Part shown: in pieces, positions 1 to 42,306 of the stretch | How positions within the stretch are numbered: the stretch's first letter is position 1 | How the letters are laid out: every line of letters starts with the position of its first letter | NCBI RefSeq assembly: GCF_000482245.1 | Contig: NZ_AWNH01000044.1 | Span: 1 to 42,306, forward strand | Direction of reading: 5' to 3' | Length of the DNA stretch: 42,306 bases | Origin: Leptolyngbya sp. Heron Island J | GTDB taxonomy: Bacteria; Cyanobacteriota; Cyanobacteriia; Phormidesmidales; Phormidesmidaceae | Translations under genes and position numbers: made by a program | Notes under the pieces: generated by a model | What the model was told of the DNA's origin: nothing | The model's input: only the letters and a program-made list of their open reading frames with translations | Databases searched by the model: none

Positions 1-539
1 TTTGGGACTATGAAATTCTCGGTCTCCTATCACCAATGTTGGATAGGGTTTCAATAATTTTAGAGCGATTTTTAAGACTCGTTTTTGGGTCCTCAGATTA
101 CTGTTGCCTATATGGTCTAATAGCTCCCAATAGAGCGGTAATGCATGAGTCCCCCATACCAGGGTCACCATAAACAGATTACGTCCTTTCCATTGCGTTC
201 GGTCTATCGCAATCAACCAATACCCATACTTCTGATGCGTCTTTTTTTTAGCTGACGACGATGCTCTCGATTGAGACGATGCCCCGTTTGAGCTTGTCGA
301 ATCCAATATTTGAGCAACGGAAACCACAACACTTTAAGGCTCAAACGAGGCAGGACTAAAAACCGTTGCAGGTTCCGTTTTCGACTCGCATATTTGATCG
401 GTTGAGGAAATAGACTGGCTAAGGCTCCAAGAGTGACTTGACGATGCGCTTGTATCAAAAGTAACACTAATTCCAGCGTTAGATACTGCTGCTCGTTCAG
501 ATGCTTACGGCAAATCGTTTGGTATACTTGAGGCAACAT
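1..539 (-). CDS. IS4-type transposase in two overlapping frames, cut by the window edge
   Basis: DDE transposase of an insertion sequence, read leftward. The first frame starts with MLPQVYQTI at 539 and stops at 213. From the A8 run at 242-249 (T8 on the + strand) the -1 frame continues without a stop to base 1. It reads WLIAIDRTQW, with the first catalytic Asp, and later LVIGDREF, with the second; this layout is typical of IS4-type transposases. The third catalytic acidic residue and the rest of the gene lie outside the window. The break is either a frameshift mutation or, more likely given the slippery run, programmed -1 frameshifting. I did not identify the exact IS name or its terminal repeats. 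Confidence 0.75.
242..249 (-). promoter_or_regulatory. Slippery A8 run, candidate programmed -1 frameshift site
   Basis: On the minus strand the zero-frame codons are CTA AAA AAA AGA. Slipping back one base gives AAG ACG CAT and joins the two halves of the transposase exactly. This matches the X XXY YYZ pattern (A AAA AAA) used by several IS families to make a fusion transposase. Whether it is used is inference. Confidence 0.5.
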
Positions 540-648
540 TTTATTTTTTGTGGGGGATCCATAGTCCCCTATTTTTTTGCCGTTTTATTTTCCCAAATCA
601 TTGCCAACTATAGGCTTGAAGTTCCTTGTCACCCTCTAAGGAGATTTG

Positions 649-688
649 TAGGGTGGGCACTGCCACTCACCCCAAACTGCACCCACCA
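649..688. repeat. Degenerate intergenic repeat with GGGTGGGCA / TGCACCCACC arms
   Basis: A GTAGGGTGGGCACTGCC-like element lies between the transposase and the response regulator, with a short complementary arm at 678-687. It resembles the many dispersed GTAGGGTGGG-type repeats seen between cyanobacterial genes. Because it sits in the response-regulator leader it could fold in the mRNA. No further function is visible. Confidence 0.35.
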
Positions 689-705
689 TACCAGAGAATA
701 AAATT

Positions 706-1392
706 ATGAAACCGCCAGAACACAATCACCAGCCGCCGATCCCCATCATGCTGGTGGACGATCAGCAGATTATTCGACAAGGATTAAGAACACTGCTGGA
801 GTTGGAAGACGACATCACTATTGTGGGAGATGCTGACAATGGTGAGACTGCCCTGGCCCGATTAGACCAATTAAAACAAACAGGACAGCTACCAGCGGTA
901 GTTCTAATGGATATGCGCATGCCGGTGATGGATGGGGTGGCAGCAACAGGTGCGATCGCAGCCCGCTACCCATCAATTCAAGTGCTAGTGCTTACCACCT
1001 TTGACGATGACGACCTGATTGCCCAGGCCATGGCAGTTGGAGCCAAAGGCTATCTACTCAAGGACACCCCATCTGAAGAACTAGCCCAGGCCATTCGTAC
1101 AGTAGCCAAGGGCTATAGCCAGTTTGGTCCCGGCATTTTAGAAAAAATGCTAGCGAATCCGCAGGAACCTCAGATCGATGTGCCTGAAGGATTTGACGAA
1201 CTGACACCCCGTGAAAAAGACGTACTCCGCCTGATTGGGACCGGGGCCAATAATCGCGAAATTGCCGAGGCGTTATTTCTATCCGAAGGGACCGTGAAAA
1301 ACCATGTCACCCGGCTGTTGGGACGATTGGGCGTTCGCGATCGCACCCAGGCCGCCCTGCTCGCCGCCAAACTTGCCGCCAAACTGTCGTAG
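706..1392 (+). CDS. NarL/FixJ-type response regulator (REC + LuxR HTH)
   Basis: Two-component response regulator of 228 residues. The N-terminal receiver domain (about 12-130) has the acidic pair Asp18-Asp19, phospho-acceptor Asp69 in VVLMDMRMP, Thr97 and Lys119. The C-terminal LuxR/GerE helix-turn-helix (about 160-225) reads LTPREKDVLRLIGTGANNREIA and then the recognition helix SEGTVKNHV. It should bind DNA as a dimer when phosphorylated. No histidine kinase is in the window, so its signal and targets are unknown. The stop codon lies inside a 38-bp perfect palindrome that separates it from a convergent gene. The length and all key residues are normal for the family. Confidence 0.93.
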   Translation: MKPPEHNHQPPIPIMLVDDQQIIRQGLRTLLELEDDITIVGDADNGETALARLDQLKQTGQLPAVVLMDMRMPVMDGVAATGAIAARYPSIQVLVLTTFDDDDLIAQAMAVGAKGYLLKDTPSEELAQAIRTVAKGYSQFGPGILEKMLANPQEPQIDVPEGFDELTPREKDVLRLIGTGANNREIAEALFLSEGTVKNHVTRLLGRLGVRDRTQAALLAAKLAAKLS

Positions 1393-1421
1393 GGGCATTG
1401 CATGCAATGCCCCTACGACAG
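1384..1421. repeat. 38-bp perfect palindrome between convergent genes
   Basis: Both arms are exactly complementary around GCATGC (centre 1402/1403), with cores TAGGGGCATTG and CAATGCCCCTA. It contains the response-regulator stop codon and ends 10 bases before the convergent gene. A further partial copy (GATGCCCCTACAG) follows at about 1424-1436. As RNA it would form a long hairpin on either strand and could end transcription of both genes, although no T-tract follows. It may be a dispersed palindromic repeat. Confidence 0.8.
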
Positions 1422-1430
1422 GCGATGCCC

Positions 1431-2147
1431 CTACAGCATCCACTCCACCCCAATTCCCAACCGACTATCCGTTGCCCCCGGTGCAAACTGCCATTCCACA
1501 TCCGTCGCCAGGCGTAGCTGGTCAGTCAACCCATAGCCAAACTCCAGCTGAGTAATCATCACCGAATCATCCTCTGTCGGGCTTACCCAGGTCTGGGTGT
1601 AGGCAAAATCAGCCCCCCCACCCCGCGCAGGAATCAGCTTAACTTGAAACCCAACCTGGACACCGCTTTCCCTATAATCCACCGCTTCCACATGGCGATA
1701 ACCTACAATCGGAGCCACATTCACATAGCCACCGACCGGCAGCACATAGTAGCGTAGGTGTGCCCCATAAGCCTCCCGGTCAGTATCCCCATCATCAAAA
1801 TTAGCCGCATAGTCCGCATTCACCGTCAGCGGCAGCTCGCCAATAAACACATCTTCAATACCAATAGCCAGACCGCCCTCATCCCGACTAGACGGAAACA
1901 GAGCATAGCTCATCTGTAGCCGCGTCGGAAAACTCGGCTCAGTGCGAATAGTGCTCAATATATCCGGCGTTTCCTCTAGCCATTCTTGCAGCACCGGGCT
2001 ATTGTCCACCGTACCCGGCGGCAGCTCCAGCTGACTATCCAATTGCTGATTTAAGGTAGGCTCCGCACAAGCCACTTGGGCCGAAAAACAATATCCAACA
2101 GTGACCAGGGCAAATAGTCGGCTGATCCTGCTGCAGATATCAGCCAT
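1431..2147 (-). CDS. Predicted exported outer-membrane beta-barrel-like protein
   Basis: Protein of 238 residues without a recognised family. Residues 1-28 look like a signal peptide: Arg near the start, a hydrophobic core LFALVTVGYCF, and a likely cleavage after ACA. The rest alternates polar and hydrophobic residues in short strands (for example LTVNADYAANF, YGAHLRYYVLPVGGYVNVAPIVGYRHVEAV), and the last segment reads LGIGVEWML. This is the pattern of a small outer-membrane barrel. It lies 21 bases downstream of the M23 gene on the same strand, so a shared envelope transcript is likely. No catalytic motif is visible. Confidence 0.6.
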   Translation of the reverse strand: MADICSRISRLFALVTVGYCFSAQVACAEPTLNQQLDSQLELPPGTVDNSPVLQEWLEETPDILSTIRTEPSFPTRLQMSYALFPSSRDEGGLAIGIEDVFIGELPLTVNADYAANFDDGDTDREAYGAHLRYYVLPVGGYVNVAPIVGYRHVEAVDYRESGVQVGFQVKLIPARGGGADFAYTQTWVSPTEDDSVMITQLEFGYGLTDQLRLATDVEWQFAPGATDSRLGIGVEWML

Positions 2148-2168
2148 GGTGTATCAAGTCCATCATGT

Positions 2169-3335
2169 TTACAAAAATCCCATCGGGTTTACCGGATTAC
2201 CATTACGACGCACCTCAAAGTGTAAATGTGGCCCAGTGGAAAGCCCGGTTGACCCAATTGCTGCTATAGACTGCCCTTTTGTCACCGTTTGGCCCTCACG
2301 CACATTGAGACGGCTGGCATGGGCATACAGAGTCGTTAATCCATCCCCGTGGTCAATAATCACTGAATTACCATAGCCACCGTACCAACCCGCAAAAATC
2401 ACCTTACCCGAATCAGCCGCTGTGATCCGAGTACCGTAGGGTGCGCCAAAGTCCACCCCAGCATGAAACCGTCGATAGCCCAACACCGGATGCACTCGGG
2501 GACCAAACCCACTGGTAATCTGGCCCGCTGACGGCAAACTCATCTGCCCCGTACCCAATACAATCCCGCCAGCCGCTGCAATCCGCCGCCGAATCAGATT
2601 CGCCAAACTTTCAGAGTCGCGCACCAGCTGAGCCTGAGCCGCTTCTAGCGCATTGCGATTATCCTTCAGCCGAGTAATCAGCTGAGTTTGCTGACCGGCC
2701 TGGGCTTCATACTGATCCCGCCGAGCCAGTAGCTGCTGCCGCAATAAAGCAATCGAATTTTTCTGCGCTTCCACCCCTTGCTGCTGGCGAACGATCAGAT
2801 TAGCCTTTTCCTGCAGTTCTGCCATAAAGCTACTGTCCGCCTGATAGATTTTTCCAAGCAAGTAGCGTCGCTCCATAAACTCATTCAAGTTTTTACTTTT
2901 TAGCAACACGGCCCAGCCTTCCGCATCCTTTTGCCGTTGCATAAACTGCAGCCGTCTCACCGCGCCAATGCGCACAGTTTCATACTCGTCCTGCGCCATA
3001 GTCAGCCGATTTTCTAACCGCTGCAGCCGCTTTTGTGCCTCTTGAATTTGGAAATCAGTTTCCTCAATTTTGAGGTTAGTAACTGTAATACTGTCCTGCA
3101 AACCGTCGAGTTGATCAGCCGCCTGTCGTTCTAAATTTTGCAGCCGATTTTGCTCTGCTTCCAAATCTTGCTGCTGCTGCTGAATATTTTCTTGCTGCTG
3201 CTGGAGCTCTTCCAGCGGTGCATTATTTTGAGCCTGACCCCAAGCAATTGGCACCAAAATAAACGTGCAAATTACCACACTGGCAAAGATAGATAGAAAT
3301 CGCTGTGTTCGCTTTGCAGTCATTCGTTTTGTCAA
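2169..3335 (-). CDS. EnvC-like murein hydrolase activator / M23 (LytM) family protein
   Basis: Envelope protein of 388 residues. It has an N-terminal signal or anchor segment (about 10-33, ending VPIAWGQA), then a long Gln/Glu-rich coiled coil (about 40-245), then a C-terminal LytM/M23 domain (about 270-388). The zinc-site motifs of active M23 peptidases are present: FHAGVDFG (HxxxD) and HLHFEV (HxH, His370 and His372). It could therefore cut peptidoglycan cross-bridges itself, unlike E. coli EnvC, which is degenerate. The coiled-coil plus LytM layout is that of EnvC-type factors in cell separation or wall remodelling. It probably shares a transcript with the downstream barrel-like gene. Confidence 0.88.
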   Translation of the reverse strand: MTKRMTAKRTQRFLSIFASVVICTFILVPIAWGQAQNNAPLEELQQQQENIQQQQQDLEAEQNRLQNLERQAADQLDGLQDSITVTNLKIEETDFQIQEAQKRLQRLENRLTMAQDEYETVRIGAVRRLQFMQRQKDAEGWAVLLKSKNLNEFMERRYLLGKIYQADSSFMAELQEKANLIVRQQQGVEAQKNSIALLRQQLLARRDQYEAQAGQQTQLITRLKDNRNALEAAQAQLVRDSESLANLIRRRIAAAGGIVLGTGQMSLPSAGQITSGFGPRVHPVLGYRRFHAGVDFGAPYGTRITAADSGKVIFAGWYGGYGNSVIIDHGDGLTTLYAHASRLNVREGQTVTKGQSIAAIGSTGLSTGPHLHFEVRRNGNPVNPMGFL

Positions 3336-3466
3336 GTGCTCACGTTATCGCCACCAGAACACACGAAGGACATAATAAAACGACTTTGCAATTTCAAAAA
3401 AGAAATTCATCTATAACAACATTTGATTAAAGCCCACAATCCTCACCCATCAAGACCGAGACACCG

Positions 3467-3532
3467 TAGGTTGGGTTGAGCTTCCCACCACCCCCCCCTT
3501 CGCCAATTTCTCAACCCCCGAAACCCAACATC
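3467..3532. repeat. Dispersed GTAGGTTGGGTT ... AACCCAACAT inverted repeat
   Basis: Complementary arms GTTGGGTT (3470-3477) and AACCCAAC (3522-3529) enclose a C-rich loop. This is a familiar type of intergenic repeat in cyanobacterial genomes. It sits between two leftward genes, downstream of the SRAP promoter side and upstream of nothing identifiable; no ORF is present. Confidence 0.5.
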
Positions 3533-3555
3533 CACCCCCCGAACCCCTCCACCCA

Positions 3556-4212
3556 TCAACCCCCAAGCGGCACAATACAATCAGCACTTTCATTCCGTGG
3601 GCTATTCACCAACGTACTCACCGGGTAAGCCTCCATTTCATCAGCATCATAGGGCCTCATCAACCCCTGCACCTGGCGTGGAGCCGCCGTCAGCCAGCGA
3701 TCATACTCAGTCTTCGGAATAATCACCGGCATCCGATTATGAATAGGCTCCATCAGCTCATTAGGCTCTGTTGTTAAGATCGTACAAGTCTCCAGATAGC
3801 TACCATCGCCGCCCTCCCACTGCTCCCACAGTCCAGCAAAGGCAAACACTGGGCGTTCTCTCAGGTGAATATAGAAAGGCTGCTTCTTTTTATTGCTCGC
3901 CGTTCGTTGCCATTCATAAAAGCCATCAGCCGGAATCAAGCAGCGACGGCGCTTGAACGCTGCTCGGAATGACGGCTTTTCAGCCGCAGTTTCTGACCGA
4001 GCGTTAATTAGCCGATAACCAATTTTATAATCCTTAGCCCAGGAAGGCACTAGCCCCCACTGAAAGATACGATATTCGCGACCAGCAATAATGGCAGAAA
4101 TAGGCTGGGACGGAGCGATATTGTAGCGCGGCGGTGGGGCTGGCTCTGTGGTGAGTTGGAAAGCTGCTGCCAGATCTGCACCAGAATGGGTTTGAGTATA
4201 ACGGCCACACAT
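3556..4212 (-). CDS. SRAP-family abasic-site DNA-protein crosslink protein (YedK/HMCES)
   Basis: SOS-response-associated peptidase family, 218 residues. The start is placed at 4212, because the family needs Cys2 exposed after Met removal and the protein then begins MCGRYTQT. An upstream ATG at 4263 would add 17 unrelated residues. Family motifs follow in order: RYNIAPSQ with Asn31, the Glu of GFYEW, and the active His of HNRMPVII. Known members (E. coli YedK, human HMCES) trap abasic sites in single-stranded DNA through a Cys2 thiazolidine crosslink. The gene is single and divergent from the DUF952 gene. Confidence 0.93.
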   Translation of the reverse strand: MCGRYTQTHSGADLAAAFQLTTEPAPPPRYNIAPSQPISAIIAGREYRIFQWGLVPSWAKDYKIGYRLINARSETAAEKPSFRAAFKRRRCLIPADGFYEWQRTASNKKKQPFYIHLRERPVFAFAGLWEQWEGGDGSYLETCTILTTEPNELMEPIHNRMPVIIPKTEYDRWLTAAPRQVQGLMRPYDADEMEAYPVSTLVNSPRNESADCIVPLGG

Positions 4213-4351
4213 GGAATGTTTTGAGTTTTGAACTAAGAATAGCGACAACACTGCCAGGGGCAAGAAGGAGTTGACTAATGGGTTTGGTGACTAGGGCGGT
4301 CATGGGTGTGGCCCTTTACTATGGACTAAGACAATTGTACTGAAGAATTCT

Positions 4352-4711
4352 ATGGAAGCTATCACGATGGAACTGCTGTATCGTATTGCTCCAGTGGCGG
4401 ATGTTCACGCGGCAAAAGCACAAGGATATTTTGAGTCAGCAGACCTGGCAGCAGAAGGCTTTATCCACTGTTCGTTTTTGCATCAGGTGATAGGGGTAAG
4501 CCGTCGTCATTATGCGGGACAGCAGGGATTGGTGTTGTTTAGCATTGACCCGGCAGCGGTGGATTGTGAGATTCGGGTGGAAAATACATCCGGTGGAACG
4601 GAGTTATATCCCCATATTTATGGGCGAGTGCCCTGGGCGGCAGTGAAGCAAGTGTATGAGGATACTTATGATCAGGCGGGGATGTTTACCTTGCCAGTAG
4701 AGTTACGATAG
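4352..4711 (+). CDS. DUF952 family protein
   Basis: Small cytosolic protein of 119 residues with the DUF952 signature: an N-terminal LLYRIAP strand, the EGFIHCS motif, then LVLFSIDPAAV and a GTELYPHIYGRVPWAAV block near the C-terminus. The family is widespread and has no settled reaction. Met6 (4367) is an alternative start and would begin directly before the conserved domain; neither start has a strong ribosome-binding site. It is divergently transcribed from the SRAP gene, with about 140 bases between the chosen starts. Confidence 0.85.
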   Translation: MEAITMELLYRIAPVADVHAAKAQGYFESADLAAEGFIHCSFLHQVIGVSRRHYAGQQGLVLFSIDPAAVDCEIRVENTSGGTELYPHIYGRVPWAAVKQVYEDTYDQAGMFTLPVELR

Positions 4712-4768
4712 ACGCGATCGCACTTCACCAGCCAACAATTTCCCTACTATCTGATCAGCCTAAGTTCA

Positions 4769-4859
4769 TCCCCTCTCGGGAGGGGTGCCGTAGGCGGGGT
4801 GGGTCTCATCCTCTAGCGCCATCGGTCAACCCGCCCCGGAGCCCCTCCCTGGAGGGGAA
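4769..4859. repeat. Imperfect inverted repeat, GC-rich, between convergent genes
   Basis: The left half (CCCCTCTCGGGAGGGG followed by GGCGGGGTGGGT) is approximately complementary to the right half (AACCCGCCCC then CCCCTCCCTGGAGGGG). The inner stems CCCCT-C..GGAGGGG could also fold alone. It lies between the DUF952 gene and the convergent small ORF and may act as a two-way terminator, or it may simply be a mobile palindromic repeat. Confidence 0.5.
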
Positions 4860-4861
4860 AG

Positions 4862-5119
4862 TTACGGATTGGAGGCTAAATCACCAGGGTCAAACATAAC
4901 AATAAACTCTCCCTGAGGAATCAATTTCCTTAAAGACCTCACATGCTCATCCGCATCATTGCCTTTACGAAATCGCCCGACGACGATGCGCTGCATTTTT
5001 GGCAGCCGCCGCACAATGCACCAGGGATGCAGCCTGGCTTGATAGCCATTGAGGCTGGCAGGTTGTAAACAGGCAGGTTGAACCATGGCCGCACCAGGCG
5101 GCGGTTGGACTGATATCAT
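4862..5119 (-). CDS. Small conserved-looking hypothetical protein
   Basis: Protein of 85 residues. The core HPWCIVRRLPKMQRIVVGRFRKGNDADEHVRSLRKLIPQGEFIVMFD looks like a compact alpha/beta fold, and I recall similar short cyanobacterial hypotheticals. The RFRKGNDADEHVRSL segment faintly recalls SPOR-type repeats, which is not enough for a call. The N-terminal 27 residues are Pro/Ala/Gln-rich and the true start might be internal. There is no signal peptide or membrane segment. It is convergent with DUF952 and divergent from the XRE gene. Confidence 0.6.
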   Translation of the reverse strand: MISVQPPPGAAMVQPACLQPASLNGYQARLHPWCIVRRLPKMQRIVVGRFRKGNDADEHVRSLRKLIPQGEFIVMFDPGDLASNP

Positions 5120-5201
5120 TGGGGTATCTCCGAATTTGTTTCGGTTGAATTGGACAGTCGCCCTTCAGTTTCTGAGGCCGGGGGGCGATTGTTTTTGGTT
5201 A

Positions 5202-5239
5202 GATAGGTGTTTGGTCGAATAGTCGACCAAACACCTATC
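5202..5239. promoter_or_regulatory. Long palindrome upstream of the XRE gene, candidate operator
   Basis: Two 17-base arms (GATAGGTGTTTGGTCGA and its exact complement) are separated by ATAG. It ends 40 bases before the XRE start codon and lies between two divergent genes, a usual place for an autoregulated operator. It could equally fold as a hairpin in the leader RNA. The symmetry is seen in the sequence; the function is inferred. Confidence 0.55.
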
Positions 5240-5279
5240 GATAGCATATGGACGTGCATTTGATTTTGTCAAGCCTGCG

Positions 5280-5495
5280 ATGGGTCTGTTTAGATTACGT
5301 ATTCGAGAATTGGCTAAGCAGCAAGGGCTAGCTCTCCGTGCGATATCTAGACAGGCAAATGTACCGTATTCGACAGTAGCAACCTATGCTGGTTCTCCTG
5401 GCATGGCCACAGCAGATATCCCAGCCGTCATGCGCATCGCCGAAGTATTAGGCGTCTCCGTCGAAGAATTAGTTGAAGTCATCGAAGAAACTTAA
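5280..5495 (+). CDS. Small XRE/Cro-CI-type helix-turn-helix regulator
   Basis: A 71-residue single-domain HTH protein. Helices 2 and 3 are seen in ALRAISRQANVPYSTVATYA, followed by PAVMRIAEVLGVSVEELVEV, the common end of the XRE fold (pfam HTH_3/HTH_26 type). There is no effector domain, toxin or antitoxin partner beside it. The long palindrome ending 40 bases upstream is a plausible binding site. REP-like sequence of the neighbouring RAYT begins 6 bases after the stop codon. The start has no strong Shine-Dalgarno sequence. Confidence 0.8.
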   Translation: MGLFRLRIRELAKQQGLALRAISRQANVPYSTVATYAGSPGMATADIPAVMRIAEVLGVSVEELVEVIEET

Positions 5496-5500
5496 CGCAA

Positions 5501-5564
5501 AGAACCCCGGTTTCTTTCAAAATCAGGATCTCAGCAATACGGGATTTGTAGAAGCCGGGGTTCT
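5501..5564. repeat. REP-like inverted repeat at the 3' side of the RAYT gene
   Basis: Arms AGAACCCCGGTTTCT (5501-5515) and AGAAGCCGGGGTTCT (5550-5564) pair with one G-T position around a 34-base loop. The CCCCGGTTTCT core is the same as in the hairpin on the other side of the transposase gene. Y1/RAYT enzymes typically recognise such hairpins. Confidence 0.7.
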
Positions 5565-5567
5565 CGA

Positions 5568-6113
5568 TTAATCCAGCATCAAAGTGTGTTCCGCGCTGAC
5601 AAAACGCTGATAGGCCCGAGCTGAGCCAACCTGTTTCAGCACGTTGCCTGTTTTTGGCAAAGTTCCCTGCCGTAATCCCAAATAGTCCGAATAACTGGAA
5701 AATTCCCATTCTTCAGGGCGTTCTGTTAAGCCTGCCTTCACTGGGTTCAAATGAATATACCGAGATAAATGTAGCAAGTAGGCATCACTATCTACCAAGA
5801 TTGCTTGAAATCTACCTTGAAAGATTGAGCCGCAGCGTCCATAGCGTTTATTCATCGCCTTAGTGTAGGACAATGTAAATGCCTGCATTTTTTTGGAAAA
5901 GTCACTCTGGCGTAAATACACTAAAAAGTGATAGTGGTTCGGCATCAGACAATAGGCGTTGACATCCAAGGTGCTATCCACGAGGTAATAGCGAAATCGT
6001 CTCAGGAAAAAGAGATAGTTCTCTCGCTCAAAGAAGATCTTTTGTCGATTGTTACCTCGATTGTATAGGTGATAGTGTTGCCCTGGTAAGAATGCTGTCT
6101 TGCGCCGTGGCAT
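5568..6113 (-). CDS. REP-associated tyrosine transposase (RAYT, Y1/HUH family)
   Basis: Single-strand DNA nuclease/transposase of 181 residues. The HUH motif is seen in LMPNHYHFLV (His-Tyr-His), preceded by the family opening QHYHLYNRGNNRQKIF. The catalytic Tyr is expected in the segment YLLHLSRYIHLNPVKAGL, which carries the family's conserved IHLNPVKA block. C-terminal EEWEFSSYSDYLG is also typical. RAYTs act on REP hairpins, and here hairpins with shared CCCCGGTTTCT cores flank the gene on both sides. The gene looks intact, so it may be active or recently acquired. Confidence 0.92.
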   Translation of the reverse strand: MPRRKTAFLPGQHYHLYNRGNNRQKIFFERENYLFFLRRFRYYLVDSTLDVNAYCLMPNHYHFLVYLRQSDFSKKMQAFTLSYTKAMNKRYGRCGSIFQGRFQAILVDSDAYLLHLSRYIHLNPVKAGLTERPEEWEFSSYSDYLGLRQGTLPKTGNVLKQVGSARAYQRFVSAEHTLMLD

Positions 6114-6169
6114 CGTCGACCCTGATGAATTTATAGGTCTAGAGTTCCCTTTAGACGAGGATTCTGCAT

Positions 6170-6235
6170 AGATCCCCGGTTTCTAGATTTGCCCTATTGC
6201 CTAAGCTTCGGAATTCGACTAGAAACCGGGGATCT
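6170..6235. repeat. REP-like inverted repeat at the 5' side of the RAYT gene
   Basis: Perfect 17-base arms, 6170-6186 (core GATCCCCGGTTTCTAG) and 6219-6235, enclose a 32-base spacer. It shares CCCCGGTTTCT with the repeat at 5501-5564. It ends 6 bases from the stop codon of the STAND-TPR gene and could also end that transcript. Confidence 0.75.
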
Positions 6236-6241
6236 CCCAGG

Positions 6242-9200
6242 CTACTCTGCTGGACAAAGCTCGGCTAAAGGGATGCTGGTCGCTTGAGAAGAATTACGAC
6301 ATTGTTGTTGGTACTCGGCTTCTGGTGCAGTGTTTCTAATATCTCTAAGCACACCTTGAATCCATTCAATTACACTATCACTTCTGAATGTAAGGCCCAG
6401 GGACTCATAAACATTGAAAGCATCGTACAGAGGAGATAGAGCTTGAATACTATTCTTTTGCCTAGCCAAAGTATCTCCGATATTCCAAAGTGTGGTCCCT
6501 TCTTCTGTGCGATTACCCACCTCACGATGAATTGCTAAGGCCTGTTTGTAATGACTCAGAGCCTCATCATAGTTTTCTTGAGCACGATAGATACCTCCAA
6601 TATTGTTGAGGGTGATTCCTTCGCCAGCACGATCGCCCACCTCACGAAGAATTGCCAAGGACTCTTCGTAATAGGCCAATGCCTCACCATACTTCCCTTG
6701 ATTGTTATACACTTTGCCAATGTTCTGGAGAGTGACGCCTTCGCCGGCGCGATCGCCTACCTGACGAAGAATTGCCAAGGACTCTTCGAGATACCTGAGG
6801 GCCTCGCCATAGTTTCCTGGAGCACGATAGATGCTGCCAATGTTGTTGAGGATGATTCCTTCGCTGGCGCGATCGCCTACCTGACGAAGAATTGCCAAGG
6901 ACTGTTCGTAATACCTGAGGGCCTCGCCATAGTTTCCTTGATTGTCATAGACTAAGCCAATATTGTTAAGAGTGTTACCTTCGCCAGCGCGATCGCCGAC
7001 CTCGCGACGAATGGCTAAGGACTGTTGGTAATAGCTTAGGGCCTCTGAATATAGAGATCGATTTAGATATGTGTCTCCAATCTGGTTCAGGCTAACAGCT
7101 TCTCCACTACGGTTACTGATCGTCTGATGAATATCCAGTGCTTGCTCGTAATAGCCTAAAGCTTCCAAAGGTTGGCCTTGATCCTCATATAATTGACCAA
7201 TGGTCAGACGCATGTCGCCCTCGCCCGCTTTATCTCCTAATTCATACAAAAGATCTAAAGCCAAACGATAGTTATTCAGGGCTGCATCATAGTCATACTG
7301 TCCAGCTCTGATTTGTCCAACACCTCGCAAACTGTCACTTTGACCTTTAGTATCCTGAATCACTCTAGACAATTCTTGAGTATATTCATAGATACCTAGA
7401 GCCTCATTATCATCACCCTGATGTCTTTTAATATCAGCTATTTTTCTAAGCAGTTCGGCTTCTCCAAAACTATCTTCAATAGCCTCAGCAATTTCTACTG
7501 CCTGTCTATAATGCTCTAGAGCCCTATCTGTCTGCCCCTGAAAGTCATACACATCCCCCATGTAACTGAGGATTTGGCCTTCCCCAATTCGATCTTTGAT
7601 AGCTATGGCAATCTCTAAACTCTCCTGATGGGTCTCTAAAGCTTGCTTTGGCTTTCCTGTGGCTAAATAAACACGCCCCAAATTCATCAGAGCCTGACTC
7701 TCTCCTAATTTATCTTTAATCTCTCGTGTGATTTCTAAATGCTGTTGATGAAACTCCAAAGCTTGTGGATATTTACCTTGGTTATACAGCACCTCACCCT
7801 TGTTTCCTAGAGCTTGCGCCTCTCCTTGTCGATCTTGAATTTGCGTTGCAATAATTAAGTGCTTCTCATGAGCCTCTAGTGCTTCGGGATAACGACCAAG
7901 AATGTTATGCACTTCTCCCAGATTGCCATGGGAGTAGGCCTCTCCTCTCTTATTCTGGGTCTTTTGAGTTTTTTCTAATCCCTCCTCTAGATAATCAATT
8001 GCATCTCTCAGGCCACCCAGTTCATAAAAAGTATTTCTAAACCGTTGTAATCCCAACGTACCAATAGAAAACCGTAACGCTTCTTGAACTTCATTTCTAC
8101 GCCTAACCGTCGTATTAAGTAGCCTGTTGGTTTCTTGTAGATTATCCTCCTGGATAATTCTCTCTTGTTCTAAGTCGTTGACATTTTGTTCTAGTGAATC
8201 AAGTTCAGACTGAGCTCCTGCTAGCTGGATTTGAATATGTCCCAACTGGCTATTTTTAGCGTCTAAATTCTGATTAAGCCCCGTAACCTGTTCACGAATA
8301 GTTTCAGCTTGTTGTTTGGCTGTTTCTGCGTCTGCTAATGCTATTGTTGCCTCTTCAGTAACCTCTGCATTTACTTCAGTTAACTGCTCATTTACTTCTG
8401 AAAGATCTTCGTTATTTTCAAGCAGATCAGTATTTCGTATCTCTAATCTTTCGAGTGATTTTTGAGTTGTTAACAACTCTAATTCTGAGTCTTTAGCAAT
8501 TTCCCTCGCTCTACGGGCTTCCTCTCCCTGGGCAAGTGCATGGTTCCCAGACCAAAATGCTCCTGCTAAAGCCATACTTACTAGGCTTATTCCTATTCCA
8601 GTAGTCCAGCGAGCTTGTCGATTAATACGCTTGAGGTCTGCTTTAGCATCCGCTAACTCATCATCAGCCCGCTGAATTGCTTTATTCTTCGTATTCAACA
8701 ACTGCGTCTGCTGCGCCACTGTTGTCTGCACCGCCGCCAGTTCAGCCCGTAATCCCAGCTTCTGGCTCTCTACCAAATACTCATAGTCCTGCTTACCCAA
8801 ACTACGAGATTCCGACCAATCCAGCGCGTCAGTCAGTTCTTCTCCCTGCAACAACAAACTATCCTGCGGGGCTGCCACCCAGGCGTTTAACTTTTCCCCA
8901 TAGGGCCGAATACTGGTTAACGCATCCTGTATCCAATCCTGGGTAAAGACTGCCTTGTAAATGGGGTTATACACTTGTAAGGCCCCGTGCTGTTCCACCA
9001 CCAAGCCGGATAACCGCAGTGCCATTTGCTTTGAGCTACCATCCTGAGGAATCTGACCTTGCTGAATAATCTCTTGATACAGGCTCAGTAACTGGCCTGC
9101 CCGTGCATTGTTTCGTAATCGGTCTCGAATGGTTTTTAAGTGAGGCGGTTCATCCTGTATTTCCCAGTTATCAATAATGTGGGTATGCACCACCTGGGCC

Positions 9201-10018
9201 ACCAACTCATCAGCATTGAGCTGGCTATGTTGCTGCCGTTGTGCTGCTTGAATCACCAGCTGGCAAACTTTCTGGGTCAAAAAGGGTTGTCCTCCAGTCC
9301 AATGCAGCACCGCCTGTAGCACTGCTTCTGGATTGCTCACTGTTGCTAATCCTGGCAGCAGCGGTGCGGCCTCATTAAACTTAAACCCTGTCAGTTGGAT
9401 GGCTCGACCAACGTTAAACGGAGTTCGTTCTTTGGCTCGGATCAAATCTGTGGGTGTGGCTACACCGATCAGCGCAAACGTTAGCCGATTGAATTCAGGA
9501 TGATCAGCTCGATTGTTGTAACACTCCCGAATCACGGCAAAGAAATCATCGGCGTCAAATTCCAGACTGAGAACGCTGTCGATCTCATCTAGAAAAATAA
9601 CAATGGGCTGAGCAATTGTCTGCAGTAACACGTTGCTCAGGAATTTCCCAAATCGACGCACTGGTGGCAGATGATGGTTTACTTCCCACCAGTCATCCAG
9701 GTCAAAGTCTGGAGTCAGCTGGTCGATCTGTAATCGATCCACCAGACTGTCGATCACACCGAAATACCATTCTGCTGGTTCGATAGTCGTGGTGCCCAGG
9801 CCGCTGATATCCAACGATGCGCAGGCTACTCCTTCTGCTTGTAATCGATTAGAGGTGCGCACCCGCAGACTCGACTTGCCCATTTGTCGAGAGTTGAGTA
9901 CATAGCAAAACTCCCCTGCTTTTAGCGCCTGGTAAAATTCTTCGTCTGCCGCACGCTTAACGTAGGTTTGTGCATCTGGCGGGAGGCTACCGCCCACTTG
10001 ATATCGATACTCAGCCAT
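6242..10018 (-). CDS. AAA-like STAND ATPase with TM segment, coiled coil and 13 TPRs
   Basis: Large protein of 1258 residues. The N-terminal AAA-like domain (AAA_35 type, about 1-370) has a Walker A-like NSRQMGKSS (42-50) and a Walker [13 protein letters not shown] (about 138-149). A single membrane segment around 470-490 ([14 protein letters not shown]) is followed by a long Glu/Gln-rich coiled coil (about 495-660). Then come 13 tandem 40-residue tetratricopeptide repeats (about 685-1210). Such STAND proteins are thought to be signal switches: TPRs sense or scaffold, and the NTPase drives assembly. The later repeats are nearly identical (GDRAGEG...[13 protein letters not shown]), which suggests recent expansion. 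The neighbouring upstream gene carries a related AAA-like domain fused to a CHAT protease, so the two may work together. Confidence 0.9.
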
Positions 10019-10143
10019 GGTCTTTTCAGGGTGTTTGCATCAGGAAAGTAACCGTCTTACAAACGTTTTCCCTTGAGCGGAGTCTAAGGGATCGTTTAGG
10101 GATGTGCGCGAGAATAAGAACTGCGTTGTGAGGTTCAGCGATA

Positions 10144-10352
10144 TTTGGTTCCCCTTGCCAAGGCTACGGTTTACACACAAGTCATCGGAAAGTCGCTTAG
10201 CTTCTGAAAGCCCCCTAAATCCCCCAATTCTGGGGGACTTTGAGTTGGATTCCCCCCCAGAATTGGGGGGACTAAGGGGGGCCAATGCAGGATTTTGAGC
10301 TTGAGTCCGAGATGTGTGTACACGGTAGCCTTGCCAAGGGGAACCGTTAGGG
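10144..10352. repeat. Nested inverted repeat, MITE-like
   Basis: An outer pair (GGTTCCCCTTGCCAAGGCTAC near 10147 and its approximate complement ending GCCTTGCCAAGGGGAACC near 10348) encloses an inner pair (GCCCCCTAAATCCCCC at about 10210 and GGGGGGACTAAGGGGGGC at about 10263-10281). The open reading frames in this 460-base gap are by-products of the repeats. The structure resembles a non-autonomous palindromic element inserted between the two AAA-like genes. I saw no target-site duplication. Confidence 0.6.
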
Positions 10353-10478
10353 AGGGGTCTGGAGAGCTTGCACCAATGATCGAGGAACCCTCCGCCTTCG
10401 GCACCTCCCCTTACTAAGGGGAGGATGTTACTCAAAGAGTTTTTATTACGGATTTGATTAACGTTCAATTACTTAACC

Positions 10479-12155
10479 TCACAAACGAGATTGGAAATAT
10501 TGCCGGTACAAACCACATAAAGGGACTACAGCATTGCCGTCATACTTCACCAGGCCCATGCTGTGCAGCTTAAACGCTTCCGTTGAGCCAATTTGCACTG
10601 GCTGATAGCTGGGAATAACCTGCTTAAAAGCATTAAGCAAATCCGAATCAGCTTCTAGATTGAGCAAATGTCGCCGCAGATGATCGCTGTACAAACCTCC
10701 TTCGGTGGGTGCTTCTTCCATCAGCTGGGTCAGACTTATGCGTCCTCGTGCCAGCTGGTAAAGGGCTGCTCGCAGTAGATAAGGATGTCCTCCCACCAGT
10801 TCTACTAGCTGTTGTTTTTGATAGGAGGTCAGGCTCATCTGATGACGCGAAATCAGTGTTTCGATTTCGTCCGTATTTAACTCCCGCAGCTCAATCGGTA
10901 GACCTACATTAAACGGTGAGCGGTTGATACTGAGGGGAACGTAAACCTCTTTGGAATGGACAATGACCAGATTTAGCTTGCGCCAGATCGGGTTGGTTTT
11001 GCCTTCTTCGTGCCATACCCGCAACATGCCAAAAAAGTCTGTGGCGATTTGAGGATGCTCAAATACCTGGTCTACTTCATCTAGACCCAGCACCAGGGGC
11101 TGGTCTAGCTCCTGTAGCAAGTACTTTTCAAAGTACCGCTGACAGCGACGTACAATGCCCCGTGCTCCTTTCCAATAGTCTGCTAGTCGATCTTCTAGGT
11201 CTAGTTCCTCGGTGACGCTGCAGCAAAACCACTGTAGAAATTCATCCAGGTCATTGAGGGTTTCGTTGTCGGAGGTTTGAAAACTCAGACGTACGGTTTC
11301 AAACCCCTGAGATCTGGCATGGGATAACGTTCTGACCAATAGCGATGTTTTACCTAGCTGTCGGGGGGCTTTAATCCGAATTAACGAACCGGGTCGCAAT
11401 ACGGTTTCATAGCAGTCGGTTTCAATCGGTAACCGTTCTATGTAGAAGGGTGAGTCTAACGGTACTAAGCCTTCTGGTTCTTCAAGTGTTACGGACTTTT
11501 CAGCAGGAGCTGGGCTTTTATCTATGTCCGTTGCTTCTGTGGCGGCAGATTCTGATTTAGGTAGCTTTTGCGATATGTCAGGTTCTTCTGCTAACCCTTT
11601 ACGCACTTTCAGAATAGGCGGGCTGACTTCATCAATTCCTTCGAGGGCAATGGCTGAGAGGCCAACTTTGTAGGCAAACGGTACTGGATGGCCATAGCCC
11701 AGGGCATCGTAAAATCCGACGGCAAATTCAATGGCTGCTCTATCCCCCATGGCGTCGGTCATGCCGACTACATAGTCGACGTGCTCGACAACAGCTTCTG
11801 CCTGTACCTGGGAATAACAGGCATTAAAAAGGACGCATTCTACCTTTGGAAAAAGACTAAATAGACGTGATAAGGCGATCCCGCTTACAGGTTTGGCTGA
11901 ACCGGTATCGCTTTCTAGAAGCAGTCCCTCGGTGCCAGCTCCGTGACCTGAGAAGTGGACGATTTCGGGTTTGTATTTGAGTAGGGCACGGCGTAAGTCG
12001 TCTGGTCGAGTTGCCCACTGTGACACTACCTTAAAGCTGTCGCGTTCTGCTGACAGGTTCAACCCTTCTTGGATTTCACGAACTTCTTCGTCTAAACGTA
12101 AACGGCTGGTATCTGAAGGATTAGCCGTCAAGATTAGGATCGTTTTGGCTGCCAT
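10479..12155 (-). CDS. CHAT caspase-like protease fused to AAA-like STAND domain
   Basis: Protein of 558 residues from ATG 12155. The longer frame from 12230 adds 25 residues, but family members begin with MxxKTILILTANP. The CHAT domain (about 1-190) has the catalytic pair: His71 in IVHFSGHG and Cys113 in VLFNACYSQ. A linker rich in Glu/Pro/Ala (about 195-235) leads to an AAA-like domain (about 240-558) with Walker A APRQLGKTS and Walker B VLGLDEVDQVF. CHAT enzymes are caspase-related cysteine proteases, often kept inactive until a fused or partner sensor detects a signal. The downstream gene on the same strand has a similar ATPase domain joined to TPRs. A role in stress signalling or phage defence is inference. 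Confidence 0.9.
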   Translation of the reverse strand: MAAKTILILTANPSDTSRLRLDEEVREIQEGLNLSAERDSFKVVSQWATRPDDLRRALLKYKPEIVHFSGHGAGTEGLLLESDTGSAKPVSGIALSRLFSLFPKVECVLFNACYSQVQAEAVVEHVDYVVGMTDAMGDRAAIEFAVGFYDALGYGHPVPFAYKVGLSAIALEGIDEVSPPILKVRKGLAEEPDISQKLPKSESAATEATDIDKSPAPAEKSVTLEEPEGLVPLDSPFYIERLPIETDCYETVLRPGSLIRIKAPRQLGKTSLLVRTLSHARSQGFETVRLSFQTSDNETLNDLDEFLQWFCCSVTEELDLEDRLADYWKGARGIVRRCQRYFEKYLLQELDQPLVLGLDEVDQVFEHPQIATDFFGMLRVWHEEGKTNPIWRKLNLVIVHSKEVYVPLSINRSPFNVGLPIELRELNTDEIETLISRHQMSLTSYQKQQLVELVGGHPYLLRAALYQLARGRISLTQLMEEAPTEGGLYSDHLRRHLLNLEADSDLLNAFKQVIPSYQPVQIGSTEAFKLHSMGLVKYDGNAVVPLCGLYRQYFQSRL

Positions 12156-12354
12156 GGTGCTTGGCAAAATTGGGGGGCTAATAAGTCGGGTGATGCGAAA
12201 GCCTGTTTTTACTCTAGTTTCTGACGACAAGATATTATCGGCAGCTTAACTAAATATCTTGATATAGCTTGCTGCTGAGCGTCTATTACCCATCAGGGTG
12301 AGCTTTGCCACAAACCGGGTTTCGACTTCGCTCAATCCTCCATTTTTGCCTAAT

Positions 12355-12438
12355 CTAAAGTGCTTCTGGATTAACGCCCAGCTCCCGCAATTTTTCCTCT
12401 AATGCCTGAATCCGCTGCTGATCTAACCGTACTATCTA
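12355..12438 (-). pseudogene. Possible C-terminal remnant of a Uma2-type protein
   Basis: Reading leftward, the stretch ending at 12355 translates to VRLDQQRIQALEEKLRELGVNPEAL and a stop. This is the usual coiled tail of cyanobacterial Uma2 (DUF820) proteins. An in-frame stop lies just upstream and the nuclease-like domain is absent, so only a decayed tail would remain. The match rests on my recall of the family's end and is short. Confidence 0.35.
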
Positions 12439-12455
12439 CCCATCCACTCTAAAAC

Positions 12456-13061
12456 TCATCCCCGCCAACTCAGCGCTACGACACCAAACCCCGTAATCAA
12501 CAATCCAAACACCCGATTCACCCAAACCAATCGCCCCGGCGTTAACCAATGGCGCAATCGCGATACCCCACTACTCAACAGCAACCACCACAGCGCTGAG
12601 CCCAAAAACACACCACCGACCATTACCACCGCCTGACCATAGGCCAACCCTGTTGGCGCAAAGCCAGCAAACAGAAACACAAAGGACAAGATCGTCGCTG
12701 GATTGGTCAAGGTTAAACCCAGGGTAGACAGATAGGCCCCGGCCAAACCCGTTCTGCTTATTTCAGCTGATTTTTTGGCAGGCTTGCTTAAAAATGTGGT
12801 GATCCCGAGATAACAGAGAAATAAACCGCCGATAATGCCAAGCCACCGGGCCTGTTCCCTAAGGAAACTTGACACAAAGGCAAGACCAAAAGCTGCGATC
12901 GCACCATACACCCCATCCGCCGTCGCCGCGCCTAACCCTGACAGCAATCCTGCAACTGCCCCATAGGACAAACTTCGCCGAATACACAACAACCCAATCG
13001 GGCCAACAGGGGCAGCAATCGATACCCCCAAAATCAACCCCCGAAAAAACAAAGAAATCAT
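12456..13061 (-). CDS. LysE/RhtB family exporter
   Basis: Inner-membrane amino-acid exporter of 201 residues with about six hydrophobic segments. The family start FFRGLILGVSIAAPVGPIGLLCIRRSL, including the PVGPIG motif, and the TNPATILSFVFLFAG motif in the middle are both present. Members export lysine/arginine, homoserine/threonine or related compounds. It lies 58 bases downstream of an Lrp/AsnC-type gene on the same strand, the common pairing in which the regulator senses the amino acid and turns on its exporter. The substrate cannot be told from sequence. Confidence 0.92.
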   Translation of the reverse strand: MISLFFRGLILGVSIAAPVGPIGLLCIRRSLSYGAVAGLLSGLGAATADGVYGAIAAFGLAFVSSFLREQARWLGIIGGLFLCYLGITTFLSKPAKKSAEISRTGLAGAYLSTLGLTLTNPATILSFVFLFAGFAPTGLAYGQAVVMVGGVFLGSALWWLLLSSGVSRLRHWLTPGRLVWVNRVFGLLITGFGVVALSWRG

Positions 13062-13119
13062 GGCAAAAACATCCCTATAAACTCACCCCTCTACCCCTCT
13101 ACCCCTCCATCCACTCCTC

Positions 13120-13566
13120 TCAAACCGCCAGCGCCGTTGTCTCCTTCACCGTCGATAGCGCAATCGATGTTTTCGTCTGCAAGATCCCCGGCAGCCCCTT
13201 AATTTCCTCGCTAAGAATCCGTTCCAAATCCGCCATTCTGCTGCACCGCACCTTGAGCAAATAGTCTCCATCACCGGCCACGTGATGGCATTCCTGAATG
13301 GCTGATGTGATCTGCACATAGTCCAAAAAATCCTGGCGATAGTTGGGATGCTCTAACACCACCGTCACAAATGCCGTGATGTCGTAGCCCAGCTGCACGG
13401 GATCAACCACCACCCCATAGCCTTGAATAATGCCGCGCTTCTCTAAGCGTCGTACCCGTTCACCAATGGCTGGGGATGATACCCCACACTGACTGGCCAG
13501 GTCAGACCAGGTGATCCGCCCATCTGTCATCAGCGTCTCTAGAATTTTGCTATCAAGGTCATCCAT
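13120..13566 (-). CDS. Lrp/AsnC family transcriptional regulator
   Basis: A 148-residue feast/famine regulator. The N-terminal winged HTH (1-60) begins MDDLDSKILETLMTDGRITWSDLASQCGVSSPAIGERVRRLEKRGII. The C-terminal RAM ligand-binding domain (about 65-145) includes VTVVLEHPNYRQDF, then ECHHVAGDGDYLLKVRC, the usual small-molecule site. It probably oligomerises and controls the adjacent LysE-type exporter. The length and motifs are standard. The AT-rich stretch 13567-13690 upstream likely holds its promoter. Confidence 0.95.
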   Translation of the reverse strand: MDDLDSKILETLMTDGRITWSDLASQCGVSSPAIGERVRRLEKRGIIQGYGVVVDPVQLGYDITAFVTVVLEHPNYRQDFLDYVQITSAIQECHHVAGDGDYLLKVRCSRMADLERILSEEIKGLPGILQTKTSIALSTVKETTALAV

Positions 13567-13804
13567 AAAAATTATTTTTAATAACCTTTAAGTCAATTCT
13601 AGCTTTCCTTTTAAAGAAAAAAGTGTTTTTAGATAAAAATAAAAATAAAAATACTGAATTAAGCTTCGAATTAAAATAAGCACTATTTCCCTGTGTAGGG
13701 TCATCCCCCCCATTCGGGGGAATGATCGGTGAGAATTACTACTATCAAGACAGGGTGCTGCACGCAGGATTGCTATACGCTTGGTCTGCACTACCGAAAA
13801 TTTT

Positions 13805-15244
13805 ATGTTTAAACTTCTTTCTGACGTCGTCACAGCTGCAGCGGTATCGGCCGACTGGATCGGTATTCGAGCCGTTAAAGACATCACTAAAGCCTGTGCT
13901 ATCCGGGATGCTCATCCGGAGCGTAATTCTCAGCAGTTTAGCCATGGGGCCATGGTGGAAGTATTGGCCCACGGTCAGTTTGGCTATAGCGCCACCAATA
14001 ATCTCAGTGCGACATCCCTGGCTCAGGCGATTGTGGCAGCCTATGACCAGGCGGTGGCTGCCAGTACCTGGGCGGTGCATGGGTTTACTACCGCTGCTCG
14101 ACCAAAGGCTACAGGCAACTATATTTCTCCCCATCGCAAGGGGTTAGATGTCCTATCGCCAGCTGAATTAAATCAGATTCTGCTACAGGTGTGTGACCGG
14201 CTTAAGGTGTCTGACAACATTGCGCAGACCAGTGCGTCAGCTAGCAGCCATGAGATTGAAACCTGGTTTGTTAGCAGCAACGGGTCGGAGATTTATCAGC
14301 GTGATTATTTAGTGGAGACCCACTTTGGCACCATCGCTCAGGATGGACCGACGACACAGCTACGCACCGATCATGGGTATTTGGCCAATAGCTATCAGGG
14401 GGGCTGGGAGTTATTTCCCGGTCTGGATCTATGGCAGCGGGTGCAGCAGGTGGGGGAACAGGCGGTGGAACTGCTGGATGCGGATAACTGTCCCGATCTG
14501 GCGACAACACTGGTGCTGGCTCCCGACCAGATGATGCTGCAAATCCATGAGAGCATTGGTCACCCCCTGGAGCTGGATCGGATTTTGGGGGATGAGCGTA
14601 ATTATGCCGGGGGTAGCTTTATTAAGCTGGACGATTTTGGCACCCTGGAGTATGGTTCACCGCTGATGAATGTCACGTTTGATCCCACGGTGCCAGGCGA
14701 GCTAGCTAGCTATAGCTTTGATGATGTGGGTACTCCGGCTACCCGTGAGTATTTGATCCGTGAGGGCAAGCTGGAGCGAGGTCTAGGAGGGTTGGAAAGT
14801 CAGCAGCGATCGCAGGTGCCAGGGGTGGCAAATTCTCGGGCGTCTTCATGGAATCGACCGGCGATTGACCGGATGGCGAATATTAATTTAGAGGCAGGCG
14901 ATCGCAGCTTTGAGCAAATCATTGCCAACATTGAGCATGGTGTTTACATGGAGACCAATCGCTCCTGGTCTATTGACGATCAGCGCCACAAGTTTCAATT
15001 TGGCTGTGAATACGGCAAGCTGATCGAAAATGGCAAACTTACCCGCACACTGAAGAATCCTAATTATCGATCTGTTACTCCCCAGTTTTGGCATAGCCTA
15101 TCCCAGGTGGGCGATGGCAGCACTTGGGAAATGTATGGCACGCCCTTTTGCGGCAAGGGAGAACCCAATCAGCTGATTCGGGTGGGGCATGGTTCTCCGG
15201 TCTGTGCGTTTAAAGATATTGAAGTATTTGGGGGTGCGGTATGA
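13805..15244 (+). CDS. tldD: TldD-type metalloprotease subunit
   Basis: TldD/PmbA family, 479 residues from ATG 13805. An in-frame ATG at 13781 adds eight unlikely residues; neither has a strong ribosome-binding site. The zinc motif HESIGH (HExxxH, about residues 248-253) followed by PLELDRILGDE identifies the catalytic TldD side. The C-terminal segment has GCEYGKLIENGKLTRTLKNPNYR, typical of the family. In E. coli TldD and TldE form a heterodimeric protease that trims peptides such as microcin B17 precursor and the CcdA antitoxin. Its stop overlaps the start of the partner gene by ATGA, so the two are translationally coupled. Confidence 0.93.
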   Translation: MFKLLSDVVTAAAVSADWIGIRAVKDITKACAIRDAHPERNSQQFSHGAMVEVLAHGQFGYSATNNLSATSLAQAIVAAYDQAVAASTWAVHGFTTAARPKATGNYISPHRKGLDVLSPAELNQILLQVCDRLKVSDNIAQTSASASSHEIETWFVSSNGSEIYQRDYLVETHFGTIAQDGPTTQLRTDHGYLANSYQGGWELFPGLDLWQRVQQVGEQAVELLDADNCPDLATTLVLAPDQMMLQIHESIGHPLELDRILGDERNYAGGSFIKLDDFGTLEYGSPLMNVTFDPTVPGELASYSFDDVGTPATREYLIREGKLERGLGGLESQQRSQVPGVANSRASSWNRPAIDRMANINLEAGDRSFEQIIANIEHGVYMETNRSWSIDDQRHKFQFGCEYGKLIENGKLTRTLKNPNYRSVTPQFWHSLSQVGDGSTWEMYGTPFCGKGEPNQLIRVGHGSPVCAFKDIEVFGGAV

Positions 15245-16608
15245 GCAGTGCCATAGCAGCAAAGATACAAGCGACGGTGACGGATAAGGAGGCGATCTTT
15301 GGTCAGCTAGCGGATGCGATCGCGGCTGTGCTGAGTTCATCCACCCATTTCACCCTCACCTTGAGCGGCGAAGATAGCCAGTTTACTCGGTTTAATCGCG
15401 CCCGTGTACGGCAAACGGGGCAGGTAAGTGATGGTAACCTGACCCTGACCCTGATGCAGGATGAGCGCACGGCGGCGGCGACGGTGCCGTTTGTGGGAAA
15501 TTTTGAGGTTGATTGGTCGCTGTTAAAAACAGCCTGGGATCAGCTGCAGGCGATGGTACCCCAACTGCCAGTAGATCCGTTTGTCGTCCTGCCGACGGGA
15601 GCGGCCACCAGTCGGACGGTTAATCAGGGGACCCTGTTGGCAGCGGATGCGATCGCAGCCACTCTGCTTGAACCCTTACAAACCCTTGACTTTACGGGTA
15701 TCTACTCCGGTGGGCTGATTTTCCGTGGCTATGCCGACTCAGCCGGTCAGCGCCACTGGTTTGAAAGTAGCAACTACAGCCTGGATTTCTCTTTGTTTGA
15801 TCCCCAAAACCGGGCTGTTAAAGGCACCTTTGCCGGTAATCAGTGGCAGCAGGCTAAATTTCTCGACAAAATCAACCAAGCTAAACAGCAGCTGGCACTG
15901 ATGGGCCGTCCTGCTAAAACTATTGAACGGGGGCAATATCGTACCTATTTGGCCCCGGCAGCTGTAGCCGAATTACTGCATATGTTTTCCTGGGGCGGGG
16001 TGGGCGAGGCCGATCTGCAGCAGGGCAACAGCGCCTTTGGCCTGCTCCGCCAGGGCAAACGCCAGCTATCACCTAAATTTACCCTGCAGGAAAATTTTGA
16101 GCAGGCGAATATGCCCCGGTTTAATACTTACGGCGAGGTCGCCCCAATGCGGTTACCGATTATTCAGCAAGGTCAGCTCGTCAACAGCCTGGTCAGTTCG
16201 CGCAGTGCCAAGGAATATCAGGTGCCCTCTAACTATGCCAGTCGAGGCGAGCATCTGCGGGCTCCCGAAGTTTTGCCAGGGACACTGGCAGCGGATCGCA
16301 TTTTGTCCAGCTTAGACCGGGGCCTATATCTGTCCAACTTGCACTATCTCAACTGGAGCGATCACCCCAATGGTCGAGTGACTGGGATGACCCGCTATGC
16401 TTGCTTTTGGGTGGAACATGGGGAAATTGTCGCTCCGATTGAAAACCTGCGTTTCGATGAAAGCCTGTACGACTGCTTTGGCGAGAGACTGCTAGAGCTG
16501 ACTGACTTTCAGGACACCATTCCCAACATTGATACCTATGATCGACGGGGGCTTGGCGACTGCCGAGTGCCAGGGATTTTGGCAGAGGGCTTTACCTATA
16601 CGCTATAA
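15241..16608 (+). CDS. pmbA: TldE/PmbA-type partner subunit
   Basis: 455 residues of the TldD/PmbA family, lacking the HExxxH metal site found in the preceding gene, as expected for the non-catalytic TldE/PmbA partner. Features include SGEDSQFTRFNRARVRQTGQ near the N-terminus (the barrel-like domain) and the C-terminal block GRVTGMTRYACFWVEHGEIVAPIENLRFDESLYDCFG. It starts within the tldD stop (ATGA overlap), so equimolar production of the heterodimer is likely. Cyanobacterial substrates are not known. Confidence 0.9.
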   Translation: MSSAIAAKIQATVTDKEAIFGQLADAIAAVLSSSTHFTLTLSGEDSQFTRFNRARVRQTGQVSDGNLTLTLMQDERTAAATVPFVGNFEVDWSLLKTAWDQLQAMVPQLPVDPFVVLPTGAATSRTVNQGTLLAADAIAATLLEPLQTLDFTGIYSGGLIFRGYADSAGQRHWFESSNYSLDFSLFDPQNRAVKGTFAGNQWQQAKFLDKINQAKQQLALMGRPAKTIERGQYRTYLAPAAVAELLHMFSWGGVGEADLQQGNSAFGLLRQGKRQLSPKFTLQENFEQANMPRFNTYGEVAPMRLPIIQQGQLVNSLVSSRSAKEYQVPSNYASRGEHLRAPEVLPGTLAADRILSSLDRGLYLSNLHYLNWSDHPNGRVTGMTRYACFWVEHGEIVAPIENLRFDESLYDCFGERLLELTDFQDTIPNIDTYDRRGLGDCRVPGILAEGFTYTL

Positions 16609-16649
16609 AGGCCAGTAGACTAAAGAGAAAATTCTCCTTTATTGCCTGT

Positions 16650-17798
16650 ATGGCCAAAGAATCCTGGGTCGAAACGTCGGACTCATCACAGCGATTGACT
16701 ATTTCAATCGGCAGTGTTTTGTTGCTAATAGCGGCTATCCCTCTACTGGTCCTGCTTTGGCAGCTAAAGAGCTTATTGCTGCTGGTGATGATTGCGGTGG
16801 TGTTAGCGTGCTCCATTGCCCCAGTTGTCGATTGGGCTGAGCAATATCGCGTACCCCGCTGGCTCGGCGTCATCTTGGTGTATTTAACGCTGATTGGGGG
16901 GCTGGTACTGTTGGGTGTGCTGATTGGGCCCACAGTATTTGAGCAGATAGAACGGATTATTCGTCGGGTGCCCGTATCGCTACGCGGTTTGCTCAATGAA
17001 GCGGATGCCTGGCTGACGGCCTTTACCGATACGCGCTCCTTGACCACTAACGAACTCTTTACTCAGCTGATTGATGTCCAGGGGTTGATCAGCTGGGTGA
17101 TTAAATCTAGCCAGCAGTTGCTTGTACGCTCCTATGGGGTAACAACAGGCATTTTAGGTGGGGTGCTGAGTTTGGTCCTGTCATTGTTTGTGTCTGGCTA
17201 TATGGTGACTGACAGTCGCACCCTGGTCAAAAATTTAACCCGATTGTTGCCCAGTCCCTGGGATGAAAAGATTCTGGCGCAGATGCCCTACATGGGTCAG
17301 CGTATTGGCGGCTATTTGCGGGGGCGTATTTTGGTGTCTGCCCTGCTCTCAGTGGCCACTAGCGTTGGATTGAGCCTACTAGGGTTAAAAGACTTGGCAG
17401 TGGGTCTGGGGGCAATTGCGGGGGTGACTAATTTAATTCCGTTTTTAGGGCCAATTTTGGGGGCAGTTCCAGCCTTGCTGGTGTCCATTCCCCAGGGCGG
17501 GTGGACATTTCTCTGGGTGCTGCTGCTCTATGTCATCGCTCAAAATCTTGAAACCTATATTCTGGACCCCCTGCTGGTGGGGTCTTCAGTGGGTGTACAT
17601 CCGCTGTATCAGCTGCTGGCGGTTTTGGGGGGAGCCCAGGTGTTGGGGATCATTGGGGCGCTAATTGTGCCGCCCTGGGTAGCAGGCAGTGCTGTGCTAT
17701 TGGAAAATCTGTATCTGCGTCCAAAATTAATCATGGAACGACAGCAGCGGCGCAATGGGGGCTTACCCGAGTTGGCCGGTTTTCAGACGGATAGTTAA
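16650..17798 (+). CDS. AI-2E family (PerM/YdiK-type) membrane transporter
   Basis: Integral inner-membrane protein of 382 residues. Two N-terminal hydrophobic segments (about 20-70), a soluble central stretch (about 95-150), and several C-terminal segments with GLSLLGLKDLAVGLGAIAGVTNLIPFLGPILGAVPALLVS carry the family's NLIPFLGPILG motif. The family name comes from the autoinducer-2 exporter TqsA, but most members transport other or unknown substrates, including Na+/H+ exchange for some. It follows pmbA by 41 bases on the same strand; a functional link is not evident. Confidence 0.92.
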   Translation: MAKESWVETSDSSQRLTISIGSVLLLIAAIPLLVLLWQLKSLLLLVMIAVVLACSIAPVVDWAEQYRVPRWLGVILVYLTLIGGLVLLGVLIGPTVFEQIERIIRRVPVSLRGLLNEADAWLTAFTDTRSLTTNELFTQLIDVQGLISWVIKSSQQLLVRSYGVTTGILGGVLSLVLSLFVSGYMVTDSRTLVKNLTRLLPSPWDEKILAQMPYMGQRIGGYLRGRILVSALLSVATSVGLSLLGLKDLAVGLGAIAGVTNLIPFLGPILGAVPALLVSIPQGGWTFLWVLLLYVIAQNLETYILDPLLVGSSVGVHPLYQLLAVLGGAQVLGIIGALIVPPWVAGSAVLLENLYLRPKLIMERQQRRNGGLPELAGFQTDS

Positions 17799-18112
17799 CT
17801 CAACCCGTTGTAAGAATGGCGAGCATCAGATGTCTGGGTAATGTGCTCAGACCCAGGTAATTCTGTGTGTGTCTTGCCGTAGGTTAACTCAAGCCCCTAC
17901 CCTGAGGTTGGGCAACTTTGGGCAACATCTACCCACAGCTCTGCGGTGTATCCAAACGATGGATACGGATATATTTTCTAATGTCTTTAATGTTTTTGGG
18001 GACCAGCTCTGATGGATCTTCTAATGGGCTGCTGGCCTTCTATTGCAGGCTTTTTATAGTTGAGAGATTAATTTTGACGCTACGGCTTTTTGATCAGTCT
18101 GACTAGCGACGT
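17799..18112. other. Non-coding gap upstream of the SLC13-type transporter
   Basis: 314 bases. A short open frame at 17918-18106 has no recognisable protein character. A weak stem (GGGTAATGTGCTCAGACCC, about 17836-17856) is visible. I see no riboswitch or clear promoter boxes. Confidence 0.4.
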
Positions 18113-19912
18113 ATGGCTATCGATATTGAAATACTTATGACCTTTGGGGTGACTCTAGTTGCTCTAATTCTATTTGTGGTGGAATGGCTACCTGCGGATA
18201 TCACGGCCCTGGGGGTAATGGTGACGCTGATGCTGCTAGGGCTGGTCAGTCCCCAGGAAGGCATTGCTGGCTTTAGTAATTCGGCTACGATTACGGTGAT
18301 GGCAATGTTTATTCTCAGTGCTGGCATTGCCCGCACGGGAGCCTTGCAACAGGCAAGCACCTGGCTGATGCAGTGGGGAGGCAAAACCTGTCGTCGTCAA
18401 ATTTTTGCTCTGGGTTTGATCGTTGGCCCCATCTCTGGGTTGATCAATAACACAGCGGTGGTTTCGGTGTTTTTGCCCATCATTGAAGACTTCTGTCAGC
18501 AGCATCGGTTGTCGCCTTCAAAGCTGTTGATGCCCCTATCGTTTGCCACAATTTTGGGCGGTATGCTGACAGTGGTGGGGACTTCCACCAGTGTCTTGGC
18601 CAGCGGTCTGTCGGATCAGCTCGGCTACGGTGAGTTTTCTTTGTTTCAGTTTGTGGAGCTGGGGGCGGCCATCTTTGTGGTGGGTCTGCTATATCTGATG
18701 TTTATTGCTCCGGTGCTGTTGCCCAATCGGGATGTGTCTGGGAGTACGCTGAGCCAGGAGTATGGTCTCAAGGAGTATGTCAGTGAGGTGGTAGTGACGC
18801 CGCGCTCTAGTTTGGTGGGACAGACGTTGCAGAATAGTCAGCTGCAGCGTCGATTTGACCTGGATGTGCTGGAAATTATTCGCAATGGTAACCATTTTCC
18901 TCAGCCCCTAGGGGACAAGTCGCTATGTGCTGGCGATATTTTGCTGGTGCGGAGTCGTCGGGATGACTTGCTAAAAATTCGAGACGGTGAGGGCATTGAG
19001 ATTTTGCCGGATGTGCAATTTGGCCAAAAGTCCTGGCAGGCGGATTTGAGTTCGGGTCAGGAGGGGGTGGCCGAGGCACTGGTTATCGCTAATTCAAACT
19101 TGGTGGGGTCTACGTTAAAGGAATTACGGTTTCGGCAAAGGTATAACGTCACGGTGTTGGCGATTCGTCGCGGTCAAGATCTGGTGCGTGAACGCATGGG
19201 TAAGGTGCGGCTAAAGTTTGGTGATTTGCTGCTGGTGCAGGGGCCAAAACAGAGTTTGCTGGGATTGCAAACGAGTCGTGATTTGCTGGTACTCGAACAG
19301 CGCGATCTGGAAAGTCTGCGGTCGGATCGGGCGAATGTGGCCATGGGAATTGGCGTGGGTGTGGTTGCGATCGCAGCCTTCACCCCAATCAATATTTTGG
19401 TCTCAGCCTTAGCGGGTGTGCTGCTGATGATCCTGACCGGCTGTCTTAAGCCTGGAGAACTGTATCAGGCGGTGCGTTGGGATGTGATCTTTCTACTTGC
19501 CTGTCTGATTCCCCTCGGCACGGCCATGGAAAGCTCTGGCGCAACGGCATTACTGGCACAGCAGCTAATTGCCATTGGTGGCAGCCTATCAGGCTATGGT
19601 TTGCTGAGTATGCTGTATGTGCTGACAACAGTGTTATCTAGCATCCTGTCCAATAGTGCGGCGGTAATATTACTGTTGCCAGTGGGTTTAAGGGTGGCAT
19701 CCGAACTGGGACTAAATGTGTTTACAGTGATGTTTGTGATTACCTTTGCTGCCTCTAACAGTTTTATGACCCCCATCGGCTATCAGACCAATACTATGGT
19801 CTACACGGCCGGGGGCTATCGGTTTTTAGATTTTGTGAGGGTGGGCGGTCCGCTGAGCTTGGTGTTAGCCTTGGTCACACCCCCATTAGCCATTTGGCTG
19901 TATGGTCTTTAG
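18113..19912 (+). CDS. SLC13/DASS-type anion permease with two TrkA-C domains (probable sulfate transporter)
   Basis: 599-residue membrane transporter. An N-terminal membrane half (about 1-205) includes GLINNTAVVSVFLPII. Two soluble RCK/TrkA-C domains follow (about 225-290 and 315-385; RSSLVGQTL and NSNLVGSTL begin each). A C-terminal membrane half (about 400-599) ends with ASNSFMTPIGYQTNTMVYTAGGY. The repeated NNTA and SNSFMTPIGYQTN motifs are the sodium/anion sites of the SLC13/ArsB superfamily. Algal and cyanobacterial proteins of this layout are often sodium/sulfate transporters. The next gene is cysC for sulfate activation, which supports sulfate as the substrate, although dicarboxylates or other anions cannot be excluded. 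Confidence 0.88.
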   Translation: MAIDIEILMTFGVTLVALILFVVEWLPADITALGVMVTLMLLGLVSPQEGIAGFSNSATITVMAMFILSAGIARTGALQQASTWLMQWGGKTCRRQIFALGLIVGPISGLINNTAVVSVFLPIIEDFCQQHRLSPSKLLMPLSFATILGGMLTVVGTSTSVLASGLSDQLGYGEFSLFQFVELGAAIFVVGLLYLMFIAPVLLPNRDVSGSTLSQEYGLKEYVSEVVVTPRSSLVGQTLQNSQLQRRFDLDVLEIIRNGNHFPQPLGDKSLCAGDILLVRSRRDDLLKIRDGEGIEILPDVQFGQKSWQADLSSGQEGVAEALVIANSNLVGSTLKELRFRQRYNVTVLAIRRGQDLVRERMGKVRLKFGDLLLVQGPKQSLLGLQTSRDLLVLEQRDLESLRSDRANVAMGIGVGVVAIAAFTPINILVSALAGVLLMILTGCLKPGELYQAVRWDVIFLLACLIPLGTAMESSGATALLAQQLIAIGGSLSGYGLLSMLYVLTTVLSSILSNSAAVILLLPVGLRVASELGLNVFTVMFVITFAASNSFMTPIGYQTNTMVYTAGGYRFLDFVRVGGPLSLVLALVTPPLAIWLYGL

Positions 19913-20063
19913 GGGCTGAGCCTGGTGTTGGCTACTGGGTGACCACTGGGTGGCCACTTGATCAACGTTCCCAATGCTGGCAGCTTATAAAGATTGGTAA
20001 CGTATAATGCTTCCATGTAAATATGGGTAGCGTTCAACTATAGCTTTTAGGAGTATTTTTTAT

Positions 20064-20606
20064 ATGCAACATCGTGGAGTAACCGTTTGGTTTACGGGTC
20101 TGAGTGGCTCGGGTAAAACGACTATTAGTCAGGCCTTAGAGAAAAAACTACGGGCGGCAGGTGCCAAACTTGAAATTTTAGATGGGGATATTGTTCGCAC
20201 TAATCTCACGAAAGGGTTGGGATTTAGCAAAGAAGACCGCGATGAAAATGTACGTCGGATCGGATTTGTCGCCAACCTGCTGACTCGCAACGGTGTGATT
20301 GTTCTGGTGTCGGCCATTTCTCCTTATCGTGACGTCCGTGACCAGGTGCGTCAGCGGATTGGGGATTTTGTTGAGGTCTATGCTAATGCATCGGTGGAAG
20401 TGTGTGAAAGCCGTGATGTGAAGGGGCTTTATAAGAAGGCACGGAGTGGTGAAATCAAAAACTTTACGGGCATTAGCGATCCTTACGAAGAACCCCTAAC
20501 CCCCGAGGTAAATTGTGAGACTGAACAAGAGACTCTTGAAGAGTCGGTTAATAAGGTGATGGCAAAGCTGGAAGAGCTTGGCTACATCACCCCTGTAGCG
20601 GTTTAA
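20064..20606 (+). CDS. cysC: Adenylylsulfate (APS) kinase
   Basis: 180 residues; it phosphorylates adenosine 5'-phosphosulfate with ATP to give PAPS for sulfate assimilation or sulfotransfer. The P-loop GLSGSGKTT (12-20) is followed by LEILDGDIVRTNLTKGLGFSKEDRDENVRRIGFVA, the APS-binding family block, then ISPYRDVRDQVR and the KGLYKKARSGEIKNFTGISDPYEEP lid. Stand-alone length, with no sulfurylase fusion. It follows the SLC13-type transporter by about 150 bases in the same direction, so co-expression for sulfate use is plausible. A good Shine-Dalgarno (TAGGAGT) precedes the ATG, and a terminator-like hairpin follows. Confidence 0.96.
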   Translation: MQHRGVTVWFTGLSGSGKTTISQALEKKLRAAGAKLEILDGDIVRTNLTKGLGFSKEDRDENVRRIGFVANLLTRNGVIVLVSAISPYRDVRDQVRQRIGDFVEVYANASVEVCESRDVKGLYKKARSGEIKNFTGISDPYEEPLTPEVNCETEQETLEESVNKVMAKLEELGYITPVAV

Positions 20607-20638
20607 CGCAACTCATAAATTGTCTTCTTTGGGATATT

Positions 20639-20671
20639 AGGGATAGAAAGACCGTGTGTCTTTTTATCCCT
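20639..20671 (+). terminator. Hairpin terminator after cysC
   Basis: Arms AGGGATAGAAAGAC (20639-20652) and GTCTTTTTATCCCT (20658-20671) pair with one mismatch around CGTGT, followed by a T-rich stretch. It lies between cysC and the convergent cpcF and may serve both. Confidence 0.7.
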
Positions 20672-20726
20672 TTCTTGTTGCTTGTATTTTGTGGCTTGTA
20701 TCTTGTTGTTGGTGCCTTGATGTTTA

Positions 20727-21377
20727 TTACTTTTTTATCCCTGACTGTTGTTGGCTGAGGTTCTCTAAAGCCCACTGAGCTCTGGCTTGTACAACAGATG
20801 TGTCGTCATGGTGAACTAGCTGTGTAAGGCACTGGATGATTTTTGTTGTTTCGCTGAGCTGTAGAGCAAGGGCTTCAAGCCCTACTGTGGCGGCATAGCG
20901 TACTACCCATTCTTCATCATGGGTCACTTGCAACAGTGCTGTTTGCGATCGCACCATGGCATCCTGACGTTCATGGTCGGCGATGTCGGCCCACCGAATT
21001 GTGCCTAACCCCCGCGCCGCTGCCCGCCGAACGCTTAAGGAAAAATCATTAGCTGCGGCATCTAACAGCAATTCCTGACCTCGTGGGTCACCAATGCCAG
21101 CCAGGGCTCGAATCGCCCAGGCCCTCGCACCATAGTTATAGTTATCTAATTTTTCTAAGAGGGGAGATACCGCCGGAATGCCAATGCCAATTAATCCTTC
21201 GACAGCGGCGACAGCGGCTCCCGGATTGTTAAATCCCAACACTTGAATTAGCGTGGGGATTGACCGTTCATCCTCAAGGCTACTCAAATCCTCAACGGCA
21301 TCCAATAATCCTTGGGCAGAATCGGCATCGTTAACAGCCTGCAAATATTTGTCGAACGTATCTAGTGAGGCGACCAT
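20727..21377 (-). CDS. cpcF: Phycocyanobilin alpha-phycocyanin lyase subunit CpcF
   Basis: 216-residue HEAT-repeat protein, the smaller half of the E/F bilin lyase that attaches phycocyanobilin to Cys84 of CpcA. The helical repeats are seen in RSIPTLIQVLGFNNPGAAVAAVEGLIGIGIPAVSPLLEKLDNYNYGARAWAIRALAGIGDPRG, where the NYGARAWAIRALAGIGDPR block is characteristic of CpcF. Its start overlaps the cpcE stop by one base (TAATG), so the two chains are translationally coupled, as expected for a heterodimer. PecF, the phycoerythrocyanin isomerase-lyase, is the alternative, but the gene follows cpcBA and no pec genes are seen. Confidence 0.92.
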   Translation of the reverse strand: MVASLDTFDKYLQAVNDADSAQGLLDAVEDLSSLEDERSIPTLIQVLGFNNPGAAVAAVEGLIGIGIPAVSPLLEKLDNYNYGARAWAIRALAGIGDPRGQELLLDAAANDFSLSVRRAAARGLGTIRWADIADHERQDAMVRSQTALLQVTHDEEWVVRYAATVGLEALALQLSETTKIIQCLTQLVHHDDTSVVQARAQWALENLSQQQSGIKK

Positions 21378-22216
21378 TACAACAAACTATCCATTAATTC
21401 CATTATCCGACGGCTGTCGGCAGAAAGGGTAAGGGCCTCTGATGCGGATGGAGGCTCAAGATTAATGTGGTGCTCAAGCACGCCTTTAAGGGCGATCAGC
21501 TTCATGCTATTTTCTGCCAGGGTATTTGCGATCGCATCTGCTCCTGGCAGATAGCCAACGGCCCCTAAATCCATCAGCGCAGCCCGACGTAGCTGCAGCT
21601 GGTCATGCTGCAAAACCTTAACCAATTGCTCAGCATACTGAGATTCCCCAGTAATTTGATACATGGCTCGGGCCGCCGCATTACAGACTTGAGGCACCCC
21701 ATGGGTCAAAAAAGGGGCAATGGTTGAGACCAGTTCTGCTGTGCCCAGGGTACCTAATGCTTCCAAAATGGCATTGTAGGGCTGCACCAGATGGGGCTTA
21801 CCGTCAACCTGCACCGCTGCTGCCACACCGCCATCCAGCAGATTGACCAGAGGAGGGACAGCAACCGAGTTACCTAAACTTTCAAGGGACTGGGCAGCTT
21901 TTTCTCTCACATAATAGTCATCGCAACGGAGACAATTAGTCAGGGCAGGCACCACCCTGTCATCGCCCTGGCCAATTTTTCCCAGCGCCGTGACGGCATT
22001 ACGACGTAGTGGATAGCCACCGTCGGGTGAGCGATCGGTATCATCCTCTAAGGCCAGAAGTAAGGCATCGATGGCCTCAGGCTGGCGTACACGCATCTTA
22101 CCCAACCACCAGGCGGCGTAATATCGCAACCCTGGATCAGCAGTTTGATTAATATTGACCAGGGCTTGCTCGGTTGTTAGCGGTTGGCCATCTGGATTGT
22201 GGGGAATTCCACTCAC
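21377..22216 (-). CDS. cpcE: Phycocyanobilin alpha-phycocyanin lyase subunit CpcE
   Basis: 279-residue HEAT-repeat protein, the larger half of the CpcE/CpcF lyase. Strong family segments include LTTEQALVNINQTADPGLRYYAAWWLGKMRV, GGYPLRRNAVTALGKIGQGD, YYVREKAAQSLESLG, GKPHLVQPYNAILEALGTLG and LKGVLEHHI, ending RIMELMDSLL. It lies about 195 bases downstream of cpcA on the same strand, with a hairpin and a 16-base palindrome in that gap, so it may be transcribed at a lower level than cpcBA by read-through or from its own promoter. Confidence 0.95.
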   Translation of the reverse strand: MSGIPHNPDGQPLTTEQALVNINQTADPGLRYYAAWWLGKMRVRQPEAIDALLLALEDDTDRSPDGGYPLRRNAVTALGKIGQGDDRVVPALTNCLRCDDYYVREKAAQSLESLGNSVAVPPLVNLLDGGVAAAVQVDGKPHLVQPYNAILEALGTLGTAELVSTIAPFLTHGVPQVCNAAARAMYQITGESQYAEQLVKVLQHDQLQLRRAALMDLGAVGYLPGADAIANTLAENSMKLIALKGVLEHHINLEPPSASEALTLSADSRRIMELMDSLL

Positions 22217-22263
22217 AACGTAACCTCAAGAATAGACAGAATGTCTGCTGACTTGATATACAA

Positions 22264-22279
22264 ACGTTCCATGGAACGT
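22264..22279. promoter_or_regulatory. 16-bp perfect palindrome upstream of cpcE
   Basis: ACGTTCCATGGAACGT is its own complement and sits 48 bases before the cpcE start. Its size and place suit a dimeric regulator, but no known site was recognised. Confidence 0.4.
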
Positions 22280-22378
22280 CTCTTCAAGGGCTAAATACAA
22301 CAAATCCCAGGAGTAGGAGAAAACGCCAGTCATCCTAACGTCTCCAAATACCCCTGGGAAAGCATTGAAACTCAACCA

Positions 22379-22397
22379 TCGCAGCCTGCTGCTGCGA
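22379..22397 (-). terminator. Hairpin after cpcA (attenuator or processing site)
   Basis: Arms TCGCAGC and GCTGCGA around a five-base loop form a tight GC-rich stem 15 bases after the cpcA stop (leftward reading). There is no long T-run, so partial termination or 3'-end stabilisation of abundant cpcBA mRNA is more likely than full termination. A second pair, TCCCAGG/CCTGGGA, spans 22304-22360. Confidence 0.5.
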
Positions 22398-22411
22398 GGC
22401 TAAAGATTCAA

Positions 22412-22900
22412 CTAGCTAAGAGCGTTGATTGCATAGTCAAGGTAAGCATTCGCCTCAGTAGCAGGCTGACCACTTAAACCATGGCTAGACTTAATGTACT
22501 TGAGTGCTTCAATGTACCAGCTAGGAGACAACTCGTAGGAACGGTTAATCTCATCTAGACCAGCAACCAGATACTCGTCCATGGGGCCAGTGCCACCTGT
22601 TACCAAGCAGTAGGTGACCATGCGGAGGTAGTAACCAATGTCACGAACGCACTTATCCTTACCACGCTGGTCTGAAGCAAAGCTAGGTCCGGGCGTAGTA
22701 GTTGTGAAAGGAAACTTGCTGTAGACCGCTTGAGCAGCTCCAGAGCAGAGGCTATCAGCCTTTCCAGACAGTGCCTTAGCAGCTTCCAAGCAAGCGCTAG
22801 CACGCTGGAAACGACCAAAAGCAGACTGGATTTCGGTGGAACTCAGGAAACGACCTTGCGAATCAGCAGCGGATACTGCTTCAGTCAGAGGGGTTTTCAT
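22412..22900 (-). CDS. cpcA: C-phycocyanin alpha subunit
   Basis: 162 residues from ATG 22900; the start is set by the invariant [19 protein letters not shown] and a GGGAGAT ribosome-binding site upstream, not by the longer open frame to 22981. The chromophore Cys84 is in [20 protein letters not shown], with Asp87 for bilin N contact. Family end LDYAINALS is intact. It forms the alpha/beta monomer, trimer and hexamer discs of phycobilisome rods with CpcB. Cys37 and Cys52 are extra cysteines relative to the CpcA sequences I recall. Lyases cpcE/cpcF follow. No rod-linker gene (cpcC/D) follows directly, unlike most cpc operons. Confidence 0.98.
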
Positions 22901-23017
22901 TGCTTGAGATATCTCCCAAAGTTTTCTAAATCGATGGACAGAAAGAGAGGTATTGATTAGAGAACTCCCATTATCTGCCAATTACCAAACTCGCTAAAAG
23001 CTATTTAGAGAATTAGC

Positions 23018-23536
23018 TTAAGCAACTGCTGCTGCTGCGCGGTCAAAGTAACCGGCAATCTCAGCCATCAGGCTGGAACAGTCACCCGAAGTAATACCAT
23101 TGGAATCATTAGCGATCGCAATGGCAGCTTCCTTCATCTTCTGAACACCAACAGCAACTGAAGCACCAGGAGTACCAAGAGCCAGATAAGTCTCACGAAG
23201 ACCGTTCAAGCAGCGATCATCCAGTACGCTAGCGTCACCAGTGAAAACAGAGTAAGTCACATAGCGGAGGATGATCTCCATGTCGCGTAGGCAAGCAGCG
23301 TTACGACGGCTAGTGTAAGCGTTACCACCAGGAGCAATTAGTGAAGGCTGCTCGGCAAACAAAGCGCGAGCGGCGTTAGTTACGATAGCGGACGCATTGC
23401 TGGTAATACGGTTAACCGCATCCATACGCTTGTTGCTGTCAGCAACCATTGCCGATAAAGCGTCCAATTGAGCACTGCTGAGATATTCGCCTCTTGCATC
23501 AGCCTGGGAGACGACCTTAGCAAACGCATCAAACAT
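23018..23536 (-). CDS. cpcB: C-phycocyanin beta subunit
   Basis: 172 residues beginning [19 protein letters not shown]. Two bilin cysteines are present: Cys82 in [11 protein letters not shown] (the beta-82/84 site, normally loaded by S/U-type lyases) and Cys153 in [10 protein letters not shown] (T-type lyase site). Asn72 in GGNAY is the usually methylated asparagine. A strong AGGAGAG ribosome-binding site precedes the ATG. cpcA follows after about 117 bases. The 577-base untranslated region upstream points to a strong regulated promoter and a long leader. Confidence 0.98.
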
Positions 23537-24113
23537 AGATTGACTCTCCTAAATTTGATTCGTCGAAATAAGTTTCCAAAAAAAAGTGGGGACGAGAACC
23601 CGTCAAGCAACTGCATCAAAAACAGTTTCAAACTATAGATAGGCGAGTGCAGACAATCTGAAACATCTTTCACAGAAGTCAGCAATCATCTCAGCAAACT
23701 TCGCTATCCCCAACTTGAAGATTAAAGCGAATAAGGTACGAATCTAAGAAAGTTAAAGAAACTTTACCTCATGCAATGTGATACTGCTGACCATCTATAG
23801 AAAATAGCTGTAAACCTGTCTAGCACAAGCCATCAGTCTATTTTATATACCGCGATGGGGGCGCAATATATTACGAATTATAAGGGTTGTGGGGAGTTGG
23901 TAACAGATATAACAATCAAAAATGCGATAGATTTACTGACTTAACCTAAGCCAGCTTGTCTAGAGAATCAGTGGCTCTCTATGACGCATGATGTCGTTAC
24001 TCTGTCAATCTAATCATTCTAAGAGAAAAGATTAGATACGACAGAAGTACCTGTAGGTCTCGCCCACTCTTCAGTAATGGTCAAAACCCTCTGCTTACAA
24101 GGGCTTGTGTTGC
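23537..24113 (-). promoter_or_regulatory. Long upstream region of cpcBA
   Basis: 577 bases without a credible gene between pebB and cpcB. Reading leftward, TATAAT-like boxes occur at about 23870-23875 and TATAAA at about 23842-23848, giving possible leaders of about 300 bases. A T-tract (23577-23585 region) lies about 45 bases before the ATG. Which box is used cannot be settled by eye. Confidence 0.45.
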
Positions 24114-24857
24114 TTAAGCGACTTGTAGATGGCGCTCTAAGTCAAACAGAAAACCATGGATATATTCTTCAGTCCATTCAGCGCCGTAATAGCGGGTTAG
24201 CATGCCTCGTGCCGGATCTTTCTCAGCACGATAGCGAATATAGCTAAGTTGGGCATCTTCAATGGCCTTAAGCCGCTCTGGGTCAGTGATGGGTTGAGCG
24301 GCTTCCACAAAGCCTAGGTAGGCGTCCAAATAGTCTTTAAAGGCGTTAAACACATGGGTGGTAACGTCTTCTAATTCAGTGGGTCGGGTCCACAAAAATG
24401 CAGGGGAAAAGAATGGTTGTGCTTCTTCTGGAAAGTCACCTCCCCAAGGGAGCTTCTGCTGATAGCGCTCAAACATAGGCATAATGGGCTCGCTATAGCG
24501 AGCCTGATAGTCCTTGCTATTGCGGAAGAGGGGTTGCATGTCAATGGCGATCAGGTGGCCACCAGGTAAGGTCACCAAGTCTCCACCAAAAAAGGGCAGA
24601 TCATACTCTAGCCGAGGGAAGATGACAAAGTTAAGGACTTGCAAACTGTCGCCTGCTTGCACATGGGCTGCCCGAATCTGTCGCAGCTTGGGAGAACAGT
24701 AGCCGTGGCTAGTGGTGAGCACGGTGACTTCACGCTTGCCCTTGCCGGTGGTGGCTGTGTTGCTCTCAAACCCCGCAGGAATTGGGTAGGGAGAAAGGTC
24801 TAGGCGATCTTGGAGAGTTGCGATCGCATAGTCTAAAAACGGCTGATACAACGTCAT
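24114..24857 (-). CDS. pebB: Phycoerythrobilin:ferredoxin oxidoreductase PebB
   Basis: 247-residue ferredoxin-dependent bilin reductase that turns 15,16-dihydrobiliverdin into phycoerythrobilin. Family-specific blocks are [39 protein letters not shown] and the C-terminal [31 protein letters not shown]. The [20 protein letters not shown] form separates PebB from PebA and PcyA. It follows pebA by 66 bases. In known systems the dihydrobiliverdin intermediate is handed from PebA to PebB, so their pairing is functional. The product supplies the phycoerythrin encoded at the right of the window. Confidence 0.94.
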
Positions 24858-24923
24858 ATAAAAAAGGGTATGGGCACCGCATGTGGGTGCCCTATAACTG
24901 CGTAATGAACGTGGTCTAAATAC

Positions 24924-25652
24924 CTAATGGGTCTGAACGGCTAGAGGAACAGCATCCTCAAACAAAAACTCATACAGAAATCGATCGGCCCATTCTGAAC
25001 CAAAATAGCTGGTAAATAGACCGTGGGCCGGGTCACGCTCAGCACTGTATTGATCGTAGTCAATCTGAGCCTTTTTAACCCGGGCAATTTCTACCTCGTT
25101 TGTTAGCGGTTCTGTATCACCTAAGATCTTCCAATAAAGATCGAGATAGTCTTTAAATGCAGACAAAACTCGCGTAGAGATAGTTTCAGTATCTGTCTTA
25201 GCAAATAATAAATACTTTGAGAAGTACTGATTAGCATCATAGAACTTCATTTCCAAACCCTGGGCCAGCTCAGCGTAGTTGTCCCGTAGCGTCTTAAGCG
25301 GCATCAGGTACTTAGCTTCGTAAGCCTCATCCTGGAACAAGGGTTGAAAGTCGAGAACAATTAAGTTCTTAACCTTACCAAAGGACAAAAAGTCAATTCC
25401 TAGTAGAGGAACGTCGTAGCAGTGGTTAGGGTAAAGGACGCCATTAAATATCTGTGCGCCTTTGCCAGCGTCAATATATGTGTAGCGAATTTTTCTGAGT
25501 TCAGGTGACTGATAACACCAACTTTGAATCGATGCTGGGATCCGCCCTCGCTCACTAATTTTGCACTCTAGTCCCTCTGGAATAGCCCGTGGTTGTAGTT
25601 CAAATCTCTCTTTTAAGGAGGTTTCTAAATGCTCTAGAAAAGGGCGGTACAT
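24924..25652 (-). CDS. pebA: 15,16-dihydrobiliverdin:ferredoxin oxidoreductase PebA
   Basis: 242 residues; it catalyses the first two-electron reduction of biliverdin IX-alpha at the C15=C16 bond. PebA blocks: RKIRYTYIDAGKGAQIFNGVLYPNHCYDVPLLGIDFLSFGKVKNLIVLDFQPLFQDE, and the C-terminal YSAERDPAHGLFTSYFGSEWADRFLYEFLFE. The LLGIDFLSFG form is that of PebA, in contrast to FFGGDLVTL in the next gene. First of the pebAB pair; an S-type lyase gene lies 114 bases upstream in the same direction, so all three may be co-transcribed. Confidence 0.95.
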   Translation of the reverse strand: MYRPFLEHLETSLKERFELQPRAIPEGLECKISERGRIPASIQSWCYQSPELRKIRYTYIDAGKGAQIFNGVLYPNHCYDVPLLGIDFLSFGKVKNLIVLDFQPLFQDEAYEAKYLMPLKTLRDNYAELAQGLEMKFYDANQYFSKYLLFAKTDTETISTRVLSAFKDYLDLYWKILGDTEPLTNEVEIARVKKAQIDYDQYSAERDPAHGLFTSYFGSEWADRFLYEFLFEDAVPLAVQTH

Positions 25653-25766
25653 GTGTCTTCGCCTTAATTAATAACGGTTACGACAGATACCTTCTGCCAT
25701 TTGCAGCATAGGAGATATCTGAGGGCCATGTCCCTATTCTTAAAAACAAAGACACATTCCGTTACA

Positions 25767-26357
25767 TCATGCTGTTCGCAATCGAGCAGCATTGGCCTCG
25801 ACCATGGTTGTGAGGTCATCTTCAGTGACAAATCGCCGTTCTGAGCAGTAGGTCATCAGGTTGATCCCATTAGCTAAACGGGCTGTACTCACACGTACGC
25901 GGAAGTCATCAGAGAGGAACCAACAGCGTTCTTGGCCCTGGTTTTTATCATATTCATTGTCAATGGTGAGGACACCATCGTCAGCAAAGCCATATCGTCC
26001 GACCACAGGCATATTTTCCACATAGCCTCGGTCCCGCAGAATCTGGCCTGTTCGTCCTTGATCGTTATTGGGAATATCGACAAGAATAGCGGCGTACTTA
26101 GAGTCGTAGGTAAATTCTTTGGTATTTGACTGCCAGGAAAACTGGGCTCCTCCAGACGCTTTACTGGGGTCCACGCCCTGACTTTGACAAATTTCTGCAA
26201 TCCGTGGGTCCTGGGCCTCGATCACATCCACGATTAAATTAGACTCTCCCGATTCATCGGCCACCGAGTCAAAATGATGTACGGCTCGCTGAATAAACCA
26301 GATGCCTTCGCTTTTGCGAAAGAAATCCATCATGGTCATGGGAGTTTGAAATGGCAT
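25767..26357 (-). CDS. S-type phycobiliprotein lyase (CpcS/CpeS family, CpcU-like)
   Basis: 196-residue lipocalin-fold bilin lyase. The family opening MDFFRKSEGIWFIQRAVHHFDSVADESGESNL (from Met10), RTGQILRDRGYVENMPVVGRYGFADDGVLTI and the ERCWFLSDDFRVRVSTARLANGINLMTYCSERR end are all present. S-type lyases load the Cys82-type site of beta subunits and of allophycocyanin. The W-F-x-Q-R-x-x-HHF pattern and the place next to pebAB and cpcBA suggest a CpcU-like role in phycocyanin or allophycocyanin loading; the subtype is recalled, not computed. Met7 and Met10 are alternative starts. Confidence 0.85.
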   Translation of the reverse strand: MPFQTPMTMMDFFRKSEGIWFIQRAVHHFDSVADESGESNLIVDVIEAQDPRIAEICQSQGVDPSKASGGAQFSWQSNTKEFTYDSKYAAILVDIPNNDQGRTGQILRDRGYVENMPVVGRYGFADDGVLTIDNEYDKNQGQERCWFLSDDFRVRVSTARLANGINLMTYCSERRFVTEDDLTTMVEANAARLRTA

Positions 26358-26460
26358 GGGATCTTTCCGTTTTAAAGGGTCGGTTGCTAAGAAGTGTGTC
26401 CAATGGCACTGTTACACTGGCCTTAAAGAACACGGTTTTAATTACAAAGTTTAGCTATCT

Positions 26461-27291
26461 ATGAGCCATCTCGAAACTCCAAGCGCATCTTTGTTAGAGC
26501 GCTTGTCAGTCCAACAGGATTTGTCAGGGGCCGATCTCTCAGGCAAAGATTTGCGTGGCTTTGATTTGTATCGAGTTAATTTATCAGAGACAAATTTAGC
26601 CGGTAGTTGTCTGCAAGGGGTGACGTTGATTGGTGCTAACCTCACGGGAGCCAACCTGAGTCGGGCGCAATTGCAAAAAGCTGATTTGCGGGGTGTAGAA
26701 CTGACTGGGGCGAACCTGACCGGGGCCGATCTCACCGGAGCGTTTATTCACCGTGCCGATCTACGGGGAACAAACTTTGCCGATACAGTGCTGACCGAGG
26801 CTAAGTTAAACATTGCCCTTTACGATGACCATACCCAATGGCCAGAAGGCTTTCGCTACAAAAGCTCTGGAGCTATTGGGCCAGAAGCCGTACTCAATGG
26901 TGCGTTTCTCAATACGGCCTATTTGCGGGGGGCAAACCTACGGGGGGCAAAGCTTTTAGGGGCTTATCTCAGTGGTGCCGATTTAACGGGTGCGATTTTG
27001 GATGATGCTAGCTTGAGCGGTGCTAATTTGCAGAGAGCATTTTTGACCGGAGCCAGTTTGCGTAATGCTCGGGTCAGTGGTACCGAGTTGCAAAGAGCTG
27101 ACCTGCGAGCGGCTGATTTAACCGGCGTCGAGTTTGACATGGTGGGCAGTATTGCCGGAGCAGATTTCACTATGGCCCAGGGGCTAACTAAAAACTCAAG
27201 AGGTCAGCTTCTGGGCCATTCGACGAGTGAACTGGATGTGTGGAATGGGCTGACCCGCAACACGACACGACGCAGTTTAGAGGTTGAGTAA
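26461..27291 (+). CDS. Pentapeptide-repeat protein
   Basis: 276 residues, mostly A(D/N)LxG(A)-type pentapeptides forming two right-handed quadrilateral beta-helix blocks (about 20-120 and 145-235). They are separated by an insert ALYDDHTQWPEGFRYKSSGAIGPEAV, a segment that recurs in cyanobacterial pentapeptide proteins. No signal peptide or enzymatic motif is visible. It lies between two lyase genes, divergent from one and convergent with the other, inside the pigment region. A scaffold or regulator role is possible, but nothing in the sequence shows it. Confidence 0.85.
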   Translation: MSHLETPSASLLERLSVQQDLSGADLSGKDLRGFDLYRVNLSETNLAGSCLQGVTLIGANLTGANLSRAQLQKADLRGVELTGANLTGADLTGAFIHRADLRGTNFADTVLTEAKLNIALYDDHTQWPEGFRYKSSGAIGPEAVLNGAFLNTAYLRGANLRGAKLLGAYLSGADLTGAILDDASLSGANLQRAFLTGASLRNARVSGTELQRADLRAADLTGVEFDMVGSIAGADFTMAQGLTKNSRGQLLGHSTSELDVWNGLTRNTTRRSLEVE

Positions 27292-27360
27292 ATTGAAAAT
27301 TTAGGGAAATTTAGGACTCAAAACTTAGTGGGCGGTGCCCACATTATTGCTGGGCCTCTA

Positions 27361-27894
27361 TTATTTCCGGGTCTCCAAATATTGACCGATCATCATTTCT
27401 TGACCAGCTCTCGAAATGATGGTCTGGCGGGTGCGGTGGTTGTCGCCGACGAGCTTGAGTTCTTCGTCAAAAGCGGAACCGCCGTATTCAGTGTGGAGCT
27501 GCATGGTGTTGCGATCGCGCAGCTGATAGGTGGCAAACACAGGCTTGGTCGTGGCAAATCCGCGATCGCGATACAGGATATTGCCTTGAATTCCAAAAAC
27601 CGTAGAGCCGGTGGCTTGCTTCCGGCTGGGACTGATGTAGTTACTTTCCCAAGAAGATTTCACACCACAAATAATGGCTTTGTCCAAACCGTGCATCGTT
27701 TCTAATGCCACTAGTTCTGGGTGATTAGCCTCTAGAAGCTCAATAGTTAGCTCGCTCACAACTTCCTGAGCTTGACCATTCTGGAGAGTGTAGTAACGAC
27801 GTTGGGAAGTCCATCGACCGGCAGAATTTGCAAAGAAATTAGCTGCCAAGGTTTCCAGGTTTTCAGCAGGGGTGGTAATCACAGACAATGACAT
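27361..27894 (-). CDS. Divergent S-type lyase-family protein (CpcV-like)
   Basis: 177 residues from ATG 27894 (MSLSVITTPAENL); the open frame extends further upstream without family similarity. The S-type signature is recognisable as FFANSAGRWTSQRRYYTL, then GSTVFGIQGNILYRDRGFATTKPVFATYQLRDRNTMQLHTEYGG and the end RTRQTIISRAGQEMMIGQYLETR. It differs from CpcS/CpeS in lacking the HHL/HHF motif after QR, which suits the CpcV-like subgroup whose lyase activity is doubtful. It stands alone, convergent with the pentapeptide gene. Confidence 0.75.
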   Translation of the reverse strand: MSLSVITTPAENLETLAANFFANSAGRWTSQRRYYTLQNGQAQEVVSELTIELLEANHPELVALETMHGLDKAIICGVKSSWESNYISPSRKQATGSTVFGIQGNILYRDRGFATTKPVFATYQLRDRNTMQLHTEYGGSAFDEELKLVGDNHRTRQTIISRAGQEMMIGQYLETRK

Positions 27895-28261
27895 AAAATC
27901 TAGGACCTTAAATTTAAGCGATGCACTCGAAATCAAGCTATAAGCAAACAAGTTTATATTTATTTACATTTAAGGTAGCGAAAATCTAGGTAAACGGCAA
28001 TAAAGCATTTATTAAATTTGGTGCCTATAGTGGGTGGATACGATTAGTTTGCCACCGATAGAAAAGTTAACAGAGCTGCGGGCTTGCAGCTGTAGCCGTA
28101 CCTACCGTTCCATATCTAGATTGGCTAGTCGTAGAGGCTGCAGTCTGATTGCCCATTTTTCTGGATAGGCTTGTCTGTACTTACGATGACGTTGATGGGA
28201 TGCCGCAAGTTTCGTCAGTTTCGTCAGCATAGGGGCGGCTGATGGTGGTAGACCCCTGAGC
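27895..28261. other. Gap between the CpcV-like gene and the HEAT-repeat gene
   Basis: 367 bases. The part next to 27894 is AT-rich and probably holds the leftward promoter of the CpcV-like gene. The remainder (28050-28260) has short GC-rich stems such as GCTGCGGGCTTGCAGCTG (28074-28091) but no gene. Confidence 0.4.
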
Positions 28262-28921
28262 TTAGGGCACTAATCCTTCTAGAGCGGCGGCGACAACCTT
28301 ATGCTGCTGATCCTGGCGCAGCTCTATCAAGGCCTCTTTTGCCTCTGGTGCATCGAAGCGCTTGAGGGCATAGGCAACATGCATACGTGTATACCAGTTC
28401 TCTGCCGTCTTTAGAGGCAATATTGCGGCTAGCGCGGCCTCTGCCTGGTTGGTGTCTGCTAATGTGCTCAAATGGTCGATACCTGCGTTAATTACGGTCA
28501 GATCACTGTCATTGATGGCCGCCAAACAAATGTCGAGCATGTTTGTGGGACTGTTGAGGTCGATCATGGCGGCAAGAATGCTACGCCGAATCAGCCAGTT
28601 GCTGTTGCTGTGAAATGTCTCAACCAGATGGGGAATCGACGCTTCACCATACATGGCAAGAGAGTTAGACGCTTCTGCTCGCACGTTAGCGTCTGGATCG
28701 TTGTCAATCATCGCCAGTAGGGCCTCAAAGCCGGTGTTGCTACGCTTACGCCCCAAACCCATGGCTACAAAGGAACGCACTAAAAATTCAGAATCGTTTT
28801 TTTTACTTAGCAGTAGCGGGCTGGCCGTCTCAGAGTCATAATCTTTGAGGGCGACAATGCCCTTCAGGCGCTTCTGTGAATCGGGGTGTTCAAGGATGGC
28901 TTGAATTTCGGAAAGTTCCAT
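28262..28921 (-). CDS. HEAT-repeat protein of the lyase/NblB kind
   Basis: 219 residues of helical HEAT/PBS-lyase repeats: SPLLLSKKNDSEFLVRSFVAMGLGRKRS, ALLAMIDNDPDANVRAEASNSLAMYGEASIPHLVETFHSNSNWLIRRSILAAMIDL, and the end ENWYTRMHVAYALKRFDAPEAKEALIELRQD. Size and repeats resemble NblB-type phycobilisome degradation factors and small E/F-type lyase subunits such as CpeZ. No E-type partner (CpeY) lies beside it, which favours an NblB-like or chaperone role. It is divergent from the orphan phycobiliprotein gene, with a shared 111-base promoter region. Confidence 0.7.
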   Translation of the reverse strand: MELSEIQAILEHPDSQKRLKGIVALKDYDSETASPLLLSKKNDSEFLVRSFVAMGLGRKRSNTGFEALLAMIDNDPDANVRAEASNSLAMYGEASIPHLVETFHSNSNWLIRRSILAAMIDLNSPTNMLDICLAAINDSDLTVINAGIDHLSTLADTNQAEAALAAILPLKTAENWYTRMHVAYALKRFDAPEAKEALIELRQDQQHKVVAAALEGLVP

Positions 28922-29032
28922 AGTTGAGTGTGCGAACTGCTAGCAGCGGACCACTTATGACGCGTTACATCAGCATGAGCTTACCTCGATTGTAACATTG
29001 TGTAACAATAATTAGAGAGTGTAAAACCAATC

Positions 29033-29608
29033 ATGTCATCGTCCCTCAGTCCTCGGGTCAAAGAACTCATTGTTAAGGCACGGATTGTCAGTTTTGATGG
29101 CTGGCAGGATGAATTTGGAGAGGGTGCGATCGCGCTACTCCAGTCGGCTGATGATGAACGAGTTTACTTAGATGATGCGGGCTTAAAAGATATGCCAGCT
29201 GGCAAGATTTCCCGTTATCTGCGTGATCATGCGAATGCCATTGTGGATACTGCCCGAGCCCAGGTTTTGGCTCAGTTTCCTGGCATTACCGAGTCAGGTG
29301 GTGGCTTATATCCAGTGGCAAGGGCGGAAGCCTGCTGGCGAGATTTCTGGCATTTTTTGCGCTGTATCACCTATGGCATAGCAGCTCAACGTACCGATTA
29401 CACTAGCGCCACTGGTCTATCCTACCTGGAGCAGCTTTATCAAGAACTCCAGGTGCCTTTGGATGCCATGGTTTACGGTCTTCAAGCTCTGCAAGCTGCT
29501 AGTAAAGAGCAACTCGCTAAGCTGGAATTTACCATCACTGACGAGCAGATAGAGCCTTACTTTGAGCATCTCATTATTGCCCTGAGTCGTTTTCAAGCAG
29601 TTACTTAA
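29033..29608 (+). CDS. Orphan phycobiliprotein-like protein (AplA-type candidate)
   Basis: 191 residues with a phycobiliprotein globin fold but clearly not a CpcA/B, CpeA/B or core subunit. The middle aligns with CpcB: HANAIVDTARAQVLAQFPGIT, then GGGLYP, then ARAEACWRDFWHFLRCITYGIA, matching [16 protein letters not shown]. So the bilin-type Cys, Arg and Asp (C-x-R-D) are all kept. The N-terminal 50 residues and the C-terminal end differ from antenna proteins. Fremyella AplA is a known non-antenna phycobiliprotein of this sort, and I suggest this relation without proof. It is followed by an ankyrin gene after 24 bases and is divergent from a HEAT-repeat gene. Confidence 0.75.
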   Translation: MSSSLSPRVKELIVKARIVSFDGWQDEFGEGAIALLQSADDERVYLDDAGLKDMPAGKISRYLRDHANAIVDTARAQVLAQFPGITESGGGLYPVARAEACWRDFWHFLRCITYGIAAQRTDYTSATGLSYLEQLYQELQVPLDAMVYGLQALQAASKEQLAKLEFTITDEQIEPYFEHLIIALSRFQAVT

Positions 29609-29632
29609 TGTTTTGTTTAATCCATATTTCCG

Positions 29633-30322
29633 ATGCCGTCTATCCATGAATCCTTCGTCAATGCCTGTATCCGTGGTGATTTAGCTGTAGTCAAGCAACA
29701 CCTAGTGGATGGTGCAGATGTTGAAGGAATTTGGCGCAGTTGCACTGGGTTAATGTGGGCTGCGGCTGAAGGTTATCTACCGGTCGTAGAGCTACTGCTG
29801 CAGGTGGGAGCCAATGTGAATACGCGTAATGAGGTGAATTACACTGCCATCCTTTACGCCGCTGAGACCGATCAGCGCGATATTGTACTCACCCTCCTTG
29901 ATCACGGTGCGCAGACGGATGCCAGTGTTTGTAATCGTTATGAAGAGACGATTTTACTGTTAATGGCACGGCAGGGTCATGCTGATATCGTGGAACGACT
30001 GGCTCAGCGGGGGGACAACCTGCATCACACCAACAAAATTGGTGACACTGCCTTATATTTGGCCGTTAACAACGGCCATGCACCCACAGTTGCCAGTTTG
30101 ATCAAGCTGGGAGCCAATGTAAATACGGCCAATATTGGTGGCTGGACACCGTTAATGATGGCTTCTGCCCGAGGCGATATTGACATCATAGAAATGCTCC
30201 TGGCCCAGGGGGCTGATGTGACTCCCACAAATCGTTGGGGAGGCACTGCTCTGAGCGAAGCCCAGCAGTCATTTCGGTCTAGTCAAGCCGTGGCCATGTT
30301 AAGGCAGGCAGGGGCTGAATAG
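29633..30322 (+). CDS. Ankyrin-repeat protein
   Basis: 229 residues with about six ankyrin repeats: DLAVVKQHLVDGADVE, GLMWAAAEGYLPVVELLLQVGANVNTRN, TAILYAAETDQRDIVLTLLDHGAQTD, TILLLMARQGHADIVERLAQRG, TALYLAVNNGHAPTVASLIKLGANVNTAN, TPLMMASARGDIDIIEMLLAQGADVTP. No other domain and no export signal, so it is a cytosolic protein-binding scaffold. It begins 24 bases after the orphan phycobiliprotein gene on the same strand, so the two are likely co-expressed and could interact. Confidence 0.9.
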   Translation: MPSIHESFVNACIRGDLAVVKQHLVDGADVEGIWRSCTGLMWAAAEGYLPVVELLLQVGANVNTRNEVNYTAILYAAETDQRDIVLTLLDHGAQTDASVCNRYEETILLLMARQGHADIVERLAQRGDNLHHTNKIGDTALYLAVNNGHAPTVASLIKLGANVNTANIGGWTPLMMASARGDIDIIEMLLAQGADVTPTNRWGGTALSEAQQSFRSSQAVAMLRQAGAE

Positions 30323-30828
30323 AGTTTTAATGAGAAAATAAGTTGCAAATGTAAAGATAAGCAAACAAATGGTCTGAAAGCCTTGGATTTGCGTTTGTAA
30401 GTTTTGTCGGCCATATTAGCTAATTGTATAGTTTTGTATCTTTAAGGTTGCAGTCTGACGTGGTGTGACCACAGTGTTATGGATTGCTGAAAATAGACCG
30501 AAAGTTTTGCTGTGAAAGGTCTTAAGCGATTTCTGGTCGCCGTCTAAATGTCTGATCCGTAGCACTGACACCGTCATCTCAACTAGGTTCATAATTCTTG
30601 ATGATTAGAGGCCGCTTTTATATACGAAGATGAACGGCAGAGAGTGTTTATGCTCAGTTTTGGTAAGGCTTTTTTTGCGCTGTCCTGCTTAAACTAGTTA
30701 ATTTGCATTTGCAAATTTAAATTCGCTAGCAGTGTCAGCGGTGTTGTATGGACACAGTCAACCCTAAGCTTCTTAACATTCCGAGATAAAATATTTAGAC
30801 CATTGTTGTCATCTAGGAGATAGCATTA
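30323..30828 (+). promoter_or_regulatory. Upstream region of the cpe linker cluster
   Basis: About 505 bases before the CpeC-type gene with no credible ORF. AATTTGC (30700-30706) and GCAAATT (30711-30717) form an inverted repeat that also contains TTTGCA twice in tandem. An AGGAGAT ribosome-binding site stands about 10 bases before the ATG at 30829. A light- or CpeR-type control element is expected here, but none is identified with certainty. Confidence 0.45.
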
Positions 30829-31689
30829 ATGGCTTTTGGACCAGCTTCACGATTGGGCGTGAGCCTTTTCGACGAGACCCCTCCAGTCGAGTGGGTTCCT
30901 GGCCTTGATAGTGAGGGCTTCGAGTCTATTATCAAAGCCGTCTATAGACAGGTTTTAGGTAATGCCTATGTGATGGAAAGCGAACGCCTCGCTGTACCCG
31001 AATCCCAGTTTAAGCGTGGTGAACTGACTGTGCGGGACTTTGTGCGTGCCGTGGCTAAGTCTGACATGTATCGCGCCCGCTTCTTTGAGAGCTGCCCCCG
31101 TTACCGCAATATTGAGCTTAACTTCCGCCATTTGCTTGGTCGGGCTCCGAACGGTTTTGAAGAAATGAAGGCTCATAGCGCCATTTTAGATACAGAAGGC
31201 TTTGAGGCTGACATTGATTCTTACATTGATAGTGACGAGTATCAGGATGTCTTTGGACAGGATTTTGTCCCCTATATTCGTGGCTACAAGACTGAAGCAA
31301 GCAATATGGTTGGCTTCACCCATACCTTTGAATTAGTACGCGGTGCTTCCAGTAGCTCTTTGAAAGGGAGTGTCAATGGTAAGAAGCCTCGTCTGAACTC
31401 ATTGGTAATCAACGCTATACCAGCACCTGTCCTCTCTCCGCTGTCCGCTGGTGGGACCTTCCAGACTCCTCCTGATTCTTCTCGTACTCGCCATGGTGTT
31501 GGTGCTAGTGCTAATGGGAAGATTTATCGAGTCGAGGTCACTAGCTATCGCTCCAATGCCTTTAACCGCGTGTCTAAGTTCCGTCGCGCCAATAAGGTAT
31601 ATATGGTTCCCTTTGACAAATTGTCTGATGAGTATAAGCGGATCCATAAGCAGGGTGGTGTGATTGCTAGTATCACTCTCGTTTCCTAG
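30829..31689 (+). CDS. cpeC: Phycoerythrin rod linker, CpeC type
   Basis: 286 residues. The opening ASRLGVSLFDETPPVEWVPG leads into one phycobilisome linker (REP, pfam00427) domain (about 30-175) with YRQVLGNAYVMESERLAVPESQFKRGELTVRDFVRAVAKS and IELNFRHLLGRAP. A C-terminal CpcD-type domain (about 230-286) reads IYRVEVTSYRSNAFNRVSKFRRANKVYMVPFDKLSDEYKRIHKQGGVIASITLV. The REP sits inside a phycoerythrin hexamer and the CpcD end contacts the next disc. It opens the cluster as cpeC opens cpeCDESTR in Fremyella; the CpeC name rests on that place and my memory of the N-terminus. Confidence 0.85.
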   Translation: MAFGPASRLGVSLFDETPPVEWVPGLDSEGFESIIKAVYRQVLGNAYVMESERLAVPESQFKRGELTVRDFVRAVAKSDMYRARFFESCPRYRNIELNFRHLLGRAPNGFEEMKAHSAILDTEGFEADIDSYIDSDEYQDVFGQDFVPYIRGYKTEASNMVGFTHTFELVRGASSSSLKGSVNGKKPRLNSLVINAIPAPVLSPLSAGGTFQTPPDSSRTRHGVGASANGKIYRVEVTSYRSNAFNRVSKFRRANKVYMVPFDKLSDEYKRIHKQGGVIASITLVS

Positions 31690-31710
31690 CTCAAGCTGAT
31701 CTGAATCGGT

Positions 31711-31742
31711 CAGAGACAGGGCTGTATTTGCCCTTGTCTCTG
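31711..31742 (+). terminator. Hairpin after the CpeC-type gene
   Basis: CAGAGACAGGG (31711-31721) pairs with CCCTTGTCTCTG (31731-31742) with a one-base bulge. No long T-run follows. It lies between two linker genes and probably attenuates rather than ends transcription. Confidence 0.6.
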
Positions 31743-31806
31743 GTCGTTGTTTCAGATCGTTTATGTGTTGAGAACATCTTTTCAAAACAACAGTAGGAGA
31801 TTTCCA

Positions 31807-32547
31807 ATGACAACGTATGAGTTGTGGCCTGCGAGCAGCAGCGAAGATAAGCAGGCAATTATTCGTGCTGTATATCGCCATGTCTTGGGTAACCCCCACG
31901 TAATGGACAGTGAGCGCTTGGTAAGCGCTGAGTCTCAGTTTTGTGATGGCACTATCTCTGTTAGAGGTTTTGTTCGTGCAGTTGGTAAGTCTGATTTTTA
32001 CCGCAGTCGCTACTTTGAGAAGTGTGCTCCTTATCGCTTTGTGGAGCTAAACTTCATGCACTTTTTGGGGCGTGCTCCTGAGAGCCAAGCAGAGCTTTCT
32101 GAGCATATTCGTCGCTGTGTAGAAGAAGGCTACGATGCTGAAATTGATTCCTACATCGATAGCGATGAGTACCAGGCTCGCTTTGGTGAGAATGTGGTGC
32201 CGTTCTACAATGCGAATCTGACTCAAGTGGGTCAGTCCCAGGTTAGCTACAACCGCATCTTTGCAATTGACCGCGGTCCCGCTCAGGTGAGCAGTGCTGT
32301 TAAATCAGCTCAATTGGTGGCTCAAGTGGCTGGTACTGAGAAGGGTAACAAGGTTAAGGCTGCGGCAACTAACTTGAATTCCGGAACAACCAAACGCTTC
32401 AAGATTAAGACGACAGCAGCTAAGTTTGATGCTCCTCGTCGCGTCAGTATGAACGAGTACATCGTATCGGCTGATAAGATGACGCCGCAGATTCAGCGTA
32501 TTCACCGCACAGGTGCCAAGATCGTTAGCATCACTGAGATTGTGTAG
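31807..32547 (+). CDS. Phycoerythrin-associated rod linker, CpeD/CpeE type
   Basis: 246 residues from ATG 31807 (MTTYELWPASS), chosen because AGTAGGAGATTT gives a good ribosome-binding site and an upstream ATG at 31747 adds 20 unrelated residues. One REP domain (about 10-155; HVLGNPHVMDSERLVSAESQF, VELNFMHFLGRAP) and a C-terminal CpcD-type domain (about 195-246; KRFKIKTTAAKF to IQRIHRTGAKIVSITEIV) are present. It is the second linker of the cluster, in the cpeD position. It has MHFLGRAP where most paralogues here have KHLLGRAP. Confidence 0.88.
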   Translation: MTTYELWPASSSEDKQAIIRAVYRHVLGNPHVMDSERLVSAESQFCDGTISVRGFVRAVGKSDFYRSRYFEKCAPYRFVELNFMHFLGRAPESQAELSEHIRRCVEEGYDAEIDSYIDSDEYQARFGENVVPFYNANLTQVGQSQVSYNRIFAIDRGPAQVSSAVKSAQLVAQVAGTEKGNKVKAAATNLNSGTTKRFKIKTTAAKFDAPRRVSMNEYIVSADKMTPQIQRIHRTGAKIVSITEIV

Positions 32548-32570
32548 TCTTACGTGAAATGAGTCCCAAA

Positions 32571-32604
32571 GGGCCACCCTGTTTATTGAGGTGGCTCTTT
32601 TTTA
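32571..32604 (+). terminator. Intrinsic terminator after the second linker
   Basis: GGGCCACC (32571-32578) and GGTGGCTC (32590-32597) form a stem with one G-T pair, followed directly by TTTTTT. A standard rho-independent terminator shape. Confidence 0.8.
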
Positions 32605-32827
32605 ACTAGCTCTTTGAAGTTGTTGTCTAAGCGGGCCGGACGAATCCATCGGGCGTTATTATTCCTGATTGGAAGCTCAGGAGTCTCTTATATGGGGTCT
32701 TCTATATAGGGATTTTCGAGCTTCAGGTGATTTTCCATGGAATCCATGGATGGTTCTAATTCATATAGATAGAGTTCGCTTAATCAAGGCATTGCCGTTT
32801 TAGAGGAAGGAAGGTACCGACAAGCGC
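32605..32827 (+). promoter_or_regulatory. Leader of the four-REP linker gene
   Basis: 223 bases after a terminator and before the giant linker. TCCATGGAATCCATGGA (about 32734-32751) contains CCATGG twice, as direct and inverted copies. A GAGGAAGGAAGG tract about 15 bases before the ATG is a strong ribosome-binding region. Together with the terminator this suggests the gene has its own promoter. Confidence 0.4.
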
Positions 32828-35782
32828 ATGATTAATAACACTTTGTTTCGCCCTACAGTCATCAAGGCTAACCGAAAAAAGTTTAATCCTGAAGGCTTTG
32901 ATCTAGCCGCGGCTCTAAAGAAGCGAAAAGCAGCTGAAGCGGTTAAAGCGGCGACTCCTCCCACGGCTGACTTCGATGTCCAGAAAAACTACATAACATC
33001 GTTTTCAGATACTCAGCCTGTAGAATGTATCAGCACGACATCGGTTTCAGACCTAGATGTAGTCATTCGTGCTGCCTACAGGCAAGTATTTGGCAATGCC
33101 CATCTGATGGAAAGTGAGCGGGCTGTCATCGCCGAATCTCAGCTACGTAAAGGCGAAATTACAGTATTAGAATTTGTTCGCCAGTTGGCCAAGTCCGATC
33201 GCTACCGTGCTGTATTTTTTGAAAACTGCCCTAACATCAGGGCGGTGGAATTAAATTTTAAGCATCTGCTCGGGCGTGCCCCTGAAAATAATGCCGAAAT
33301 TTCTCAGCATATTCAAATTTTGGCCGAGGGCGGTTTTGATGCCGAAATTGATGCTTATCTGGATAGCGACGAATATTTTCAGGCTTTTGGCACAGATATT
33401 GTCCCCTACTATCGTGGCCATAAAACGCAGACGGGTAAGTCAGTTTCTGGGTTTACCCATTCTTCCCAGCTGGTTAAAGGGGCATCTAGTAGCGATAAGT
33501 CCATTGAGAGTAATACCGCGCCGCAAATTCAAGCTGGACTGCTAGGTGGTACGCCGACTGAGATTAAGCCACTGGCCACACTGCCATTCTCCACACCTGT
33601 CATTCCACCACAGGAATATAAGCAGCCTGAGAAGGAACTGACTAAGGAAGACTATATTCCTGTTTATAAGTCAGCTTCATTTTTGGCAAAGCCGGTTACC
33701 CCCAGCGAGTGGGTTAAAGAGTATAACGCTAAGCAGGCGGCGGCTACCTTCCCTGCGGCTCGCTCTAGCCAGCCCGTCAAGCTCTATGCAGGGGCTGGCA
33801 ATGAAGATAAGGAGATTCTGATTCGCACAGCCTACAAACAGGTGTTTGGTAATGTTCATCTGATGGAAAGCCAACGCCTGCTCACGGCTGAGTCCCAGTT
33901 TAAAGATGGGACTTTGACTGTTAAGGAGTTTGTGCGTGCCCTGGCTAAGTCGGATGCTTATCGGGCTCTGTTTTTTGAGAGCTGCTCTAATGTTCGAGCG
34001 GTTGAATTGAACTTCAAGCATTTACTGGGTCGTGCTCCTGACAATTTTAAGGAAGTCTCTAAGCATCTTGGTATCCTTGCTGAAGGTGGTCTAGGAGCTG
34101 AAATTGATTCCTACTTTGACAGCCCAGAGTATGACCAGAACTTTGGTGCGGATACGGTGCCTTACTACGTGAGCTATGCAACGCAAACGGGTAAGAATGT
34201 TGCCGGTTACAATCGCATCTTTGAGCTGGTTAAAGGGCTGTCCAGTAGCGATCGCTCTATCTCTGATTCGATTCAGACCAGTCAGCGATCTCAGCTACAA
34301 AAAGATCTAGTTAAGACCTTCAAAGTAAAGCAAGAAAACGTTTTCAACCCCAAGGGTTTCCAGTTGGCCAAAGTCATTGGCGCACCTGTTATTGTCGCCA
34401 AACAGGATGCTGGTTCGCCCTCTATCATTACGGCCTATACTGATTCCTTTGCTGACCAAAAACCTATTGAACTGGTTGCGGGTGATAGTACTGGCCAGAT
34501 CGATTTGGTTATAGAAGCCGCCTATAAGCAGGTGTTTGGCAATGCCCACTTGATGGAAAGTGAGCGTTTTCCCATTGCTGAATCACAACTACGCAACGGT
34601 GACATCACTGTTCTAGAGTTTGTGCGCTCTCTGGCAAAGTCAGACCGATACCGCACCCTATTCTATGAACGATGCACCAACTTAAAAACCGTTGAGTTGA
34701 ACTTCAAACATTTGCTGGGTCGTGCTCCTGAGAGTGGTGCAGAAATCTCGAAACACATTCAAATCTTGGCTGAGCAAGGCTTCTACGCTGAAATTGATTC
34801 CTATTTGGATAGCGATGAGTATTTCCAGACCTTTGGCGCTAGCATCGTTCCCTACTTCCGGGGCTATCAGACGCAGATGGGCAAAGGCATGGCTAGCTAC
34901 ACCCATTCCTTCCAGTTACTGCGCGGTGCTTCCAGTAGTGATAAGCAGCTGAGTCAGTATGGTGGTGCTGCTGTGGACCAGGCCATCCTTAGCAATAAGT
35001 CCAGCCGGATTCCTAATATCTCTGAGCAGACCGTACCAGTAGCCGATACGCGCCCACAGACCCAGCCCCCCGTTCCAGTGGTCAGTCCTGATTATTCCTT
35101 TAACCTTGAGGCGACCAGTTCCCTATCGACTGTTGAGCGCACAGCCATTTGGCAGGGACAATATAGCGCCTTTGCCAATACGGCTCCCGTCAAGCTTAAC
35201 TCTGGCGCATCTGACGAAGATGTGGAACTAGTGATTGCAGCTGTCTATAAACAGGTCTTAGGCAATGCTCACGTTATGGAAAGTGAGCGACTGACCAAGG
35301 CTGAATCCCAGCTACGCAATGGCGATTTGACTGTACGTGAATTTGTGCGCACGTTAGCTAAATCAGACCTGTACAAGTCTCTCTTTATTGAGAACTCACC
35401 TCGCTATCGCTGCCATGAGTTGAATTTCAAACATCTTTTAGGCCGTGCTCCCGAGAGCTACGATGAGACTGTTTATCACAGCGCTATTGTCGACAATCAG
35501 GGGTATGATGCCGACATTGATGCCTATATTGATAGTGAAGAATATCGAACCGCCTTTGGCGAGGATATTGTTCCTTTCTATCGCGGTTATAAAACTCAGA
35601 CTGGCAAAAATCTGTTGGGCTATATCAATATGTTCGATATGCTCACTAGCGTTTCCACTAGTGATAAAGCAGGCTCTAATCAAGCTCGGGTAGAAAAACG
35701 CCTCTCCTATGAGAATCCTGCAAAAGTTCAGCCTGTCACTGACGGTAATCTTTTGATTCAGAAGATGTTTGGGCTAATTTAA
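32828..35782 (+). CDS. Giant phycobilisome linker with four REP domains and no phycobiliprotein domain
   Basis: 984 residues. Four pfam00427-type REP domains are visible; their [12 protein letters not shown] motifs lie at residues 141, 393, 623 and 864. A short motif FNPxGFxLA occurs at 19 and 506, ahead of REP1 and REP3. REP1 and REP3 are close copies, and REP2 and REP4 share PVKL lead-ins, so the gene looks like a doubled two-REP unit of about 490 residues. There is no phycobiliprotein-like N-terminal domain as in ApcE and no CpcD tail; the end is short (DGNLLIQKMFGLI). Ordinary rod linkers have one REP; multi-REP rod-type linkers are known from Gloeobacter-like cyanobacteria. It sits inside the cpe linker cluster, so it most likely organises phycoerythrin hexamers or rod bundles. 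Confidence 0.92.
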   Translation: MINNTLFRPTVIKANRKKFNPEGFDLAAALKKRKAAEAVKAATPPTADFDVQKNYITSFSDTQPVECISTTSVSDLDVVIRAAYRQVFGNAHLMESERAVIAESQLRKGEITVLEFVRQLAKSDRYRAVFFENCPNIRAVELNFKHLLGRAPENNAEISQHIQILAEGGFDAEIDAYLDSDEYFQAFGTDIVPYYRGHKTQTGKSVSGFTHSSQLVKGASSSDKSIESNTAPQIQAGLLGGTPTEIKPLATLPFSTPVIPPQEYKQPEKELTKEDYIPVYKSASFLAKPVTPSEWVKEYNAKQAAATFPAARSSQPVKLYAGAGNEDKEILIRTAYKQVFGNVHLMESQRLLTAESQFKDGTLTVKEFVRALAKSDAYRALFFESCSNVRAVELNFKHLLGRAPDNFKEVSKHLGILAEGGLGAEIDSYFDSPEYDQNFGADTVPYYVSYATQTGKNVAGYNRIFELVKGLSSSDRSISDSIQTSQRSQLQKDLVKTFKVKQENVFNPKGFQLAKVIGAPVIVAKQDAGSPSIITAYTDSFADQKPIELVAGDSTGQIDLVIEAAYKQVFGNAHLMESERFPIAESQLRNGDITVLEFVRSLAKSDRYRTLFYERCTNLKTVELNFKHLLGRAPESGAEISKHIQILAEQGFYAEIDSYLDSDEYFQTFGASIVPYFRGYQTQMGKGMASYTHSFQLLRGASSSDKQLSQYGGAAVDQAILSNKSSRIPNISEQTVPVADTRPQTQPPVPVVSPDYSFNLEATSSLSTVERTAIWQGQYSAFANTAPVKLNSGASDEDVELVIAAVYKQVLGNAHVMESERLTKAESQLRNGDLTVREFVRTLAKSDLYKSLFIENSPRYRCHELNFKHLLGRAPESYDETVYHSAIVDNQGYDADIDAYIDSEEYRTAFGEDIVPFYRGYKTQTGKNLLGYINMFDMLTSVSTSDKAGSNQARVEKRLSYENPAKVQPVTDGNLLIQKMFGLI

Positions 35783-35816
35783 CAGCAGATCCGCAGAGAA
35801 AAAGTAATAGATACTG

Positions 35817-35860
35817 TTAACCCCCTAAGCTTTTCAGAATTGGAAAGTCTAGGGGGTTAA
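35817..35860 (+). terminator. Hairpin after the four-REP linker
   Basis: TTAACCCCCT (35817-35826) pairs exactly with AGGGGGTTAA (35851-35860), and the inner bases AAGCTTTTC / GGAAAGTCT extend the stem imperfectly. Followed by TCTGATT, with no strong T-run. Confidence 0.7.
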
Positions 35861-36260
35861 TCTGATTAGAGATATTCATGATTTTTCAGAGGTAGGACAG
35901 TGTGTGCGATCGCATCCTCTAAATGGATATCTACCTTTGAGTTGTTATTTGTATTACCTTTTCTCACTAAATATATCACCCAGATCATTAAGAAAAAAAA
36001 AGTTGTTCTCATTTGCCCCTCAAAATCCGATATCTGTCTAAATAGGGCACTGTTATCGAACGTCGATTTTGGTGGCTATAGCTATGCCCAGATCGAACGG
36101 GGGTTTTTCCCGTGACTAACTCTGGTCTATGCCTATCAAGACTGATGGTTCGAGTACTTAGTTAGCCCGCTATCCGTTATCTAATGAGCACCGTTTGCTC
36201 CATTGGCTCTAGCGGTAAGCCCTTTAGCAAACTCAAATTAATTTTTCGGAGGATTGTTCC
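35861..36260 (+). other. 400-base AT-rich gap, probable promoter and leader of the next linkers
   Basis: No convincing gene; an open frame at 35900-36115 is Lys/Ile-rich with no family. A HIP1 octamer (GCGATCGC) and a small hairpin ACGGG/CCCGT (36099-36115) are present. CGGAGGA stands about 6 bases before the next ATG at 36261. Confidence 0.4.
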
Positions 36261-37022
36261 ATGGCACTTTGGGTAACCAATGCTGTGCCCGTTGAACTTC
36301 GCCCTAATGCAACTGAGGATGACCTGCAAACGGTTATTCGTGCTGTATATAAGCAAGTTTTAGGCAACCAGCATGTGATGGAGACTCAGCGTTTAACGAG
36401 CGCTGAGTCCCTACTGCGTGATGGCGATATCACAGTTAGAGGATTCGTCCGGGCAGTAGCCCAGTCTGAGCTATACCGCTCCCTCTTTTTTGAGAGTTCT
36501 TCGGCTTACCGCTTTATTGAGCTAAATTTTAAGCATCTACTCGGTCGTGCTCCTCAGGACCAAGCAGAAATTGCTAATCATGTCGCTCTTTATAATGAGC
36601 ATGGCTATGTAGCCGAAATTAATTCTTACATCGACAGTGATGAGTACACTGCCAACTTTGGTGAAGACCGTGTTCCATTTGTGCGCGGTAGCCAGACCCA
36701 AACCGGTGTAAAGAACGTTGGCTTTAACCGTACCTTTGCTCTGATGCGTGGTGATGCTACTAGCGATAGTAGCAACCAAGCCAAGTTAATTAGTGATATT
36801 GGCAGTAACTTGGCAACTAAGATTACCGCTCCCCAAGGAGGTACTGGTCGTAGCAGCACTAACAAGCGGTTCCGGATCACAGCAAGCACATCCAAGTCTT
36901 CAGCTGCCTTGGGTCGCGTTAGTAAGCAGGAATACGTTGTTTCTTACAACCAGATGTCCCAACGTATTCAGAGCATTCTGAAGACGGGTGGAAAAATTCT
37001 GAGCGTCACCGAAACCAACTAG
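36261..37022 (+). CDS. Phycoerythrin rod linker, CpeD/CpeE type (first of tandem pair)
   Basis: 253 residues. The N-terminal [41 protein letters not shown] leads to a REP domain (about 10-150) with [20 protein letters not shown] and [20 protein letters not shown]-terminal CpcD-type domain (about 200-253) ends [18 protein letters not shown]. It matches my memory of CpeE-type linkers best ([14 protein letters not shown]). The next gene is a close paralogue about 120 bases downstream; [16 protein letters not shown] here compares with GVKNVAFNRLFALDRG there. Confidence 0.9.
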
Positions 37023-37038
37023 GTTTAACTTGCGGATG

Positions 37039-37068
37039 CACCAGCAGAGAACGTCTTCTCTGCTGGTG
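37039..37068 (+). terminator. Perfect hairpin between the tandem linkers
   Basis: CACCAGCAGAGAA and its exact complement TTCTCTGCTGGTG enclose CGTC, 17 bases after the stop codon. TTGTGTTGT follows. A stable stem that could partially terminate or protect the upstream mRNA. Confidence 0.75.
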
Positions 37069-37142
37069 TTGTGTTGTCAAAAGTTCCGTATGTTTCAAAC
37101 TACGGATTCATTAATCATCACTATTGTTTAGGAGAAACGGTT

Positions 37143-37895
37143 ATGTCCCTCTGGATTAATAACGAAGCAGTTGAGCTGCGCCCCAATGCCACTGAAGAGG
37201 ACTTTCAGGTCATTATTCGGGCAACCTATAAGCAGGTTTTGGGTAATGCACACGTTCTAGATAGTCAGCGTCTAGCCAGTGCAGAATCCATGCTCAAAAA
37301 TGGTGAAATTACTGTTCGTGGTTTCGTGCGGGCAGTGGCTACCTCAGATATCTATAAAGCTCGCTGCTTTGACAACTCCTCTTCCTACCGCTTTATTGAG
37401 CTGAACTTTAAGCACTTGTTGGGTCGTGCTCCTCAGGATCAATCGGAAATTTCTGAGCATGTACAAACTTACAATACGGCTGGCTATGATGCCGAAATCG
37501 ATTCTTATTTAGACAGTGATGAATATCTGTCTACCTTTGGCGAGAACGTTGTTCCCTACGCCTGTGGTACTAGCCAGACTGGTGTTAAGAACGTTGCCTT
37601 TAACCGCTTGTTTGCTCTAGATCGTGGTTACGCAGCCAATGACACTGGCAAGGGAGCCAAGCTGATTAGTGATGTTGCCGGTAATTTAGGCACTAAAATC
37701 AAGTCACCTGCTACTGGTTCAGGTGCCTATAGCAATACTGGTAAGCGTTTCCGCATTGTTGCCACTAAGGCCAACTTTGGCGCTCGGGTGACTAAGAGTA
37801 ACTACAGTGTAGAAGTTGGTTTTAGCCAGCTCTCTAACCGAATTCAGAACATGCAGCGTTCTGGTGCCAAGATTGTCAGCATTTCAGAGGTATAA
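37143..37895 (+). CDS. Phycoerythrin rod linker, CpeD/CpeE type (second of tandem pair)
   Basis: 250 residues from ATG 37143, chosen for the AGGAGAAACGGTT ribosome-binding site and the paralogue-like start [24 protein letters not shown] domain about 8-150 ([41 protein letters not shown]) and C-terminal CpcD-type domain about 195-250 (KRFRIVATKANFGARV; IQNMQRSGAKIVSISEV). It is clearly a tandem duplicate of the preceding gene with divergence in the linker region. The second copy may occupy a different disc position in the rod. Confidence 0.9.
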   Translation: MSLWINNEAVELRPNATEEDFQVIIRATYKQVLGNAHVLDSQRLASAESMLKNGEITVRGFVRAVATSDIYKARCFDNSSSYRFIELNFKHLLGRAPQDQSEISEHVQTYNTAGYDAEIDSYLDSDEYLSTFGENVVPYACGTSQTGVKNVAFNRLFALDRGYAANDTGKGAKLISDVAGNLGTKIKSPATGSGAYSNTGKRFRIVATKANFGARVTKSNYSVEVGFSQLSNRIQNMQRSGAKIVSISEV

Positions 37896-37926
37896 GCAAA
37901 CGCCCTGAACCCTTAGGTGTAAATAT

Positions 37927-37973
37927 CTCCCATGGTTTGGTGGTTTCAGCATCTGAGCCCTTAATCGTGGGAG
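37927..37973 (+). terminator. Weak hairpin after the second tandem linker
   Basis: CTCCCATG (37927-37934) and CGTGGGAG (37966-37973) pair with one G-T position around a long loop, followed by GTTCTTTG. Confidence 0.4.
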
Positions 37974-38029
37974 GTTCTTTGCCTAATTGATATGTCTTAA
38001 AAAGTAGGTTTGATTACGAGGTAATGATC

Positions 38030-38269
38030 ATGGCTGGAATGACAACAACGGGTTGTGTTGGCGTCAGTGACTATAATGCCCGTTCGGTAACAATCGATGT
38101 AACCAGCGTTGCTCGTCAAGATGTAGCAAAGTCTAGTACTTATCAGGTGAAGGTTCCCTTTAGCCAGATGTCCCGCACAATGCGTAATATCGCTGAGCTG
38201 GGTGGCAAGGTTGTAGGGGTGTCTGTAGCCGGTGGCGCTGCAGCGAGTTCTGATAGCTCAGACGGCTAG
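38030..38269 (+). CDS. Solo CpcD-type rod-capping linker
   Basis: 79 residues from ATG 38030, placed 8 bases after GAGG; an ATG at 38024 is too close to it. The whole protein is one CpcD domain (pfam01383): RSVTIDVTSVARQDVAKSSTYQVKVPFSQMSRTMRNIAELGGKVVGVSV, with a Ser/Ala/Gly tail. Such small linkers cap the outer end of rods and limit rod length. A longer sibling lies 880 bases downstream on the other side of cpeS. Whether it caps phycocyanin or phycoerythrin discs is unknown; its place favours phycoerythrin. Confidence 0.87.
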   Translation: MAGMTTTGCVGVSDYNARSVTIDVTSVARQDVAKSSTYQVKVPFSQMSRTMRNIAELGGKVVGVSVAGGAAASSDSSDG

Positions 38270-38334
38270 TTCACCATTTATGGCTGTTGTCTGTCGATTG
38301 ATTGGATAGCAGTGGATTTATCATAACTACAAAG

Positions 38335-38384
38335 CCTTCAGAAGTTAGGCGTAGCTGTGCAAGCTGCCCATCTGAAGGTTTTAT
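38335..38384 (+). terminator. Terminator-like hairpin after the first CpcD-type gene
   Basis: CCTTCAGA (38335-38342) and TCTGAAGG (38371-38378) are exact complements, followed by TTTTATT. A second small stem AAGCCT/AGGCTT lies at about 38425-38445, just before cpeS. Confidence 0.7.
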
Positions 38385-38494
38385 TGTTGGCAGTATCTGG
38401 TTAATGTACAAACGCCATTCTAGGCAAGCCTTCTGTTGGAGGCTTTACCTTAAGGGATAAAATTATAAGCTCATTCAAAAGATGTTTTACCTCA

Positions 38495-39022
38495 ATGGAT
38501 ATTGAAACCTTTGTCGAACGCTCACTCGGTGAATGGCGATCGCAGCGTAGTGCCCATCACTTGGCATTTAGTCATTTTGAAGAAGTCCGCTCCACTATCA
38601 ATATTGAATCGCTAACCATTGATGATCCCGGAGTGATAGATCTGTGTCAGCGTTATGAGGTTTCTCCTGAGGTGATTGTCAGTCCTTTCAAAATGAGTTG
38701 GGAAGGGGAGTCGGACTGGGATGAAGAGCAGGTGATCGAAGGATCGACTATTCTAGTACCTGTACCCGATAGTGCAACGACCGGTAAGCTATTGCGCGAG
38801 CAGGGCTATGCAGAAACCATGGAGTCGGTTGGTTCCTATTGCCTGACCGATGATGGGACGTTTATTTTGACTACGGCCTACGACCGGGCGGCGGCGGAAG
38901 AAAAGATTTGGTTTGCGACTCCGAACCTACGATTTCGGGTTTCTTTAATTAAGACTAGCAGTGGCAAAGGGGTGACTACAGCTAGTTTCTCATCAGAAGT
39001 CAGACGTGGGGTTAAAAGCTGA
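38495..39022 (+). CDS. cpeS: Phycoerythrin beta-subunit bilin lyase CpeS
   Basis: 175-residue S-type (lipocalin-fold) lyase. Opening MDIETFVERSLGEWRSQRSAHHLAFSHFEEVRSTINIESLTIDDPGVIDLC, then FKMSWEGESDWDEE, GKLLREQGYAETMESVGSYCLTDDGTFILTTAYDR and EKIWFATPNLRFRVSLI match the CpeS group. In Fremyella CpeS attaches phycoerythrobilin to Cys82 of CpeB. Here that residue is Cys80 of the cpeB gene at the end of the window. It occupies the cpeS place between the linkers and cpeT of the cpeCDESTR order, but is bracketed by two CpcD-type genes. Confidence 0.88.
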   Translation: MDIETFVERSLGEWRSQRSAHHLAFSHFEEVRSTINIESLTIDDPGVIDLCQRYEVSPEVIVSPFKMSWEGESDWDEEQVIEGSTILVPVPDSATTGKLLREQGYAETMESVGSYCLTDDGTFILTTAYDRAAAEEKIWFATPNLRFRVSLIKTSSGKGVTTASFSSEVRRGVKS

Positions 39023-39152
39023 CCACTAGTGGCATGGTTAATTTCTCAGAAATTACTTTACTACTGAGAGACTTGCAGTTTTGTCAAGTAGACCTGCGAT
39101 TTTTGCAAATGGCGCTATCCTTGGAGACACTTTCTATTCAGAGGAAACTCCT

Positions 39153-39491
39153 ATGGTAGGTATTACCGGCGGCTCTGCCTTAAGTGATTATCGTTCACGA
39201 TCGGTCGTGATTGAGGTAGCTGGCATGGCAAATCAGACGATTTCCAGAGTTAGTAATTACCAAGTCAAGGTTCCTTTTAGCCAGCTGTCAGCAGCGCTTC
39301 ATACTATTTCGTGCCAGGGTGGCAAGGTGGTCAATGTTGACATTCAAGGGGGGCAATCACAGGATGCTGTTCAGCCGACGGCTTCAGGAACAGCTGCTCC
39401 AGCTAGCGATCAGAAAGTTGCTCATAAGGCGAAAAATATAATCTCCCGTTTAACTGGTCGGAAAGGGCGACGGTCTAAGAAAACGTCTTAG
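39153..39491 (+). CDS. Second solo CpcD-type linker with basic tail
   Basis: 112 residues from ATG 39153, chosen for AGGAAAC before it; the frame opens at 39081 without family similarity. The CpcD domain (about 8-65) reads RSVVIEVAGMANQTISRVSNYQVKVPFSQLSAALHTISCQGGKVVNVDI. It is followed by an unusual extension of about 45 residues, first Ala/Ser/Thr/Gln-rich and then strongly basic (HKAKNIISRLTGRKGRRSKKTS). The basic end is not normal for a capping linker and might bind another phycobilisome part or a membrane surface. A strong terminator follows. Confidence 0.85.
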   Translation: MVGITGGSALSDYRSRSVVIEVAGMANQTISRVSNYQVKVPFSQLSAALHTISCQGGKVVNVDIQGGQSQDAVQPTASGTAAPASDQKVAHKAKNIISRLTGRKGRRSKKTS

Positions 39492-39512
39492 GGGCTGTAA
39501 GGTATTCTGATT

Positions 39513-39552
39513 AACACAAGAAAAGCCGGGCTAGCCCGGCTTTTCTTGTGTT
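39513..39552. terminator. 40-bp perfect palindromic terminator
   Basis: A flawless palindrome with core GCCGGGCTAGCCCGGC flanked by A-rich left and TTTTCTTGTGTT right arms. It works as an intrinsic terminator on the + strand, 21 bases after the second CpcD-type gene, and so separates the linker/cpeS genes from cpeT-cpeR. Confidence 0.9.
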
Positions 39553-39832
39553 TGCTAGGTTAAAGCTATGGAGGCCATCTCTTTTGGTAGTGTGTTGAGC
39601 AGCGTCATCAAATGTTGATAATCTATCAGCCGATTACACCCACTGGACTGGCGTCTATTCCCATTGCTTGCTTACACTAAAGAATAGTGGGGTATTAGAC
39701 CAATCAATGGGTATATAAGAGCGAATTCGAGCTGCCAAGCTAGGACTGTTGCGATCGCAACAGTCCGTAAAATAACGATGTTGCTCTAAATTAAAAAGAA
39801 CTGAACTAAATAAACTTAAGAAATTTTAAGAA
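39553..39832 (+). promoter_or_regulatory. Promoter region of cpeT-cpeR
   Basis: 280 bases between the terminator and cpeT. TGTTGCGATCGCAACA (about 39748-39763) is a perfect palindrome containing a HIP1 octamer. The last 60 bases before the ATG are A-rich (AACTGAACTAAATAAACTTAAG). No certain promoter boxes. Confidence 0.45.
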
Positions 39833-40447
39833 ATGGTGCTTTCCGGCAATACTGACGTCTCTTACTCACAGGATTTTACAACCCTTGCTCGTTGGATGTC
39901 CGGGGACTTTAGTAATCAACAGCAAGCGTTTGACGATCCCAGAAAATTTGCCCACATTCGGATCTTTTTTCGTCCCCTTCCCTACGAGTTCTTTTCGGGT
40001 GTCGGGCTATATTCTGAGCAAACTCAGGACTATGACCTATGGAGTCCTTATCGACAAGGTGTACATCGTCTTGTTGATCAAGGGGAGCATGTTTACATTG
40101 AAAATTATGGTCTCAAGGATCGGTTACTCTATGCCGGAGCTGGCCATAATCTAGATATTCTAAAGACCATTACCCCTGACTGTATCGAACGACGAGAAGG
40201 CTGTTCGATGGTGTTTAAGCGTGAGGGCGATGCGTTTATTGGCAGCGTAGAACCTGGTAAAGCTTGCATTATTCCCAAGAAAGGCAAGATGACCTATCTC
40301 ACCAGTCATGTGGAAATCACTGAAAGCACATGGATGAGCATTGACCAGGGCATGGATGTTGAAACCGATGAATATGTATGGGGCTCGACTGAGGGAATTT
40401 TAAAGTTCCATAAGCGGGCCAGTTTTGATAATGAATTACCTTTCTGA
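39833..40447 (+). CDS. cpeT: T-type bilin lyase CpeT
   Basis: 204 residues of the CpcT/CpeT family (DUF1001-type barrel). Key blocks are TTLARWMSGDFSNQQQAFDDPRKFAHIRIFFRPLP, QTQDYDLWSPYRQGVHRLV, VYIENYGL, and ERREGCSMVFKREGDAFIGSVEPGKACIIPKKGKMTYLTSHVEITESTWMSIDQGMD, with the GCSM and W-SIDQG motifs typical of the family. T-type lyases attach bilin to the third beta-subunit site, here expected to be Cys165 of CpeB. Its end overlaps the start of cpeR by 23 bases. Confidence 0.93.
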   Translation: MVLSGNTDVSYSQDFTTLARWMSGDFSNQQQAFDDPRKFAHIRIFFRPLPYEFFSGVGLYSEQTQDYDLWSPYRQGVHRLVDQGEHVYIENYGLKDRLLYAGAGHNLDILKTITPDCIERREGCSMVFKREGDAFIGSVEPGKACIIPKKGKMTYLTSHVEITESTWMSIDQGMDVETDEYVWGSTEGILKFHKRASFDNELPF

Positions 40448-40814
40448 AGAAGTTGAAACGGATACGGACGTAGATTTAGAAAAAGAACTTAAGACGATTC
40501 GGATGTCCATGCTGCCTCCCCAAGCACAAAAAAAGATGAAGGCGTGGATCCGTAGTCGCCACCTCATTCGTTCAGGCAACTTCTTTATTTTTGAAACGGT
40601 TGAGTATTCAACGGTGGAAAAGTTTCAGGACTGTCTGAAAGCTTTGGGCGGGGCATTGATTTGCGTTGAGCCTGTCAAAAAGATCTGGATCGGTGATCAT
40701 CGGCGGGTGGTTTTGTATCGTGCAAAAGCCAGTTTACACACTCCCCATCACGACTTACAGCAATATTGGATCAAGTACGGTAGCTTTCATACACGATTTG
40801 ACGAACGAGCATAG
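40425..40814 (+). CDS. cpeR: Phycoerythrin activator CpeR
   Basis: 129 residues, or 127 from the ATG at 40431. The conserved body MLPPQAQKKMKAWIRSRHLIRSGNFFIFETVEYSTVEKFQDCLKALGGALICVEPVKKIWIGDHRRVVLYRAKASLHTPHHDLQQYWIKYGSFHTRFDERA is that of CpeR, a small phosphatase-like-named activator needed for cpeBA expression in Fremyella. An acidic N-terminal addition of about 25 residues (EEVETDTDVDLEKELK) precedes it, so initiation at the internal Met is possible. It overlaps cpeT by 23 bases and stands directly before cpeBA, so it is likely an activator of the next two genes. Confidence 0.92.
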   Translation: MIMNYLSEEVETDTDVDLEKELKTIRMSMLPPQAQKKMKAWIRSRHLIRSGNFFIFETVEYSTVEKFQDCLKALGGALICVEPVKKIWIGDHRRVVLYRAKASLHTPHHDLQQYWIKYGSFHTRFDERA

Positions 40815-41694
<880 letters not shown>

Positions 41695-41712
41695 TCTCTT
41701 TAGACAACTTAG

Positions 41713-42261
<549 letters not shown>

Positions 42262-42306
42262 TCATCTGACTACGATTAAGAGCTTGACTACCTTGAGTTA
42301 GTCAAA

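Follow-up and report, generated by a model that had tools for sequence, protein, structure and literature searches.

A four-REP linker with CpeC-type REPs in Leptolyngbya and its possible role in tethering phycoerythrin hexamers

Leptolyngbya sp. Heron Island J encodes a 984-residue linker that carries four REP domains (pfam00427) and neither a CpcD domain nor a phycobiliprotein domain, and its REPs group with those of CpeC-type rod linkers. By analogy with published multi-REP linkers, the protein may be a base-type linker that would place each of its REPs in a separate phycoerythrin hexamer and so tie these hexamers together laterally, a role that we judge evenly balanced between right and wrong. 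Related proteins have been mentioned before. The Methods of PMC11976284 (2025) name two multidomain CpeC-like Leptolyngbya proteins, U9W1D6 and U9W8A0, with domains that group with CpeC, and the novelty of such linkers is limited by that mention. These two are probably the four-REP protein and its 784-residue partner, on a strain assignment that we infer. The passage in PMC11976284 gives "about three" domains and leaves the function open, and it does not take up the absence of CpcD, the termini, the copy-number series or the genome context.

The four-REP gene, its neighborhood and its orthologs

The window, i.e., the whole 42,306-nucleotide stretch that was analyzed (contig NZ_AWNH01000044.1), holds the following features.

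30829..31689, + strand: single-REP rod linker with CpcD domain, CpeC type (PF00427 and PF01383; tree position)
31747..32547, + strand: single-REP rod linker with CpcD domain, CpeD/E type (PF00427 and PF01383)
32828..35782, + strand: 984-residue four-REP linker gene (open frame, ATG start; PF00427 four times, PF00502 none, PF01383 none)
32882..32899, + strand: FNPEGF motif in the N-terminal arm, residues 19-24 (motif scan)
33044..33415, + strand: REP domain 1 (PF00427, E 3.2e-51, genome search)
33800..34168, + strand: REP domain 2 (PF00427, E 8.8e-47, genome search)
34343..34360, + strand: FNPKGF, second motif copy, in the arm preceding REP 3, residues 506-511 (motif scan)
34490..34861, + strand: REP domain 3 (PF00427, E 1.1e-48, genome search)
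35210..35584, + strand: REP domain 4 (PF00427, E 1.5e-49, genome search)
36261..37022, + strand: single-REP rod linker with CpcD domain, CpeD/E type (PF00427 and PF01383)
37071..37895, + strand: single-REP rod linker with CpcD domain, CpeD/E type (PF00427 and PF01383)
38495..39022, + strand: CpeS-type bilin lyase (PF09367)
39833..40447, + strand: CpeT-type bilin lyase (PF06206)
41140..41694, + strand: cpeB, phycoerythrin beta (NF058508 above cut-off)
41767..42261, + strand: cpeA, phycoerythrin alpha (NF058506 above cut-off)

The single-REP linkers are presumably CpeC, CpeD and CpeE, names that we take in part from the gene order behind Glr1262.

The original prediction had read four domains from a 12-residue motif, and its motif starts (residues 141, 393, 623 and 864) agree exactly with ours. 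Pfam likewise finds four PF00427 stretches in the protein (E 2.3e-198, 648.6 bits, gathering score 28.7), each of which passes the cut-off separately in a genome search. Both Pfam (PF01383, PF00502) and our own profiles of the two families find the CpcD and phycobiliprotein domains absent from the chain, the latter as had been claimed. REP 3 is 76% identical to REP 1, and the inter-REP arms, of 106 to 128 residues, are predicted to be disordered. AlphaFold2 gives ordered blocks at about residues 63-197, 315-448, 545-678 and 786-919, with arms at pLDDT below 50, in a model of low overall confidence (pLDDT 56, pTM 0.27). A Foldseek search with this model returned chains of ApcE (first), Glr1262 (9k9w_a9) and CpcN (8imn_5) as the top matches by E-value; over the whole chain their TM-scores stay low (0.15-0.17), which the floppy arms lead one to expect. 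The best PDB sequence match is CpcN. The chain exceeds the NCBIfam CpcG2 cut-off of 420 with 432.5 bits, but this score is spread over four stretches. The same genome holds three CpcG-type single-REP linkers, which reach 214-250 bits with their best model, under its cut-off, in one stretch from profile position 1 or 2.

The gene is flanked by the single-REP, CpcD-bearing linker genes, with cpeS, cpeT, cpeB and cpeA downstream, and a 784-residue three-REP linker is encoded just past the end of the window contig, which overlaps contig C37 by 1103 identical bases. Among light-regulation patterns, the L-box gave three matches against 5.4 expected and the G-box none, and no match lay near the four-REP gene. 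The predicted place inside a cpe cluster holds for the window and for genome G006, i.e., for two of the seven carrier genomes, and fails for the other five, which share a different locus (G003, G004 and G005, plus G001 and G007 with one flank visible). At this locus in G004, 6 of the 10 neighboring ORFs scanned have Pfam matches, none of them to phycobilisome families. The location outside the cpe cluster in these five genomes counts against a tether.

Seven of the eight genomes of the genus carry the gene, either complete or truncated where a contig stops. Full-length orthologs occur in four other genomes of the genus (82-86% identity), so the open frame is not a chance frame. All four REPs are well conserved across the five full-length orthologs, and the gene is under strong purifying selection (dN 0.08-0.11; dS 1.5-1.9, near saturation; dN/dS about 0.04-0.07). 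A profile of the N-terminal arm matches at least 7 of 388 genomes, a draw from the class rather than the entire class, and no counterpart was found in the remainder with up to 16 candidates per genome scored. The genome surveys scored at most 4, 16 or 10 candidates per genome, which makes the counts lower bounds. REP and domain counts were taken on stop-to-stop frames, since open-frame lengths are unreliable where neighboring genes are in frame.

Relation to known linkers and REP copy number

The closest known systems come from Gloeobacterales. Glr1262 and Glr2806 of Gloeobacter violaceus (older names CpcJ/CpeG) share with the four-REP chain several REPs, long arms and the lack of CpcD and phycobiliprotein domains, but they have three REPs, group with CpcC rather than CpeC, and are located in phycocyanin by cryo-EM. 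Glr1262 was assigned to three rod bases in Gloeobacter, which is described as lacking CpcG; its assignment as one chain was called "the most reasonable option" on incomplete density, a soft step in any analogy with it. The Glr1262 gene adjoins cpe-type linker genes, yet the protein is placed in phycocyanin, and this counts against phycoerythrin as the partner of a tether. CpcN (five REPs) and CpcJ (two) of Anthocerotibacter panamensis are likewise CpcD-less multi-REP chains; they differ in that their REPs go with CpcC and they bind phycocyanin, CpcN having been assigned to a chain of five phycocyanin hexamers. In our scans, the CpcD profile had no match in the Glr1262 or CpcN frames. The 1242-residue frame scanned is CpcN and the Glr1262 frame was identified and scanned, while the Glr2806-type frame (L100) was identified from length and REP number only.

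Four REPs are thus not a record, and the original prediction's view that multi-REP linkers are known only with three gives way to the published five-REP CpcN and to the Leptolyngbya linkers of PMC11976284. The CpcN authors report no homolog above 50% identity outside Aurora and its absence from crown cyanobacteria, and the literature presents multi-REP tethers as peculiar to the thylakoid-free Gloeobacterales or as relics there. On the phycoerythrin side, MpeD of marine Synechococcus also has more than one linker domain (two) and is proposed to act within the rod; it differs in that the marine Synechococcus-like two-REP chains that we scanned, which are probably MpeD, end in CpcD. The CpeC, CpeD and CpeE rod linkers have REP ancestry in common with the four-REP chain and differ in having one REP and a CpcD domain.

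Our first REP tree contained 140 REPs. A branch of 120 REPs (support 98) holds those of the four-REP chains and all 46 CpcD-bearing single REPs, and the three ApcE REPs fall outside it on long branches. Apart from this branch, twelve singles without CpcD cluster together (99), the three CpcG-type ones among them, and the four-REP REPs are thereby placed outside the CpcG lineage; five REPs from genome G119 lie outside both groups. For the second tree, 26 of the 140 REPs were removed as long branches or outgroup (3 ApcE, 11 CpcG/CpcL-like or other CpcD-less singles, all 8 from G119 and 4 from G288), and 10 CpcC REPs were added, the CpcC rows being named from their position beside cpcBA. Here the crown CpcD-less multi-REP rows share a branch side with the CpeC-type rows (bootstrap 95, SH-aLRT 85), in keeping with the phycoerythrin-type REPs of the original prediction, and the Gloeobacterales multi-REP rows (Glr1262, CpcN) group with CpcC (99/96).

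A common origin of the four-REP chain with Glr1262 and CpcN was rejected by AU tests on groups that were defined once the first tree was known: constraining the 12 four-REP rows to join the 19 Gloeobacterales rows gave p-AU 1.6e-5, and to join these plus 12 CpcC rows, 2.5e-5. Forcing them with the CpcC rows alone gave p 2.1e-6, a less fair test since it also splits CpcC from its Gloeobacterales neighbors. The four-REP phycoerythrin-type linker and the Gloeobacterales multi-REP linkers thus appear to have separate origins, since the REPs of the one go with the CpeC type and those of Glr1262 and CpcN with CpcC. The CpeC ancestry of the REPs suggests, and does not prove, that phycoerythrin is the partner.

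REP number has changed in evolution while the termini stayed constant. Linkers with the four-REP N-terminal arm have four REPs in the genus, three in genome G332 and one in G168. Those with the tail of the 784-residue protein have one, two or three REPs in 17, 8 and 5 of 30 loci, five clipped loci being counted from full frames. In the tree, REP 4 of the four-REP chain joins two REPs of this tail family (98/87), and the C-terminus of the chain resembles one tail, that of G101 (z 6.5), and shows a weak likeness to the genus's own three-REP tails (z 2.4-3.5). We do not claim a separate derivation of REP 4 from the tail family, since 7 of 11 tails score z below 2 (one control, a CpeC tail against the G003 ortholog of the four-REP protein, scores 4.7) and an AU test did not reject REPs 1-4 kept together with their nearest rows (p 0.24).

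Candidate roles

In the role that we favor, each REP would occupy the cavity of its own hexamer, most likely one of phycoerythrin, and the arms would keep these hexamers side by side as a chain or rod bundle, from which the single-REP, CpcD-bearing CpeC/D/E linkers may extend each rod outward. The conserved FNPxGF motif of the N-terminal arm, repeated ahead of REP 3, may dock to the core or to neighboring hexamers. REP number would set the count of tied hexamers, and would have changed in evolution (1, 3 and 4 with the four-REP N-terminal arm).

The chain could instead be an in-line ruler, with its REPs in four successive discs of one phycoerythrin rod whose length it fixes. MpeD offers a model, as its two REPs are proposed to do the work of a pair of rod linkers and to lengthen the rod by a disc, so that a REP-REP junction without an intervening CpcD may exist in one chain. 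Yet the three MpeD-like two-REP chains scanned (G096, G288 and G358) keep a terminal CpcD domain, which the four-REP chain lacks, and four CpcD-less rod-side multi-REP chains from structure papers (Glr1262, Glr2806, CpcN and CpcJ) join hexamers laterally or lie at the bases of rods, partly by their authors' inference. For both reasons we favor tying over a ruler, which we consider unlikely; the cluster, moreover, already has four CpcD-bearing rod linkers for stacking discs. Arm lengths overlap between the models (109-120 residues in CpcD-ended two-REP chains, 97-109 in CpcN and 106-128 here) and so cannot separate them. It also seems unlikely that the protein is a rod-core linker of a second phycobilisome type, with REPs in basal hexamers and arms bound to the allophycocyanin core, that takes the place of CpcG in certain light conditions. 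Like the CpcG-type singles it lacks CpcD, Glr1262 and Glr2806 have been given this role in CpcG-less Gloeobacter, and Leptolyngbya sp. Heron Island J shows chromatic acclimation. However, the three CpcG-type singles are retained and already cover the plain rod-core function, the REPs are CpeC-like rather than CpcC- or CpcG-like, and counterparts of the arm were found in so few genomes.

The protein could also act in assembly, as a scaffold or in a chaperone-like way, collecting phycoerythrin hexamers and being missing from the mature phycobilisome. This would fit the gene's place outside the cpe cluster in most carriers, but the four REPs are well conserved and we know of no REP protein in such a role, which makes it improbable. 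A split or degenerate ApcE would be similar in length, with three to four REPs per chain, and an ApcE chain heads the Foldseek matches. Still, an intact 897-residue ApcE, with a phycobiliprotein domain and three REPs, is encoded on another contig of the same genome, and the four-REP REPs lie outside those of ApcE; this rules out a split ApcE, as the original prediction had held, and leaves the ApcE reading as a whole extremely improbable. The other carrier genomes also hold weakly matching frames of 898-899 residues (G001, G004, G005 and G006), 803 (G007) and 539 (G003); their size and score make them probable ApcE proteins or fragments of one.

If the tether is correct, a wider and more tentative reading is possible. 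Tethers of several rods, like those of Gloeobacter but serving phycoerythrin, may have arisen independently in crown, thylakoid-bearing cyanobacteria through duplication and loss of REP modules while the termini stayed fixed (1, 2, 3 or 4 REPs), so that REP number would be an evolvable dial for the rods bundled and the resulting phycobilisome shape one not yet described in crown cyanobacteria. Our literature search listed no paper on phycobilisome shape in the genus among its matches. Such a separately derived phycoerythrin version, with REP number varying among relatives, would imply more than one origin of bundle-like antenna architectures. The natural series of one, two, three and four REPs, one member of which is found in Leptolyngbya sp. 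PCC 7375, would allow particle shape to be compared with REP number.

The four-REP linker and its setting

The gene at 32828-35782 (+) had been predicted to encode, within a cpe cluster, a linker with four REP domains (PF00427) and no phycobiliprotein domain. On re-reading, its 984-amino-acid frame is intact, and the 12-residue motif on which the prediction was built does stand at residues 141, 393, 623 and 864. Pfam returns four PF00427 stretches and no phycobiliprotein domain (PF00502), with a home-made profile in agreement on the latter; neither Pfam nor home-made profiles found a CpcD domain (PF01383) in the chain. Pairwise identity among the REPs is 55-76%, highest for REP 1 versus REP 3, and the arms between them are 128, 106 and 117 residues long. 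In an AlphaFold2 model based on an alignment of 16 rows, four domains are ordered and the arms disordered; its mean pLDDT is 56 and its pTM 0.27. Foldseek with this model gave ApcE, Glr1262 and CpcN chains as top matches by E-value, with low whole-chain TM-scores, and covered a single-REP crystal structure (3pru_C) at TM 0.97.

The right part of the window is a cpe cluster, and the four-REP gene lies within it, as the original prediction had it.

Features of the window
5568-6113 (-), IS200-like transposase
6242-12230 (-), a pair of AAA_35 genes, of which one carries a long TPR array and the other matches CHAT weakly
22412-23536 (-), cpcBA pair, with HEAT-repeat lyase-like genes adjacent
29033-29608 (+), divergent 191-aa PF00502 protein (E 3e-37, under every phycobiliprotein equivalog cut-off); an ankyrin-repeat gene comes next, and both precede the linker genes
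32828-35782 (+), four-REP linker
39081-39491 (+), 136-aa protein that matches CpcD weakly and might be a rod cap or another kind of REP-binding protein
right part, cpe cluster: pebB, pebA, four single-REP CpcD linkers, the four-REP gene, cpeS, cpeT, cpeB, cpeA

The final 1103 bases of the window are the first 1103 of contig C37. Past this overlap, C37 encodes a CpcL-like protein, a single-REP linker of 318 aa that lacks CpcD, and a three-REP linker of 784 aa. In the related genome G006 one contig holds the four-REP gene, the CpcD-less single and the three-REP gene, in that order, which makes it very likely that the window's contig and C37 are neighbours. The REP of the 318-aa linker (C37 locus L016:2739-3695, +) clusters with the first three REPs of the four-REP chain, and the linker's tail is similar, by eye, to the tail of a G332 chain with two REPs (L108:7380-9047).

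Across the assembly (8,063,028 bases, 119 contigs), a profile search gave 22 PF00427 matches. These include an ordinary ApcE on contig C106 (phycobiliprotein domain and three REPs), two single-REP CpcD linkers that adjoin cpcBA and are taken as CpcC, three singles of CpcG type (214-250 bits with their best CpcG model, below its cut-off), and two CpcL-type singles that share a long branch and end in hydrophobic C-terminal stretches. Besides the window's cpcBA pair, the genome has a cpcBA on contig C112, accompanied by two CpcC-type linkers.

Placement of the REPs and possible roles

In a first tree of 140 REPs, the ApcE, CpcG-type and rod-type REPs fall apart. A second, careful tree of 124 REPs separates 59 rows from the other 65 (support 95/85); since the alignment has only 128 columns, finer branching is uncertain. 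The 59-row side consists of the four-REP chains (all 12 rows), the genus's tail family (all 11 rows; see below), the remaining crown multi-REP chains without CpcD (all 21 rows), the CpeC type among the cpe-type singles with CpcD (12 of 41), two singles that lack CpcD, and a lone REP from a two-REP chain ending in CpcD. In the same tree, the Gloeobacter multi-REP chains together with CpcN and the CpcJ-like chains (19 rows) group with the 12 CpcC rows (99/96); CpcN and Glr1262 were recognised from PDB matches over nearly the full length of their frames, and the Glr2806-type and CpcJ-like frames are named from length and REP number only. Trees forced to group the four-REP rows with Gloeobacterales rows, with or without CpcC, were rejected. 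It is already in print that Leptolyngbya has multidomain CpeC-like linkers and that these are of CpeC ancestry, and the same grouping of multidomain CpeC-like and CpcC-like proteins was reached there earlier (PMC11976284, in the part consulted).

In the portions consulted of PMC12525769 and PMC10696076, CpcD-less multi-REP chains on the rod side are assigned to rod bases or to hexamers that neighbour each other laterally. There, Glr1262 serves three rod bases (its assignment to one chain being by plausibility), Glr2806 serves auxiliary hexamers at the core (REP 1 was seen there and REPs 2-3 are expected), CpcN serves five phycocyanin hexamers in a chain, of which the outermost two were too mobile for modelling, and CpcJ serves two hexamers. 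The four-REP chain has this architecture, but its REPs are of phycoerythrin type. Because it combines the two, we see an even chance, by analogy, that it would tether several phycoerythrin hexamers or rod bases. It is also possible that the chain is a ruler within a rod. MpeD has been proposed as a double rod linker (PMC2246261, in the part consulted). Two genomes of marine Synechococcus type encode two-REP chains that are probably MpeD, and these end in CpcD, unlike the published CpcD-less multi-REP chains.

Two other sets of chains were observed alongside. In G096, each REP of a two-REP CpcD chain (L113:3939-5537, +) clusters with a different single-REP linker from that locus, so the chain resembles two rod linkers fused together. 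At locus L097 of G119, the REPs of two- and three-REP chains belonged, in the first tree, to neither the CpcC-like nor the CpeC-like multi-REP group.

REP number under constant termini

Of the 388 genomes sampled from the class, 7 have a match to the N-terminal arm of the four-REP protein (MINNTLFRP...NRKKFNPEGFDLAA). The arm is followed by four REPs in five genus members, by three in G332 (another genus of the same family) and by one in G168 (another family). In the 273-aa protein of G168, this arm leads into the counterpart of the stretch preceding and containing REP 2, with 64% identity to residues 270-496 of the four-REP chain.

The 784-aa linker on C37 (L016:3842-6196, -), adjoining the window's end, has three REPs and lacks CpcD. 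It belongs to a second family, defined by a conserved C-terminal tail that appears coiled-coil-like by eye. The tail was matched at E <= 1e-5 in 51 of the 388 genomes, part of them weakly, and relatives with this tail and one or two REPs occur in several other families. Among 30 fetched loci, the tail follows one REP in 17, two in 8 and three in 5 (the last clipped in the fetched stretch, with REPs counted from full frames), and none of the 30 frames has a CpcD or phycobiliprotein match. The series of four, three and one REPs behind the arm, and of one, two and three before the tail, therefore show that REP number changes while the termini stay constant. In the literature searched, consulted mostly as listings, we met neither a four-REP architecture without CpcD, nor two multi-REP families defined by their termini, nor such a copy-number series.

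Among the eight genus genomes, the window's own included, the four-REP gene is complete in five, cut by a contig end in two (G001 and G007) and not found in G002. Named carriers are Leptolyngbya sp. PCC 7375 and Adonisia turfae CCMR0081. Of the genus genomes with the gene, only the window genome and G006 have it in a cpe cluster; in G003, G004 and G005 it lies at another, common locus (in G004 with genes such as DNA ligase, aminotransferase and RibD), as it does in G001 and G007 on the visible side. Compared with four orthologues, the gene has dN of 0.08-0.11 and dS of 1.5-1.9.
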